A stretch of 48,162 bases of DNA. Source: Armatimonadota bacterium. Its GTDB lineage: Bacteria; Sysuimicrobiota; Sysuimicrobiia; Sysuimicrobiales; Humicultoraceae. Of this stretch, positions 1 to 48,162 are shown in pieces. The notes below the pieces were generated by a model. That model was not told the origin of the DNA. It made no database searches and saw only the letters and a program-made list of their open reading frames with translations. Position numbers and translations under genes: made by a program. Location: the NCBI GenBank assembly GCA_031459715.1, contig JAVKIA010000018.1, positions 1 through 48,162 of the forward strand. The letters are read 5' to 3'. Position 1 is the first letter of the stretch; every line of letters begins with the position of its first letter.

Positions 1-543
1 GTGGTGCTGACGCTGGCCGGGATGCCGGTGGCGCTGGCTGCAGCGCTAGCCGCCGGCATCATCGTCCTGAGCGGCGGGCTGACCATGGAGGAGGCCTACC
101 ACGCCATCGACTGGCGCAGCCTGATCCTGATCGGCGCCATGATCCCGACCGGGGTGGTCATGGAGCAGACGGGCGCTGCATCGTTACTGGCCGCAGCGCT
201 CATCCGCCTGATGGGCGGCAACTCCCTGGGCACGCTGGCTGCCATCCTCCTGGCGGCCACAGCCATCGGTCACTTCGTGCCCAGCCTGATCCTGCCCGTG
301 GTCCTGGCGCCGCTGGCCATCGATGCCGCCTCTACACTGCACACCTCCGCGCTGCCCTTCGCCATGGCCATCATTGCCGCCACGGGGCTGGGGTTGCTCA
401 CGCCCTTCAGCAACCCGGTCATGCTTATGGTGATGGCGCCGGGGGGTTACCGCCTGCAGGACTACGTGCGTGCGGGGCTGCCGCTGGTCCTCCTCCTGCT
501 GGCGCTGATGCTGGTCGTCCTGCCACTGGCCTACCCGTTCTAG
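1..543 (+). CDS. SLC13/ArsB-type anion permease, C-terminal part
   Basis: This is the C-terminal 180 residues of an integral membrane permease; the gene enters from outside the window and the GTG at base 1 is probably not its true start. At least four hydrophobic segments are visible. A central stretch (IDWRSLILIGAMIPTGVVME) is typical of the second half of ion-transporter superfamily proteins of the SLC13/NadC or ArsB type, where it is followed by small helices and a re-entrant loop (SNPVMLMVMAPGGYR). Family members move dicarboxylates, sulfate or oxyanions with Na+ or H+. The substrate cannot be read from this fragment. It ends with TAG just before a GC-rich hairpin. Confidence 0.75.
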   Translation: MVLTLAGMPVALAAALAAGIIVLSGGLTMEEAYHAIDWRSLILIGAMIPTGVVMEQTGAASLLAAALIRLMGGNSLGTLAAILLAATAIGHFVPSLILPVVLAPLAIDAASTLHTSALPFAMAIIAATGLGLLTPFSNPVMLMVMAPGGYRLQDYVRAGLPLVLLLLALMLVVLPLAYPF

Positions 544-570
544 CCCCGCGCCTTCCGGGCATCATTCCCC

Positions 571-592
571 CGAGGGGAAGACTTCCCCCTCG
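571..592 (+). terminator. GC-rich hairpin after the permease gene
   Basis: CGAGGGGAA and TTCCCCCTCG pair around a 3-nt loop with one bulged C, about 30 nt after the permease stop. There is no T-tract, so it may be an unusual terminator or only a barrier before the promoter that follows at 600. Confidence 0.35.
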
Positions 593-599
593 TGACCGA

Positions 600-628
600 T
601 TGACAGCAGGGGACGTCCTTGCCATACT
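600..628 (+). promoter_or_regulatory. σ70 promoter driving a non-coding transcript
   Basis: A perfect -35 TTGACA (600–605) lies 17 bp before CATACT (623–628), which matches the -10 consensus at four of six positions. The predicted start, near 635, falls at the 5' arm of a predicted RNA stem (633–639). No convincing protein gene lies downstream on this strand before the convergent DUF881 gene. Confidence 0.55.
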
Positions 629-632
629 GATT

Positions 633-791
633 TCCCGTCTCGAAGAGGGCTTGACCGCAACGCCGGGGCGATACACCAAGACCACGCAACGCCCGCCCCG
701 GCGCAAGGGCGGTGGTCTCTCCAGGACGGGATTCGGGACCGCGGTCACAACCGCCGGGAGGACAAGTAGACCCCATCCGGCGGGGCCGCGG
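633..791 (+). ncRNA. candidate structured small RNA (unknown class)
   Basis: No plausible ORF is present here, but the helices are strong. Closing stem P1 pairs TCCCGTC (633–639) with GACGGGA (725–731). Inside it, AGACCAC (679–685) plus CGCCC (690–694) pair with the uninterrupted strand 707–718. The apical loop of that hairpin can pair with upstream bases: 661–669 with 695–703 is a perfect 9-bp match, giving a pseudoknot or an alternative fold. A second domain pairs CCGCCGG (751–757) with CCGGCGG (777–783). A near-consensus promoter starts transcription at P1. It does not show the hallmarks of tmRNA, SRP RNA or RNase P RNA, and no 6S-like feature was noticed. The 3' end is uncertain. Its existence is inferred from promoter and folding alone. 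Confidence 0.4.
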
Positions 792-802
792 TTCCGCCAT
801 GC

Positions 803-1510
803 TCACCGGGTCGTTGTGGGCCGCGCGTACCGGTAGCGCAGCCCCCCCTGATGTGCGGGCAGCCGGAGCCGGTCGCGGCGCTCCACGGTCACCCGCAGGC
901 CGATCGAGCGCAGCCCCTCGACGAAGCCGCCCCTGAGGTTGAGCGCGGTCTGCAGCGTCAGGGGCTCGCCGATGGCGGCGATGACGAAGGGCGGCCGGAC
1001 CATCCGCTCCCCCACCACCACAGCGTCGTCGCCATCACGAAACCCCGTAGTGGCCAGCACGCGCACGCCGTTCACTGCCACCGCCTCAGCTCCGGCGGAC
1101 CAGAGTTCGTTGACCAGCCCCGCCAGGTCGGTTGCCCGGGTCTGCACGGGGAGGATCCCCCCAAGCACCCCTCCGCGCCGCAGACGCACCACCACGCCCG
1201 GTCCCTCTACCGGGGTCATGCCGAGGACCAGACGCAGCTGCGCCACCTCCTGAGCCATGGTCTCCGCCGCCCCCCGGCCCTCTCCCACCGCCCGCTGGTA
1301 GGACGCCACCCGCTCCCGCAGCCGTCGGATCTCCGCCTCCAGCGCCCGCCGCGCCTCATCCTGCTGCTTGAGCAAGGCGGCCAGCTGCTCCACGCGCTGG
1401 GTGGGCAGCTCCGCCTGGGCGCGTAGCGGCCGGCCGGCGCGCCACTGGGACACGGCGAGGAACCCGGTGATCACCAGGATGACGGCCAGAGGAATCTGCC
1501 AGGCGCGCAT
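803..1510 (-). CDS. DUF881 family membrane-anchored protein
   Basis: This is a DUF881 protein of about 235 residues. It has one N-terminal membrane helix (PLAVILVITGFLAVSQW), a predicted coiled coil (about residues 35–80, rich in E, R and Q, with AALLKQQDEARRALEAEIRR), and then the α/β DUF881 domain with GPGVVVRLR, DLAGLVNELWSAGAEAVAVNG and the AIGEP..LQTALNLRGG region. In Gram-positive bacteria such proteins (YlxW/YlxX type) lie near division genes; their biochemical role is unknown. I chose the ATG at 1510, directly before the helix. An ATG at 1546 has AGGAGG only 2 nt upstream and is the alternative start. It is divergent from groEL, and upstream DNA is shared with the CIRCE region. Confidence 0.8.
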   Translation of the reverse strand: MRAWQIPLAVILVITGFLAVSQWRAGRPLRAQAELPTQRVEQLAALLKQQDEARRALEAEIRRLRERVASYQRAVGEGRGAAETMAQEVAQLRLVLGMTPVEGPGVVVRLRRGGVLGGILPVQTRATDLAGLVNELWSAGAEAVAVNGVRVLATTGFRDGDDAVVVGERMVRPPFVIAAIGEPLTLQTALNLRGGFVEGLRSIGLRVTVERRDRLRLPAHQGGLRYRYARPTTTR

Positions 1511-1702
1511 AGCGTTGCCCGCCACCTGATTCGACGCAATCGCCATCTCCTCCTGGAGGGGAGACCACGAAACCACAAGCAAGGGCGAGAAATTCGAAGC
1601 AATAATGCGAAATACACCAGACACGGCCCTGAAACCGCCTGAGGTGTCTCTGTGAGCCCTGTTGATTTCCCCATGCGCCCCTCGCACTATTAGGTAAGGA
1701 AA

Positions 1703-3398
<1,696 letters not shown>

Positions 3399-3420
3399 CC
3401 CCCACCCCCCACTCCCCCGG

Positions 3421-3456
3421 GGGGCGGGCCAGTACGGCCCGCCCCCTGACTTTTGT
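3421..3456 (+). terminator. intrinsic terminator of groEL
   Basis: GGGGCGGGCC (3421–3430) and GGCCCGCCCC (3436–3445) form a perfect 10-bp stem with a 5-nt loop 22 nt after the groEL stop. It is followed by CTGACTTTTG, a short T-tract. Confidence 0.8.
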
Positions 3457-3553
3457 GGTCGCGGGATTGCCCTGGCTGCGCAAGGCCCACGGCGGCGGTC
3501 ACGGGCAGGCTCGTTCCGGCCTCCCGCGGCCATGGCCCGGTCCCTCCGCCACG

Positions 3554-3562
3554 TGATAGAAT
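3554..3562 (+). promoter_or_regulatory. extended -10 promoter of tRNA-His
   Basis: TG-A-TAGAAT is an extended -10 element ending 12 nt before the mature tRNA 5' end. No good -35 is seen, which is common for extended -10 promoters. Confidence 0.5.
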
Positions 3563-3573
3563 GAGCCGGACGC

Positions 3574-3651
3574 GGTGGCCGTAGCTCAGCTTGGAAGAGC
3601 GCCTGGCTGTGGCCCAGGAGGTCGCGGGTTCAAGTCCCGTCGGTCACCCCA
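3574..3651 (+). tRNA. tRNA-His (GTG)
   Basis: A complete cloverleaf is visible: a 7-bp acceptor stem (GTGGCCG with CGGTCAC, one G·T), anticodon stem CCTGG/CCAGG with loop CTGTGGC (anticodon GTG), and a T-arm with GGGTTCAAGTCCC. The extra G at 3574 (G-1) faces discriminator C at 3648, the identity hallmark of bacterial tRNA-His. CCA is encoded (3649–3651). Confidence 0.97.
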
Positions 3652-3735
3652 GTGAACCACCGACGGGGCGTGGCACACGGGCTGCGCCTTTCGCATTCTT
3701 CTTCAGGACATGCCTTCCCCGGAGGCAGGTTTCCG

Positions 3736-3942
3736 ATGGACCAGCGAGGGGCCATCGTCAACACCCTGGCCGGGCAGGACGGCTTCCTGCCGGAGAGCAC
3801 AGATAGGGCCTTCACTTCCGAGGCGGACGCGGTGATCACCGCCACGGGGTTCACCGCACCCATGGGCGATCTGGTGGACCTGGGCCTGCGCAGGTACGGT
3901 CCGGGGAGTCCCTCCGGAGGGGTGTCCGGTTTCTGGCACTAG
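3736..3942 (+). pseudogene. remnant of a FAD/NAD(P)-dependent oxidoreductase
   Basis: A short open frame after tRNA-His encodes SEADAVITATGFTAPMGDLVDLGL. This resembles the segment near the C-terminus of flavoprotein oxidoreductases, where an acidic residue, VIxATGF and a following dL..LG surround the second dinucleotide fold. The FAD-binding GxGxxG at the N-terminus and the usual C-terminal GIYFAGN-like end are missing, and only about 69 codons remain. I read it as a decayed fragment, not a working enzyme. Its position next to a tRNA gene fits past insertion and deletion there. The family assignment is from pattern memory and is moderate at best. Confidence 0.4.
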
Positions 3943-3949
3943 CTGCCCC

Positions 3950-4582
3950 ATGCCTCGCATCCTGCTCATCCGCCACGGGCAGACGGAGTGGAACCGGCGC
4001 GGAATCTTCCGCGGGCGGGTGGACATCCCCCTCAGCCCCACCGGGATCAGGCAGATGGAGGCCCTGGCGGCACGCGTGGCCGCAGAACGTCCGGCGCGCG
4101 TCTACACCAGCCCGCTGCAGAGGGCTCTCACCAGCGCGCGGATCCTCTGCCCGCCGGATGCGCATCCACCTCGGGTAGTGGAGGACCTGACGGACATGAG
4201 TTACGGCGAGTGGGAGGGCAAGCCCGAGGAAACGGTTCGCGCCCAGTACCCGGATCTCTACGCCCGCTGGCTGGCCGAGCCCCACCGGGTCCGTCCGCCA
4301 GGAGGAGAGTCGCTGGCGGAGGTGCAGCAGCGAGTCGCCGCCGCGCTGCGGGAGATCGCCCGGTCCCTCCCGGCGGCCACCGTGGCCGTCGTGGCGCACC
4401 GGGTGGTGAACAAGCTGCTGCTCTGCGCCGCGCTGGGGATTGGAGCGGAAGGTTTCTGGCGCATCCGGCAGGATACCGGGTGCCTCAATGTGCTCGAGGG
4501 GGAAGTAGACCGCCTGGCGGTGGTCCTGCTCAACGACACCTGCCACCTTCAGGGCCTGGAAGGAGACGCGGCAGACTTCTAG
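3950..4582 (+). CDS. histidine phosphatase family protein (PGM-like)
   Basis: This 210-residue cytosolic phosphatase belongs to the phosphoglycerate-mutase-like branch. The catalytic LIRHGQTEWN motif has Arg8-His9-Gly10 (phospho-histidine), followed by R-x-x-P-L-S-x-x-G (GRVDIPLSPTG), YTSPLQRA, the acid/base region MSYGEWEGK, and the second catalytic histidine in VVAHRVVNK. Related proteins act as α-ribazole phosphatases, 2,3-bisphosphoglycerate-independent sugar phosphatases or broad phosphatases; the substrate cannot be told. In many homologues the residue after VAH is G, here R. Its stop TAG lies within the palindrome CTAG (4579–4582), shared with the stop of the convergent sigma-factor gene. 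Confidence 0.9.
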   Translation: MPRILLIRHGQTEWNRRGIFRGRVDIPLSPTGIRQMEALAARVAAERPARVYTSPLQRALTSARILCPPDAHPPRVVEDLTDMSYGEWEGKPEETVRAQYPDLYARWLAEPHRVRPPGGESLAEVQQRVAAALREIARSLPAATVAVVAHRVVNKLLLCAALGIGAEGFWRIRQDTGCLNVLEGEVDRLAVVLLNDTCHLQGLEGDAADF

Positions 4583-5400
4583 CCACCCACTAGCGCCCGC
4601 AGCCGGGCCAGGGACTGCGCCAGGATTCGGGATACGTGCTTCTGGGAGATCCCGATGCGTCGGGCCGCCTCCCCCTGGGTCAGACCACCGAAGAAGAGGT
4701 AGTAGATCACGCGCCGCTGCAGCAGACTGAGGCGCTCCAGGGCCTGGTAGAGCACGATCTTGTCCTCAATGGGCAGGTGAAACGAGATGTAGGCACGGTG
4801 CCGGATGCGCCGGTGGTCGAACTGCACCTGCTCCTCATCGTCTGCGGCGTCCAGGGACACCGTGCGCACCGCCTCGCGCGTCTTCAGCAGCTCCCGCAGA
4901 CCCTCCTCCCGGATGTTGAGGCGGACGGCCAGCTCCTCCAGACCGGGATACCGCCCTTCCTCGCTCAGTGTGTGGGCCACCTCGGCCTCAATCTGCCGGT
5001 TGAGGCGACGCAGCCACCGCGGCTGGCGGATGATGTCCCGCTGGTCGCGGAGGTAGTGGAAGATCTCTCCCCGGATGAGGTGGTTGGCGTAGGTCCTAAA
5101 CTTCGTCCCCCGCGAGGGGTCGAAGAGCTCCAGCGCAGTGAGCAGGCCGATGTAACCCACCTGGCGGAGATCCTCCTCGGGGGCGCCGGCGGAGGCAAAG
5201 TCCAGCAGGGCCCGCTCGATGAGCGGCGCGTAGGCGGCGAGGATGCGCTCACGCAGCCCCGGGTCGCGCGTACGGGCATACTGCGCCGGGAGCAGCTCAG
5301 CCCCATGGGGGAGGTAGAGCCGCCAGAGGGCGAGGCGGTCCGCGCGCCGAGGTACTCGGGCTGCCTGCGCGACCGGTGTCATGAGAGGATCGGTGACCAT
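4579..5400 (-). CDS. group 3 sigma factor (σB/σF/σG type)
   Basis: This RNA polymerase sigma factor of about 273 residues has region 2 (DLRQVGYIGLLTALELFDP, then GTKFRTYANHLIRGEIFHYLRD, the core-binding and -10 recognition helix), region 3 (LEELAVRLNIREEGLRELL) and region 4 (LSLLQRRVIYYLFFGGLTQGEAARRIGISQKHVSRILAQSLARLR, the -35 helix-turn-helix). It has no region 1.1, as expected for σB/σF/σG-type alternative sigmas. No anti-sigma or anti-anti-sigma gene lies beside it. A σB-like promoter (GTCTA-N15-GGGCATA) ends 5 nt before the ATG at 5400, so transcription may begin at or near that ATG (a leaderless start). The alternative ATG is at 5382; neither has a Shine-Dalgarno sequence. Autoregulation is inferred. 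Confidence 0.92.
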   Translation of the reverse strand: MVTDPLMTPVAQAARVPRRADRLALWRLYLPHGAELLPAQYARTRDPGLRERILAAYAPLIERALLDFASAGAPEEDLRQVGYIGLLTALELFDPSRGTKFRTYANHLIRGEIFHYLRDQRDIIRQPRWLRRLNRQIEAEVAHTLSEEGRYPGLEELAVRLNIREEGLRELLKTREAVRTVSLDAADDEEQVQFDHRRIRHRAYISFHLPIEDKIVLYQALERLSLLQRRVIYYLFFGGLTQGEAARRIGISQKHVSRILAQSLARLRALVGG

Positions 5401-5405
5401 GGGTA

Positions 5406-5432
5406 TATGCCCGGCGCCGCAGCTGCGTAGAC
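5406..5432 (-). promoter_or_regulatory. GTCTA-N15-GGGCATA promoter of the sigma-factor gene
   Basis: On the minus strand GTCTA (5432–5428) is followed after exactly 15 nt by GGGCATA (5412–5406). The same pair occurs at 14898–14924, 15460–15487 and 22700–22726. It resembles σB/σF promoters (GTTT…GGGTA) more than σ70 ones. Confidence 0.65.
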
Positions 5433-5474
5433 CCTTCGACCGGTGCCCTGCGGTTCCTGTCTGGGCCGCGCCCT

Positions 5475-5505
5475 TTGACACGGCCGTTACAGTCATTCCG
5501 TATCT
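5475..5505 (+). promoter_or_regulatory. possible σ70 promoter of the cupredoxin gene
   Basis: A perfect TTGACA (5475–5480) lies 19 bp before GTATCT (5500–5505). The spacing is long and the -10 is weak, but the -35 is exact and the element sits 64 nt before the start codon. Confidence 0.4.
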
Positions 5506-5568
5506 GTGGATCGTCAACGACGGCCCCACGAGACCCGACACCCCACGAGGCCGGACTGGAGGGAGGAC

Positions 5569-6000
5569 ATGAGAGTTCGGGGGATCGCCCTGAGTCTGTG
5601 CGCCGGGGTGCTGATTCTTGCGGCCATCGCCGGAGTGCCGGCGCAGGCGCAGGCAAAGCGAGTGATCCGCGTAGTGGCCACATCCTACAAGTTCGAGCCG
5701 AGCCTGATCCAGGTGCACAGCGGTGAGACGGTGGTGCTGCAGGTGGTTAACGCAGATGCCGAGGGGCGCAACCACAGCATCGCCGCGCAGCTGTTCACGG
5801 TGGTGCCGGTGACCGCCCGCGGAGACGTCTTCCGTCAGGGTACCGCCGAGGGGCGGCGTTTCTTTGCCGTGGAGCCAGGCAAGCAGATTGAGGTGGAATT
5901 TGTGGCCAGCGTGCGGGGGTCATTCCCCTTCATCTGCGGCGTCTCCGACCATGCGGCCAAGGGGCAAGTGGGCGCCATCAACGTCCTGCCGCCCCAGTAG
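5569..6000 (+). CDS. secreted cupredoxin-like copper protein
   Basis: This is a small exported blue-copper protein of 143 residues. An N-terminal signal peptide (MRVRGIALSLCAGVLILAAI…) ends near AQAQA (about residue 29). The mature part is one cupredoxin β-barrel with KFEPSLIQVHSGETVVLQVVN. Copper ligands are His69 (GRNHS), Cys123 and His128 (FICGVSDH). At the axial position, where CG..GH…GM normally has Met, this protein has Gln133 (AAKGQ), as in stellacyanins; this would lower the redox potential. It probably works outside the membrane in electron transfer or copper handling. The start was chosen by GGAGG 6 nt upstream. It is divergent from the sigma-factor gene. Confidence 0.88.
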   Translation: MRVRGIALSLCAGVLILAAIAGVPAQAQAKRVIRVVATSYKFEPSLIQVHSGETVVLQVVNADAEGRNHSIAAQLFTVVPVTARGDVFRQGTAEGRRFFAVEPGKQIEVEFVASVRGSFPFICGVSDHAAKGQVGAINVLPPQ

Positions 6001-6121
6001 GTCGGGGCGGGTGATCGCCGTCCCCGCCTGACCAGGCTGTTGGGTACGAACGAGCCGCCCGGCGGCCAACTCTGGGCCCTCGTCAGCGCGGCTGGAGAGG
6101 CAGCAATGAGCTCAGCCGGGG

Positions 6122-6197
6122 TGGCGGGCCCGGAGGGAATCGAACCCCCGCCCAGCCGATTAGAAGTCGGCGGCTCTCTCCACTGAGCTACGGGCCC
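6122..6197 (-). tRNA. tRNA-Arg (TCT)
   Basis: The minus strand gives a cloverleaf with acceptor GGGCCCG/CGGGCCC, D-arm GTAGCTCAGTGG, anticodon stem CCGA/TCGG with loop CTTCTAA (anticodon TCT), and T-arm GGGGGTTCGATTCCC; CCA is encoded. It reads AGA. Confidence 0.96.
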
Positions 6198-6243
6198 CTC
6201 GGGCCTTCACACAGTATACCATCAGCACCTGGGCCCCCTGGTC

Positions 6244-7551
6244 TCAGGCAGCCAGCAGCGCAAGGGCGCCCACCCGGGTCTCCAGCCAGCGCCGGGCTGT
6301 CTGGATGAGAGGGTCCTCGTCTGTGCCAAAGGTGGCCTCGTCCGTCTCCACTTCCACCTGTGGGACGATCCCACGGCCCTCCACCGGCACACCGCTGGGA
6401 GTGAGGTACTGCGCCACCGTCAGCTGCAGCACCGCGCCACCGGGGAGGCGCCGCAGCTCCTGCACCGTCCCCTTGCCGAAGGTGCGCCTGCCCACCACCA
6501 GGCGGCCGGCGTCCTGCAGGGCACCGGCTACCATCTCGGCCGCGCTGGCCGTGCGCCCGTCTACCAGGACCGCCACCGGCCCTGTGAACTTGAAGCCGCC
6601 GGCGCTGGCATCCAGCCGGGTGCGCCGGCCATCCCTGCCCACCAGTATCGTCACCGGCCCCTGCGGCAGAAAGACGCTGGTTGCGACCACGGCCTCGTCC
6701 AGAAACCCGCCGGGATTGCCCCGCAGGTCCAGGATGATCCCGAGCGCCCCGCGGCGTTGCAGCTCCGCGGCAACCGCAGCCACCTCCTCCCCCGCCCCCT
6801 CGGTGAACTCCTCCACCCGCAGGTAGCCCACCGTCCCCCACAGGCGGAACGCCGTCTGCCGCAACCCGATGAGCTCCCGCACCAGCGTGACGGTCAGCTC
6901 GCCGCCGGACCGGCGCACACGGACGACCACAGAGGTCCCGGGAAGGCCGCGCAGGCGGCTGACCACCTCCTGCGGTGGCATGGTGATGGTGGAGCGGCCG
7001 TCGATCTCCAGAATCAGGTCGCCCCGCCGCAGCCCGGCCCGCTGCGCCGGACTGCCCTCCACCACCTCCACGACCACCGGCGGGCGCACCTCCAGGTCCA
7101 GGACGACGCCCACCCCGCTGTAGCCTCCGGGCCTAACCTCCCCCCGACCGCTGCCGGGCAAGAGCAGCCGGGTGAAGGGATCCCCCAGCACCCGGAGCAT
7201 CCCGTCGATGGCGGCATAGCCTGCCTCGCGCTCTGCCGCTGCCGAGCCCAGGCGCCGCCCGACGGCTATCACCGCGGCACGCACGGCCTCCAGGTCGCGG
7301 CCGTCCTGCCCGCTGAGGGTGATGGGCTGCGGCGGAAGCCCTCGGTTGCGCAGGTACGCCGCCAGCCCCGCCACCGCGCCCTGCAAGAGGTCGCGGGACG
7401 GCACCGGGCGCAGGTACTCCCGGGTGACGAAGAGATAGGCGACCTCGAAGGCGTCGGCGCCCACGTGGCCGCTCTGCGCGACGGCTGGAGCAACAGCCAC
7501 CGCCCCCAGGGCACCCACCAGCAGGAGAGAGACGATCAGACAGCTCCGCAT
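6244..7551 (-). CDS. S41 family C-terminal processing peptidase
   Basis: This 435-residue secreted serine protease is of the CtpA/Prc type. A signal peptide covers about residues 1–26 (cleavage near AVAQS). A PDZ domain spans about 140–225 (YSGVGVVLDLE, GSPAQRAGLRRGDLILEIDG). The S41 catalytic domain follows, with ILDLRGNPGG (oxyanion region), nucleophile Ser336 in DGRTASAAEM and the general base Lys360 in TFGKGTVQ. Both catalytic residues are present. It is last in the moxR–DUF58–VWA–VWA operon, 19 nt after the VWA gene, so it may trim an envelope protein handled by that system. The usual role of the family is tail-specific cleavage of periplasmic or extracytoplasmic proteins. Confidence 0.93.
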   Translation of the reverse strand: MRSCLIVSLLLVGALGAVAVAPAVAQSGHVGADAFEVAYLFVTREYLRPVPSRDLLQGAVAGLAAYLRNRGLPPQPITLSGQDGRDLEAVRAAVIAVGRRLGSAAAEREAGYAAIDGMLRVLGDPFTRLLLPGSGRGEVRPGGYSGVGVVLDLEVRPPVVVEVVEGSPAQRAGLRRGDLILEIDGRSTITMPPQEVVSRLRGLPGTSVVVRVRRSGGELTVTLVRELIGLRQTAFRLWGTVGYLRVEEFTEGAGEEVAAVAAELQRRGALGIILDLRGNPGGFLDEAVVATSVFLPQGPVTILVGRDGRRTRLDASAGGFKFTGPVAVLVDGRTASAAEMVAGALQDAGRLVVGRRTFGKGTVQELRRLPGGAVLQLTVAQYLTPSGVPVEGRGIVPQVEVETDEATFGTDEDPLIQTARRWLETRVGALALLAA

Positions 7552-7570
7552 GCCTTCAGAGCGTAGGCCT

Positions 7571-8572
7571 TCAGGCCACCCGCCGCACTGCCAGGAAGGA
7601 AAGCAGGAGCGCGCTCACCAGGAGGACGCCCGCGCCTCCCGCGGCCAGACCGGTCACCTCGGTGGGGCGGCGCTCCCACCCGATTACTCTGCCCAGATGG
7701 CGGTAGGCCCGGCGCAGGGCAGCCGCCGAGGTCGTACGGAAGTACGATCCCCCGGTGATTTCCGCCACTTCCTTCAGGGTCTCTTCGTCCAGGCGCACCC
7801 AGATGGAGCGCCCTCCGAGATTGAGGAAGGTCCCCTCCGGCGTGCCCACACCAATAGTGTAGACCTTCACCTGCTGCTCTCGGGCGACCCGGGCCGCATC
7901 GTGTGGCAGCGCTCCCCGGTTGCTCTGCCCGTCGGAGAGGAGCACCACCGTCCCCGGCGGGAGCGGCCCGGCGGGCGGCGAGGCAGGCGTGGAGGGGTCA
8001 GCCGGGCGGGTGCGGCCGGGCAGCGCCCACACCGCCTCCAGCAGGCCGTCACCGATGGCGGTGGCGAACTCCGTGGCCAGGATGTCGATGGCGTCCAGCA
8101 CTCGGGCGTGGTCGGCCGTGGGGGCAACGATCAGCGTGGCGTAGGAGCTGAACGTGACCAGGCCCACCTTCAGTCCTGCCGGGAGGGCGCGGACGAAGTC
8201 CTTGGCCGCGGCCTTCGCCGCTTCCATGCGGTTGGGGGAGATGTCCTGCGCCAGCATGCTCCGGCTGACATCGATGGAGAGGACCACCGTGTTCTTGGTG
8301 GAGGGCACCGGCAGCGGTGCCACCGGGCGGGCCAGGGCCGCCAGGAGGAGGGTCACCGCGCAGAGGTAAAGCAGGGCGGGGAGGTGCCGCCGGATGCCGC
8401 GGCCCCGGGCCATCGCCGCCGTCAGCAGCGGGACGTTGGGAAAGGCCACGGGGCTGGGCGCCGGCCGCCGCTGCAGGTGCAGGTAGCCCAGGAGTAGCAG
8501 GGGCACCAGGAGCAACCCCCAGAGCAACGCTGGCCAGAGGAAGGTCGGGGTCATGGCAGCCGCCGGAACCAC
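7571..8572 (-). CDS. VWA domain membrane protein (BatA/BatB-like) 1
   Basis: This 333-residue membrane protein has two N-terminal helices (LLWGLLLVPLLLLGYL; LLYLCAVTLLLAALARPV), a von Willebrand A domain facing outward, and a C-terminal helix (GVLLVSALLLSFLAV). The MIDAS metal site is intact: DVSRS, TAIGDG (Thr) and LLSDGQSN. It is a near-paralogue of the gene just upstream, with a 22-nt overlap, so a tandem duplication is likely. BatA/BatB proteins work with MoxR ATPases in envelope stress or protein maturation; the exact substrate here is unknown. Confidence 0.9.
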   Translation of the reverse strand: MVPAAAMTPTFLWPALLWGLLLVPLLLLGYLHLQRRPAPSPVAFPNVPLLTAAMARGRGIRRHLPALLYLCAVTLLLAALARPVAPLPVPSTKNTVVLSIDVSRSMLAQDISPNRMEAAKAAAKDFVRALPAGLKVGLVTFSSYATLIVAPTADHARVLDAIDILATEFATAIGDGLLEAVWALPGRTRPADPSTPASPPAGPLPPGTVVLLSDGQSNRGALPHDAARVAREQQVKVYTIGVGTPEGTFLNLGGRSIWVRLDEETLKEVAEITGGSYFRTTSAAALRRAYRHLGRVIGWERRPTEVTGLAAGGAGVLLVSALLLSFLAVRRVA

Positions 8573-9618
8573 AGCATTGAAAGCAGCCCGCCGCTCAGCA
8601 TCAGTAGCCCCGCCGCCCCTGCCGCGAGCGAGGTCAGCTCGGTGCGCCGCCGCTCCCAGCCGATGGCCCGGCCGAGCTGCCGGTAGATGCGGCGCAGCTC
8701 TTCCAGGTTGGCCGCACTGAAGTATTCCCCGCCCGTCTGACGGGCCACCTCCTGGAGCAGTACGGGATTAAACGGCACCAGCACCAGCTGGTTCTGGTAG
8801 GTCATCACCGAGCCGCCCTGCTGCCCCAGGCCGACGGCGTAGATCTTCACCCTGGCCTCGGCGGCGAGTGCGGCTGCGGCACGGGGATCGGCCCCCAGGT
8901 TGGACACCCCATCGGAGAAGATAAGGATGGCCGCCGGCGGGAGGTCCTTCACCGAGGGGGGTGCAGTCGGCGGGCCTGGGGTCGGGGTTGGGGTCGGAGC
9001 GGGCAGAGGGGACGGGAACAGAGGGTTTGCCTGCGGCACCGGCCCGCGCAGCCGCTCCAGCCGGTCGCCCAGGAACTCCTTGCGCAGCGGCAGGACGCGC
9101 AACGCCTCCAGGATCGCCGAGCCCACCGAGGTGGCCTGCTGCGGTTGCAGTCGGTCCAGGGCCTCCACCAGCGCCTGACGGTCGGTAGAAGGGGGAACCA
9201 GCACGGTGCCGTAGTCGCTGAAGGCAACGAGCCCGATACGGGCGCCCCCGGGCATGGCCCGGATGAGCTCCCGCGCCGCACCCCTGGCCGCGTCCAGCCG
9301 GTTGGGCTTGACGTCCTCGGCGATCATGCTCTTGCTGGTGTCGATGGCCACCACCACCGCCGCACGATTCACCGGCAGGGGGATGGCGGCAATGGGCCGG
9401 GCCATGGCCAGGACCAGCAGCAGGACCGCCACCAGGTAGATGCCCACCGGGAGGTGGCGGCGCCAGGGGGGAAGGGGCGTGACCAGGTGCGCCAGGAGCC
9501 GGGTATCCGCCAGCCGCTCCCTCATCCGCTGCTGACGGCGCAGCACCCCCAGATAGGCCCACAGCAGCAGGGGCAGGGCCGCCAGGGCCCACAGCATCAC
9601 CGGCCAGGTGAACGCCAT
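8551..9618 (-). CDS. VWA domain membrane protein (BatA/BatB-like) 2
   Basis: This 355-residue protein has the same architecture as its downstream neighbour: helices near residues 5–25 and 58–78, a VWA domain with MIDAS motifs DTSKS, ATSVGSA and FSDGVSN, and a C-terminal helix followed by a few basic residues (WFRRLP). A proline/threonine-rich insertion (about residues 205–235, PAPTPTPTPGPPTAP) interrupts the VWA fold between the Thr and Asp motifs and probably forms an exposed loop. The gene overlaps the DUF58 gene by 22 nt, which suggests translational coupling. It likely pairs with the second VWA protein and MoxR. Confidence 0.9.
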   Translation of the reverse strand: MAFTWPVMLWALAALPLLLWAYLGVLRRQQRMRERLADTRLLAHLVTPLPPWRRHLPVGIYLVAVLLLVLAMARPIAAIPLPVNRAAVVVAIDTSKSMIAEDVKPNRLDAARGAARELIRAMPGGARIGLVAFSDYGTVLVPPSTDRQALVEALDRLQPQQATSVGSAILEALRVLPLRKEFLGDRLERLRGPVPQANPLFPSPLPAPTPTPTPGPPTAPPSVKDLPPAAILIFSDGVSNLGADPRAAAALAAEARVKIYAVGLGQQGGSVMTYQNQLVLVPFNPVLLQEVARQTGGEYFSAANLEELRRIYRQLGRAIGWERRRTELTSLAAGAAGLLMLSGGLLSMLWFRRLP

Positions 9619-10508
9619 CGTCCTCGCTGCCTCCGGTGGGTGATGAACTTCACCAGGGGGTCCACCATGGTCCCCGCGGTGGAGAGTTCCAGCGTATCCA
9701 CCCTAGAGCGGCGCAACGTCTCCCTGATCTGCGCCTGCTGCCCCTCTACCAGCTCCCGGTAGGCGGCGCGCACGCGGCGGTCGGAGGTGTCCACCCAGGC
9801 CTGCTGGCCAGTCTCGGGGTCGCGGATGGGGATGAGCCCCACGTCGGGTAGCTCCTCCTCCGCGGGATCGCGCACCCAGACGGCGATGACATCGTGCCGT
9901 CCTGCCAGGTCGCGCAGCGGACCGTCCCACCCCGGCCGGGAGAGGAAGTCGCTTACGACGAAGACCAGGGAGCGGCGGCGCAGCATCCGGGCGGCATGGC
10001 CCAGGGCTGCCCCCAGGTCGGTGAGGCCCCCCTCCCCCGCCGCCGCCCGCTGCAGCAACTGCAGGATGCGCAGCGCCTGCACCCGCCCCGTCCGTGGAGG
10101 GATCACCGGCAGGTGGCGGCCGGGAAAAGCCAGGCAGCCTACCTTATCACCGTGTCGGGTGATGATGTAGGCGGCGACCCCCGCGAACTCCGCCGCCACC
10201 TCCCGCTTCAGGTGGCGGCGCGTGCCGAAGCCCATGGAGGGGGAAAGGTCGACCAGCAGCCAGGCAGTGAGCTCACGCTCCTCCAGGTACTGCCGGATGA
10301 AGAGACGGTTCATCCGGGCGGTGACGTTCCAGTCGATGCGCCTGACCTCGTCACCGGGCTGGTACTCGCGGACCTCGGCCAGGTCCAGGCTGGGCCCGTA
10401 GAAGACGCCCCGGTAGTCGCCGAAGAGGAACCCGTCCAGGCGGCGGACGACCTTGAACTCCAGGCGCCGGAGGACCTTCTCCGGCGTTTCCATCACAACC
10501 ATGGCCAC
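9597..10508 (-). CDS. DUF58 domain protein
   Basis: This is a 303-residue soluble DUF58 protein. It carries the family signature GDYRGVFYGPSLDLAEVREYQPGDEVR followed by RIDWNVTARMNRLFIRQYLEERE, then a degenerate VWA-like fold (LLVDLSPSMGFG). DUF58 proteins nearly always lie beside MoxR ATPases and VWA membrane proteins and are thought to link the ATPase to its membrane clients. Here the gene is 32 nt after moxR and overlaps the next VWA gene. Start alternatives are ATGs at residues 3 and 6. Confidence 0.92.
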   Translation of the reverse strand: MAMVVMETPEKVLRRLEFKVVRRLDGFLFGDYRGVFYGPSLDLAEVREYQPGDEVRRIDWNVTARMNRLFIRQYLEERELTAWLLVDLSPSMGFGTRRHLKREVAAEFAGVAAYIITRHGDKVGCLAFPGRHLPVIPPRTGRVQALRILQLLQRAAAGEGGLTDLGAALGHAARMLRRRSLVFVVSDFLSRPGWDGPLRDLAGRHDVIAVWVRDPAEEELPDVGLIPIRDPETGQQAWVDTSDRRVRAAYRELVEGQQAQIRETLRRSRVDTLELSTAGTMVDPLVKFITHRRQRGRWRSPGR

Positions 10509-10540
10509 GCTCCGCCGGCTGCAGTCACTGCGCCCCGGGC

Positions 10541-11578
10541 CTAGCCTGCGGGCGGCGGTACCACCTCGCCGGCGCGCCCCTCGTACGGGTCGCCGATGTG
10601 CACGCGCGGTGCGCTGATGGCCTCCAGGATCCGCTCCACCAGCGCGTCCGGGCTGACCTCGTCGGCCAGGGCCTCGTAGGAAAGGACGAACCGGTGACGC
10701 AGCACTTCCGGAGCCACGTCCCGCACATCCTCCACCATGACGTACTCCCGACCCCGCAGCAGCGCCAGCGCCTTGGCTCCCAGGATCATGTTCACCGAAG
10801 CCCGCGGGCTGGCCCCGTAGGCGATGTACCTGGCGATCCCGGACAGCCCAAACTCCCCGGGGCGGCGTGTGGCTGCAGTCAGCGTCACCGCGTAGTCCAT
10901 CACCTTGGGGTCGACGTAGATAGTATCCGCCAGCCGCTGCATGGCCATCAGGTCGTCGGCGTGGATCACCGGCTCCAGTTCGGGCAGGCTGGTAGTCACC
11001 CGCTCCACCACGTCCATCTCCTCGTGGTAGGAAGGGTAAGTGATCACCACCTTGAACATGAACCGATCCACCTGCGCCTCGGGCAACGGGTAGGTCCCCT
11101 CGCTCTCGATGGGGTTCTGGGTGGCCAGCACCAGGAAGGGCTCGGGCAGACGGAAGGTCTGCTTGCCGATGGTGACCTGCCGCTCCTGCATTGCCTCCAG
11201 CAGCGCCGACTGCACCTTGGCCGGAGCACGGTTGATCTCGTCGGCCAGGACCAGGTTGGCGAAGACCGGCCCCAGCTCCACGTCGAAGGTACCGGTGTGC
11301 TGGTTGTAGATGCGGGTGCCGATGAGGTCGGCCGGAACCAGGTCGGGGGTGAACTGGATGCGCTTGAACTGGCAGTCAATGGCCCGGGCGGTGGTCTTGA
11401 TGGCCAGGGTCTTGGCCAGTCCGGGGACACCCTCGATGAGGACGTGCCCCCGCGCCAGCAGCGCCACCAGGATGCGCTCCAGCATCAGGTCCTGGCCCAC
11501 GATGACGCGTTTGACTTCGTAGAGCACCTGCCGCATCGTGGCCGACGCCTGCTGGACGGCAGACAGTGGGGTGGTCAC
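10541..11578 (-). CDS. moxR: MoxR family AAA+ ATPase
   Basis: This 345-residue AAA+ chaperone-like ATPase has Walker A GVPGLAKT (residues 50–57), Walker B LVLADEINRAPAKVQSALLEAM, sensor 1 ATQNPIESEGTYPLPEAQVDRFMF and a C-terminal lid domain. MoxR enzymes remodel or insert metal into partner proteins that carry VWA domains. It is first in the five-gene minus-strand operon that continues with DUF58, two VWA proteins and an S41 protease. The leader upstream (about 100 nt) contains a CCCCCC/GGGGGG hairpin. Confidence 0.95.
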   Translation of the reverse strand: MTTPLSAVQQASATMRQVLYEVKRVIVGQDLMLERILVALLARGHVLIEGVPGLAKTLAIKTTARAIDCQFKRIQFTPDLVPADLIGTRIYNQHTGTFDVELGPVFANLVLADEINRAPAKVQSALLEAMQERQVTIGKQTFRLPEPFLVLATQNPIESEGTYPLPEAQVDRFMFKVVITYPSYHEEMDVVERVTTSLPELEPVIHADDLMAMQRLADTIYVDPKVMDYAVTLTAATRRPGEFGLSGIARYIAYGASPRASVNMILGAKALALLRGREYVMVEDVRDVAPEVLRHRFVLSYEALADEVSPDALVERILEAISAPRVHIGDPYEGRAGEVVPPPAG

Positions 11579-11613
11579 GGAACGCCTCCGAAGATTTGCC
11601 TCACTCTAACACT

Positions 11614-11628
11614 CCCCCCACAGGGGGG
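11614..11628 (-). other. GC hairpin between the pilin operon and moxR
   Basis: CCCCCC-TGT-GGGGGG on the minus strand lies between the end of the pseudopilin genes and moxR. It lacks a T-tract. It could be a weak terminator of the pilin operon or a leader structure of moxR; the sequence does not decide. Confidence 0.35.
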
Positions 11629-11680
11629 TCAAGGCGACCTCGATAGGTGGAACGCGCGGGGAGGCCAGAGGTTCCGCCGC

Positions 11681-12103
11681 TTAGGGGGTCTGGTAGGTGA
11701 TGCCGCCGGTGGCGTTGACCGTCACCGTCCCCTCCCCGGTGCTGTTGCGCAGGGTGATGGTGTGGGCGGCGTCCGGCTGCCCGAAGGCGGAGAAGGTGAC
11801 TAGGTCGTCGTCCGCGGCGGTAACCCCATCCGGCATGGTGGCGTTCTCCACGAACCCGCCGCCGGCGATCGTGTAGGCGGAAGAGTCCTCGACAAACGTG
11901 ACCGTGTACGGGACCCTGGCCTCCTTGGCCCGCTCCTGGGCCTGCCGCAGTCCGGTGGCCACCTGCACGATCCCGTAGCGCAGCCGCTGCTTCGCCACGT
12001 GCCCCCGCCAGGAGCTGAAGGCCAGGCCCAGCAAGACGGCCACCAGACTCAGGACGACGATCAGTTCCAGGAAGGTAAATCCCGCCGCCCGATCCCGCCT
12101 CAC
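11681..12103 (-). CDS. GspH/FimT-type pseudopilin
   Basis: This is a minor pseudopilin of about 140 residues. A short basic leader (VRRDRAAG) precedes the prepilin peptidase site G^FTFLELIVVLSLVAVLLGLAFSSW, with the conserved Glu at mature position 5. A β-rich globular domain follows, with the GspH-like amphipathic start (LRQAQERAKEARVPYTVTF). I chose the GTG at 12103 because it overlaps the stop of the upstream gene by 4 nt (GTGA) and has GGGAGG 7 nt upstream. It is last in the four-gene cluster. It probably sits at the tip of a type IV pilus or type II secretion pseudopilus; the assembly ATPase and secretin are not in this window. Confidence 0.88.
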   Translation of the reverse strand: MRRDRAAGFTFLELIVVLSLVAVLLGLAFSSWRGHVAKQRLRYGIVQVATGLRQAQERAKEARVPYTVTFVEDSSAYTIAGGGFVENATMPDGVTAADDDLVTFSAFGQPDAAHTITLRNSTGEGTVTVNATGGITYQTP

Positions 12104-14127
12104 GGACCGGCCTCCCGCCACACGGGGCGGACCCCGGCCAGACCCTGACTCCCCTGGAAGATCTCAAAGCGGTTGGTGGTGGGGAAGTAGGGGGGCGAGA
12201 AGCCACGGCTCATGCGACGGTCATAGCGGAACTCACGCCCGTAGCCGGTGCGCGGGTTGCCCGTGATCGGGTCAAAGGTTCCAAACGCCCCGTAGTACTC
12301 CTCGATGAGGCCTCCGATCAGGTAGACCGCCCCCCGGGGCGATCCCGAGTTGTAGTTCTGCACGTTCACCGAGCTGTTGTAGGAGTCGCTGGCGCTTCCG
12401 GCCATCAGGACGGCATGAATCTGCAGGTTGTTGGGCGCCGAAGTGGTGATGCGGATGTCCCTACCCGCGGAGTAGATCCCCAGGACGTTCAGCGGGTTAT
12501 CGTTAGGGTCGGTCACAACCGGGGGGTCCTCGTAGCGCAGGTGGTTGGTGATGTCGATGCGCCCGGAGGCGGCGATGGTGGTCTGCTCCTTCTCCTCCAG
12601 CATCCCGGACAGGGAGAGGATGTTTCCCTCGACATAGATGATGGCGGCGTTGTCGCTGCCCGGTCCCTGCCAGCCCTTGGGCACACCGGAGAAGGTGCGG
12701 GTCTGGGGGAGCGACCAGGCGCTGTTGGTCACCGTCGTCGTCCCGGCCTGGCGGTCCACGGTCACGGTCACCGTCTGCGAGCCCTGGACCAGGGTGTATA
12801 CGGCCAGGTTGTTGCTGGGACCGCCCAGGCTGAGCGTGAGCCTGTCCAGGTCGCCCTGGACGTAGATGCCTCCCCCCATGGGCTCGCCGTCCTCCGGATT
12901 CTCGTCGCCGTCCGTCTCCGCTACCGGGATGTAGATGCCGTTGGGCACCGGGTTGCCATTGTTTGTTAGCCCGGCGATGGCCCCCCTGATCTGAGAGTTG
13001 GTCACGGTGGAGGTGTCGTTGGGGTTGCGCCCGATAGAGACTCCCTTCTGGCTGTAGGCGTTGGTGGGCAGGGGAATGGCTGGCACGCCCCGGGTGAAGT
13101 TGGCCGGCGGGTTGTCCGCGTCGTCGGCGTAGTTGGTCGGGGTGCAGTCGGGCACCACCGGCGCGTCGCGGCGCACACCGCCCACCACGTTCTCGTTGGC
13201 GTTGAGCTCCCGGGGGTTGCCGTTGTTGTTGAACCAGGCCCGCGTGCTCACGCTGGTGAGGGGGGTGGTGGCGATGCGCGCGGGGTCGCAGGGGCTTCCG
13301 GAGTCAGGGGTGCCAAACTTGGGGAAGAAGGCGAAGCGGAACTCCCCGTTGGTGTGCACCGGCCCGTCAAAGCTGGTGCGGCTGGTGAACCAGATCGCGC
13401 CCCCGCCCGGCGTCAGGTGCACGTCGGTGAAGAGCGCGTACTGGGCGAAGTTCTGCCGCCGTATCCGGATGCTGAAGTCGCGGCTCAGGGTGACCCGGCG
13501 GCGAGCCCGCGGCGGCATCTGGCCGTCGCTGGTGATGCTGTAGGTGAAGAAGTACTCGTACTCGTCCGGGCCGAGCCTGTGGATGTAGCACTCCTCGCCG
13601 GGCAGGCAGGATGGGTGGGCCACCTTGCGCCGGGAGATGACCACCGTGGCCGTGTACTGCCCGCTCCCCAGGGCGTTGACCGGTGGTGGGCCGGCGGCCA
13701 CCTCCAGCTTGCGGTGCGCCTGGGGGAGGTTCCAGTTCAGGTTGAAGGTGAGGGATTCAGTGGACGGGGTGGCCCCGATGGAGTAGCGCTGCCCGTCCAG
13801 GACGATGTAGTCAAACAGCCCGAAGGGGTTCTGCGCCGTCGGGTTCCCGCCGGCGAAGAAACCGAGCAGGTCGCCACCGCCCAGCGAGGAGTCCAGTGTG
13901 GCCACCCCGATGGGGTCGGCGTTCATCAGCGCCAGGAGGGCGGAACGGGCGCTCACCGCCCCGCCCTCGGCGATGTACAGGCTCTGCGCACCCGCCCGCC
14001 GCGCGGCGGTGAGGGCCATCTCCTTCCCCGTAAGATAGAGGACCAGCCCGCTCAGCACCGCCAGCACGAAGATCATCAGCAGCACCGAGGCGATGGCCAG
14101 TCCTCGCTGGTCACGCAGCCGGCTCAT
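12100..14127 (-). CDS. large PilX-like pilus-associated protein
   Basis: This is a protein of about 675 residues with an N-terminal PilX-type segment: MSRLRDQRGLAIASVLLMIF, then a single helix to about residue 31 and YLTGKEM. There is no canonical prepilin GF..E site, as is usual for PilX_N proteins. The long exported remainder is rich in N, G, T and S, with FDGPVHTNGEFRF, repeated short β-helix-like patches and SGRIDITNHLRY. This resembles DUF4900-type proteins found beside minor pilins in Deinococcus–Thermus and related groups (from memory). Two clustered cysteines (CLPGEECY) may form a disulfide. Its start follows an AGGGAAGG-like site. It sits between two pilin genes, so it may be a minor pilus subunit or adhesin. 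Confidence 0.75.
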   Translation of the reverse strand: MSRLRDQRGLAIASVLLMIFVLAVLSGLVLYLTGKEMALTAARRAGAQSLYIAEGGAVSARSALLALMNADPIGVATLDSSLGGGDLLGFFAGGNPTAQNPFGLFDYIVLDGQRYSIGATPSTESLTFNLNWNLPQAHRKLEVAAGPPPVNALGSGQYTATVVISRRKVAHPSCLPGEECYIHRLGPDEYEYFFTYSITSDGQMPPRARRRVTLSRDFSIRIRRQNFAQYALFTDVHLTPGGGAIWFTSRTSFDGPVHTNGEFRFAFFPKFGTPDSGSPCDPARIATTPLTSVSTRAWFNNNGNPRELNANENVVGGVRRDAPVVPDCTPTNYADDADNPPANFTRGVPAIPLPTNAYSQKGVSIGRNPNDTSTVTNSQIRGAIAGLTNNGNPVPNGIYIPVAETDGDENPEDGEPMGGGIYVQGDLDRLTLSLGGPSNNLAVYTLVQGSQTVTVTVDRQAGTTTVTNSAWSLPQTRTFSGVPKGWQGPGSDNAAIIYVEGNILSLSGMLEEKEQTTIAASGRIDITNHLRYEDPPVVTDPNDNPLNVLGIYSAGRDIRITTSAPNNLQIHAVLMAGSASDSYNSSVNVQNYNSGSPRGAVYLIGGLIEEYYGAFGTFDPITGNPRTGYGREFRYDRRMSRGFSPPYFPTTNRFEIFQGSQGLAGVRPVWREAGP

Positions 14128-14225
14128 CCTTCCCTCGCCTCCGTGGAGGCCAGCGCCGGAGCACCCGGAGAATCGCGTGTGATTCTCGGGGAACCTCGCT
14201 GCGCCATGTTCTCTCGGGTAGACCC

Positions 14226-14804
14226 CTATCGCGCCCGCAGGGCGGCGTCGCTGGTGAACACCCGGCTGACCTGGTTCTGGGTGGTGGTCACGGTCAGGCG
14301 CACCCGGGCGATGGCTCCCACGTCCGGCGGCGTCGCTCCCAGCGGGGTCCCGCCGGCATCGAAGTACTCGAAGGCCACGCCGGGGCTCCCGTCCTCCTGC
14401 ACCACCGAGTAGGCCAGCGCCTCCGCCGGCCCGGGCAGCCCCGGCCCGCCGGCGTCGGGGTCGACCTGACGGGTCATGGTCCTGGCCGCGGCGTCGTAGG
14501 CGAAGGTCACCGTGTAGGGGCTCGTTGCAGAGAAGGGCGTGTTCTGGGGGATGAGCAGGGTCACCGATGTCCCGCTGGCGGCGGTAACGGTCTGCGCCCA
14601 GCGAATCTCGTCCACCACGTTGTCCAGCGCCGCCCGCAGTTGCGCCTGCGTCTGCAGGAAGTCGTTGGTCACGCGGGCCGACTTCCCTCCGGTGGCGACC
14701 AACGCGTAGATTCCCCCTACCGCCAGGGCAAACAGCCCCAGCGCCATGACGATCTCGAGCAAAGTCGCTCCCCGGGGGCCTCGCCGGAGCTGCCTGGCGC
14801 TCAC
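14226..14804 (-). CDS. PilW/GspJ-like prepilin
   Basis: This is a minor prepilin of about 192 residues. Leader VSARQLRRGPRG is followed by ATLLEIVMALGLFALAVGGIYALVATGG, a type III signal with G before the cut and Glu at mature position 5. The body begins with the long helix typical of GspJ/PilW (QTQAQLRAALDNVVDEIRWA) and then β-strands. The GTG at 14804 was chosen because AAGGAGG lies 8 nt upstream. It has its own σB-like promoter (14898–14924), separate from the gene before it. Confidence 0.85.
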   Translation of the reverse strand: MSARQLRRGPRGATLLEIVMALGLFALAVGGIYALVATGGKSARVTNDFLQTQAQLRAALDNVVDEIRWAQTVTAASGTSVTLLIPQNTPFSATSPYTVTFAYDAAARTMTRQVDPDAGGPGLPGPAEALAYSVVQEDGSPGVAFEYFDAGGTPLGATPPDVGAIARVRLTVTTTQNQVSRVFTSDAALRAR

Positions 14805-14897
14805 CGGGCCACCCTCCTTTCGCCCGTGCTGCCCGCGTACAGCATGCCGCACCGCCTCGGGCGGGGTGCCTGAAGGTCCGAAAAGCCGCCATGGATA

Positions 14898-14924
14898 TAT
14901 GCCCGGATGTGCCCGGCGGCAGAC
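14898..14924 (-). promoter_or_regulatory. GTCTG-N15-GGGCATA promoter inside the pilin cluster
   Basis: GTCTG (14924–14920), 15 nt, then GGGCATA (14904–14898) on the minus strand, in the gap before the PilW/GspJ-like gene. After the box the sequence runs TATCCATGG, almost the same as before the sigma-factor gene (TACCCATGG). Confidence 0.6.
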
Positions 14925-14945
14925 TCCCTGAAAAAGGGGGGGAGG

Positions 14946-15380
14946 CTACTGGTCATCGAGCACGGTGGTCAGGGTGACGAACGGCGTTATGTCCGCCGGC
15001 CGGTAGATCTGCACGCTGGCGGTGGTGAGCGTAAGGTTGTCGTCGCGGGTCACGTCGACCGCCACCTCAAAGACGTGCGGCGAAGGATTGACCACCCCGG
15101 CGTAGGGAGCCGGCAGCGGCAGCGGCGTCCGGGGCAGGTCGGTGTACCCCACCATCTCGTAGGGGTTGGCGCTGGCGCGGATCTGCTCCATGATCTGAAT
15201 GGCCAGGGTCGTCGCCGCGGCGTTTTCATTGGAACGACCGGCGTGGGCCATGCCGCCGATGAACGCCTGCAGGACGAAGAGGGAGACGGCGGCGAACAGT
15301 GACAGCGCCACCATCAGTTCCACAAAGGTGAATCCGGCGCTGCGGGGGCGCTTCTGCGCCTTCGCCGGAAACGTGCTCAT
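14946..15380 (-). CDS. PilV/GspI-like prepilin
   Basis: This is a minor prepilin of about 144 residues. Leader MSTFPAKAQKRPRSAG precedes FTFVELMVALSLFAAVSLFVLQAFIGGMAHA, with Glu at mature position 5. The globular part contains the PilV-like AIQIMEQIRASANPYEMVGYTDLP. I chose ATG 15380 (GGAG 3 nt upstream) over ATG 15410, because a long basic leader is unneeded. It is first in the cluster and lies about 50 nt after a σB-like promoter. Together with the three downstream genes it would form the tip complex of a pilus or pseudopilus. Confidence 0.85.
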   Translation of the reverse strand: MSTFPAKAQKRPRSAGFTFVELMVALSLFAAVSLFVLQAFIGGMAHAGRSNENAAATTLAIQIMEQIRASANPYEMVGYTDLPRTPLPLPAPYAGVVNPSPHVFEVAVDVTRDDNLTLTTASVQIYRPADITPFVTLTTVLDDQ

Positions 15381-15459
15381 CCGCTCCCTCTCCCTGCCGC
15401 TTTCGCGCATGGCGTCACCGGCTGCGAACCTGCACGCCTGCCGAGTATGCTACAGACCC

Positions 15460-15487
15460 TATGCCCAGAGAGGCGGGCGTCTTAGAC
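15460..15487 (-). promoter_or_regulatory. GTCTA-N16-GGGCATA promoter of the first pilin gene
   Basis: TTCGTCTAAGA (GTCTA at 15487–15483) and GGGCATA (15466–15460) on the minus strand, spacer 16. The TTCGTCTAAGA block is identical to the one before the transposase-like gene at 22700–22726. Confidence 0.6.
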
Positions 15488-15672
15488 GAAAATGACCCCG
15501 ACGCTCCTGCAGCTGGCGACCAAGCGGCCGGGCTGGCTGCAGGTGACGCCTCCGCTGCAGCAGTTGGCGCGTCGGCGTGACCTCGGCCCGGGCCGGGTTC
15601 ACAGATCGAGCTGTGGCTTTGAGCGGCTGGTATAGCTGGCGGAAGACGAGGCGCGCATCATGCGCTGATCAG

Positions 15673-15993
15673 CTAGCGTGCGCCCGAGCTGCGCAGGGCA
15701 GAGAGCCGCCAGCGGCCCACCAGCGCCGCCAGCAGGGCCAGTACCGTCAGGATCAGCATCCCCGGAGCGACACGCCGGTAGAGGGGAAAGGCCAGCAGGT
15801 CGGCCAGCCCCAGGATCACTGCGGCGACCATCGCCAGCCGGGTCAGCCCATCCGCCACGACCAGGGTCAGCTCGGCCTCGCTCTGGCGCCGGGGACCCGC
15901 GGGCTCGGGACGGGTCCGCAACCGGCGCCGGCAGCGCCGGCAGACCAGCGCGCCCTGGGGATTCTGATAGCCGCAGTTGTCGCAACGCACCAT
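15673..15993 (-). CDS. zinc-ribbon membrane protein of unknown function
   Basis: This is a small protein of about 106 residues. It has an N-terminal zinc ribbon (MVRCDNCGYQNPQGALVCRRCRRRL; Cys4 as CxxC…CxxC), a basic linker, and two hydrophobic segments (LAMVAAVILGLADLLAFPLY and APGMLILTVLALLAALVG) separated by a short loop. Such zinc-ribbon–two-helix proteins are common in Gram-positive-related bacteria and have no assigned function. The start is uncertain: ATG 15993 was taken because it begins directly with the ribbon; ATG 16002 and GTG 16011 are possible. A good σ70 promoter lies just upstream. Confidence 0.6.
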   Translation of the reverse strand: MVRCDNCGYQNPQGALVCRRCRRRLRTRPEPAGPRRQSEAELTLVVADGLTRLAMVAAVILGLADLLAFPLYRRVAPGMLILTVLALLAALVGRWRLSALRSSGAR

Positions 15994-16018
15994 GGCCGCC
16001 ATCCGGAACACCCTGCCG

Positions 16019-16048
16019 ACTGTACCACCCCCCTTCCTGAGGCGTCAA
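16019..16048 (-). promoter_or_regulatory. σ70 promoter of the zinc-ribbon gene
   Basis: TTGACG (16048–16043) and TACAGT (16024–16019) on the minus strand, spacer 18 bp. They match the consensus at five and four of six positions. The predicted start is near 16012, so the mRNA leader is very short. Confidence 0.5.
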
Positions 16049-16130
16049 CGCAGGCCCCGTCCTGCCCGACCACCAGGGATTCCCCCGCGGCGGGCGAAGT
16101 GTGCATTTGACCCTCTTTGAGGAGGCTGTC

Positions 16131-17369
16131 ATGGCCATCGACCGGGCCAACCAGGAGGCGGTGGCGCGCATCCTGGAGGGCCAGCCCATCCTGACTGATG
16201 TCGCCCGGGCCGCCGACGTCATCTCGGGTATGGAGCAAAGCCTGATCCTGCACGCCGGTCCCCCCATCACCTGGGAGCGGATGTCCGGTCCGCTGCGAGG
16301 AGCAGTGATCGGCGGACTGTTGTATGAGGGGCTCGCCGGCGACGAGCGGGAGGCCGTGGAGCTGGCAGCGGCAGGAGAGGTGCGGTTTGCGCCGTGCCAT
16401 GCCCACGCTGCCGTGGGGCCCATGGCCGGGGTGACCACGGCCTCGATGCCTGTTTACGTCGTGGAGAACCGGCGCTTCGGCAACCGGGCCTACTCCACGC
16501 TAAACGAAGGCTACGGCAAGGTCCTGCGCTACGGGGCTTACAGCCGGCAGGTCCTGGACCGGCTGCGCTGGATCAATGAGGTGCTGGGACCGGCTGTCGG
16601 CGAGGCCCTGCGGGCGATGGGCGGCCTGGACATGAAGAGCCTGATCGCCCAGCAACTGACTATGGGAGACGAGGGGCACAACCGGAACCGTGCCGGATCC
16701 GCCCTCATGGCGCGGATGCTGGCGCCGGCGCTGGCCGAAACCGGCCTGGATCGCCGGGAGCTGGCCCGGGTGCTGCGCTACTTCGCGGAGACCGATCTGG
16801 CCGTGCTCAATCCGGTCATGGCCACCTGTAAGGCCCTGCTCGACCCGGCCCACGGCATCCCCGGGAGCACCGTGGTCACTGCCATGGCGCGCAACGGCAC
16901 CGACTTCGGCATCCGGGTCAGCGGGCTGGGTGACCGCTGGTTCACCGCGCCCGCCGAGATTCCGGTCGGCCTCTTCTTCCCCGGCTTCAGTCAGGAGGAC
17001 GCCAACCCCGACATCGGCGACTCCACCATCACGGAGACGGCCGGAATCGGGGCTTTCGCCATGGCCGCGGCCCCGGCCATCGTCCAGTTCGTGGGGGGCA
17101 CGCCAGAGATGGCCCTGGCCGCGACGCAGGAGATGTATGAGATCACGGTGGCGGAGAACCCGGCCTGGACCATTCCCGTCCTGGGCTTCCGGGGCACGCC
17201 CACCGGCATCGACATCCGCCGGGTGGTCAGGACCGGGATCACCCCGCGGGTGAACACCGGCATCGCCCACAAGGAGCCCGGGATCGGCCAGGTGGGGGCG
17301 GGACTGGTCCGCCCTCCCATGGCCTGCTTCGAAGCAGCCCTGGAAGCCGCGGCGCAGATGCGCACCTGA
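16131..17369 (+). CDS. DUF1116 protein (AllG/YlbE-like)
   Basis: This is a 412-residue DUF1116 protein with family blocks such as GAVIGGLLYEGLA, FAPCHAHAAVGPMAGVTTASMPVYVVEN, MGDEGHNRNRAGSALMARMLAPAL and PGSTVVTAMARNGTDFGIRVSGLGD. In E. coli the relative AllG (YlbE) is one of three subunits of oxamate carbamoyltransferase in purine-ring nitrogen recovery, together with AllF (FdrA) and AllH (from memory). Neither partner is seen here, so the substrate may differ. I chose ATG 16131, with AGGAGG 6 nt upstream, over an upstream GTG. It forms a two-gene unit with the cyclase 21 nt downstream, which suggests that the two act on one N-containing compound. Confidence 0.88.
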   Translation: MAIDRANQEAVARILEGQPILTDVARAADVISGMEQSLILHAGPPITWERMSGPLRGAVIGGLLYEGLAGDEREAVELAAAGEVRFAPCHAHAAVGPMAGVTTASMPVYVVENRRFGNRAYSTLNEGYGKVLRYGAYSRQVLDRLRWINEVLGPAVGEALRAMGGLDMKSLIAQQLTMGDEGHNRNRAGSALMARMLAPALAETGLDRRELARVLRYFAETDLAVLNPVMATCKALLDPAHGIPGSTVVTAMARNGTDFGIRVSGLGDRWFTAPAEIPVGLFFPGFSQEDANPDIGDSTITETAGIGAFAMAAAPAIVQFVGGTPEMALAATQEMYEITVAENPAWTIPVLGFRGTPTGIDIRRVVRTGITPRVNTGIAHKEPGIGQVGAGLVRPPMACFEAALEAAAQMRT

Positions 17370-17390
17370 CGTAAGGGGGGTGAAGACGAT

Positions 17391-18221
17391 ATGAACATGG
17401 TGGACCTGAGCAACGTGCGCGTCCTGGATCTCTCCCAGAACTTCAGTGTGGACTCGCCGCCGTTTGCCTACTACGACGGTCCGACGATCAAGTGGGTGAA
17501 GAAGCTGGCCTTTGAGGGGGTGAACGCGCAGCTCATCTCCTCCACCAACCACATCGCCACCCACCTGGACAGCCCGCTGCACTTCCACGATCCGGGTCCC
17601 GACGTCTCAGGGATCCCCATCACCCAGCTGGTCGGGCCCGCCTGCATCGTCGACCTGCAGCAGTTCGGTATCGGGGACTACGACATCTACGGACCGGAGC
17701 ACTTCGAGCGGTGGGAGAAGACCTACGGCATCACCATCGCCCGCGGCGACATCCTGGTGATCCACACCGGTTACCACGCCTACTACAATGAGGACTGGTC
17801 CCCGGCCACGCGGGAGCACCACCCCGACGCCGGGCCCAACCTGCCCCGTTCGTTCCTGAAGCACCCCGGCCCCCGGGCGGAGTTCTGCCAGTGGGTGCTG
17901 GACCGTGGCATCCGCTGGCTGGCCGTGGACGCCATCTCCACCGACCATCCGTTCAACACCAACGTGCGCCGCGCCCGTCCCGACCTGGTGCCGGAGGTGG
18001 AGGCCAAGATCGGCATGCCCCTGGACGAGGCCTTCCCCTGGCCTCGGGACTACCAGGCCACGCACACGCTCCTGTTCCCCAAGGGTGTCTACCACGTGGA
18101 GAACGTGGGCGGGGAGATCGACCGGGTACTCAACCAGCGGGTCTGGGTGGGCTGCTTCCCCTTCCGCTTCAAGGGCGGAGAAGCCGCCTTCAGCCGCTTC
18201 GTCGCCTTCGTGCAGGCGTAG
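17391..18221 (+). CDS. cyclase-family metal hydrolase
   Basis: This 276-residue cytosolic protein belongs to the cyclase (kynurenine-formamidase-like) superfamily, metal-dependent hydrolases that open or form amide or lactone bonds. The metal-site motif is NHIATHLDSPLHF (consensus HxGTHxDxPxH, with Ala replacing Gly). Other family traits are an N-terminal VLDLSQNFSVDSPPF and the central ARGDILVIHTGY. The tail is longer than in kynurenine formamidases of about 210 residues. It follows the DUF1116 gene by 21 nt after a GGGGGG-rich Shine-Dalgarno, so both are probably one operon. The substrate is unknown; an amide or cyclic imide would fit the neighbour. Confidence 0.88.
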   Translation: MNMVDLSNVRVLDLSQNFSVDSPPFAYYDGPTIKWVKKLAFEGVNAQLISSTNHIATHLDSPLHFHDPGPDVSGIPITQLVGPACIVDLQQFGIGDYDIYGPEHFERWEKTYGITIARGDILVIHTGYHAYYNEDWSPATREHHPDAGPNLPRSFLKHPGPRAEFCQWVLDRGIRWLAVDAISTDHPFNTNVRRARPDLVPEVEAKIGMPLDEAFPWPRDYQATHTLLFPKGVYHVENVGGEIDRVLNQRVWVGCFPFRFKGGEAAFSRFVAFVQA

Positions 18222-18236
18222 GGTCAGCCCCGGACC

Positions 18237-19490
18237 TTACCCTTCCACCGGGGCCGCGGCGCGTGCCTCCAGGGCGGGCAGCACCGCGGCCTCGATGTCG
18301 TCCAGGGTGGCCCGCACCCGCACCGCCGGCCGCAGGGTCTGCTGCACTGCCTCCTGGGTCTTCAGGCCCATGCCCGTCAGGTAGACCACAACCGTCTCGT
18401 CCGGCGCGAACCTCCCCGCGGCCGCCAGGCGGCGCAGCGCAGCCAGCGTTACGCCGCCGGCGGTCTCAGTGAAGATCCCCTCCTGCTCGGCCAGGGCGTG
18501 CACCGCAGCTACCGCTTCGGCGTCGCTGACCGCCACGGCCGCACCCCCGCTGCGGCGGATGGCCTCCAGGGCGTAGCGCCCGTCGGCGGGGATACCGATG
18601 GCCAGCGAGTGGGCCAGCGTCTGCGGCCGCACCGGGGTGACCACCTCCGCCCCGGACTCATAGGCGGCCACAATGGGGGCGCAGCCGGCGGCCTGCGCCC
18701 CGTGCACGCGCACCCGATGGGGGGGAACGACGCCAAGGGTGACCAGTTCGCGAAACGCCTTCTCGATCTTTAGGAGGAGGTTGCCGGAGGCCAGTGGGAC
18801 CACCACATGGTCCGGCAGCATCCAGCCCAGCTGCTCCGCCACCTCATAGCCCAGGGTTTTGGCCCCCTCGCTGTAGTACGGCCGCAGGTTGACGTTAACA
18901 AACCCCCAGGGGTACTCGTCGGCGACCTGGGCGCAGAGGCGGTTGACGTCGTCGTACGTCCCGTCCACCTCGACGATGGTGGCTCCGTGTACCGCGGAGA
19001 GGACCTGCTTGCCAGCCTCCAGGCCTCGGGGGACGAAGACGACCGCCCGCATCCCGGCCCGGGCCGCGTGAGCGGAAACGGAGTTGGCCAGGTTACCCGT
19101 GGAGGCGCAGGCGAGCACGGTGAAGCCGAAGCGGCGGGCCGCCGCCGCACCCAGCGTGACCACGCGGTCCTTGAAGGACCAGGTGGGGTTGCACCCGTCG
19201 TTCTTCAGGTAGAGGCGGCGCAACCCCAGGGCGGCCCCCAGGTTGCGGGCCGCAAGCAGCGGGGTCAGGCCTGCACCCAGGTCGGCCGCGGCGTCGTAGG
19301 GCAGCGGCAGGAGGTCGGCATAGCGCCACAGAGTGCGCGGCCCGCGCTCCACCCGCGCCCGAAAGGTGGCCGCATCAGGCAGAGCCCCTAGCTCCGCCTC
19401 CAGCGGACCCAGACACTCCTCGCAGACGTAGGCGGCGGCCAGCTCATAGGCCCGGCCGCAGACCCGGCAGCGCAGTCTCTCCGCGACCAT
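18237..19490 (-). CDS. threonine-synthase-like PLP enzyme (zinc-ribbon type), SAM-riboswitch controlled
   Basis: This is a PLP enzyme of about 417 residues in the threonine-synthase clade. It begins with a four-Cys zinc ribbon (Cys8, Cys11, Cys23, Cys26: CRVC…CEEC), then the fold-type II core with PLP Lys107 in NPTWSFKDRVV, the phosphate cradle region ASTGNLANS and FVNVNLRPYYSEGAKTLGYE. The long form resembles the second threonine synthase of actinobacteria. Canonical threonine synthase makes threonine from O-phosphohomoserine. Here a SAM riboswitch precedes the gene and a second, short threonine synthase lies 1.2 kb away. I therefore infer a possible role in homocysteine or methionine supply from the same substrate. 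ATG 19490 is preferred over an upstream start at 19538. Confidence 0.88.
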   Translation of the reverse strand: MVAERLRCRVCGRAYELAAAYVCEECLGPLEAELGALPDAATFRARVERGPRTLWRYADLLPLPYDAAADLGAGLTPLLAARNLGAALGLRRLYLKNDGCNPTWSFKDRVVTLGAAAARRFGFTVLACASTGNLANSVSAHAARAGMRAVVFVPRGLEAGKQVLSAVHGATIVEVDGTYDDVNRLCAQVADEYPWGFVNVNLRPYYSEGAKTLGYEVAEQLGWMLPDHVVVPLASGNLLLKIEKAFRELVTLGVVPPHRVRVHGAQAAGCAPIVAAYESGAEVVTPVRPQTLAHSLAIGIPADGRYALEAIRRSGGAAVAVSDAEAVAAVHALAEQEGIFTETAGGVTLAALRRLAAAGRFAPDETVVVYLTGMGLKTQEAVQQTLRPAVRVRATLDDIEAAVLPALEARAAAPVEG

Positions 19491-19512
19491 CTCCCCCTGC
19501 CCTCCGCTCCCT

Positions 19513-19553
19513 GCAGAAATAGAAGCGCCCGCCTCCACATCAGGAGCACGGGC
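19513..19553 (-). terminator. riboswitch-controlled terminator (expression platform)
   Basis: On the minus strand GCCCG..CTCC…GGAG..CGGGC (19553–19527) forms a hairpin followed by CTTCTATTTCT. Its 5' arm CCGTGC (19551–19546) can pair with GCACGG (19583–19578), a 6-bp antiterminator. The two pairings exclude each other, as expected for transcriptional control. Confidence 0.65.
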
Positions 19554-19600
19554 CTTTAACGCAGACAGAAGTTGCCGCCGTGCAGGTTAACCTGCCGGGG

Positions 19601-19687
19601 CCGCATCCCCGCTGGACGCGGGAGGCACCTTGGCTGTCTGTCCCAGGTTGCCGGGTCCGCCGATGCAGCAGACCGCTCCCGATGCGG
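19601..19687 (-). promoter_or_regulatory. SAM riboswitch aptamer (S-box / SAM-I–IV clan)
   Basis: Minus-strand RNA 19687–19601 carries the two core blocks of the S-box, CCCGGCAACC (19655–19646) and CCAAGGTGC (AAGGTGC at 19631–19625). Helices fit the four-way junction: P1 CCGCATC/GATGCGG (19687–19681 with 19607–19601); P2 CGGTCTGC/GCGGACCCG; a short P3 (TGG/CCA); P4 CCCGC/GCGGG (19622–19608). The usual kink-turn in P2 is not obvious, so it may be a SAM-I/IV variant. It lies about 110 nt before the threonine-synthase-like gene, with an antiterminator and a terminator between. SAM binding would be expected to stop transcription. Confidence 0.72.
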
Positions 19688-19690
19688 GCC

Positions 19691-19721
19691 TATCTTCACA
19701 CATCGGAACCGGAACCGTCAA
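19691..19721 (-). promoter_or_regulatory. possible promoter of the SAM riboswitch transcript
   Basis: TTGACG (19721–19716) and GAAGAT (19697–19692), spacer 18, on the minus strand. The -10 almost abuts P1 of the aptamer, so transcription would begin inside P1; another promoter is possible. Confidence 0.35.
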
Positions 19722-19846
19722 GCCCTGCGAGGCATGACCACAGGGCAGCACAGAGGTGCGCACGTGCAGGCAGGGGAAGGGGCGCGGATGGCCAATATAA
19801 GGGGCTAAATCTCAGAACGCTTCCCACAGACAAGGAGGGAACGGGC

Positions 19847-20680
19847 ATGTGTGGACCCCTGGTCATGGACGCGGTACATGCTGAGCTCAGCCGGAGGGGT
19901 TTCCTGCGGCTAGCTGGCGCGGCAGCCGTCACCGCCGCCGGCGCGCAACTGCTGGGAGCGACCCAGGCCCTGGCCGCCCCCGCCACCCCGCGCTTCCGGC
20001 GGGTGGTGGACCTCACACACACGCTGAAGCCGACCTTTCCCTCGTTCTTCGGCCGGCCGGTCTTCAAGTCCGACGTGGCCGTCACGGTAAAGAAAGACGG
20101 CTTTTATGCTATGAACATCTCCTACTTCGAGCACATCGGTACCCACATGGATGCCCCGGCCCACTTCGGCGATGGAGCGCCCACGGTGGAGCGGCTGGGC
20201 CCCGGGGTCCTCATTGCTCCGGTGGCGGTGATCCACGTGCACGAGCGAGCGGCGCGGGATCCCGACACCCGCGCCACCGCCGACGACATCCGCGCCTGGG
20301 AGCGCCGCTACGGCCGGCTGCCCCGGGGCGCGGCGGTGTTTATGCACAGCGGCTGGGAGTCGCGCGTCGGTAGCTCCCAGGCCTTCCGCAATCCCGACGC
20401 CTCAGGGACCATGCACTTCCCCGGCTTCCACCCCAACGCCGTGGAGTTTCTGCTGGCGGAGCGCGACGCGGTGGGGATCGGCGTAGACACCCTCAGCCTG
20501 GACTTCGGCGCCTCCAAAGACTTCAAGACCCACGTGACCTGGCTGCCGGCCGGCCGCTGGGGGCTGGAGAACCTGGCGAACCTGGCCAGGATTCCTCCAA
20601 GCGGCGCATGGGTCTTCGTGGGCGCACCAAAGGTCGCCGGCGGATCGGGAGGCCCCTGTCGCGTCTTCGCCATGTGGTAG
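19847..20680 (+). CDS. Tat-exported cyclase-family hydrolase
   Basis: This is a 277-residue protein. A twin-arginine signal is clear (SRRGFLRLAGAAAVTAAGAQ, cleavage near ALAAP about residue 46), so the protein is exported folded, probably with its metal. The mature part is a cyclase-superfamily hydrolase with VVDLTHTLKPTFP and the intact metal motif HIGTHMDAPAHF. It is related to the cytosolic cyclase at 17391–18221, but the GT in the motif is conserved here. ATG 19847 has AAGGAGG 8 nt upstream. A TATAAG at 19796–19801 may be its -10, without a clear -35. The substrate is unknown; an exported form suggests a diffusible cyclic amide or ester outside the membrane. Confidence 0.88.
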   Translation: MCGPLVMDAVHAELSRRGFLRLAGAAAVTAAGAQLLGATQALAAPATPRFRRVVDLTHTLKPTFPSFFGRPVFKSDVAVTVKKDGFYAMNISYFEHIGTHMDAPAHFGDGAPTVERLGPGVLIAPVAVIHVHERAARDPDTRATADDIRAWERRYGRLPRGAAVFMHSGWESRVGSSQAFRNPDASGTMHFPGFHPNAVEFLLAERDAVGIGVDTLSLDFGASKDFKTHVTWLPAGRWGLENLANLARIPPSGAWVFVGAPKVAGGSGGPCRVFAMW

Positions 20681-20732
20681 CGGGGCGGCGCGGGGATCTG
20701 CGATGCGCCCGGTCAGCACAGCAGCCGGGGGC

Positions 20733-21818
20733 TCACCCCAGCAGTGACAGGACGGCGCGGCCGACCGCCTCCTCCGTAGGGGGCACCGGCGGGGGGAGCG
20801 CCGCGGCACGGGGCAGGGCCTGGGGGTCCTTCAGGCCGTGCCCGGTGAGGACGCAGACGACGATCCCACCGCGGGGCGGCTCGGCCTCAGCCAGCTCAAG
20901 CAGCCCGGCCACCGCGGCCGCCGAGGCGGGTTCCACCAAGACGCCCTCCTCGACAGCGAGCCGCTCCTGGGCTGCCAGGATGGCCTCATCGGTCACCTTG
21001 ATGAATCGCCCGCGGGACTCACTGGCCGCGGCCACCGCGCCCTGCCAGCTGGCCGGATTGCCGATGCGAATGGCGCTGGCCACAGTCTGAGGGCACTCCA
21101 CCGGACGGCCGTCTACCAGCGGCGCCGCCCCCGCGGCCTGCACTCCCACCATGCGGGGAGGCGCGGCAATGCGGCCTGCGGCCTGGTACTCCAGGAAACC
21201 CCGCCAGTAGGCGGTGATGTTACCTGCGTTACCCACCGGCAGGACCAGCAGGTCCGGGGCCGACCCGAGGACGTCGCAGATCTCAAAGGCCGCCGTCTTC
21301 TGCCCGGCGATGCGGTGCGGGTTCACCGAGTTCACCAGCGCCAGCTCCAGCCGTGCGCTGACCTCCCGCGTCACCGCCAGGGCCACGTCGAATCCTCCCT
21401 CGACCGTGACCAGCCGCGCTCCGTGGGCGAAGGCCTGCGCCAGCTTGCCCGCCGCCACCCCCGCGGCCGGCAGGACGATCAGGCAGGGGAGCCCTGCACG
21501 TGCGGCGTAGGCCGCCGCCGAGGCCGCGGTGTTGCCGGTGGAAGCGCAGATCACGGCGCGGCTGCCCGCCTCCAGCGCCTTGGAGACCGCCACCGTCATT
21601 CCCCGGTCCTTGAACGACCCGCTGGGGTTCGTGCTCTCCAGCTTGAAGAGCAGATGCACCCCTAGCCGCGGCCCCAGCCGGGCCGACTCCACTAGCGGCG
21701 TGTTCCCCTCCAGCAGAGTGATCACCGGGGTCTGCGAGGTCACCGGGAGGAAGGGACGGTAGCGCTCGATCACACCCGGCCAGGCATGAGTGTCCACTCG
21801 GCGGTGTAGCAAAGACAT
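20733..21818 (-). CDS. thrC: threonine synthase (short type)
   Basis: This 361-residue PLP enzyme converts O-phosphohomoserine to threonine. It has the short-type opening VIERYRPFLPVTSQTPVITLLEGNTPLV, then Lys70 in ESTNPSGSFKDRGM (Schiff base), ASTGNTAASAAAYAARAGL, the phosphate-site VNSVNPHRIAGQKT and LPVGNAGNITAYWRGF. This is the common threonine synthase of Gram-positive and many other bacteria, without the zinc ribbon of the neighbouring paralogue. It follows the transposase-derived gene by 34 nt on the same strand, so it may be co-transcribed from the σB-like promoter at 22700. ATG 21818 lacks a strong Shine-Dalgarno. Confidence 0.93.
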   Translation of the reverse strand: MSLLHRRVDTHAWPGVIERYRPFLPVTSQTPVITLLEGNTPLVESARLGPRLGVHLLFKLESTNPSGSFKDRGMTVAVSKALEAGSRAVICASTGNTAASAAAYAARAGLPCLIVLPAAGVAAGKLAQAFAHGARLVTVEGGFDVALAVTREVSARLELALVNSVNPHRIAGQKTAAFEICDVLGSAPDLLVLPVGNAGNITAYWRGFLEYQAAGRIAAPPRMVGVQAAGAAPLVDGRPVECPQTVASAIRIGNPASWQGAVAAASESRGRFIKVTDEAILAAQERLAVEEGVLVEPASAAAVAGLLELAEAEPPRGGIVVCVLTGHGLKDPQALPRAAALPPPVPPTEEAVGRAVLSLLG

Positions 21819-21853
21819 CCCGGCAGGATGTTCACCCGCCGCCTGCTCAAATC

Positions 21854-22654
21854 CTACACCGTCGCCCCTACGGGGCTCCTCCCGGGCTCCGGGACATCGG
21901 CTGGGGTAGCGCCGGACCAGACCGGATCCGGTACAGGCGCCCCCTCGGGCGCAGGCGCACTCACCGTGCGGTAGAAGACCAGCGCCCCTCGCTCCCCAGC
22001 CGCATCGCCGGCTCCATCCAGGGTGGGGCGGCCAAGAGTCCCCGCCCGCAGCGCCTGAAGGTAGGTCTTGCGCACCGCGATGGCCGTGCGCACCTTCTTC
22101 CAGAGGCGACGGGGGAAACGGTAGAACGCCAGGTGCGCCGCCAGTTCCGCCTCCAGCCCCTCCACCACCCTGTGGTCCCGATGCCGCCAGCGCAACCGCC
22201 AGGCGCGAAAGCGCGCGACCGCGGTCTCCAGGTCGGGCGCGGTGAAGATGCGCCGTACCTCGGCCAGCCACGCGGGACGCGCGCCCTCGGTCTGCCGGGC
22301 CCAGGCCAGCAGCCGGTGGGTCACGCTCACCTGGATGTAGGTGCGTGGGTAGGTCTTCCTGAGAGCCCTGCACATGGTGGGCTGCCCAGACGCGCAGACA
22401 AGCAGCGGGCGATCCGCCATCACCGCCGCCAGGCGGGCGAGGAAGGCGCGCCACGCCTCTTCCTTCTCCTCTTCGGCCACCTCCACCGCCAGGAAGCGGC
22501 GCGTCCCGGCGGCGCTGAGGCCGAGAGCGGCCAGGACGACCCCCTGCGACGCAGGGGGAGGTGCCGGGAAGCTGTCCAGGAGCACAAAGGGTGCGGCCAC
22601 CCGCACCGGCGTCTCGCCACAGCCGTCCACCACCCTGTCCACCAGCGTCCGCAT
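21854..22654 (-). CDS. IS256/mutator-type transposase-derived protein, catalytic residues lost
   Basis: This is a protein of about 266 residues with the layout of the IS256 (mutator) transposase core: FVLLDSFPAP (first Asp, like LDGTY), GVVLAALGLSAAGTRRFLAVEVAEEEKEEAWRAFL, LVCASGQPTMCRALRKTYP, EVRRIFTAPDLETA and YRFPRRLWKKVRT. The second Asp (VISDAHEGL in active enzymes) aligns with Ser in VCASGQ. The terminal STNPLER motif is VRTAIAVRK, so Glu is missing. The N-terminal DNA-binding third is absent, and the C-terminus is a Pro/Gly-rich tail. No terminal inverted repeats were recognised. The frame is intact and a conserved promoter precedes it, so it may be domesticated. ATG 22654 is chosen for GGGGGGAG upstream. 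Confidence 0.7.
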   Translation of the reverse strand: MRTLVDRVVDGCGETPVRVAAPFVLLDSFPAPPPASQGVVLAALGLSAAGTRRFLAVEVAEEEKEEAWRAFLARLAAVMADRPLLVCASGQPTMCRALRKTYPRTYIQVSVTHRLLAWARQTEGARPAWLAEVRRIFTAPDLETAVARFRAWRLRWRHRDHRVVEGLEAELAAHLAFYRFPRRLWKKVRTAIAVRKTYLQALRAGTLGRPTLDGAGDAAGERGALVFYRTVSAPAPEGAPVPDPVWSGATPADVPEPGRSPVGATV

Positions 22655-22699
22655 GGAGAGGCTCCCCCCTGGCATCGGCCCGTCAACTCTTGCACGGGT

Positions 22700-22726
22700 T
22701 ATGCCCGGTCCGCCCCATTCTTAGAC
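22700..22726 (-). promoter_or_regulatory. GTCTA-N15-GGGCATA promoter of the transposase-derived gene
   Basis: TTCGTCTAAGA (GTCTA at 22726–22722) and GGGCATA (22706–22700) on the minus strand, spacer 15. The predicted start is about 40 nt before ATG 22654. The -35 block is identical to that at 15483–15487. Confidence 0.6.
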
Positions 22727-22793
22727 GAAGATTGCCGCGGATTTTCGCGGGGCAGCCGCAGGGAATGCTGCACCCAACCTTCCCGGATCCTCC

Positions 22794-22816
22794 GGGCAGG
22801 CCAGGTGGGCCTGCCC
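22794..22816 (-). terminator. hairpin after the acyl-CoA dehydratase gene
   Basis: GGGCAGGCC and GGCCTGCCC form a perfect 9-bp stem with a 5-nt loop, 33 nt after the stop codon of the dehydratase-like gene. There is no T-tract. Confidence 0.4.
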
Positions 22817-22848
22817 ACATGGGATGCGCACGGCGAGGTCGGGTGGAA

Positions 22849-25452
22849 TCAGGCGACGGCGAAGCGGCGCCGGCGGACGCCTCGGTGCAGCGCGTTCACT
22901 GCGGCGCCGATGGCCCGGCGGCGGGCGACCTCCCGGGCCCTGGCCCTGCGGAAGCCTTCCTGCCCTCCGGCAGCAAGCTCGGCGATTCGGGCGTGCAGCA
23001 GCACGGCGAAGGTGGCGACCTCGGTCTTCACCCGCTCGATCTCCAGCTCCCGGTTGAACGAGAGCGGAAGGTACGGAACGCCGTAGAGGCGGCAGACCTC
23101 TGCCAGCGCCAGCCGGGCGATACCCTCGGGCATGCACTTGAAGGGAAAGAGGTGCACCACCCCGTCCACCCCAGCCTCCACCAGCGTCCGGGCCTGGGCC
23201 ACGGAGAGGTCTCCCTCTCCGCCCACCCTCACGTTTATGAAGGGGCGGGCCTCCCGGCCCTCGTCGGCCCGGTGCAGCAGCAGGACGTTGCGCGCCCACA
23301 GCCAGCGCAGCACAGAACGCAGCGGGCGGGCATCGGCCCACGTGCGCCGGCGCAGCTCCCGGAGGGCGGAACCGATGAGCTTGCCCAGCGTCGTGCCTTC
23401 CACTACCTCCACCCGATGCTGCCCGAGGAGGTTGTCCACCACACCCCGGTTGGCGTAGGATGCCTGCACCACGTAGATCTCGCCCACCACAGCCACCCGC
23501 GGCCGGATGGCCCCATCCTGCGGCACCGCTCCCAGCGCCGCCAGCGCGGCCTGGCGGGCGCGGCGGATGTCTGCCACCGTGTGCGCCGCGGCCAGGGCGG
23601 CCAGACCCTGCCGGTAGGCCGCCGTGGTCGCTCCCCGCACAGTCTCGTGCGCCCGCACCAGCAGCGCCCGGGCCCGTAACGCCTCTGCGGCCTCCAGCTT
23701 CGCCCGTGCCGTGACGGCGAGCGTGGCGATTGTCTTCCACAGGCGGCGCCGCATAGCCAGGTGGCGCCACCAGGGGAGACGGGTGAACGTGCCGTCGGCG
23801 CGCATGCGCACGTAGTCGACGATCGGACCCAGACGCCGCCGATTACCCAGCGCGGCCAGCTCCCCCACAAACTCAGCGACGTTGGCCAGCCCCAGCGAGA
23901 TGAACTCCAGAGAGTGGCCGCCTCGCTCCAGGGTAGCGCGGAGCTGTTCCGGCAGCTCCCTGGCCTGGGCGGGCAGGTAGAGCCCCAGCGTGCAGGGTCC
24001 TTCCCCCCGGGCCATGAGCGCCACGATGCGTCGTGGGGGCCCGCTGGGACGGGCGCGGAAGTGTTCGCTGAGGGTCTCCACCAGGCTGCCCGTGCTGAAG
24101 GCATAGGGACAGCAGGACTCCGCATACCTGTCCCCCGCCAGCTCCAGGGTGAGGTCGCTGACAGGGCGGGGAGGCTGCACGTACTCCTGCAGCCCCGCCT
24201 GGTAGGCCAGCTCGCCCACCACCAGATCGATGGTGTCACTCATGTGAGGCCAGATGATGAGCGGCTTACGCGCCCGGTCAGCTGTGGGGCCGTTCCCGTC
24301 CTTGGCAGAAGCGCCCCGGGCATTGCTGCCGGCCCCGGTCCGGAAGGCCGACCGGTCCGCCTCAGCCAGCCTTCGATCGCGTCGCATCTCCAGGAAGCGC
24401 ATGATGGTCTCATACCGGGTCTGAAAGCCCGCGCTGCCCGCCTGCTCGTCATAACGCAGCAGCCACGCCGGGATCCCCCGCCGGCGTACCCGGTCGAGCA
24501 GGAACTCCAGGATGAAGGCATCGGGGTGGCAGCCGAAACAGCCGGCAAAGACGAAGCCGTCCACATAAGGGGCCACCAGCTCCACGAAGGCGTCGAAGTG
24601 CCAGTGGGAATCATAGAAGGCCCACGCCGCCTCCGGACCCGCCGGCATGTCTTCCGGCCAGACGTCACCTGGCGTGATCACCCGTGCCCCCGCCTTCAGG
24701 AACCAGGCCTTGAGGTCAGCGGTGAGCAGCGGTTCGGCCAGCAGATAGTCCCGCGCCACGATGGCCAGCCTGACGGCGCGGTCCTGGGCCAGGAAACGCT
24801 GCAGGCGGTGCGTGTCGTGCTGCATCACCGAGTCGTACGCTTTGGCAAAGGGCTCCAGGCAGCGCTGCAGATGGGGGGCGAGGACCCGCCGCAGCGGTGC
24901 CGGCACCAGCGGCTCTCCCACCCGGAGCGGCCAGGGGACGCCGAAGATGTCGCAGTACAGCCCAAAGCACGTACTGAGCATGGGCAGGCGACGCAGGGAC
25001 CAGACGTAGGGCTGCAGCAGGATGGGGAAGCGCGCGCTGTCGGGAGCGGCCAGGCCCGCAGCCTGGAGGAGGGTGTCGGCCCGCAGCCGGACCCGCCCGG
25101 AGGCATGCTGCCGCAGGTATCCCAGCACGGACGTCAGGGAGCGCAGGGCAACACCACCCGCGTCCCGGTACTTGGAGCAGCTGTTGCGCCGCTCGTCCTC
25201 GCGGCAGAGGTTGGGTACCAGGATGAAGTCCAGGTCGGGATGGTGCGTGATCAGGTGGTGCACGTGTCCGATGAGCATGCGCAGGGAGAGACAGTAGTCG
25301 GCGCTGCCCAGGGTTGTGCCCGCCGCGTGGATCTGCGGCGTCGTCCTGGGGCTTAAGACGACGGTTGCGCCAGCCTCCCTCAGAAAGCGCTCAAGGATGC
25401 GGGAGGACCGATAGTGGTAGGTGAGGGCCCGCGGGATGCCGACCCGTGGCAT
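22849..25452 (-). CDS. 2-hydroxyacyl-CoA dehydratase-like protein (DUF2229–HgdB)
   Basis: This is a protein of about 867 residues. The N-terminal part is the DUF2229 activase-associated domain (RVGIPRALTYHY…, LIGHVHHLI…DFILVPNLC). Next comes a cysteine-bearing region (FAGCFGCHPDAF) and LRYDEQAGSAGFQTRYE, which matches the xxDEHt.…GxxTRxE block. Then follows an HgdB-like region with Cys-rich ESCCPYAFSTGSLVE and RGEGPCTLGLYLPAQ (candidate Fe-S ligands). Known large enzymes carry these domains on one chain after two activase domains; here they are split into two genes. The partner gene upstream overlaps this one by 62 nt. The radical dehydratase family removes water from 2-hydroxyacyl-CoA using one-electron reduction; the substrate here is unknown. 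The start could also be GTG 25461. Confidence 0.87.
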   Translation of the reverse strand: MPRVGIPRALTYHYRSSRILERFLREAGATVVLSPRTTPQIHAAGTTLGSADYCLSLRMLIGHVHHLITHHPDLDFILVPNLCREDERRNSCSKYRDAGGVALRSLTSVLGYLRQHASGRVRLRADTLLQAAGLAAPDSARFPILLQPYVWSLRRLPMLSTCFGLYCDIFGVPWPLRVGEPLVPAPLRRVLAPHLQRCLEPFAKAYDSVMQHDTHRLQRFLAQDRAVRLAIVARDYLLAEPLLTADLKAWFLKAGARVITPGDVWPEDMPAGPEAAWAFYDSHWHFDAFVELVAPYVDGFVFAGCFGCHPDAFILEFLLDRVRRRGIPAWLLRYDEQAGSAGFQTRYETIMRFLEMRRDRRLAEADRSAFRTGAGSNARGASAKDGNGPTADRARKPLIIWPHMSDTIDLVVGELAYQAGLQEYVQPPRPVSDLTLELAGDRYAESCCPYAFSTGSLVETLSEHFRARPSGPPRRIVALMARGEGPCTLGLYLPAQARELPEQLRATLERGGHSLEFISLGLANVAEFVGELAALGNRRRLGPIVDYVRMRADGTFTRLPWWRHLAMRRRLWKTIATLAVTARAKLEAAEALRARALLVRAHETVRGATTAAYRQGLAALAAAHTVADIRRARQAALAALGAVPQDGAIRPRVAVVGEIYVVQASYANRGVVDNLLGQHRVEVVEGTTLGKLIGSALRELRRRTWADARPLRSVLRWLWARNVLLLHRADEGREARPFINVRVGGEGDLSVAQARTLVEAGVDGVVHLFPFKCMPEGIARLALAEVCRLYGVPYLPLSFNRELEIERVKTEVATFAVLLHARIAELAAGGQEGFRRARAREVARRRAIGAAVNALHRGVRRRRFAVA

Positions 25453-27661
25453 CCTGGTCACCGTCCTTGCTCACCCGGCGGCTGAGCAGAGCCCGCATGT
25501 GGGCCTCCACGCGCCGCGAGGTAATCCTTCCCTCGAACATGCCCAGGGGACAGTCGATGGACCGATACCCGGCGATGGGAACGCCCTCCTCCAGCAGCGC
25601 GACCACACCCGTGCACCGCCGGGGACACTCGGGGTGCCGGCATTCCAGGGAGACGGTCTCGTACCGCCGGGTGGCGACGGCGGAGAATCCTTTGAACGCC
25701 GTGGTCAGCCCTTCCTCATACCTGGCCCGCGCCAGCAGGGCAGCGCCCAGCGCACCCGCGCCGATGACGAAACGGGGATCAGGGTGGCGGATGAACTGTT
25801 CCTCCCCCAGCCCGAGTACCTGGCGGAAGGCGGCAAGAACCGCGTCGTTGAGGAAGGCGCCCCCCTGGGCCACAACCGGCAGGCTGAGTTCCTTGCCCCG
25901 GCCCACGTCGGAGAGGTAAGTGCGGCAGATGGCCAGGGCCAGTCCCATGAGCAGGTCGGGGGTGGGGTAGCCCAGGCGGGACTTGTGCACGATGTCCGAC
26001 TCGCCAAAGACCGCGCAGCGGCCGGCGATCCGGGCGGGATGGGCGGCCCTGCAGGCCAGGGCCCCGTACTCCTCGATGGGCACGGAGAAGCGCTTGGCCA
26101 CCGCCTCGATGAAGGCACCCGTGCCTGCGGCGCACTTGTCGTTCATGGCGAACTCCAGCGCGCCGCCCCGGCGGACGATGATCTTGGCATCGTTCCCGCC
26201 CAGGTCCATCACGGTGCCCACAGCGGGATACAGCCGCGCGGCCCAGGCGAAGTGCGCCAGGATCTCGGTGCTCAGGTAGTCGGCGCAGTCCCCGGCAGCG
26301 GCGCTGACCATGTCCCGCGCCAGCTCGCCTGCGCTGCCAGTGGTCCCCACCCCGGCGAGCGTCGCCCCAGCCGGCAGGAAACGGCTGATCCCTTCCACCG
26401 CGGCCTTCACTGCGCCCACCGCATCGCCGCCGGTTTCCAGCACGCCCACACCCAGCACATCCAGACGGTCCGCGTCGCACCGGATGACGGCGTACTTGGT
26501 GCCACGCGACCCCCCGTCGATACCGGCGAAGTACAGACCGCGAGCCTGCCGCACCCGGGGGCGGAGGGCGAAAATGTCGAAGGACGCTACCCCGGGCGCC
26601 TCCATGCGCATGGGCAAAGTCAGTGGCCGCAGGGGAGGCGGTCGATCGTGGAGGTTCCGCGGGTCCTGCGAGCGCTCGCACCGGCCCCCCAGGCGGTCAA
26701 GGACCCGGCTGGCTCCGGCCGGAGTTCGCTCCAGCGCTTCAGTGATCTCGCAGGTGTTGTGGCAGCCGTTACAGAAGCGGATGCAGCTCTCGATGGTCTT
26801 CTCCAGGAAGGCGTCGTCGAAGGACTGATGTCCTGCGCCCACAACCTCCGTGGCCACGGTGGCGGCCATACCGATGGCCCCCAAGACCGCATGATGCGGC
26901 GGGACGATGACCGGATAACCCAGGCGCGCCTCCAGGGCAGCGCGAACCCCGACGTTGCCAGCCACGCCCCCCTGGAAGAAGAACGGCGGGCGCAGCTCCG
27001 CTGTGCCCACCACGTTCCGCACGTAGTTGGCGGCCAGTGCCTGGCAGATCCCCATCAGGCGGTCGGGCAGTGGCACGCCCTTCTGCGTCAGGTGGCGGAA
27101 GTCGCGTCGGCTGAAGACGGTGCAGGTGGCGTCGATCCGGGCAGGATACTTCGCCTGCAGGGCGATGCTCCCTATCTCGGTCACGGGCAGCCCGATCTCA
27201 TCGGCCAGCTGCTGCAGGAACTCTCCCGTACCCGCCGCGCAGATGCTGTTCATGTTGAAGAAAATGGGGACGCCGCCAGCCAGGACGATGACCTTGGCGT
27301 CCTGGCCTCCGATCTCGATGATGGTCCCGGGGACTGGCGGCGGCCATCCGAGCAGCCCCCGGTCCAGAATGGTCAGCAGGCCTACAGCCTGCGCGAAGAT
27401 CTCACTGCGGGTGAGCTGGGCGCGCAGGATGTGTCGGGTGAGCTCACGGCCGCTCCCGGTCGTCCCGCTGGCGGCGATCTCCCACCCCGCAGGCAGGGTG
27501 CGCCGGTACTCGGTGAATGCAGCCTTCAGGGCATCAACGGGAGAGGAGTACGCGGCGATGCGGGCGTAGACCGGCCGGCCCACCAGATTCCGCTCGGCGT
27601 CGGCGCCCGCGACGTTGACGCTGGCCGACCCCACATCCACGCCAACATAGACGGCAGGCAT
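25391..27661 (-). CDS. acyl-CoA dehydratase activase, two ASKHA domains (BadF/BcrA type)
   Basis: This 756-residue ATPase has two tandem ASKHA folds. Domain 1 starts VYVGVDVGSASVNVAGADAE and has GTTGSGRELT and CAAGTGEFLQQLADEIG. Domain 2 starts LYFAGIDGGSRGTKYAVI and has CAAGTGAFIEAVAKRF. Between them FCNGCHNTCEI carries clustered cysteines that may hold an Fe-S cluster. Such activases use ATP to drive one electron into 2-hydroxyacyl-CoA dehydratases or benzoyl-CoA reductases. The N-terminal Met was chosen with GGAGG 8 nt upstream (ATG 27661), directly after tRNA-Pro. It is the first gene of a two-gene operon with the dehydratase-like protein. Confidence 0.9.
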   Translation of the reverse strand: MPAVYVGVDVGSASVNVAGADAERNLVGRPVYARIAAYSSPVDALKAAFTEYRRTLPAGWEIAASGTTGSGRELTRHILRAQLTRSEIFAQAVGLLTILDRGLLGWPPPVPGTIIEIGGQDAKVIVLAGGVPIFFNMNSICAAGTGEFLQQLADEIGLPVTEIGSIALQAKYPARIDATCTVFSRRDFRHLTQKGVPLPDRLMGICQALAANYVRNVVGTAELRPPFFFQGGVAGNVGVRAALEARLGYPVIVPPHHAVLGAIGMAATVATEVVGAGHQSFDDAFLEKTIESCIRFCNGCHNTCEITEALERTPAGASRVLDRLGGRCERSQDPRNLHDRPPPLRPLTLPMRMEAPGVASFDIFALRPRVRQARGLYFAGIDGGSRGTKYAVIRCDADRLDVLGVGVLETGGDAVGAVKAAVEGISRFLPAGATLAGVGTTGSAGELARDMVSAAAGDCADYLSTEILAHFAWAARLYPAVGTVMDLGGNDAKIIVRRGGALEFAMNDKCAAGTGAFIEAVAKRFSVPIEEYGALACRAAHPARIAGRCAVFGESDIVHKSRLGYPTPDLLMGLALAICRTYLSDVGRGKELSLPVVAQGGAFLNDAVLAAFRQVLGLGEEQFIRHPDPRFVIGAGALGAALLARARYEEGLTTAFKGFSAVATRRYETVSLECRHPECPRRCTGVVALLEEGVPIAGYRSIDCPLGMFEGRITSRRVEAHMRALLSRRVSKDGDQDATGRHPAGPHLPLSVLPHP

Positions 27662-27696
27662 GGCGCCGCCTCCAGCCTGGCTGAACGCGAGGGAAC

Positions 27697-27773
27697 TGGT
27701 CGGGGCGGGCGGATTCGAACCGCCGACCTCCTGGTCCCAAACCAGGCGCGCTCCCAGGCTGCGCCACACCCCG
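27697..27773 (-). tRNA. tRNA-Pro (TGG)
   Basis: On the minus strand the acceptor CGGGGTG pairs with CGCCCCG, the anticodon stem CCTGG/CCAGG has loop TTTGGGA (anticodon TGG), and the T-arm is GGCGGTTCGAATCCGCC; discriminator A and CCA are encoded. Confidence 0.96.
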
Positions 27774-27893
27774 ACCGGGTTCACGCTACCACGGGCGCCG
27801 CTGGCCGGTCAAACCGGGTGGGTCAGAGCGGACAAAACGCCGCGGGCCCATCCCGGATGGGCCACAGGAGAAGGATAGCAGTCCGCGGAAAGG

Positions 27894-28695
27894 GCCAGTG
27901 CCCCGACCGGCTGCCTCTCGCCGCAGGAGGAGCTGGACCTGGCGCTGGTGGAGCGGTCCATCCGGTGGGAGCTCTACGAGTGGACGGAGCTGCGCCACCA
28001 CGAGCGCATCCCCCTCTGCTACAGCTCGCTGCTGCATGTGAGCAACTACATCAAACGCAGCTACGCTCCCCTGGCTGAACGGGTGCAGGCGCTGACGGCG
28101 CACCTGGAGACTGTGCCGCGGGTGCTGAGGCAGGCCCGGGCGAATCTGGTCGCAGGGCGTATCCCCCGGCCGCACCCGGAGACGGCGCTGGACGTCTACG
28201 CCGGGCACCTCGCCTTCTACGAGGAGGCCCTGCCCGCAGCGCTGGCCCACCTGGAAGGGCGGGCCCTCTACGAAGCGTTCCTCCGCGGCAGCGAGGCGGC
28301 CGCGGAGGCCGTCCGGGCATTCCTGCGCTGGCTGCGGGAAGGGGTCGCCCCGCAGGCCACCGACGACTTCGCCCTGGGGGAGCGGCTGTCGTGCCGCATG
28401 CTGGATGCGGTGAGCTGATCGACCTCCCTCTGGAGATGATGCTGCGGGTCGGCCAGGAGGAGCTGCGGCGGAACACGGAGGCGCTGCATCAGCTGGTGCG
28501 TGAGATCGATCCCGCCGCCTCCCCGGCGAAGGTGGTGCGGCGTATCTCCCGGGAGCACCCCCGGAACAGATGCTCCTTCAGGAGACCAGCCGCATGCTGG
28601 AGGACCTGCGGGGCTTCATCGTCACCCGCGGGCTGGTGACCATCCCCACCGAGGTCCGGTCCCTGGTGGAGGAGACGCCGCCAGGGGCGCCCTAC
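27894..28695 (+). pseudogene. DUF885 family gene broken by frameshifts
   Basis: Three adjacent reading frames together give a DUF885-like C-terminal half. Frame A (to stop 28418) contains RIPLCYSSLLHVSNYIKRSY, PLAERVQALTAHLETVPRVL and LREGVAPQATDDFALGERL. Frame B (about 28405–28560) continues with EMMLRVGQEELRRNTEALHQLVREID. Frame C (about 28557–28690) ends MLEDLRGFIVTRGLVTIPTEVRSLVEETPP. The typical DUF885 N-terminus and C-terminus are missing and no start codon precedes frame A. The whole is a remnant, probably of a former hydrolase-like DUF885 protein. It runs into the stop of the convergent membrane-protein gene at 28692. Confidence 0.72.
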
Positions 28696-29339
28696 CCCTC
28701 CCCGGCCGCTTCTCCGCCCCGCCTTGCGGCGGGGGGAGCTGGAGCTGCTGCGGCCGCCGTCGGACCTCCCGCCACCGCCGTCGCGCGGGCCAGCCCGGAG
28801 TCCCGAGCCGGCCTGGCCTCGCGGGCCAGCTCTGTGGTCCGCGGCGGGCGGGCCTCCTCCTGACCCAGGAAGTCCGCGGTGAGGTGACGGCGCAGGTAGT
28901 CCCGGATCTCGTGGATCCTGTTGGCGTCGCCGGCGCGGCCCTGCTCCACCGCCTCGCGGTTCACCCGGTAGGTCACCAGGCGCCGCCCGTCGGAGACCTG
29001 GATGAACGGGTGGCCCCTGGAGTCCTCCAGGACCAGCGCCCGCGCGGTGATCCCCAGGTCGTGCAGGACCGTGGCCACATGGTCGTGGACCCACTGCCGC
29101 TTGGCGTCCATCCGCTGCCCCGGACTCTGGAAGGTCTGGGCGATGGTCCTGCCCCGCAGCGGGTTCGGGTCGAGCCGCGGCCGGGCAGGCGAAGATACGG
29201 TCGCCCGCTTCTTCCGTACCTGCTCCTGCAGGTCGACCACGACGTCGACAATGGCGGCCAGGAAGGCGAAGAGGTAGATGACGAAGACCGCCAGCGTGAG
29301 CGACCAGTACCGCAGGAACGGCTTGAGGAATTCCGGCAT
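28692..29339 (-). CDS. single-pass membrane protein of unknown function
   Basis: This is a protein of about 215 residues. One hydrophobic helix (about residues 11–33: YWSLTLAVFVIYLFAFLAAIVDVVV) is followed by a charged region (VDLQEQVRKKRATV), a soluble central part (MDAKRQWVHDHVATVLHDLGITARALVLEDSRGHPFIQVSDGRRLVTYRVNREAVEQ) with predicted mixed structure, and an Ala/Pro/Glu-rich tail. I do not recognise a family. It is divergent from ku and is separated from its promoter by only about 80 nt, so it could share control with the DNA-repair operon. ATG 29339 has GGAGGGGG 11 nt upstream. Confidence 0.6.
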   Translation of the reverse strand: MPEFLKPFLRYWSLTLAVFVIYLFAFLAAIVDVVVDLQEQVRKKRATVSSPARPRLDPNPLRGRTIAQTFQSPGQRMDAKRQWVHDHVATVLHDLGITARALVLEDSRGHPFIQVSDGRRLVTYRVNREAVEQGRAGDANRIHEIRDYLRRHLTADFLGQEEARPPRTTELAREARPARDSGLARATAVAGGPTAAAAAPAPPAARRGGEAAGEG

Positions 29340-29418
29340 GCCCGCCGCTGCCCCCTCCGTAGGCGAATCGGCCACCCGCCGGCGGGACGTTCCCGGAGCG
29401 AGACGCCGCCCGACGGAG

Positions 29419-29446
29419 TTGCCACCTGTCCCAGGGGAATTATAAT
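29419..29446 (+). promoter_or_regulatory. σ70 promoter of the ku–DUF72–ligD operon
   Basis: TTGCCA (29419–29424), 16 bp, then a perfect TATAAT (29441–29446). It lies 44 nt before the ku start codon. Confidence 0.75.
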
Positions 29447-29489
29447 GGGATAACGCCGCTTGACGAGCCCTGCAAAGGGGGAAACCTCC

Positions 29490-30335
29490 ATGGCGCGGCC
29501 GATCTGGAAGAGGTATCTCACCTTCGGGCTGGTGACCATCCCGATTAGGATTCTGGTGGCGGAAGACCCCAAGGACGTCCGCTTCCGCCTCCTGCACAAG
29601 AGCTGTGGCACGCCCATCCAGAACCGGCGCTGGTGCCCGCACCACGAGACCATCGTCTCCGCCGAGGACACCGTCCGCGGCTTCGAGTACGCCCGCGGAC
29701 GGTTCGTCATCGTGACCGAGGAGGAGCTGGAATCCGCCGCCGTCGAGACCACTGAGAACCTGACCATCCTGGAGTTTGTTGACCCGCGGGAGATCGACCC
29801 CCTGTACTTCGACAGATCCTACTACCTGGCCCCCGACGAGGGGGGAAGCAAGGCCTTCGCCCTCCTGCGGGACGCCATGCGCGAAGCGGGCAGAGTGGCT
29901 GTGGGCAAGGTGGTGATCCGGGAGAAAGAGCACCTGGTGACCGTGCGCCCCTTCAACGGTGCCATGGTCATGTCCACCCTCTTCTACGCCGACGAGGTCC
30001 GCCGCCTGGAGGAGGTGGAGGAGCTCCGCGGGGAGGTGAAGATCCACCCCAACGAGCGCAAGATGGCCATGCAGCTCATCGAAGGGCTCTCCGGCGAGTT
30101 CCGCCTGGAGGAGTTCCGGGACGAGTACCGGGAGAAGCTGCTGCGGGTGCTGCAGGCCAAGGCGGAAGGCCAGGCCGTGGCGGCCGCCCCTGCCCCCCGG
30201 CCGGAGAAAGTCGTCGACCTGATGGACGCGCTGCGGCGCAGCCTGGAGCTGGCGCGCAAAGGGAGGCCGCAGCCGGTCCGCCGCGGCGCGTCGCGGGCGC
30301 AGGCCGCGGCGGCCATGCGGGAGCGGCACCGCTAG
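29490..30335 (+). CDS. ku: Ku DNA-end-binding protein
   Basis: This 281-residue bacterial Ku forms a homodimeric ring that threads onto DNA double-strand ends and recruits LigD for non-homologous end joining. The N-terminal ARPIWKRYLTFGLVTIPIRI is the family start; the central β-barrel holds FRLLHKSCGTPI, and the C-terminal region has the basic tail (KGRPQPVRRGASRAQAAAAMRERHR), typical of Ku proteins that hold DNA. AAAGGGGG lies upstream of ATG 29490. It leads a ku–DUF72–ligD operon with a consensus promoter. Confidence 0.96.
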   Translation: MARPIWKRYLTFGLVTIPIRILVAEDPKDVRFRLLHKSCGTPIQNRRWCPHHETIVSAEDTVRGFEYARGRFVIVTEEELESAAVETTENLTILEFVDPREIDPLYFDRSYYLAPDEGGSKAFALLRDAMREAGRVAVGKVVIREKEHLVTVRPFNGAMVMSTLFYADEVRRLEEVEELRGEVKIHPNERKMAMQLIEGLSGEFRLEEFRDEYREKLLRVLQAKAEGQAVAAAPAPRPEKVVDLMDALRRSLELARKGRPQPVRRGASRAQAAAAMRERHR

Positions 30336-30357
30336 CTCCTCGCGCCCCTTCCCGCCC

Positions 30358-31065
30358 ATGCCCGCCCGTCTCTACGCCGGGACCTCCGGGTTCAGTTATC
30401 CGGAGTGGCGGGGGAGCTTCTATCCGGAGGACCTGCCTGCTGCAGAGATGCTGCGCTTCTACAGCCGGGTCTTCCCCACGGTGGAGCTGAACACCACCTT
30501 CTACCGTTTCCCCCGGGACGCGCAGGTGGAGGCGTGGCGCAAGGCCACGCCGCGAGGGTTCCGCTTCAGCATCAAGGCCAACCGCCTGATCACCCACACC
30601 CGCCGCCTGCGGGACGTGGACGAGCTGGTCCGCCTGCAGCTGGAGCGCGCCGCCGCCCTAAGGGATCGCGCCGGCCCCCTGCTCTTCCAGCTCCCCCCCT
30701 CCCTGCGCCGTGACGTCCCTCTGCTGCGCGAATTCCTCCACCTGCTGCCGCCACTGCCCCGGGCCGTGGAGTTCCGCCACGCCTCCTGGTACACGGAGGA
30801 GGTGTTCGCCCTGCTGGAGGAGCAACACACCGCCCTGGCCATCATGGAGTCCGACGAGGACGAGCCGGTGCGACAGTTCGTCGGACCTTTCCTCTACCTG
30901 CGGCTGCACCGCTCCACGTATACACCGGAGACCATGCGGGCCTGGGCCGGAGAGGTGGGGCGGCAGATGGCGCGCGGGCGGGACGTCTACGCCTACTTCA
31001 CCCACGAGGAGGGGACTCCCGGTCCCGCCTACGCGCAGCAGCTCCATGCGCTGGTGCTGGGGTAG
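30358..31065 (+). CDS. DUF72 domain protein 1
   Basis: This 235-residue protein of the DUF72 (YecE-like) TIM-barrel family has LYAGTSGFSYPEWRGSFYPEDLP, VFPTVELNTTFYRFP, FSIKANRLITHTRRL, a FRHASWYTEEVF motif and the C-terminal VYAYFTHEEG. The family fold is known but its function is not. It lies 22 nt after ku and 2 nt before ligD, so it is in the repair operon. A second DUF72 gene lies at 38984–39730. Confidence 0.88.
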   Translation: MPARLYAGTSGFSYPEWRGSFYPEDLPAAEMLRFYSRVFPTVELNTTFYRFPRDAQVEAWRKATPRGFRFSIKANRLITHTRRLRDVDELVRLQLERAAALRDRAGPLLFQLPPSLRRDVPLLREFLHLLPPLPRAVEFRHASWYTEEVFALLEEQHTALAIMESDEDEPVRQFVGPFLYLRLHRSTYTPETMRAWAGEVGRQMARGRDVYAYFTHEEGTPGPAYAQQLHALVLG

Positions 31066-31067
31066 CC

Positions 31068-33878
31068 GTGCCGCCGGAAGCGTACCGCCGCCGACGGCGC
31101 TTCGCCCGCTCCCCCGAACCCCCGCGTAGGGCGCGGCGGCGTCGCGGGCCGCTGCGCTTCGTCATCCAGGAGCACCACGCAACCCGCTTCCACCACGACT
31201 TCCGCCTGGAGATGGCCGGGGTGCTGCGCTCTTGGGCGGTGCCCAAAGGGATATCCCTGGACCCGGCACAGAAGCGCCTGGCCGTGGCCGTGGAGGACCA
31301 CCCGCTGGAGTACCTGGACTTCGAGGGGGTCATCCCCGAGGGCAACTACGGCGCGGGCACCGTGATGGTCTGGGACCTGGGAACCTACGAATCGCCGCAG
31401 GGCGATCCGGACGAGGGGTTTCGCCGGGGCAAGCTCACCGTGGTCCTGCACGGGCAGAAGGTGCGGGGAGAGTTCCACCTGGTGCGGACACGCATGGGAA
31501 GGCGTAGCGGACGGGGTGAGGAGACCCAGTGGCTGCTGTTCAAGACGAAGGACGCCGACGCCGTCCCGGGGTGGTCACTGCCCCAGCCATCGCGCTCGGC
31601 GACCTCGGGCCGCACCATCGAAGAGATCCGGGGGGAGGCGTCGGCTGGCCCCATCGCCTCGCCTGCGGCCCCGCCGAAGGTCCCCTCCCGGCTGCGCCGC
31701 CTGGGCCTGCACCGCCCGGGGCGTGACCCCATGTCGGAACGGGTACCCCCCATGCTGGCTAAGCCGGTCGGCCGGGCGTTCGACGACCCCGGGTGGCTCT
31801 TCGAGCCCAAATGGGACGGGGTGCGGGCCATCGCCCTGGTCCGGTGGGAGGGCCCGCGGCAGCACGTGCTGCTGCAGAGCCGCAGCCTCAAGCTCATCAA
31901 CGACCGGTACCCGGAGGTGGTAGAAGGCCTGGCTGCCGCCGGCCTGCCCGATGTGGTCCTGGATGGCGAGATCGTCGCCCTGGACAGCGCCGGCCGCCCC
32001 AGCTTCCAGCGCCTGCAGCAGCGGATCAACCTGCGCGGCGCGGAGGTGGACACCGTCCGCGCCCAGGTCCCCGTCGTCTACTACCTGTTCGACATCCTCC
32101 ACTACAACGGCCATGACCTGACGCGCCGTCCGCTGGAGGAGCGGCGGCGCATCTTAGAGGCGGCGGTGCCCGCGGGGCCCACCCTGCGGCTCACCGAGGC
32201 CTTCCCGGGCGAGGGCCAGGCCTTCTACCGCGTGGCTCTCCAGCACGGACTGGAGGGCATTGTGGGCAAGCGCCGCGACAGCCCCTACGAGCCGGGCAGG
32301 CGCAGCGGGGCCTGGGTGAAGGTGAAGGCGCGCCGCAGCCTGCACGCGGTGGTGGGCGGGTACACGCGGGGACGGCGCGGCCGCCGCAGCCAGTTCGGCG
32401 CCCTGCTGCTGGGGCTGTACGACGACCGGGAGCTGTTGCGCTACATCGGGCATGTGGGGGGAGGGTTCAGGGAAGAGGAGCTGCGCCAGGTACTGGAGGC
32501 CCTCCGTCCACTGGAGCGGCCCACGTCGCCGTTTTCCCCCGTCCCCAGGACCAACCAGCCGGCCACCTGGACTGAGCCGCGGCTGGTGGTGCAGGTGGAG
32601 TACCTGGAGTGGACGGAGGAGGGGTCCCTGCGCTTTCCCGTCTTCCAGGGGATTGCGCCGCAGGTCGACCCCAGGAGCTGCCGCCTGGAGGAAGCGCAAC
32701 CCCGCCGGGCTCGCCGCCGCACCCGGGAGGGGCCTCCACAGGGGGCTCGGGTTTCCCCTGCGGAAGGAGCAGCGACACTGGGGCGCCTGAGGACAGGCAA
32801 GGGCAAGCTGCCCGCTCTGGAGGCTGAGCTGAGCAGGCGGCGTCTGCCGGTGGAGTTCACCAACCTGGACAAGGTCTACTGGCCGGAGCGTGGGCTGACT
32901 AAGGGGGACCTGGTCGCCTACTACCTGGCCGTGCACGACGCCATCCTTCCCTACCTACGCGACCGCCCGCTCACCCTGCGCCGCTTCCCCGAGGGCATCC
33001 ACGGGGCGGACTTCCACCAGAAGGACTACCCCGACGCCCCGCCCCATGTGACCATCGCCCGCATCTGGGCCGAAAGCGGCAGAGGGGCCAACGCCACGCC
33101 GGTATGCAACGACCTGGCCACCCTGCTCTGGCTGGCCCAGCTCGGCACCATCGAGATGCACCCCTGGTTCAGCAGGATCACGCCGCCCCGGCGCGGCGAG
33201 GGGCGCGGGGAGCCGCCGCACACCGACTTCGCCTCGTCTGAGGAGGCCCTGCGCGCCAGCGTGCTCAACTACCCGGACTACCTGGTCTTCGATATCGACC
33301 CGTACATCTTTCCCGGGGGGCAGCAGCCGCCCGCGGGCAGGGGGGAGAGGGACCCGGTGTACTCGCCCGCCGGCTTTGCCGCGGCCACGGAGGCGGCGCT
33401 GCTGCTGCGGGAGCTCCTGCAGTCCCTGGGGCTGGAGGGGTTCATCAAGACCAGCGGGAAGACAGGGCTGCACATCTACGTCCCCATCGCCCGCGGCTAC
33501 ACCTTCGAGGAGACCCACGCCTTCGCCAAGACCCTCTGTCAGTACCTGGCGGCGCGGCATCCACACCGCCTGACCGTGGAGTGGGCGGTGGACAGGCGCG
33601 CCGGCAGGGTCTTCCTCGACTACAACCAGAACCGCCTGGGCGCCACCCTGGCCAGCGCCTACAGCCTGCGCCCCACGGTGCAGGCCACCGTCTCCATGCC
33701 GCTGGCCTGGGAGGAGGTTGAGCGGGGCGTCGACCCGTTGGCCTTCACCTGCACCACCGTCCCGCAGCGCCTGCAGCAGCGCCCGGATCCCTGGAGGGAG
33801 ATGCGCGGGCTGCGGCAGCGGCTGGAAGAAGCGCTGGCCGCCACGGGTGCGGGGGGCGACGGAACCCGCCCTCGTTGA
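31068..33878 (+). CDS. ligD: ATP-dependent DNA ligase LigD (PE–LIG–POL)
   Basis: This 936-residue repair enzyme has three domains in the order 3'-phosphoesterase (about 28–165; IQEHHATRFHHDFRLE, VEDHPLEYLDFEGVIPEGNYG), ATP-dependent ligase (about 225–520; nucleophile Lys248 in EPKWDGVRA, then GIVGKRRDSPYEPGRR) and primase-polymerase (from about 585; FTNLDKVYWPERGLTKGDL, FDIDPY with Asp742 and Asp744). This order matches Pseudomonas LigD, not mycobacterial POL–PE–LIG. Together with Ku it joins broken ends, adds nucleotides and seals. It starts with GTG, 2 nt after DUF72. Confidence 0.96.
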   Translation: MPPEAYRRRRRFARSPEPPRRARRRRGPLRFVIQEHHATRFHHDFRLEMAGVLRSWAVPKGISLDPAQKRLAVAVEDHPLEYLDFEGVIPEGNYGAGTVMVWDLGTYESPQGDPDEGFRRGKLTVVLHGQKVRGEFHLVRTRMGRRSGRGEETQWLLFKTKDADAVPGWSLPQPSRSATSGRTIEEIRGEASAGPIASPAAPPKVPSRLRRLGLHRPGRDPMSERVPPMLAKPVGRAFDDPGWLFEPKWDGVRAIALVRWEGPRQHVLLQSRSLKLINDRYPEVVEGLAAAGLPDVVLDGEIVALDSAGRPSFQRLQQRINLRGAEVDTVRAQVPVVYYLFDILHYNGHDLTRRPLEERRRILEAAVPAGPTLRLTEAFPGEGQAFYRVALQHGLEGIVGKRRDSPYEPGRRSGAWVKVKARRSLHAVVGGYTRGRRGRRSQFGALLLGLYDDRELLRYIGHVGGGFREEELRQVLEALRPLERPTSPFSPVPRTNQPATWTEPRLVVQVEYLEWTEEGSLRFPVFQGIAPQVDPRSCRLEEAQPRRARRRTREGPPQGARVSPAEGAATLGRLRTGKGKLPALEAELSRRRLPVEFTNLDKVYWPERGLTKGDLVAYYLAVHDAILPYLRDRPLTLRRFPEGIHGADFHQKDYPDAPPHVTIARIWAESGRGANATPVCNDLATLLWLAQLGTIEMHPWFSRITPPRRGEGRGEPPHTDFASSEEALRASVLNYPDYLVFDIDPYIFPGGQQPPAGRGERDPVYSPAGFAAATEAALLLRELLQSLGLEGFIKTSGKTGLHIYVPIARGYTFEETHAFAKTLCQYLAARHPHRLTVEWAVDRRAGRVFLDYNQNRLGATLASAYSLRPTVQATVSMPLAWEEVERGVDPLAFTCTTVPQRLQQRPDPWREMRGLRQRLEEALAATGAGGDGTRPR

Positions 33879-33900
33879 GGCACATTTCCAGGGAGGCCTC

Positions 33901-34539
33901 CTACCCGGTATCCACCGCCTCTGGCGGCGGGGCCTCCCCTTCCGCCAGCGTGGCCAGATACGCCCGGGCCGCCCGCACCGCCTGGGCCCGGTGGCTGATC
34001 CGATCCTTCACCTCGGGCCCCAGCTCGGCCATCGTCCGGCCGTACTCCGGGAGGAGGAAGATCGGGTCGTAGCCAAAGCCATGCCCCCCCGCCGGCCGGT
34101 CGGCGATAAGGCCCTCCACCACACCTTCGAAGGTGCGCACCGTCCGGTCGGGGAGAGCGACCGCCACCACTGCGCGGAAGCGGGCCGTCCGACGCTCCGG
34201 GGGAATGCCGCGCAAGCGATCCAGCACGGCTTGGTTGCGCTGAGCGTCGCTCGCCTCCTCCCCCAGCCAGCGGCTGGACTGAGGGCCGGGCGCGCCTCCC
34301 AGCGCGTCCACCTCCAGGCCGGAGTCGTCGGCCAGCGCCGGCAGCCCGGTTGCCAGCGCCACGGCCAGGGCCTTGCTGGCCGCGTTGGTGGCGTAGGTCT
34401 CCCCCTCCTCCGGGAGCGGCCCGATCTGGGGAAAGTCGAGGAGGGAGCGCACCTGTACGGGAAGGTCTGCCAGCAGCGCCGCCAGCTCGCGCACCTTGCC
34501 GGGGTTGCGGGTGGCCAGGACGATCACCAGCGAGGTCAC
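33901..34539 (-). CDS. rdgB: XTP/dITP pyrophosphatase (RdgB/HAM1)
   Basis: This 212-residue house-cleaning enzyme hydrolyses dITP, dXTP and ITP to monophosphates. It starts with VIVLATRNPGKVRELAALL (SxNxxK-type substrate motif), followed by EEGETYATNAASKA, LADDSGLEVDALGGAPG and GHGFGYDPIF. All conserved acidic residues for Mg2+ are visible. It follows rph by 9 nt in the amidase–MBL–rph–rdgB operon. The start is GTG 34539; the stop at 33901 faces the convergent ligD end. Confidence 0.96.
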   Translation of the reverse strand: MTSLVIVLATRNPGKVRELAALLADLPVQVRSLLDFPQIGPLPEEGETYATNAASKALAVALATGLPALADDSGLEVDALGGAPGPQSSRWLGEEASDAQRNQAVLDRLRGIPPERRTARFRAVVAVALPDRTVRTFEGVVEGLIADRPAGGHGFGYDPIFLLPEYGRTMAELGPEVKDRISHRAQAVRAARAYLATLAEGEAPPPEAVDTG

Positions 34540-34548
34540 ACCCAGAGG

Positions 34549-35283
34549 TCAGTGCGGGATGGCCGCCAGGACGTCGGCCAGGACCCTGCGCTGCTCGGCG
34601 ATCAGGGCCTTGATCCCTGTCTCCGCCAGTGCCAGCAGGGTGAGCAGCTCCTGACGGGAGAAGGGCAGCCCTTCCGCCGTCCCCTGGATCTCCACCAGAC
34701 GGCCCGATTCGGTCATCACCAGGTTCATGTCCACGCGGGCGCGTACGTCCTCCTGGTAGTCCAGGTCCAGAAGAAGCTCGTTGTCCACGATCCCCACGCT
34801 GGTGGCAGCGATGAACTCCCGCAGCGGCCACCACCCCAGCGCGCCCGTGCGCCGGAGCAGGTGCAGGGCGTCCACCAGGGCGACGAAGGCGCCGGTGACA
34901 GCCGCGGTGCGAGTCCCACCGTCTGCCTGAATCACGTCACAGTCGACCAGGATGCTGCGCTCCCCCAGCTTCTGCAGGTCCACGGCCGCCCGCAGGGAGC
35001 GGCCGATAAGGCGCTGGATCTCCTGCGTCCGCCCGGCCTGCCGGCCTGTCTCCCGTGGCGTGCGCTCCGGGGTGGCCCGCGGCAGCATGCCGTACTCCGC
35101 GGTGATCCACCCCTGTCCCCCACCGCGCAGCCACGGCGGCAGGCGCTCCTCCACGGTGGCGGTGCAGACCACGCGGGTGGCACCCAGGGTGATGAGGACG
35201 GAGCCCTCGGCGTGGGGAATGAAGTGACGGGTGATAGTAACCGGCCGCAGCTCGTCGGGCCGCCGGCCCGCCTGACGGGGCAT
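34549..35283 (-). CDS. rph: ribonuclease PH
   Basis: This 244-residue phosphorolytic 3'-exoribonuclease trims tRNA 3' ends. It shows [57 protein letters not shown], the phosphate-site [14 protein letters not shown] and the C-terminal LLALAETGI. The length is normal. It is preceded by the MBL hydrolase (9 nt gap) and followed by rdgB. The rph–rdgB pair is typical of Gram-positive-related genomes. Confidence 0.97.
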
Positions 35284-35292
35284 AGGCTCCCT

Positions 35293-36057
35293 CTAGACCT
35301 CGTAGGTGTGCAGTTCTTGGGCGATGAGGACCTGGCCGCCGAATTCCTTCGCCGCCGCAGCCCTGGCCTCCTGGGTGTAGTCGCCCGCCGGCGTGAAGAA
35401 GTGGGTCAGCAGCAGGCGGCGGACGTCTGCCTGGACGGCGATGCGCGCGGCCTGCCGGGCGGAGAGGTGCCCCACCTCCAGGGCGTGTCCCTCCTCCCCC
35501 GGCGGCAGGGTGTTCTCGCAGAGAAACAGGTGCGCCCCGTCCGCCAGGGCGGTGACCGCAGGTGAGGGGGCAGTGTCGGCGGAGTAGCTCAGGATCCGCC
35601 CCTCCGCCTCCACCCGCACGGCAAAGCAGGGTATGGTGTGCGCGGCAGCGGCGAAGCGCAGCACCAGAGGGCCGATGCGGGCCGCAGTGCCAGCCACGAG
35701 GGGCAGGAAGTGGAAGCGCGCACGAAACGCCTCCCGGGACTCCTCCGGCATCCAGGCGGGAAGGGCCTGCGGCGCCTCCGGCGGGCCGAACAGGCGCAGG
35801 GGCGGAGCGACCTGGGGGAAGCGGCCGAACTCCAGCGCCTGCTTGAGGACGAAGACGTCCAGGACGTGGTCGGGGTGCAGGTGGGTGATGACCACCGCGG
35901 TCAGCTCGAAGATGGAGGCGATGCTCTGAAGGTTAGCCAGCGTCCCGGTCCCGCAGTCCAGCAGCAGGCGCTGCCCGGCGGCTTCCACCAGGTAGCCGGG
36001 GCAGGCTCCCCCCGCAGGAGGGTAGGGACTCCACCGCCCCAGCACGGTAAGACGCAC
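35293..36057 (-). CDS. MBL-fold metallo-hydrolase
   Basis: This 254-residue metallo-β-lactamase-fold enzyme has the HxHxDH site THLHPDH with His59, His61, Asp63 and His64; further metal ligands probably come from SADTAPSPA and the C-terminal HLSARQAARIA and LLLTHF. It resembles the small RNase Z-like MBL hydrolases, but lacks a distinct tRNA-binding exosite arm. Hence a phosphodiesterase or RNase activity is possible, not shown. It is between the amidase and rph, with 8- and 9-nt gaps, and likely co-transcribed. Confidence 0.88.
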   Translation of the reverse strand: MRLTVLGRWSPYPPAGGACPGYLVEAAGQRLLLDCGTGTLANLQSIASIFELTAVVITHLHPDHVLDVFVLKQALEFGRFPQVAPPLRLFGPPEAPQALPAWMPEESREAFRARFHFLPLVAGTAARIGPLVLRFAAAAHTIPCFAVRVEAEGRILSYSADTAPSPAVTALADGAHLFLCENTLPPGEEGHALEVGHLSARQAARIAVQADVRRLLLTHFFTPAGDYTQEARAAAAKEFGGQVLIAQELHTYEV

Positions 36058-36065
36058 TGGCGTGC

Positions 36066-37841
36066 CTACAGCCCCGCAGGGACGGGGTAGATGGCCAGGA
36101 ACCGCCTGATCCCCCGGGCGACGGCCGCCGCGATCCGCGCGCGGAAGGCGTCCTCCCGCAGGCGCGCCTCCTCCTGGGGGTGCGAGATGAAGGCGACCTC
36201 CACCAGCACGGAGGGGATGCTGTTCTCGCGCAGCACCAGGAAGTTCGCCGTCTTGATCCCCCGGCTGGGCAGCCCCAGACTGCGGGTGAGCTCATCCTGG
36301 ATCATCTGGGCCAGGGAGAGGCTGACCGGCGACAGGTAGTAGGTCTCCGACCCGTTGACCGTGGTCTGGGCGTTGGCGTTGGCGTGGATGCTGACAAAGA
36401 CTGTTCCCCCGCGCTCCCGGCCCAGACGGGGCCGCTCGGCCAGGTCGATGAAGACGTCCGTCTCCCGCGTCATGATCACGCGGATCCCGTCCTCCACCAG
36501 GAGGCCGCGCACGCGCAGGGCGATATCCAGGGTAACGTCCTTCTCCATCAGCCCGGTGGGTCCGATGGCCCCGGGGTCCTTGCCGCCGTGCCCGGGGTCC
36601 AGGACGACGGCGTGTCCCCGCAGGGGTGCGTCCACCACAGAGATGACCAGGGTGCTCCCTCCGGCATCGGTGCTGATGCTATAGGGGACTTTGCGCTTCA
36701 GCGTGACCACCACGCGGGCGATGTCGGGGTTGGCCTGGAACTGGGCGGCGCGTACGTTCTCCACCGCCGGGCTGTTCACCGGGATCTCCTGCTTGACGGG
36801 GATGAAGACGGCGTCCGGCACGTCGACCACCAGGCGGTCGGGCTCGACCAGCTCGCGCACCACGTACTGCATGGAGGCAGTCCCCTCAACCAAGATCCGC
36901 GTCATCCCGCTTGCCTGCTCCAGCCGCACCTGCATGATCTTCAGGCGCTCCCCAGAGGGCGTGCCTTGCGCCGGGGAAGAGGTGGAATCGCCGGCCGGCG
37001 CGCCGGCGCCGGGGTCAGCGGGCGTGACAGGCGAGGCGGAGGGTACTGAGGTTGGAGCGGGGACCGGTGCAAAGACGGCACCCTGCCGGTGGGTCTCAGG
37101 TCTGCGCGGGCGCACATCGATAGTCAGGTCGAAGGAGGTGGGGCTATCTTGGACCCGCACGTCCACCGGCTGCGTCAGGTCCAGGACGATGCGGGTGATG
37201 GGCGGCCGCGCCTGGAACTGGGCCACGCGGACCCGCGCCACCCCGGCCGCGTTGACGGCCGTCTCCTGGTCGGGGAGGCGGAAGACGGCCTGGCGCAGGT
37301 CGATGACCATGCGCTCGGGGTTGGTAAGCCGCCGGGTTTCCGCCTGCACCGGCCCGCTGGCCTGTACCGTCAGCCGGAGCATCCCCCCGGGCCGCTGCAG
37401 GGTGATGCCGCTGACCACGGAGCTGACGCGCAACGCGCGCTCCTCCTCGTCGAACTTGACCCACGCCCCCAGCAGGCCGAAGACCGCAGCAGCTGGAATA
37501 AAAGGGATGTCCCGCAGGAGCACGGGGGCGAAGGGTAGCAGGCGCTGATCGCTGCCCACCAGGGCGTAGGGATCGTTGATCCGCAGACGGATCAGGGCAC
37601 GGGTGCGGTTGCTGATGACCACGGCCTGCTCCTCGGGGAGCCAGACGGCGGAGGAACCCAGAGGCTCGAAAACACCGGGCAGGGGGATCATGAGCACACC
37701 GTTATACGCGATGGGGCTGGCGACCAGGGAGACCTCCTGGCCGTTGACGATCAGGCGGAGGGGAGACGATTGTCCGTCAGCGCTACGACTCAATGACGCC
37801 AGAAGCGTCACCGTCAGGAGCAGCGCTCCTGCGTGCCTCAT
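36066..37841 (-). CDS. N-acetylmuramoyl-L-alanine amidase with two AMIN-like domains
   Basis: This is a 591-residue secreted cell-wall hydrolase. A signal peptide (about 1–23) is followed by a copper-amine-oxidase-like/StAR-type domain (NGQEVSLVASPIAYNGVLMIPLPGV), then two AMIN-like domains (about 145–245 and 295–405; e.g. RVRVAQFQARPPITRIVLDL and NVRAAQFQANPDIARVVVTL) separated by a Pro/Ser/Thr-rich linker. The C-terminal Amidase_3 domain has the zinc motif VVLDPGHGGKDPGA, VSIHANANAQ and VLVEVAFISHPQEEARL. AMIN domains target septal peptidoglycan in division. It is the first gene of the operon with MBL, rph and rdgB. Confidence 0.94.
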   Translation of the reverse strand: MRHAGALLLTVTLLASLSRSADGQSSPLRLIVNGQEVSLVASPIAYNGVLMIPLPGVFEPLGSSAVWLPEEQAVVISNRTRALIRLRINDPYALVGSDQRLLPFAPVLLRDIPFIPAAAVFGLLGAWVKFDEEERALRVSSVVSGITLQRPGGMLRLTVQASGPVQAETRRLTNPERMVIDLRQAVFRLPDQETAVNAAGVARVRVAQFQARPPITRIVLDLTQPVDVRVQDSPTSFDLTIDVRPRRPETHRQGAVFAPVPAPTSVPSASPVTPADPGAGAPAGDSTSSPAQGTPSGERLKIMQVRLEQASGMTRILVEGTASMQYVVRELVEPDRLVVDVPDAVFIPVKQEIPVNSPAVENVRAAQFQANPDIARVVVTLKRKVPYSISTDAGGSTLVISVVDAPLRGHAVVLDPGHGGKDPGAIGPTGLMEKDVTLDIALRVRGLLVEDGIRVIMTRETDVFIDLAERPRLGRERGGTVFVSIHANANAQTTVNGSETYYLSPVSLSLAQMIQDELTRSLGLPSRGIKTANFLVLRENSIPSVLVEVAFISHPQEEARLREDAFRARIAAAVARGIRRFLAIYPVPAGL

Positions 37842-37860
37842 TCAGCACCTAGTTGTCTTC

Positions 37861-37917
37861 CCGTCGCCTCTCCCGACGGTGAACAGAGGTTCGAGTCGGG
37901 CAGGGCCAAATCCTGCC
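37861..37917. other. two perfect hairpins between divergent genes
   Basis: CCGTCG (37861–37866) pairs with CGACGG (37874–37879), and GGCAGG (37899–37904) with CCTGCC (37912–37917), each with a 7-nt loop. They lie between the divergent amidase and LLM-class oxidoreductase genes. They may be operator or leader structures; no T-tract follows. Confidence 0.35.
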
Positions 37918-37949
37918 GCACCTGGTCCGAGGGAGGTCTGATTGCGCTA

Positions 37950-38951
37950 GTGCACCTGGACGCCAGCATCCACTTCTCCGACCTGAGCGCCGTCCCCCAC
38001 CTGGCCCGCGCCGCGGAGGCGCTGGGCATCCAGGGACTGTGGTTCAGCGAGATCGCCCATGATCCGTTCCTGGGGGCGGCGCTGGCGGCTGAGCACACCA
38101 CCCGGGCAACTGTGGGGACCGCCATTGCCCTGGCCTTCGTCCGCAGCCCCACCTCCCTGGCCTACCTGGCCTGGGACCTGGCCCGGCTCTCCGGAGGCCG
38201 CTTCGTCCTCGGCCTGGGGACGCAGGTCCGGGCGCATGTTGAGCGCCGTTTCGGGATGTCCTGGGAGCATCCCGCGGCGCGCCTGCGCGATGTGGTGGCT
38301 GCAGTGCGCGCGGTCTGGCGCTGCTGGCGCGAGGGGACGCCACTGCGCCACCAGGGTCCCTTTTATTCCCTTTCCCTGATGACCCCCTTCTTTACCCCTC
38401 CACCGTTTGCCGGGACGATCCCCATCTACCTGGCGGCGGTCAATCCGGCCATGTGCCGCCTGGCCGGTGAGGTGGCCGACGGCCTGCACGTGCACCCGCT
38501 CCACTCTGCGGCCTACCTGCGGGAGGTGGTCCTGCCGGCGGTGGACCGTGGGCTGGTCCGCAGCGGCCGGACACGGTCGGCCTTCGGCGTAGCCGCCAGT
38601 GTGTTCATCGTCAGCGGCGAAGGGGCATCACGGGAGCGCAGCGCCGAGCAGGCCCGTCAGAGCATCGCCTTCTACGCGTCGACCCCCGCCTATCGTGGCG
38701 TGCTGGCACACCATGGCTGGGCGGACGTGGGTGAGCGCCTCAGCCGGCTGGCGGCGGCCCAGCGGTGGGAGGAGATGCCCGCTCTGATCTCCGACGAGAT
38801 GCTGGCCACATTCGCCCTCCTGACCGAGCCGTCCAGTGTGGCCGACCGCCTGCAGGAACGCTATAGCGGCCTGCTTGACCGCGTCAGCCCCTACCAGGCC
38901 TTCGACCCTGATGACCCTCTCTGGGCGGCGCTGGCCCGTGCCTTACGCTGA
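37950..38951 (+). CDS. LLM-class (F420-type) oxidoreductase
   Basis: This 333-residue luciferase-like monooxygenase TIM-barrel protein shows the F420-dependent family traits HLARAAEALGIQGLWFSEIAHDPFL, VGTAIALAFVRSPTSLAYLAWDLARLSGGRFVLGLGTQV, then RLRDVVAAVRAVWRCWREGTP and PIYLAAVNPAMCRLAGEVADGLHVHPL. Such enzymes reduce or oxidise a small substrate with F420 or FMN; the substrate is unknown. I chose GTG 37950; ATT 37941 has a better-placed GGGAGG but would be a rare start. It is divergent from the amidase. Confidence 0.88.
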   Translation: MHLDASIHFSDLSAVPHLARAAEALGIQGLWFSEIAHDPFLGAALAAEHTTRATVGTAIALAFVRSPTSLAYLAWDLARLSGGRFVLGLGTQVRAHVERRFGMSWEHPAARLRDVVAAVRAVWRCWREGTPLRHQGPFYSLSLMTPFFTPPPFAGTIPIYLAAVNPAMCRLAGEVADGLHVHPLHSAAYLREVVLPAVDRGLVRSGRTRSAFGVAASVFIVSGEGASRERSAEQARQSIAFYASTPAYRGVLAHHGWADVGERLSRLAAAQRWEEMPALISDEMLATFALLTEPSSVADRLQERYSGLLDRVSPYQAFDPDDPLWAALARALR

Positions 38952-38983
38952 CCCCTCGCGGCCAGTCCGGCGGCAGGCCACCT

Positions 38984-39730
38984 TCAGGAGCCGGACTCCA
39001 GCAGCTCCCGCAGCCGCAGCGCGTTGCGCACGGCGTATGCGTTGTAATCGTTGTTGAAGTAGATGTACGCTGCCCGTCCCTCGGCCAGAGCGGCGATCCG
39101 TCCGGCCCAGGCGCGTAGCTCCCGCTCGGGATAGCTGCCGTGGTAGCGTGCCCCGCTGGGCCCGTGGAAGCGGACGTAGAGGACATCGCTGGTGCAGCGG
39201 TCCTCGCTGGGCCGGCTGGGGTCGCTGACCACACACAGCCCCACCCGGTGCTCCTCCATCAACGCGTAGACCTCAGGGACGAACCACGACCGGTGGCGGA
39301 ACTCCACCACCCAGGGCGGCCGGGGCGGGAGCAGGCGGAAGAAGGCGCGCAGCCGCGCCAGGTTTTCCTCGGTGCGAGAGAACGAGGCCGGGAGCTGCAC
39401 CAGCACCGGCCCCAGGTGCGGACCCAGGGGCTGCACGATCTGCAGGAAGCGGCGCAGAGGAGCGGCCGGGTCCTTCAGCCTCCTGATGTGCGTGATGAAG
39501 CGGTTGATCTTCACCGCGTAGACGAATCCCTGCGGCGCCTGCTTTTGCCAGCGCAGCACCGCCGTCTTTCCGGGCAGCCGGTAGAAGGTGTTGTTGATCT
39601 CCACCGTGGGGAAGTAGCTAGCGTAGTACTCGAACCAGTGGGCCTGAGGCAGGCCGGTGGGGTAGAATCGCCCCCGCCAGTGCGGGTAGACCCAGCCCGA
39701 CGTGCCCACCAGGTAGCTCGGGCGTGCCAT
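38984..39730 (-). CDS. DUF72 domain protein 2
   Basis: This is a DUF72 (YecE-like) TIM-barrel protein of about 248 residues, with YLVGTSGWVYPHWRGRFYPTGLP, YFPTVEINNTFYRLP, YAVKINRFITHIRRL, VVEFRHRSWFVPEV and the conserved YIYFNNDYNAYAVRNAL near the C-terminus. It differs from the copy in the ku operon, so it is a diverged paralogue. ATG 39730 was taken as start; an upstream ATG (39796) is less likely. It is divergent from the membrane-fused spermidine synthase homologue. Confidence 0.88.
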   Translation of the reverse strand: MARPSYLVGTSGWVYPHWRGRFYPTGLPQAHWFEYYASYFPTVEINNTFYRLPGKTAVLRWQKQAPQGFVYAVKINRFITHIRRLKDPAAPLRRFLQIVQPLGPHLGPVLVQLPASFSRTEENLARLRAFFRLLPPRPPWVVEFRHRSWFVPEVYALMEEHRVGLCVVSDPSRPSEDRCTSDVLYVRFHGPSGARYHGSYPERELRAWAGRIAALAEGRAAYIYFNNDYNAYAVRNALRLRELLESGS

Positions 39731-39903
39731 CAGCGTCCCCAGCGGCTGCGCCGCCCGCTGCCACCAAACCCGCTCTGGCGCATGCTCACTATCCATTCTA
39801 TGCTAGTGCCGCCGCGTTCGGCGTGGGAGCACCATGCTGCGGTCGGCGCTCCAAGAGGAGCGGTAAGGAGTGTCAGAGCACCGGCAAGAGGGGAGGCAAA
39901 GGC

Positions 39904-41442
39904 GTGGTCCTGAAGGTGGTAGTCTTCGGTGCCGGTGCGGCGCTGATGGGCCTGGAGATCGTTGGCAGCCGCGTGCTGGCCCCCTACTTCGGTTCGTCGG
40001 TCTACGTCTGGGGAAGTCTTATCAGCATCTTCCTCGGAGCGCTCTCGCTGGGCTACTACGTCGGCGGCCGGGTGGCCGACCGCTGGCCGCGCCCCGCGGT
40101 GCTGGCCACCGCACTCTTCGCCGCCGGAGTGCTGATCATCTTCCTCCCCCTCCTCTCCCGCCCGATCCTGGAGCGCTTCGCCGACTGGGACCTGGGCCCG
40201 CGGATGAGCCCCCTGGTGACATCCACCATCCTCTTCGCGCCGGCCAGCGTGCTGCTGGGGATGACCTCCCCCTTTGCCGTCAAGCTGGCGGCCACCGACC
40301 TCTCCACGGTGGGTAACGTGGCGGGCCTCCTCTACGCTATCTCCACCGCCGGCAGCATCGCCGGCACGCTGCTCACTGCCTTCTTCCTCATCCCCACCTT
40401 CGGCGTGCGGGCGATCCTATACATACTGGGCAGCTCCCTGGTCGTCTTCTCCCTGCTGCTGCTGGCCGGAGTGCGGGCCCCCCGGGCCATGCGTCAGGCT
40501 GTCGCCGCCCTGGTGGCGGTGGTGCTGCTGGCCGGACCGGGGCGGGCGGCCGTGCCTGCCCCATCGCCCGCAGCCGAACCCAAGATCGTCTTCGAGAAGG
40601 ACAGCGCCTACCACCGCATCCGCGTGGAGGATTACAGCACCGTCCGCTTCCTCCGGTTCGACCGCTCCTTCCAGGGGGGGATGTACCTGCACGACCCGTT
40701 CGAGAGCCCCTTCAAGTACACCGACTACGCCCACCTGGCCTGGGTCTTCCACCCCGACATCAGGCGGGTGCTGGTGGTTGGGCTGGGCGCAGGGTCCATC
40801 CCCAAGCGGTTCTGGCGCGACTACCCGGGGGTGACGGTGGAGTCGGTGGAGCTGGACCCGGTGGTGGTGGACGTGGCCAGGCGGTTTTTCGAGGTGAAGG
40901 AAGACGCGCGGCAACGGGTCAGCGTGCAGGACGGCAGGGCCTTCGTGCGGCGCAGTGACGCCCGCTACGACCTCATCGTCATGGACGCCTACTACGCCGA
41001 GGGGATCCCTTTCCACCTGGCCACGCGGGAGTTCTTCGAGCTGGCCCGCAGCCGGCTGACGCCCCAGGGGCTCATCGCCGCCAACATTGTGGGCGCCCTG
41101 GAGGGCGGCGAGAGCAAGCTCTTCCGCGCCCTCTACAAGACCTACGGCCAGGTCTTCGCCGGCCTCTACCCCTTCCCCGTGGCCTACACGCCGCAGCGGG
41201 ACGGCACCGCCGTGCGCACCATCATCCTTCTGGCCACGCCGCGCAGCGGACTGACCCGGCCGCAGATCCTGCAAGCCGTTCTGCAGCTCCGGCGGAGCCG
41301 AAAGGTCACCCTTCCCCTGCACACTTTTGTCGACGACTACTACGACCGCCCCATCCCCACCTCCGACGTGCCCGTACTTACAGATGACTACGCCCCGGTG
41401 GACATCCTTCCCGTGTGGGGCTGGGAGCCGGAGCGCCGCTAG
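39904..41442 (+). CDS. membrane-fused spermidine-synthase-like protein
   Basis: This is a 512-residue protein. The N-terminal 220 residues hold about 6–7 transmembrane helices with the family start VVVFGAGAALMGLEIVGSRVLAPYFG (MFS-like fold). The C-terminal half is a Rossmann methyltransferase/aminopropyltransferase fold: VLVVGLGAGSIPKRF, VESVELDPVVVDVARRFF, VQDGRAFVRR and IVMDAYYAEGIPFHL. This resembles spermidine synthase, but the polyamine site with a catalytic Asp in GGG(E/D) is altered: SIPK replaces the usual GGxGG. The true reaction is therefore uncertain. GTG 39904 has GGGGAGG 7 nt upstream. The gene lies 32 nt before ccmA and may be in the same operon. Confidence 0.85.
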   Translation: MVLKVVVFGAGAALMGLEIVGSRVLAPYFGSSVYVWGSLISIFLGALSLGYYVGGRVADRWPRPAVLATALFAAGVLIIFLPLLSRPILERFADWDLGPRMSPLVTSTILFAPASVLLGMTSPFAVKLAATDLSTVGNVAGLLYAISTAGSIAGTLLTAFFLIPTFGVRAILYILGSSLVVFSLLLLAGVRAPRAMRQAVAALVAVVLLAGPGRAAVPAPSPAAEPKIVFEKDSAYHRIRVEDYSTVRFLRFDRSFQGGMYLHDPFESPFKYTDYAHLAWVFHPDIRRVLVVGLGAGSIPKRFWRDYPGVTVESVELDPVVVDVARRFFEVKEDARQRVSVQDGRAFVRRSDARYDLIVMDAYYAEGIPFHLATREFFELARSRLTPQGLIAANIVGALEGGESKLFRALYKTYGQVFAGLYPFPVAYTPQRDGTAVRTIILLATPRSGLTRPQILQAVLQLRRSRKVTLPLHTFVDDYYDRPIPTSDVPVLTDDYAPVDILPVWGWEPERR

Positions 41443-41474
41443 CCCGGCGGCAGGCCCGAGCGCCCGTGCACGTA

Positions 41475-42161
41475 ATGGGACTCCAGGCGGAGGGGCTCTC
41501 CCGGCGCTTCCACCTCCAGGTCGCGCTGCGCGACATCTCCCTGACTCTGCCCGCAGGATCGGTGCTGCTGGTCGTGGGCCCCAACGGGGCGGGCAAGACG
41601 ACGCTGTTGCGCCTCCTGGCCACCGCTCTGCGGCCTACTGCCGGGTGCGCCACCGTCTTTGGCCACGACCTGGTCCGCGCCGCCGACAGGGTGCGGCAGA
41701 TCACTGCCTTTGTGGGCACGGCCCACGGGATGTACGAGGAGCTCACCGCTGCCGAGAACCTGGCCTTCGCCGCGGCGATGAGCGGCCGGCCTGACCGGAC
41801 CGCCGATGCGCTGGCCCGGGTGGGCCTGGCGCAGGCCGCAGGCGCCCCCGTGCGCACCTTCAGCCACGGGATGAAGCGGCGCCTGGCCCTGGCCCGCGCC
41901 TGGCTGCTGGCCCCGCGGATGCTACTGCTTGACGACGCCTTCAGCGGCCTGGACGCCGAGGGGGCCCGGCTGGTGGACGCGCTGGTGGCCGAGGTGACCT
42001 CCACCGGCGGGTGCGCCGTCCTGGCTACCCACCAGTGGGAGCGAGGGCTGCACCTGGCTCGCCTGGTGGCCGGCCTGTGCCGCGGGCAACTGGTGGAAGT
42101 CTCGGACGTGGCCAACGTCCCGTTGCCACGGCTGCACGCACTGGCGGGAGGCCGGACGTGA
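41475..42161 (+). CDS. ccmA: cytochrome c maturation ATPase CcmA
   Basis: This ABC ATP-binding protein of about 228 residues has Walker A VGPNGAGKTTLLRLL, signature FSHGMKRRLALARA and Walker B MLLLDDAFSGLD. With CcmB and CcmC it forms the complex that releases holo-CcmE from haem loading. Gene order ccmABCDEFH supports the call. The start is uncertain: ATG 41475, or GTG 41466. It overlaps ccmB by 4 nt (GTGA). Confidence 0.93.
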   Translation: MGLQAEGLSRRFHLQVALRDISLTLPAGSVLLVVGPNGAGKTTLLRLLATALRPTAGCATVFGHDLVRAADRVRQITAFVGTAHGMYEELTAAENLAFAAAMSGRPDRTADALARVGLAQAAGAPVRTFSHGMKRRLALARAWLLAPRMLLLDDAFSGLDAEGARLVDALVAEVTSTGGCAVLATHQWERGLHLARLVAGLCRGQLVEVSDVANVPLPRLHALAGGRT

Positions 42162-42820
42162 ACGCCTGGCGGCGTATGTCGGCGCTGGCGCGAAAGGACC
42201 TGCTGCTGGAATGGCGCGGGCGGGAGACCATCACCGCCATGGCCGCCCTGGCCCTGCTGGTGGTTCTGCTACTGGGGCTGGTCCTGGGGTCCGAGACGTC
42301 GCGCGCCCCCGGCATCCTGTGGGTGGCCCTCCTGCTGGCGGCGACACTGGGCATCTCCCGCTGGACGCAGGCTGAGGCGGAGCAGCAGGCGCTGGAGACG
42401 CTCCTCCTCTATCCGGGGAGCCGCGAGCACCTCTACTGGGGGAAGTGGGCGGCGCTGACCCTCCTGCTCACGGTGTTGCTGGGGCTGCTGCTGGCTGTCC
42501 TGGGCCTGCTGTTCAACGTGAACCTGTGGTCGCGGCTCCCCCTCCTCCTGGGCGCCGGGTTCCTGGGCATCGTCGGCGTCTGCGCCATCGGGACCCTCTT
42601 CGCCGCCCTGCTGGTCCACGTTCGCGGCCGAGAGCTGCTCATGCCGCTGCTCCTGCTGCCCGTGGTGCTGCCGGTGCTGCTGGGCGGGGTGCGCCTGACG
42701 GAAGCCATCCTCATCGGCGCGCCCGGCGGGCGGCTGTGGCTCGGTGTCCTGGCCGTCTTTGATATCCTGTTCCTGCTGGTCGCTCCCGTGCTCTACACGG
42801 TAGTCCTGGAGGAGGCATGA
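42158..42820 (+). CDS. ccmB: haem exporter permease CcmB
   Basis: This 220-residue membrane protein has six hydrophobic helices and the CcmB traits ALARKDLLLEWRGRETI and RELLMPLLLLPVVLPVLLGGV. It is the membrane partner of CcmA. It starts with GTG overlapping the ccmA stop by 4 nt and ends in ATGA shared with ccmC. It is the second gene of the ccm operon. Confidence 0.92.
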   Translation: MNAWRRMSALARKDLLLEWRGRETITAMAALALLVVLLLGLVLGSETSRAPGILWVALLLAATLGISRWTQAEAEQQALETLLLYPGSREHLYWGKWAALTLLLTVLLGLLLAVLGLLFNVNLWSRLPLLLGAGFLGIVGVCAIGTLFAALLVHVRGRELLMPLLLLPVVLPVLLGGVRLTEAILIGAPGGRLWLGVLAVFDILFLLVAPVLYTVVLEEA

Positions 42821-43482
42821 GGTCGCCCGCCACCATCCTCGGCGCTGCCGCTTCTGTCCTGCTGGCGGCAGGGCTGTACGCCGGGCTCGTGGCTTCGCCC
42901 CCCGATGCCTTCCAGGGTGACTATGCGCGGATCATGTACGTGCACGTCCCCAGCGCCTTCGCCGCATACCTGGCGGTGGGCACCGTCTTCGTGGCCAGCC
43001 TCCTCTACCTGTGGCGCAGCCGCCTCCTCTACGACCACGTAGCGCACAGCGCCACCGAGCTGGCGACGCTCTTCACCGCCCTGGCCCTGGCGGGAGGGAT
43101 GATCTGGGGAAAGCCGGTGTGGGGGACATGGTGGGCATGGGACGCGCGGCTGGTCACCACCGCCATGCTCTTCCTCATCTTCGCCGCCGCCCTGCTGGTG
43201 CGCGAGCTGGTCGAGGACCGGCAGCGGGGCGCGCGCCTGGCCGCCGTAGTGGGGATCATCGGCGCGCTGGACGTCCCGCTCATCCACTACTCCGTCGTCT
43301 GGTTCCGCACGCTGCACCAGGCGCCGTCGATCACCCGCGGGGAGATCAAGATGGCCCCACCCATGGTTGCCGCGCTGCTGGTGAACCTTCTGGCGTTCAC
43401 GTTGCTCTACCTCTACCTGTTGCTGCAGCGCGTCCGCCTGGAGCGGCTGGAGGCCGCCCACAGCGCCGGGATCGAGCCGTGA
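42817..43482 (+). CDS. ccmC: haem-handling protein CcmC
   Basis: This 221-residue membrane protein of the haem-handling family delivers haem to CcmE. The signature tryptophan-rich loop GKPVWGTWWAWDARLVTT is present, with about six helices and conserved histidines (MYVHVPSAF and LIHYSVVWFRTLHQ). It overlaps ccmB (ATGA) and ccmD (GTGA) by 4 nt each. Confidence 0.95.
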   Translation: MRSPATILGAAASVLLAAGLYAGLVASPPDAFQGDYARIMYVHVPSAFAAYLAVGTVFVASLLYLWRSRLLYDHVAHSATELATLFTALALAGGMIWGKPVWGTWWAWDARLVTTAMLFLIFAAALLVRELVEDRQRGARLAAVVGIIGALDVPLIHYSVVWFRTLHQAPSITRGEIKMAPPMVAALLVNLLAFTLLYLYLLLQRVRLERLEAAHSAGIEP

Positions 43483-43637
43483 CGCCGCCTGTGGCCATCG
43501 CCCTGGCCTACGGTATTACCGCCGCCGCGCTCTTGCTTTACCTGCAGCGGCTGCGTCGCCGTCTGCGGCGCCTGGAGGCCGACCTGCAGGTGCAGCGCCG
43601 CTCCCCCCGCCCAGGAGGAACAGTGCCCTCGCCATGA
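43479..43637 (+). CDS. ccmD: small haem-exporter subunit CcmD-like
   Basis: This is a 52-residue protein. One hydrophobic helix (AIALAYGITAAALLLYLQRL) is followed by an arginine-rich stretch (RRRLRRLEADLQVQRR), the standard CcmD design. The GTG start overlaps the ccmC stop by 4 nt, and the stop overlaps the ccmE start (ATGA). CcmD is needed for release of holo-CcmE from CcmABC. The position between ccmC and ccmE makes the call secure despite low sequence conservation. Confidence 0.85.
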   Translation: MTPPVAIALAYGITAAALLLYLQRLRRRLRRLEADLQVQRRSPRPGGTVPSP

Positions 43638-44029
43638 GGCGGATACGCCTCCTCCTGGCGGCGGCTCTAGTCCTGGCGGCCCTGGCCTATGTGGTCGCCG
43701 GCGGGATCCGGGGCGCTGTGGTCTACTACCTAACCCCCAGCGAACTCCTGGCCCAGGGGGAGCGGGCGGCGCAGCGGGCGGTCCGCGTGGGCGGCCTGGT
43801 GGTGCCCGGGTCGAAGGTCTGGGATCCGACCGCCCGCCGGCTGGAGTTCAGCCTCACCGACGGCTCCACCACCGTGACCGTCCAGTACGTGGGCACCCCA
43901 CCCGGCCTGTTCCGCGAGGGGCAGGGCGCCATCGCCGAAGGGATCTGGGAACCCGGTGGAGTGCTCCGGGCGCGCTCCATCATCGTCAAGCACTCGGAGG
44001 CGTACGCGCCGCCCTCCTCCGGGCCGTAG
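43634..44029 (+). CDS. ccmE: haem chaperone CcmE
   Basis: This 131-residue membrane-anchored haem chaperone has one N-terminal helix, an OB-fold β-barrel and the haem-binding motif VKHSEAYAPP. His120 is the covalent haem ligand and Tyr124 the axial one. The motif HxxxY is the ordinary CcmE form, not the archaeal CxxxY type. It begins within the ccmD stop and is followed after 19 nt by ccmF. Confidence 0.95.
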   Translation: MRRIRLLLAAALVLAALAYVVAGGIRGAVVYYLTPSELLAQGERAAQRAVRVGGLVVPGSKVWDPTARRLEFSLTDGSTTVTVQYVGTPPGLFREGQGAIAEGIWEPGGVLRARSIIVKHSEAYAPPSSGP

Positions 44030-44048
44030 CCGGCGGCGCCATCAGCGT

Positions 44049-46000
<1,952 letters not shown>

Positions 46001-46022
<22 letters not shown>

Positions 46023-46576
46023 CGCGGACGAGGTGGATAGTGCGGGCGGGGCGGAAGGTAGTGGCGCTGCGGATGCCGCGACCGGCTGCGCTCGCCATCC
46101 TGCTGGCGGCAATGGCTTCGGCCACCGCCGCGGCGCCGGTCGCCGGGCAGACGCCGGAACTGAAGTCCCGTGCGCCGGGGGCGGCCCAGAGGCCTGCGCT
46201 GGAACAGCGGGTGCCGGTGGCAGTGCAGACGCCCGGACTGGAACACCAGGTACGGGCAATCGCCTCCCGCCTGCGCTGCCCTGTCTGCCAGAACGAGAGC
46301 GTCGCCGATTCCCCCTCCCAGCTGGCCGGCCAGATGCGCGCCCTCATCCGGGCCAGGCTGGAGGAGGGGCAGTCTCCCCAGGAGATCATCGCCTACTTCG
46401 TCAGCCGCTACGGCGAGTGGATCCTGCTGGATCCGCCGCGGAAAGGGGTGGGCTGGATTCTCTGGAGCGCACCCGTGGCGGTCCTCCTGGCCGCCCTGGC
46501 GGCCGCAGGGGCCTTTCTCCGCCGCACCGTGCGACCGCAGAAGGCAGCAGACCGCCTGGAATCCGGCGCGCGCTAG
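46001..46576 (+). CDS. ccmH: CcmH-type apocytochrome thioreductase
   Basis: This is a protein of up to 191 residues. A signal anchor (about 25–48) is followed by the redox domain: ASRLRCPVCQNESVADS with Cys93 and Cys96 (LRCPVCQ), and a C-terminal helix (GWILWSAPVAVLLAALAAAGAFL). It reduces the apocytochrome CXXCH before haem attachment. The insertion QTPELKSRAPG…QTPGLEHQ between the signal and the domain is unusual and repeats a QTPxL-type pattern. The start is ATG 46001 or an internal ATG 46073. No ccmG or ccmI follows; 46577–46775 holds no recognisable gene. Confidence 0.9.
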
Positions 46577-46775
46577 CGCACCCCGGAATGTCGCTGCCAC
46601 GCATTCTTGGGGTATCTGGTGATGCTGTGCGGGAACCCTTAAGTATCCGCAGTCTAGCAGGTGTTACAGAACTCGTCATGCTGAGCCAAGCCTCGGCACC
46701 GTACCTTTCGTCACACGTCCTCGCTCCTCCTCCAGGCGGCGGCTTGGCCCCCTCCATCTGCTCTCGCGCTCAGGG

Positions 46776-47594
46776 TCAGCCTGGCTGCGCACGGCCCGTG
46801 ACCAAGGGAAGTACCCCCCTCAGATCGCAGATCACCGCGTCCGGCTCCTCCGTGTCCGCTCCGCTGTCCGCCCGGTCGGTGAGGAACGACCTGATCTTGA
46901 TGACCAGTCCGTAACCGGCACGTCGCGCGCCGACCACATCGCGCGACACCGTGTCGCCCACGAACGCGCAGGCCGCTGGCGGGAGATCCAACCGTCGGGC
47001 GGCTTCCAGGAAAATCTGGGGGCTGGGCTTGCGGACACCCACGACCGAACTCACAACGACATGCTCGAAAAAGTGAGCTACCCCGTAGGCCCGGAGGTTT
47101 GCAGGGACCAAGCGGCGGCTGACGATGTTGGAAACCACCGCCAGGCGAAACCCGTGTTCCCGGAGGGCCTCTAGGACCGCAGGGGCCTCGGGACGGAGCC
47201 GTCGCACGTACGCGTGGTTCTCGTAGAAGAACGCCAGGTCTTCGGCCACCGCAGTCAGCCGGTCCCGCGGCAGCCGCCCGCCAGCACCGTCCGGGAAGAC
47301 AAACTCCGTCCAGACGCGCTCAGCCTGTAACTCCAGGTCCGTCTCCTGGCGCCAGTGCTGGTACGCTGCCAGTCCCGCCTCAATGACCGCGTGCAGGTCC
47401 TGGGGGCTCAGCCCGGGGTGCAGGTCATGCCGCTCCAAGAGGGCCTGGACACCCCGAGCGGCCTCCCGCCGGACCCGGTCATCGTAGTAGATCTCTTCTA
47501 GCGTTCCGCCCAGGTCGAACACAACTGCGCGGATCGGGACAGGAGCCGGGTGGGTCAGCCTGCCCGGAGGGAAACTCGCCGGGATGTCCGCCAC
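46776..47594 (-). CDS. HAD-superfamily hydrolase
   Basis: This 272-residue phosphatase-like protein has motif I VVFDLGGTLEE (nucleophile Asp27; the usual second Asp is Gly29), motif II VVSNIVSRRLV (Ser), motif III Lys in GVRKPSPQIF and motif IV FVGDTVSRDVVGARRAG. The cap domain spans about 40–140. DLGGT proteins are a known HAD branch in which the acid/base Asp is missing; activity is often low or changed. The GTG start is the only plausible one. The convergent neighbour is ccmH. Confidence 0.85.
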   Translation of the reverse strand: MADIPASFPPGRLTHPAPVPIRAVVFDLGGTLEEIYYDDRVRREAARGVQALLERHDLHPGLSPQDLHAVIEAGLAAYQHWRQETDLELQAERVWTEFVFPDGAGGRLPRDRLTAVAEDLAFFYENHAYVRRLRPEAPAVLEALREHGFRLAVVSNIVSRRLVPANLRAYGVAHFFEHVVVSSVVGVRKPSPQIFLEAARRLDLPPAACAFVGDTVSRDVVGARRAGYGLVIKIRSFLTDRADSGADTEEPDAVICDLRGVLPLVTGRAQPG

Positions 47595-47649
47595 CTCCTC
47601 GCTTATCGCTCTCCTATCTGTGCGGGTTGCTGGGCCGTGGGCGCAGCCA

Positions 47650-48162
47650 TCACTCTCTAGCGAGAACCCTCTTCAGCCATGGGACGCGTCGCCCGTCTCG
47701 AGAAAACAGGATGAAATCTTCAGCTGAGGCCCAGCACTGAGATGGTCCCACGCGTGGCTCCGCTAGGCAGGAGGCGTAGAGAAGTTCTCCCAGAACGCGG
47801 ACGCCCACGATCCACGTCGCACCTGTGGGCATGACGGTCTCTACGTTGCATTCCGCAACCCATGCCCCCTCCGCTGCGTTCATCCCCAATCTAAGGGCTT
47901 CTGGTCTGATCCCCACCGCCCATGCTTCCGCTGCTCCCCCCATGGTCCGCTCAACAAACGCCAGCAGAGCGGAACCCAAAACGCTAACCCTATCGCCTCT
48001 CACTTCGACGATATTGATGGGCGGACTGCCCAGGAACTCAGCAACAAACCGATTGACCGGTTCGCGGTAGACCTCCATCGGTTCTCCTACCTGCTCCACC
48101 ACACCTTCCCTCATCACTCCAACCATGGTGCCCAGGGTCATGGCTTCCAACTGATCGTGAGT
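47650..48162 (-). CDS. ABC transporter ATP-binding protein, C-terminal part (MalK/UgpC-like)
   Basis: This is the last 170 residues of an ABC ATPase that continues beyond the window. The H-loop THDQLEAMTLG (just at the window end) is followed by VGEPMEVYREPVNRFVAEFLGSPPINIVE and a C-terminal TOBE domain (AVGIRPEALRLG, NVETVMPTGATWIVGVRV). This layout is that of sugar-importer ATPases such as MalK/UgpC. The substrate is unknown. Its base composition is lower in GC than its neighbours. Confidence 0.88.
   Translation of the reverse strand, partial: THDQLEAMTLGTMVGVMREGVVEQVGEPMEVYREPVNRFVAEFLGSPPINIVEVRGDRVSVLGSALLAFVERTMGGAAEAWAVGIRPEALRLGMNAAEGAWVAECNVETVMPTGATWIVGVRVLGELLYASCLAEPRVGPSQCWASAEDFILFSRDGRRVPWLKRVLARE

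Follow-up and report, generated by a model that had tools for sequence, protein, structure and literature searches.

A conserved two-part promoter-like motif associated with SigF-like sigma factors and type-IV pilin genes in Sysuimicrobiota

The promoters of Bacillus SigB, SigF and SigG and of actinobacterial SigF and SigB have the form GTTT...GGGTA, in which a GT-rich -35 element and a GGG(T/C)AT -10 element lie 14–16 nt apart, and their regulons serve stress responses or sporulation. The closest described precedent for the system analyzed here is the SigF of cyanobacteria, a group 3 sigma factor. SigF of Synechocystis (Slr1564) directly transcribes sigF itself as well as the pilA1 promoter, as demonstrated in vitro and by knock-out (review, PMC2758279), and the only stringent requirement for sigF in Nostoc is that of pilA (PMC6495340). 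In Nostoc punctiforme, the J-Box of SigJ is an extended -10 element with an invariant GGG triplet that is found at motility and pilus targets (PMC6495340). In Clostridioides difficile, c-di-GMP riboswitches are positioned on the flagellar operon, with SigD under c-di-GMP control, and on a pilin operon (PMC11477304). The main text of the paper that named the phylum Sysuimicrobiota (CSP1-3) mentions neither pili nor sigma factors (PMC11604079).

The window, a 48,162-nucleotide stretch of contig JAVKIA010000018.1 from a Sysuimicrobiota metagenome assembly, encodes a SigF-like sigma factor of 273 residues (4579–5400, minus strand). A second SigF-like sigma factor is encoded elsewhere in the genome (C8:48630–49349) and is 59% identical to the window sigma over the aligned part. 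Like cyanobacterial SigF, the window sigma contains regions 2, 3, and 4; as in the SigB/SigF/SigG subfamily, it lacks region 1.1, and its only Pfam matches are Sigma70_r2, r3, and r4. Promoter-like sites precede major pilin genes and the window sigma gene, and transcription of type-IV pilins would be a further likeness to cyanobacterial SigF. However, the two proteins belong to a different phylum, and with 146 bits (window) and 157 bits (C8) against the second-best model, cyanobacterial SigF PRK07408, they are non-members by its curated cut-off of 261 bits. The system also differs from that of cyanobacteria in its GTCTR -35 box and 15-nt spacer, in the roadblock gene that accompanies the sigma gene, in the riboswitch of the c-di-GMP class that precedes the conserved sigma gene, and in a broader set of putative targets, which includes c-di-GMP enzymes. 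The best model is TIGR02980 (SigBFG, NCBIfam) for the window sigma (159 bits), the C8 paralog (184 bits), and a relative from the bacterium UR.bin48 (203 bits), all of which remain below its cut-off of 234.35 bits. The assignment of the window sigma to the SigB/F class in the initial annotation therefore agrees with the best-matching model, whereas the scores do not reach the curated cut-off of any named SigB/F/G family. The promoter-like motif shares the two-part organization of SigB/SigF/SigG promoters; however, GTCT replaces GTTT, and the predicted regulon consists of pilus genes instead of stress or sporulation genes. The GGG triplet and the pilus targets are shared with the J-Box of SigJ, the -35 region of which is weak and AT-rich, whereas GTCTR is strongly conserved here and the spacer is fixed. 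By contrast to the C. difficile system, in which a flagellar sigma factor is combined with a pilin operon bearing a separate class II riboswitch, a single SigF-like sigma factor with a class I riboswitch of the GGC variant appears to stand above the pilin regulon.

An exact search of the window for GTCTR-N15/16-GGGCATA returned the four minus-strand sites of the initial annotation and none on the plus strand, compared to a mean of 0.02 matches in 100 dinucleotide shuffles. Reading of the surrounding sequence bore out that each of the four lies between genes and is oriented towards the next one. Site 1 (GTCTA-N15-GGGCATA, 5406–5432, minus strand) is flanked by the window sigma gene, which starts with ATG 5400, and by a divergent cupredoxin-like gene. 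Site 2 (GTCTG-N15-GGGCATA, 14,898–14,924, minus strand) separates two pilin genes. A 930-residue open reading frame with a start at 14,892 was considered as the gene served by site 2 and was rejected, because it is in the wrong frame and the pilin follows in another one. Site 3 (GTCTA-N16-GGGCATA, 15,460–15,487, minus strand) precedes a pseudopilin operon. Site 4 (GTCTA-N15-GGGCATA, 22,700–22,726, minus strand) is positioned upstream of a transposase-derived gene starting with ATG 22,654.

The 2.76-Mb assembly that contains the window is divided into 75 contigs and has nine exact matches to the pattern, whereas the reversed-pattern control has none. Besides the four sites on the window contig, which are near the window sigma gene and include its own upstream site, there are five others. 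Three of them precede a pseudopilin operon (C2:47658), a major pilin (C8:34101), and a three-pilin operon (C8:48100). The fourth (C8:56305) is upstream of a small protein of unrecognized family, and the fifth (C37:4348–4374) is in front of a doubtful short open reading frame flanked by genes for an ABC transporter and a MurA-like protein, where a small RNA or a small protein is possibly encoded. Loosening of the -10 box to GGGYATR resulted in 17 matches against two in the control, and GTCT-N15-18-GGGCAT in 29 matches against 14. The increase in control matches indicates that the R and the last A of the motif are informative.

The motif is retained in relatives of the organism, as determined by counting matches and reversed-pattern matches in 61 genomes. 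There are 43 matches against one in the 11 genomes of the same family, 72 against 10 in family f7, and 19 against four in family f2. Family f4 has three against two; it possesses a close ortholog of the sigma factor, yet few exact sites, and one of its major pilins is preceded by the variant GTCTA-N15-GGGTAAA. Genomes from outside the order have six matches against 10 in the control. When the spacer between the boxes was allowed to vary from 3 to 28 nt, 37 of the 86 pairs in the same family were separated by exactly 15 nt, whereas other lengths occurred about 1.8 times on average; the corresponding numbers for family f7 are 58 of 92 and a mean of 0.96. Among 42 distinct sites, 34 are intergenic, compared to 19% of random positions, so that sites are not equally common inside genes, and 30 have the start of a gene on the same strand within 300 nt, compared to 15% of random positions, although the sites in related genomes are non-independent and the statistics therefore overstate the case. 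These three lines of evidence, from reversed patterns, free spacers, and site positions, differ in kind and are concordant. The evidence is drawn entirely from the sequences of metagenome assemblies. The GT-rich -35 box, the spacer peak at 15 nt within the 14–16-nt range, and the GGG(T/C)AT -10 box are those of SigB/SigF-class promoters. The similarity to these promoters that had been pointed out for the window is reinforced by the fixed spacer, the intergenic placement upstream of pilins, and the conservation in relatives.

The first gene downstream of site 3 encodes a GspI/ComGE-like pseudopilin (GFTFVELMVALSLF; 14,946–15,380, minus strand), which has a Pfam N_methyl match, weak matches to GspI and ComGE, and an ATG start at 15,380 with a ribosome-binding site. 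It is followed, beyond site 2, by a second pseudopilin gene (GATLLEIVMALGLFALAVGG; 14,226–14,804, minus strand), which begins with GTG 14,804 behind a GGAGG ribosome-binding site and encodes the N-terminus RGATLLEIVMALGLFALAVGG. The N_methyl match of the second pseudopilin (C18:14,706–14,783) scores 18.8 bits, which is below the cut-off, and the gene order matches that of the pilin operons at loci L144, L086, and L158. The operon continues with a gene for a pilus-associated protein with a Pfam DUF4900 match (12,100–14,230, minus strand, start approximate), homologs of which are 690–730 residues long and occupy the same place in the same three loci. The last gene of the operon encodes a GspH-like pseudopilin (11,681–12,121, minus strand, start approximate; N_methyl match C18:12,017–12,091). 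The order of pilin, pilin, DUF4900, and GspH-like genes is the same in the operons of genomes G006 and G007. The orthologous pilin of G006 has GTCTA-N16-GGGCATA at the same place as site 3, and the operon of G007 is located directly 3' of sigma and roadblock genes, the upstream region of which contains GTCTA-N15-GGGTATA. The same genome as the window also has a paralog of the four-gene operon (L158:14,011–17,750, contig C8), which is without an exact site upstream.

The pseudopilin regulon proposed in the initial annotation is strongly supported by a count in eight genomes of the family. At 14 of 81 sites of the GGGYATR form, a pilin with an N_methyl match is encoded on the same strand no more than 400 nt downstream, whereas 0.11 are expected, an excess of approximately 130-fold over chance. 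The -10 variants at pilins are GGGCATA, GGGTATA, and GGGTATG. The pilin operons at C2 and C8:48100 are each preceded by a site; however, the N_methyl model does not recognize their first pilins, which are too divergent. Other downstream genes encode PilT-like ATPases (four genomes), GAF-HD-GYP proteins (six), response regulators with a GGDEF domain (two), and one histidine kinase. An exact site is present at only two of the nine N_methyl clusters in the genome that contains the window, or at four if divergent pilins are counted. Therefore, other promoters or variants of the motif must exist.

The inclusion of the transposase-derived gene in the regulon is plausible. The gene downstream of site 4 (21,854–22,654, minus strand) encodes a protein derived from an IS256 transposase, with a Pfam Transposase_mut match to the catalytic part only, and the alignment with its relatives shows that the second and third catalytic positions (D and E) have been lost in the window copy. 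Its interpretation as a decayed remnant of an insertion sequence, on the grounds that it is shorter than full transposases, was rejected, because the N-terminally shortened form is common to relatives from several genera. Most of the shortened relatives retain the catalytic D/D/E. The shortened family includes the window protein and those at loci L192, L179, L180, L181, L182, and L183, several of which have a C-terminal hydrophobic helix. In genomes G001, G006, and G007, a c-di-GMP-I-GGC riboswitch is located just 5' of the transposase-derived gene. These proteins seem to be domesticated and connected with the same regulatory network. A threonine synthase-like gene follows the transposase-derived gene in the window (20,733–21,770, minus strand), and a threonine synthase-like gene is also found 3' of a motif site in genome G004 (L079:1456–2974), where it follows a riboswitch and a 67-residue open reading frame.

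The two SigF-like sigma factors differ in their distribution. In a phylogenetic tree, the only sequence that clusters with the window sigma is an ortholog from the same genus, whereas the C8 sigma falls among copies that occur family-wide. Among named records, the window sigma is closest to a protein from Armatimonadetes bacterium CSP1-3 XU14 (LDXQ01000016.1), which places the window in the phylum CSP1-3. The motif is equally conserved in members of the family in which no window-type paralog was found; therefore, it is more likely that the C8-type sigma read the motif originally and that the window copy, which has its own site, was added later. This modifies the initial annotation, in which the window sigma was regarded as the cognate sigma factor of the motif. 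The autoregulation proposed for the window sigma is suggested by site 1 and by the retention of this site in a single other genome: the orthologous region in G001, which is from the same genus, contains GTCTAC-N15-GGGCATG. By comparison, no matching site was found in the region 5' of the C8 sigma gene. The ATG of the window sigma gene is 5 nt from GGGCATA; an equally spaced ATG in G001 is out of frame with the sigma gene. It is possible that the sigma mRNA of the window gene alone is leaderless, with the start codon near the transcription start.

A roadblock/MglB-like gene is located directly 3' of the conserved sigma gene (L103:3245–4458, L144:7138–8401, L152:10,217–11,449, and L147:15,051–16,357), which suggests that the two form a functional pair across families. 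The roadblock/MglB-like protein could be a regulator of the sigma factor or of pilus polarity. No anti-sigma gene of the RsbW/SpoIIAB type was recognized next to any of the examined sigma genes. The site beside the sigma gene in family f7 (L155:9873–9899, and loci L124 and L125) faces the opposite way, towards a gene for a coiled-coil protein that is DivIVA-like in appearance.

The C8 sigma gene is preceded by a c-di-GMP-I-GGC riboswitch (RF03167, C8:49,637–49,714, equivalent to L103:4638–4715, minus strand), which scores 66.5 bits, above the gathering score of 59 bits. Nine other members of the bacterial family (G001, G002, and G004–G010) have RF03167 riboswitches with scores of 64–73 bits 5' of the sigma gene, and c-di-GMP-I-type riboswitches are upstream of the sigma gene in two genomes of family f2, one of f5, and one of f7. 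A scan of the window found no riboswitch, and the window sigma gene is thus without one. Seven of the 81 motif sites have a riboswitch within 150 nt downstream, compared to 0.016 expected, and the riboswitch leaders begin 17 to 97 nt downstream of the motif. A c-di-GMP-I-GGC riboswitch (RF03167, L103:9691–9801, minus strand) is also located before another gene in the same region as the C8 sigma gene, 20 nt after GTCTA-N15-GGGTATG. Some of the putative sigma-driven transcripts would thus carry a riboswitch sensor. From the match in sequence and structure, c-di-GMP is the predicted ligand, and any direction assigned to the riboswitch effect is likewise putative.

Two bacteria from outside the phylum have GTCTR-N15-GGGTATA upstream of a major pilin at loci that include a related sigma gene. 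The order in UR.bin48 (L210) is PilT, PilC, sigma, GTCTA-N15-GGGTATA, major pilin, prepilin peptidase, and PilM. In M_DeepCast (L219), PilT, PilC, and sigma are followed by GTCTG-N15-GGGTATA, which lies 60 nt upstream of the major pilin. Pilins are also preceded by weaker variants of the motif in one Atribacteria genome and in BWSM_10.

Besides the two SigF-like proteins, the genome encodes RpoD-type and ECF-type sigma factors and one of the FliA/WhiG type (C11:62983). Because SigF-like and FliA/WhiG-type factors coexist, the assignment of the motif depends on family, synteny, and analogy, all of which point to a SigF-like sigma as its probable reader. Known FliA promoters have the form TAAA-N15-GCCGATAA, which is unlike GTCTR-N15-GGGYATA, whereas the motif resembles SigB/SigF promoters. 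FliA is a relative of the SigB/F sigmas, and two families of the phylum are reported to have flagellar genes (PMC11604079), so that pilins could be co-regulated with motility by a flagellar-type factor. However, no flagellar gene is among the targets examined, and in UR.bin48 the related sigma gene adjoins both the motif and the gene for the pilin, while in M_DeepCast it is near both, a synteny that favors a SigF-like sigma. Recognition of the motif by FliA is thus unlikely. The window sigma as the sole reader of a private regulon would fit the clustering of four of the nine genomic sites, its own included, on the window contig; it is very unlikely, given that the motif is just as well conserved in members in which only the C8-type clade or other sigma copies were found, and that the window-type paralog groups with a single gene from the same genus.

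The motif could also be a binding site for a repressor or activator of pilin genes, with two half-sites 15 nt apart, in place of a core promoter. The computed evidence consists only of a conserved two-part site, and several sites and their start codons are more than 100 nt apart. However, the halves differ from each other and are non-palindromic, their orientation towards the gene is fixed, and their spacing is that of -35/-10 pairs; the riboswitch leaders, moreover, start where they would be expected after a transcription start. Such a binding site is quite unlikely. That the matches are accidents of a GC-rich genome might be suspected from the rapid gain of background by the loosened pattern, but the reversed controls, free-spacer test, enrichment in intergenic regions and at pilins, and recurrence in other phyla make this extremely improbable. 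The sequence features of the motif indicate that it is very probably a genuine promoter at which a SigF-like sigma switches on pilus genes. It is likely that this promoter defines a regulon of a group 3, SigB/F/G-related sigma factor for the production of type-IV pili and pseudopilins in Sysuimicrobiota.

GTCTR would serve as the -35 element and GGGYAT(A/G), 15 nt away, as the -10 element of the promoter. The conserved sigma gene, which has its roadblock partner downstream, would be transcribed with the c-di-GMP-I-GGC riboswitch leader, which, judging from its position, may gate synthesis of the sigma factor. The C8-type sigma would direct RNA polymerase to pilin operons, genes for PilT-like ATPases, and genes for c-di-GMP enzymes, and some of the target mRNAs would bear the same riboswitch just after the promoter. 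In the genus of the window organism, the C8-type sigma may also switch on the riboswitch-free window sigma gene, the product of which could prolong or amplify the response through the loop suggested by site 1. The complete scheme, in which a riboswitch-to-sigma relay controls type-IV pili, the window sigma locks the state, and the sigma–promoter pair is older than the phylum, is put forward tentatively, with somewhat less than even confidence; the age of the pair would follow from the recurrence of the promoter in other phyla, where it lies upstream of major pilins at loci with related sigma genes. Among the papers searched, none was found to describe a system in which a riboswitch, a pilin sigma factor, a roadblock partner, and a defined two-box promoter are combined.

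For a phylum that is largely uncultivated, the motif provides a testable promoter code and a candidate regulon of pilus production, and with this code pilus regulons could be predicted straight from genome assemblies. The genes around it offer a context for the c-di-GMP-I-GGC riboswitch variant, c-di-GMP being a lifestyle signal, and suggest that RNA-based sensing of a second messenger and an alternative sigma factor are joined in one circuit. The control of type-IV pilins by SigF-type factors, known in cyanobacteria, may be an old trait common to several phyla.
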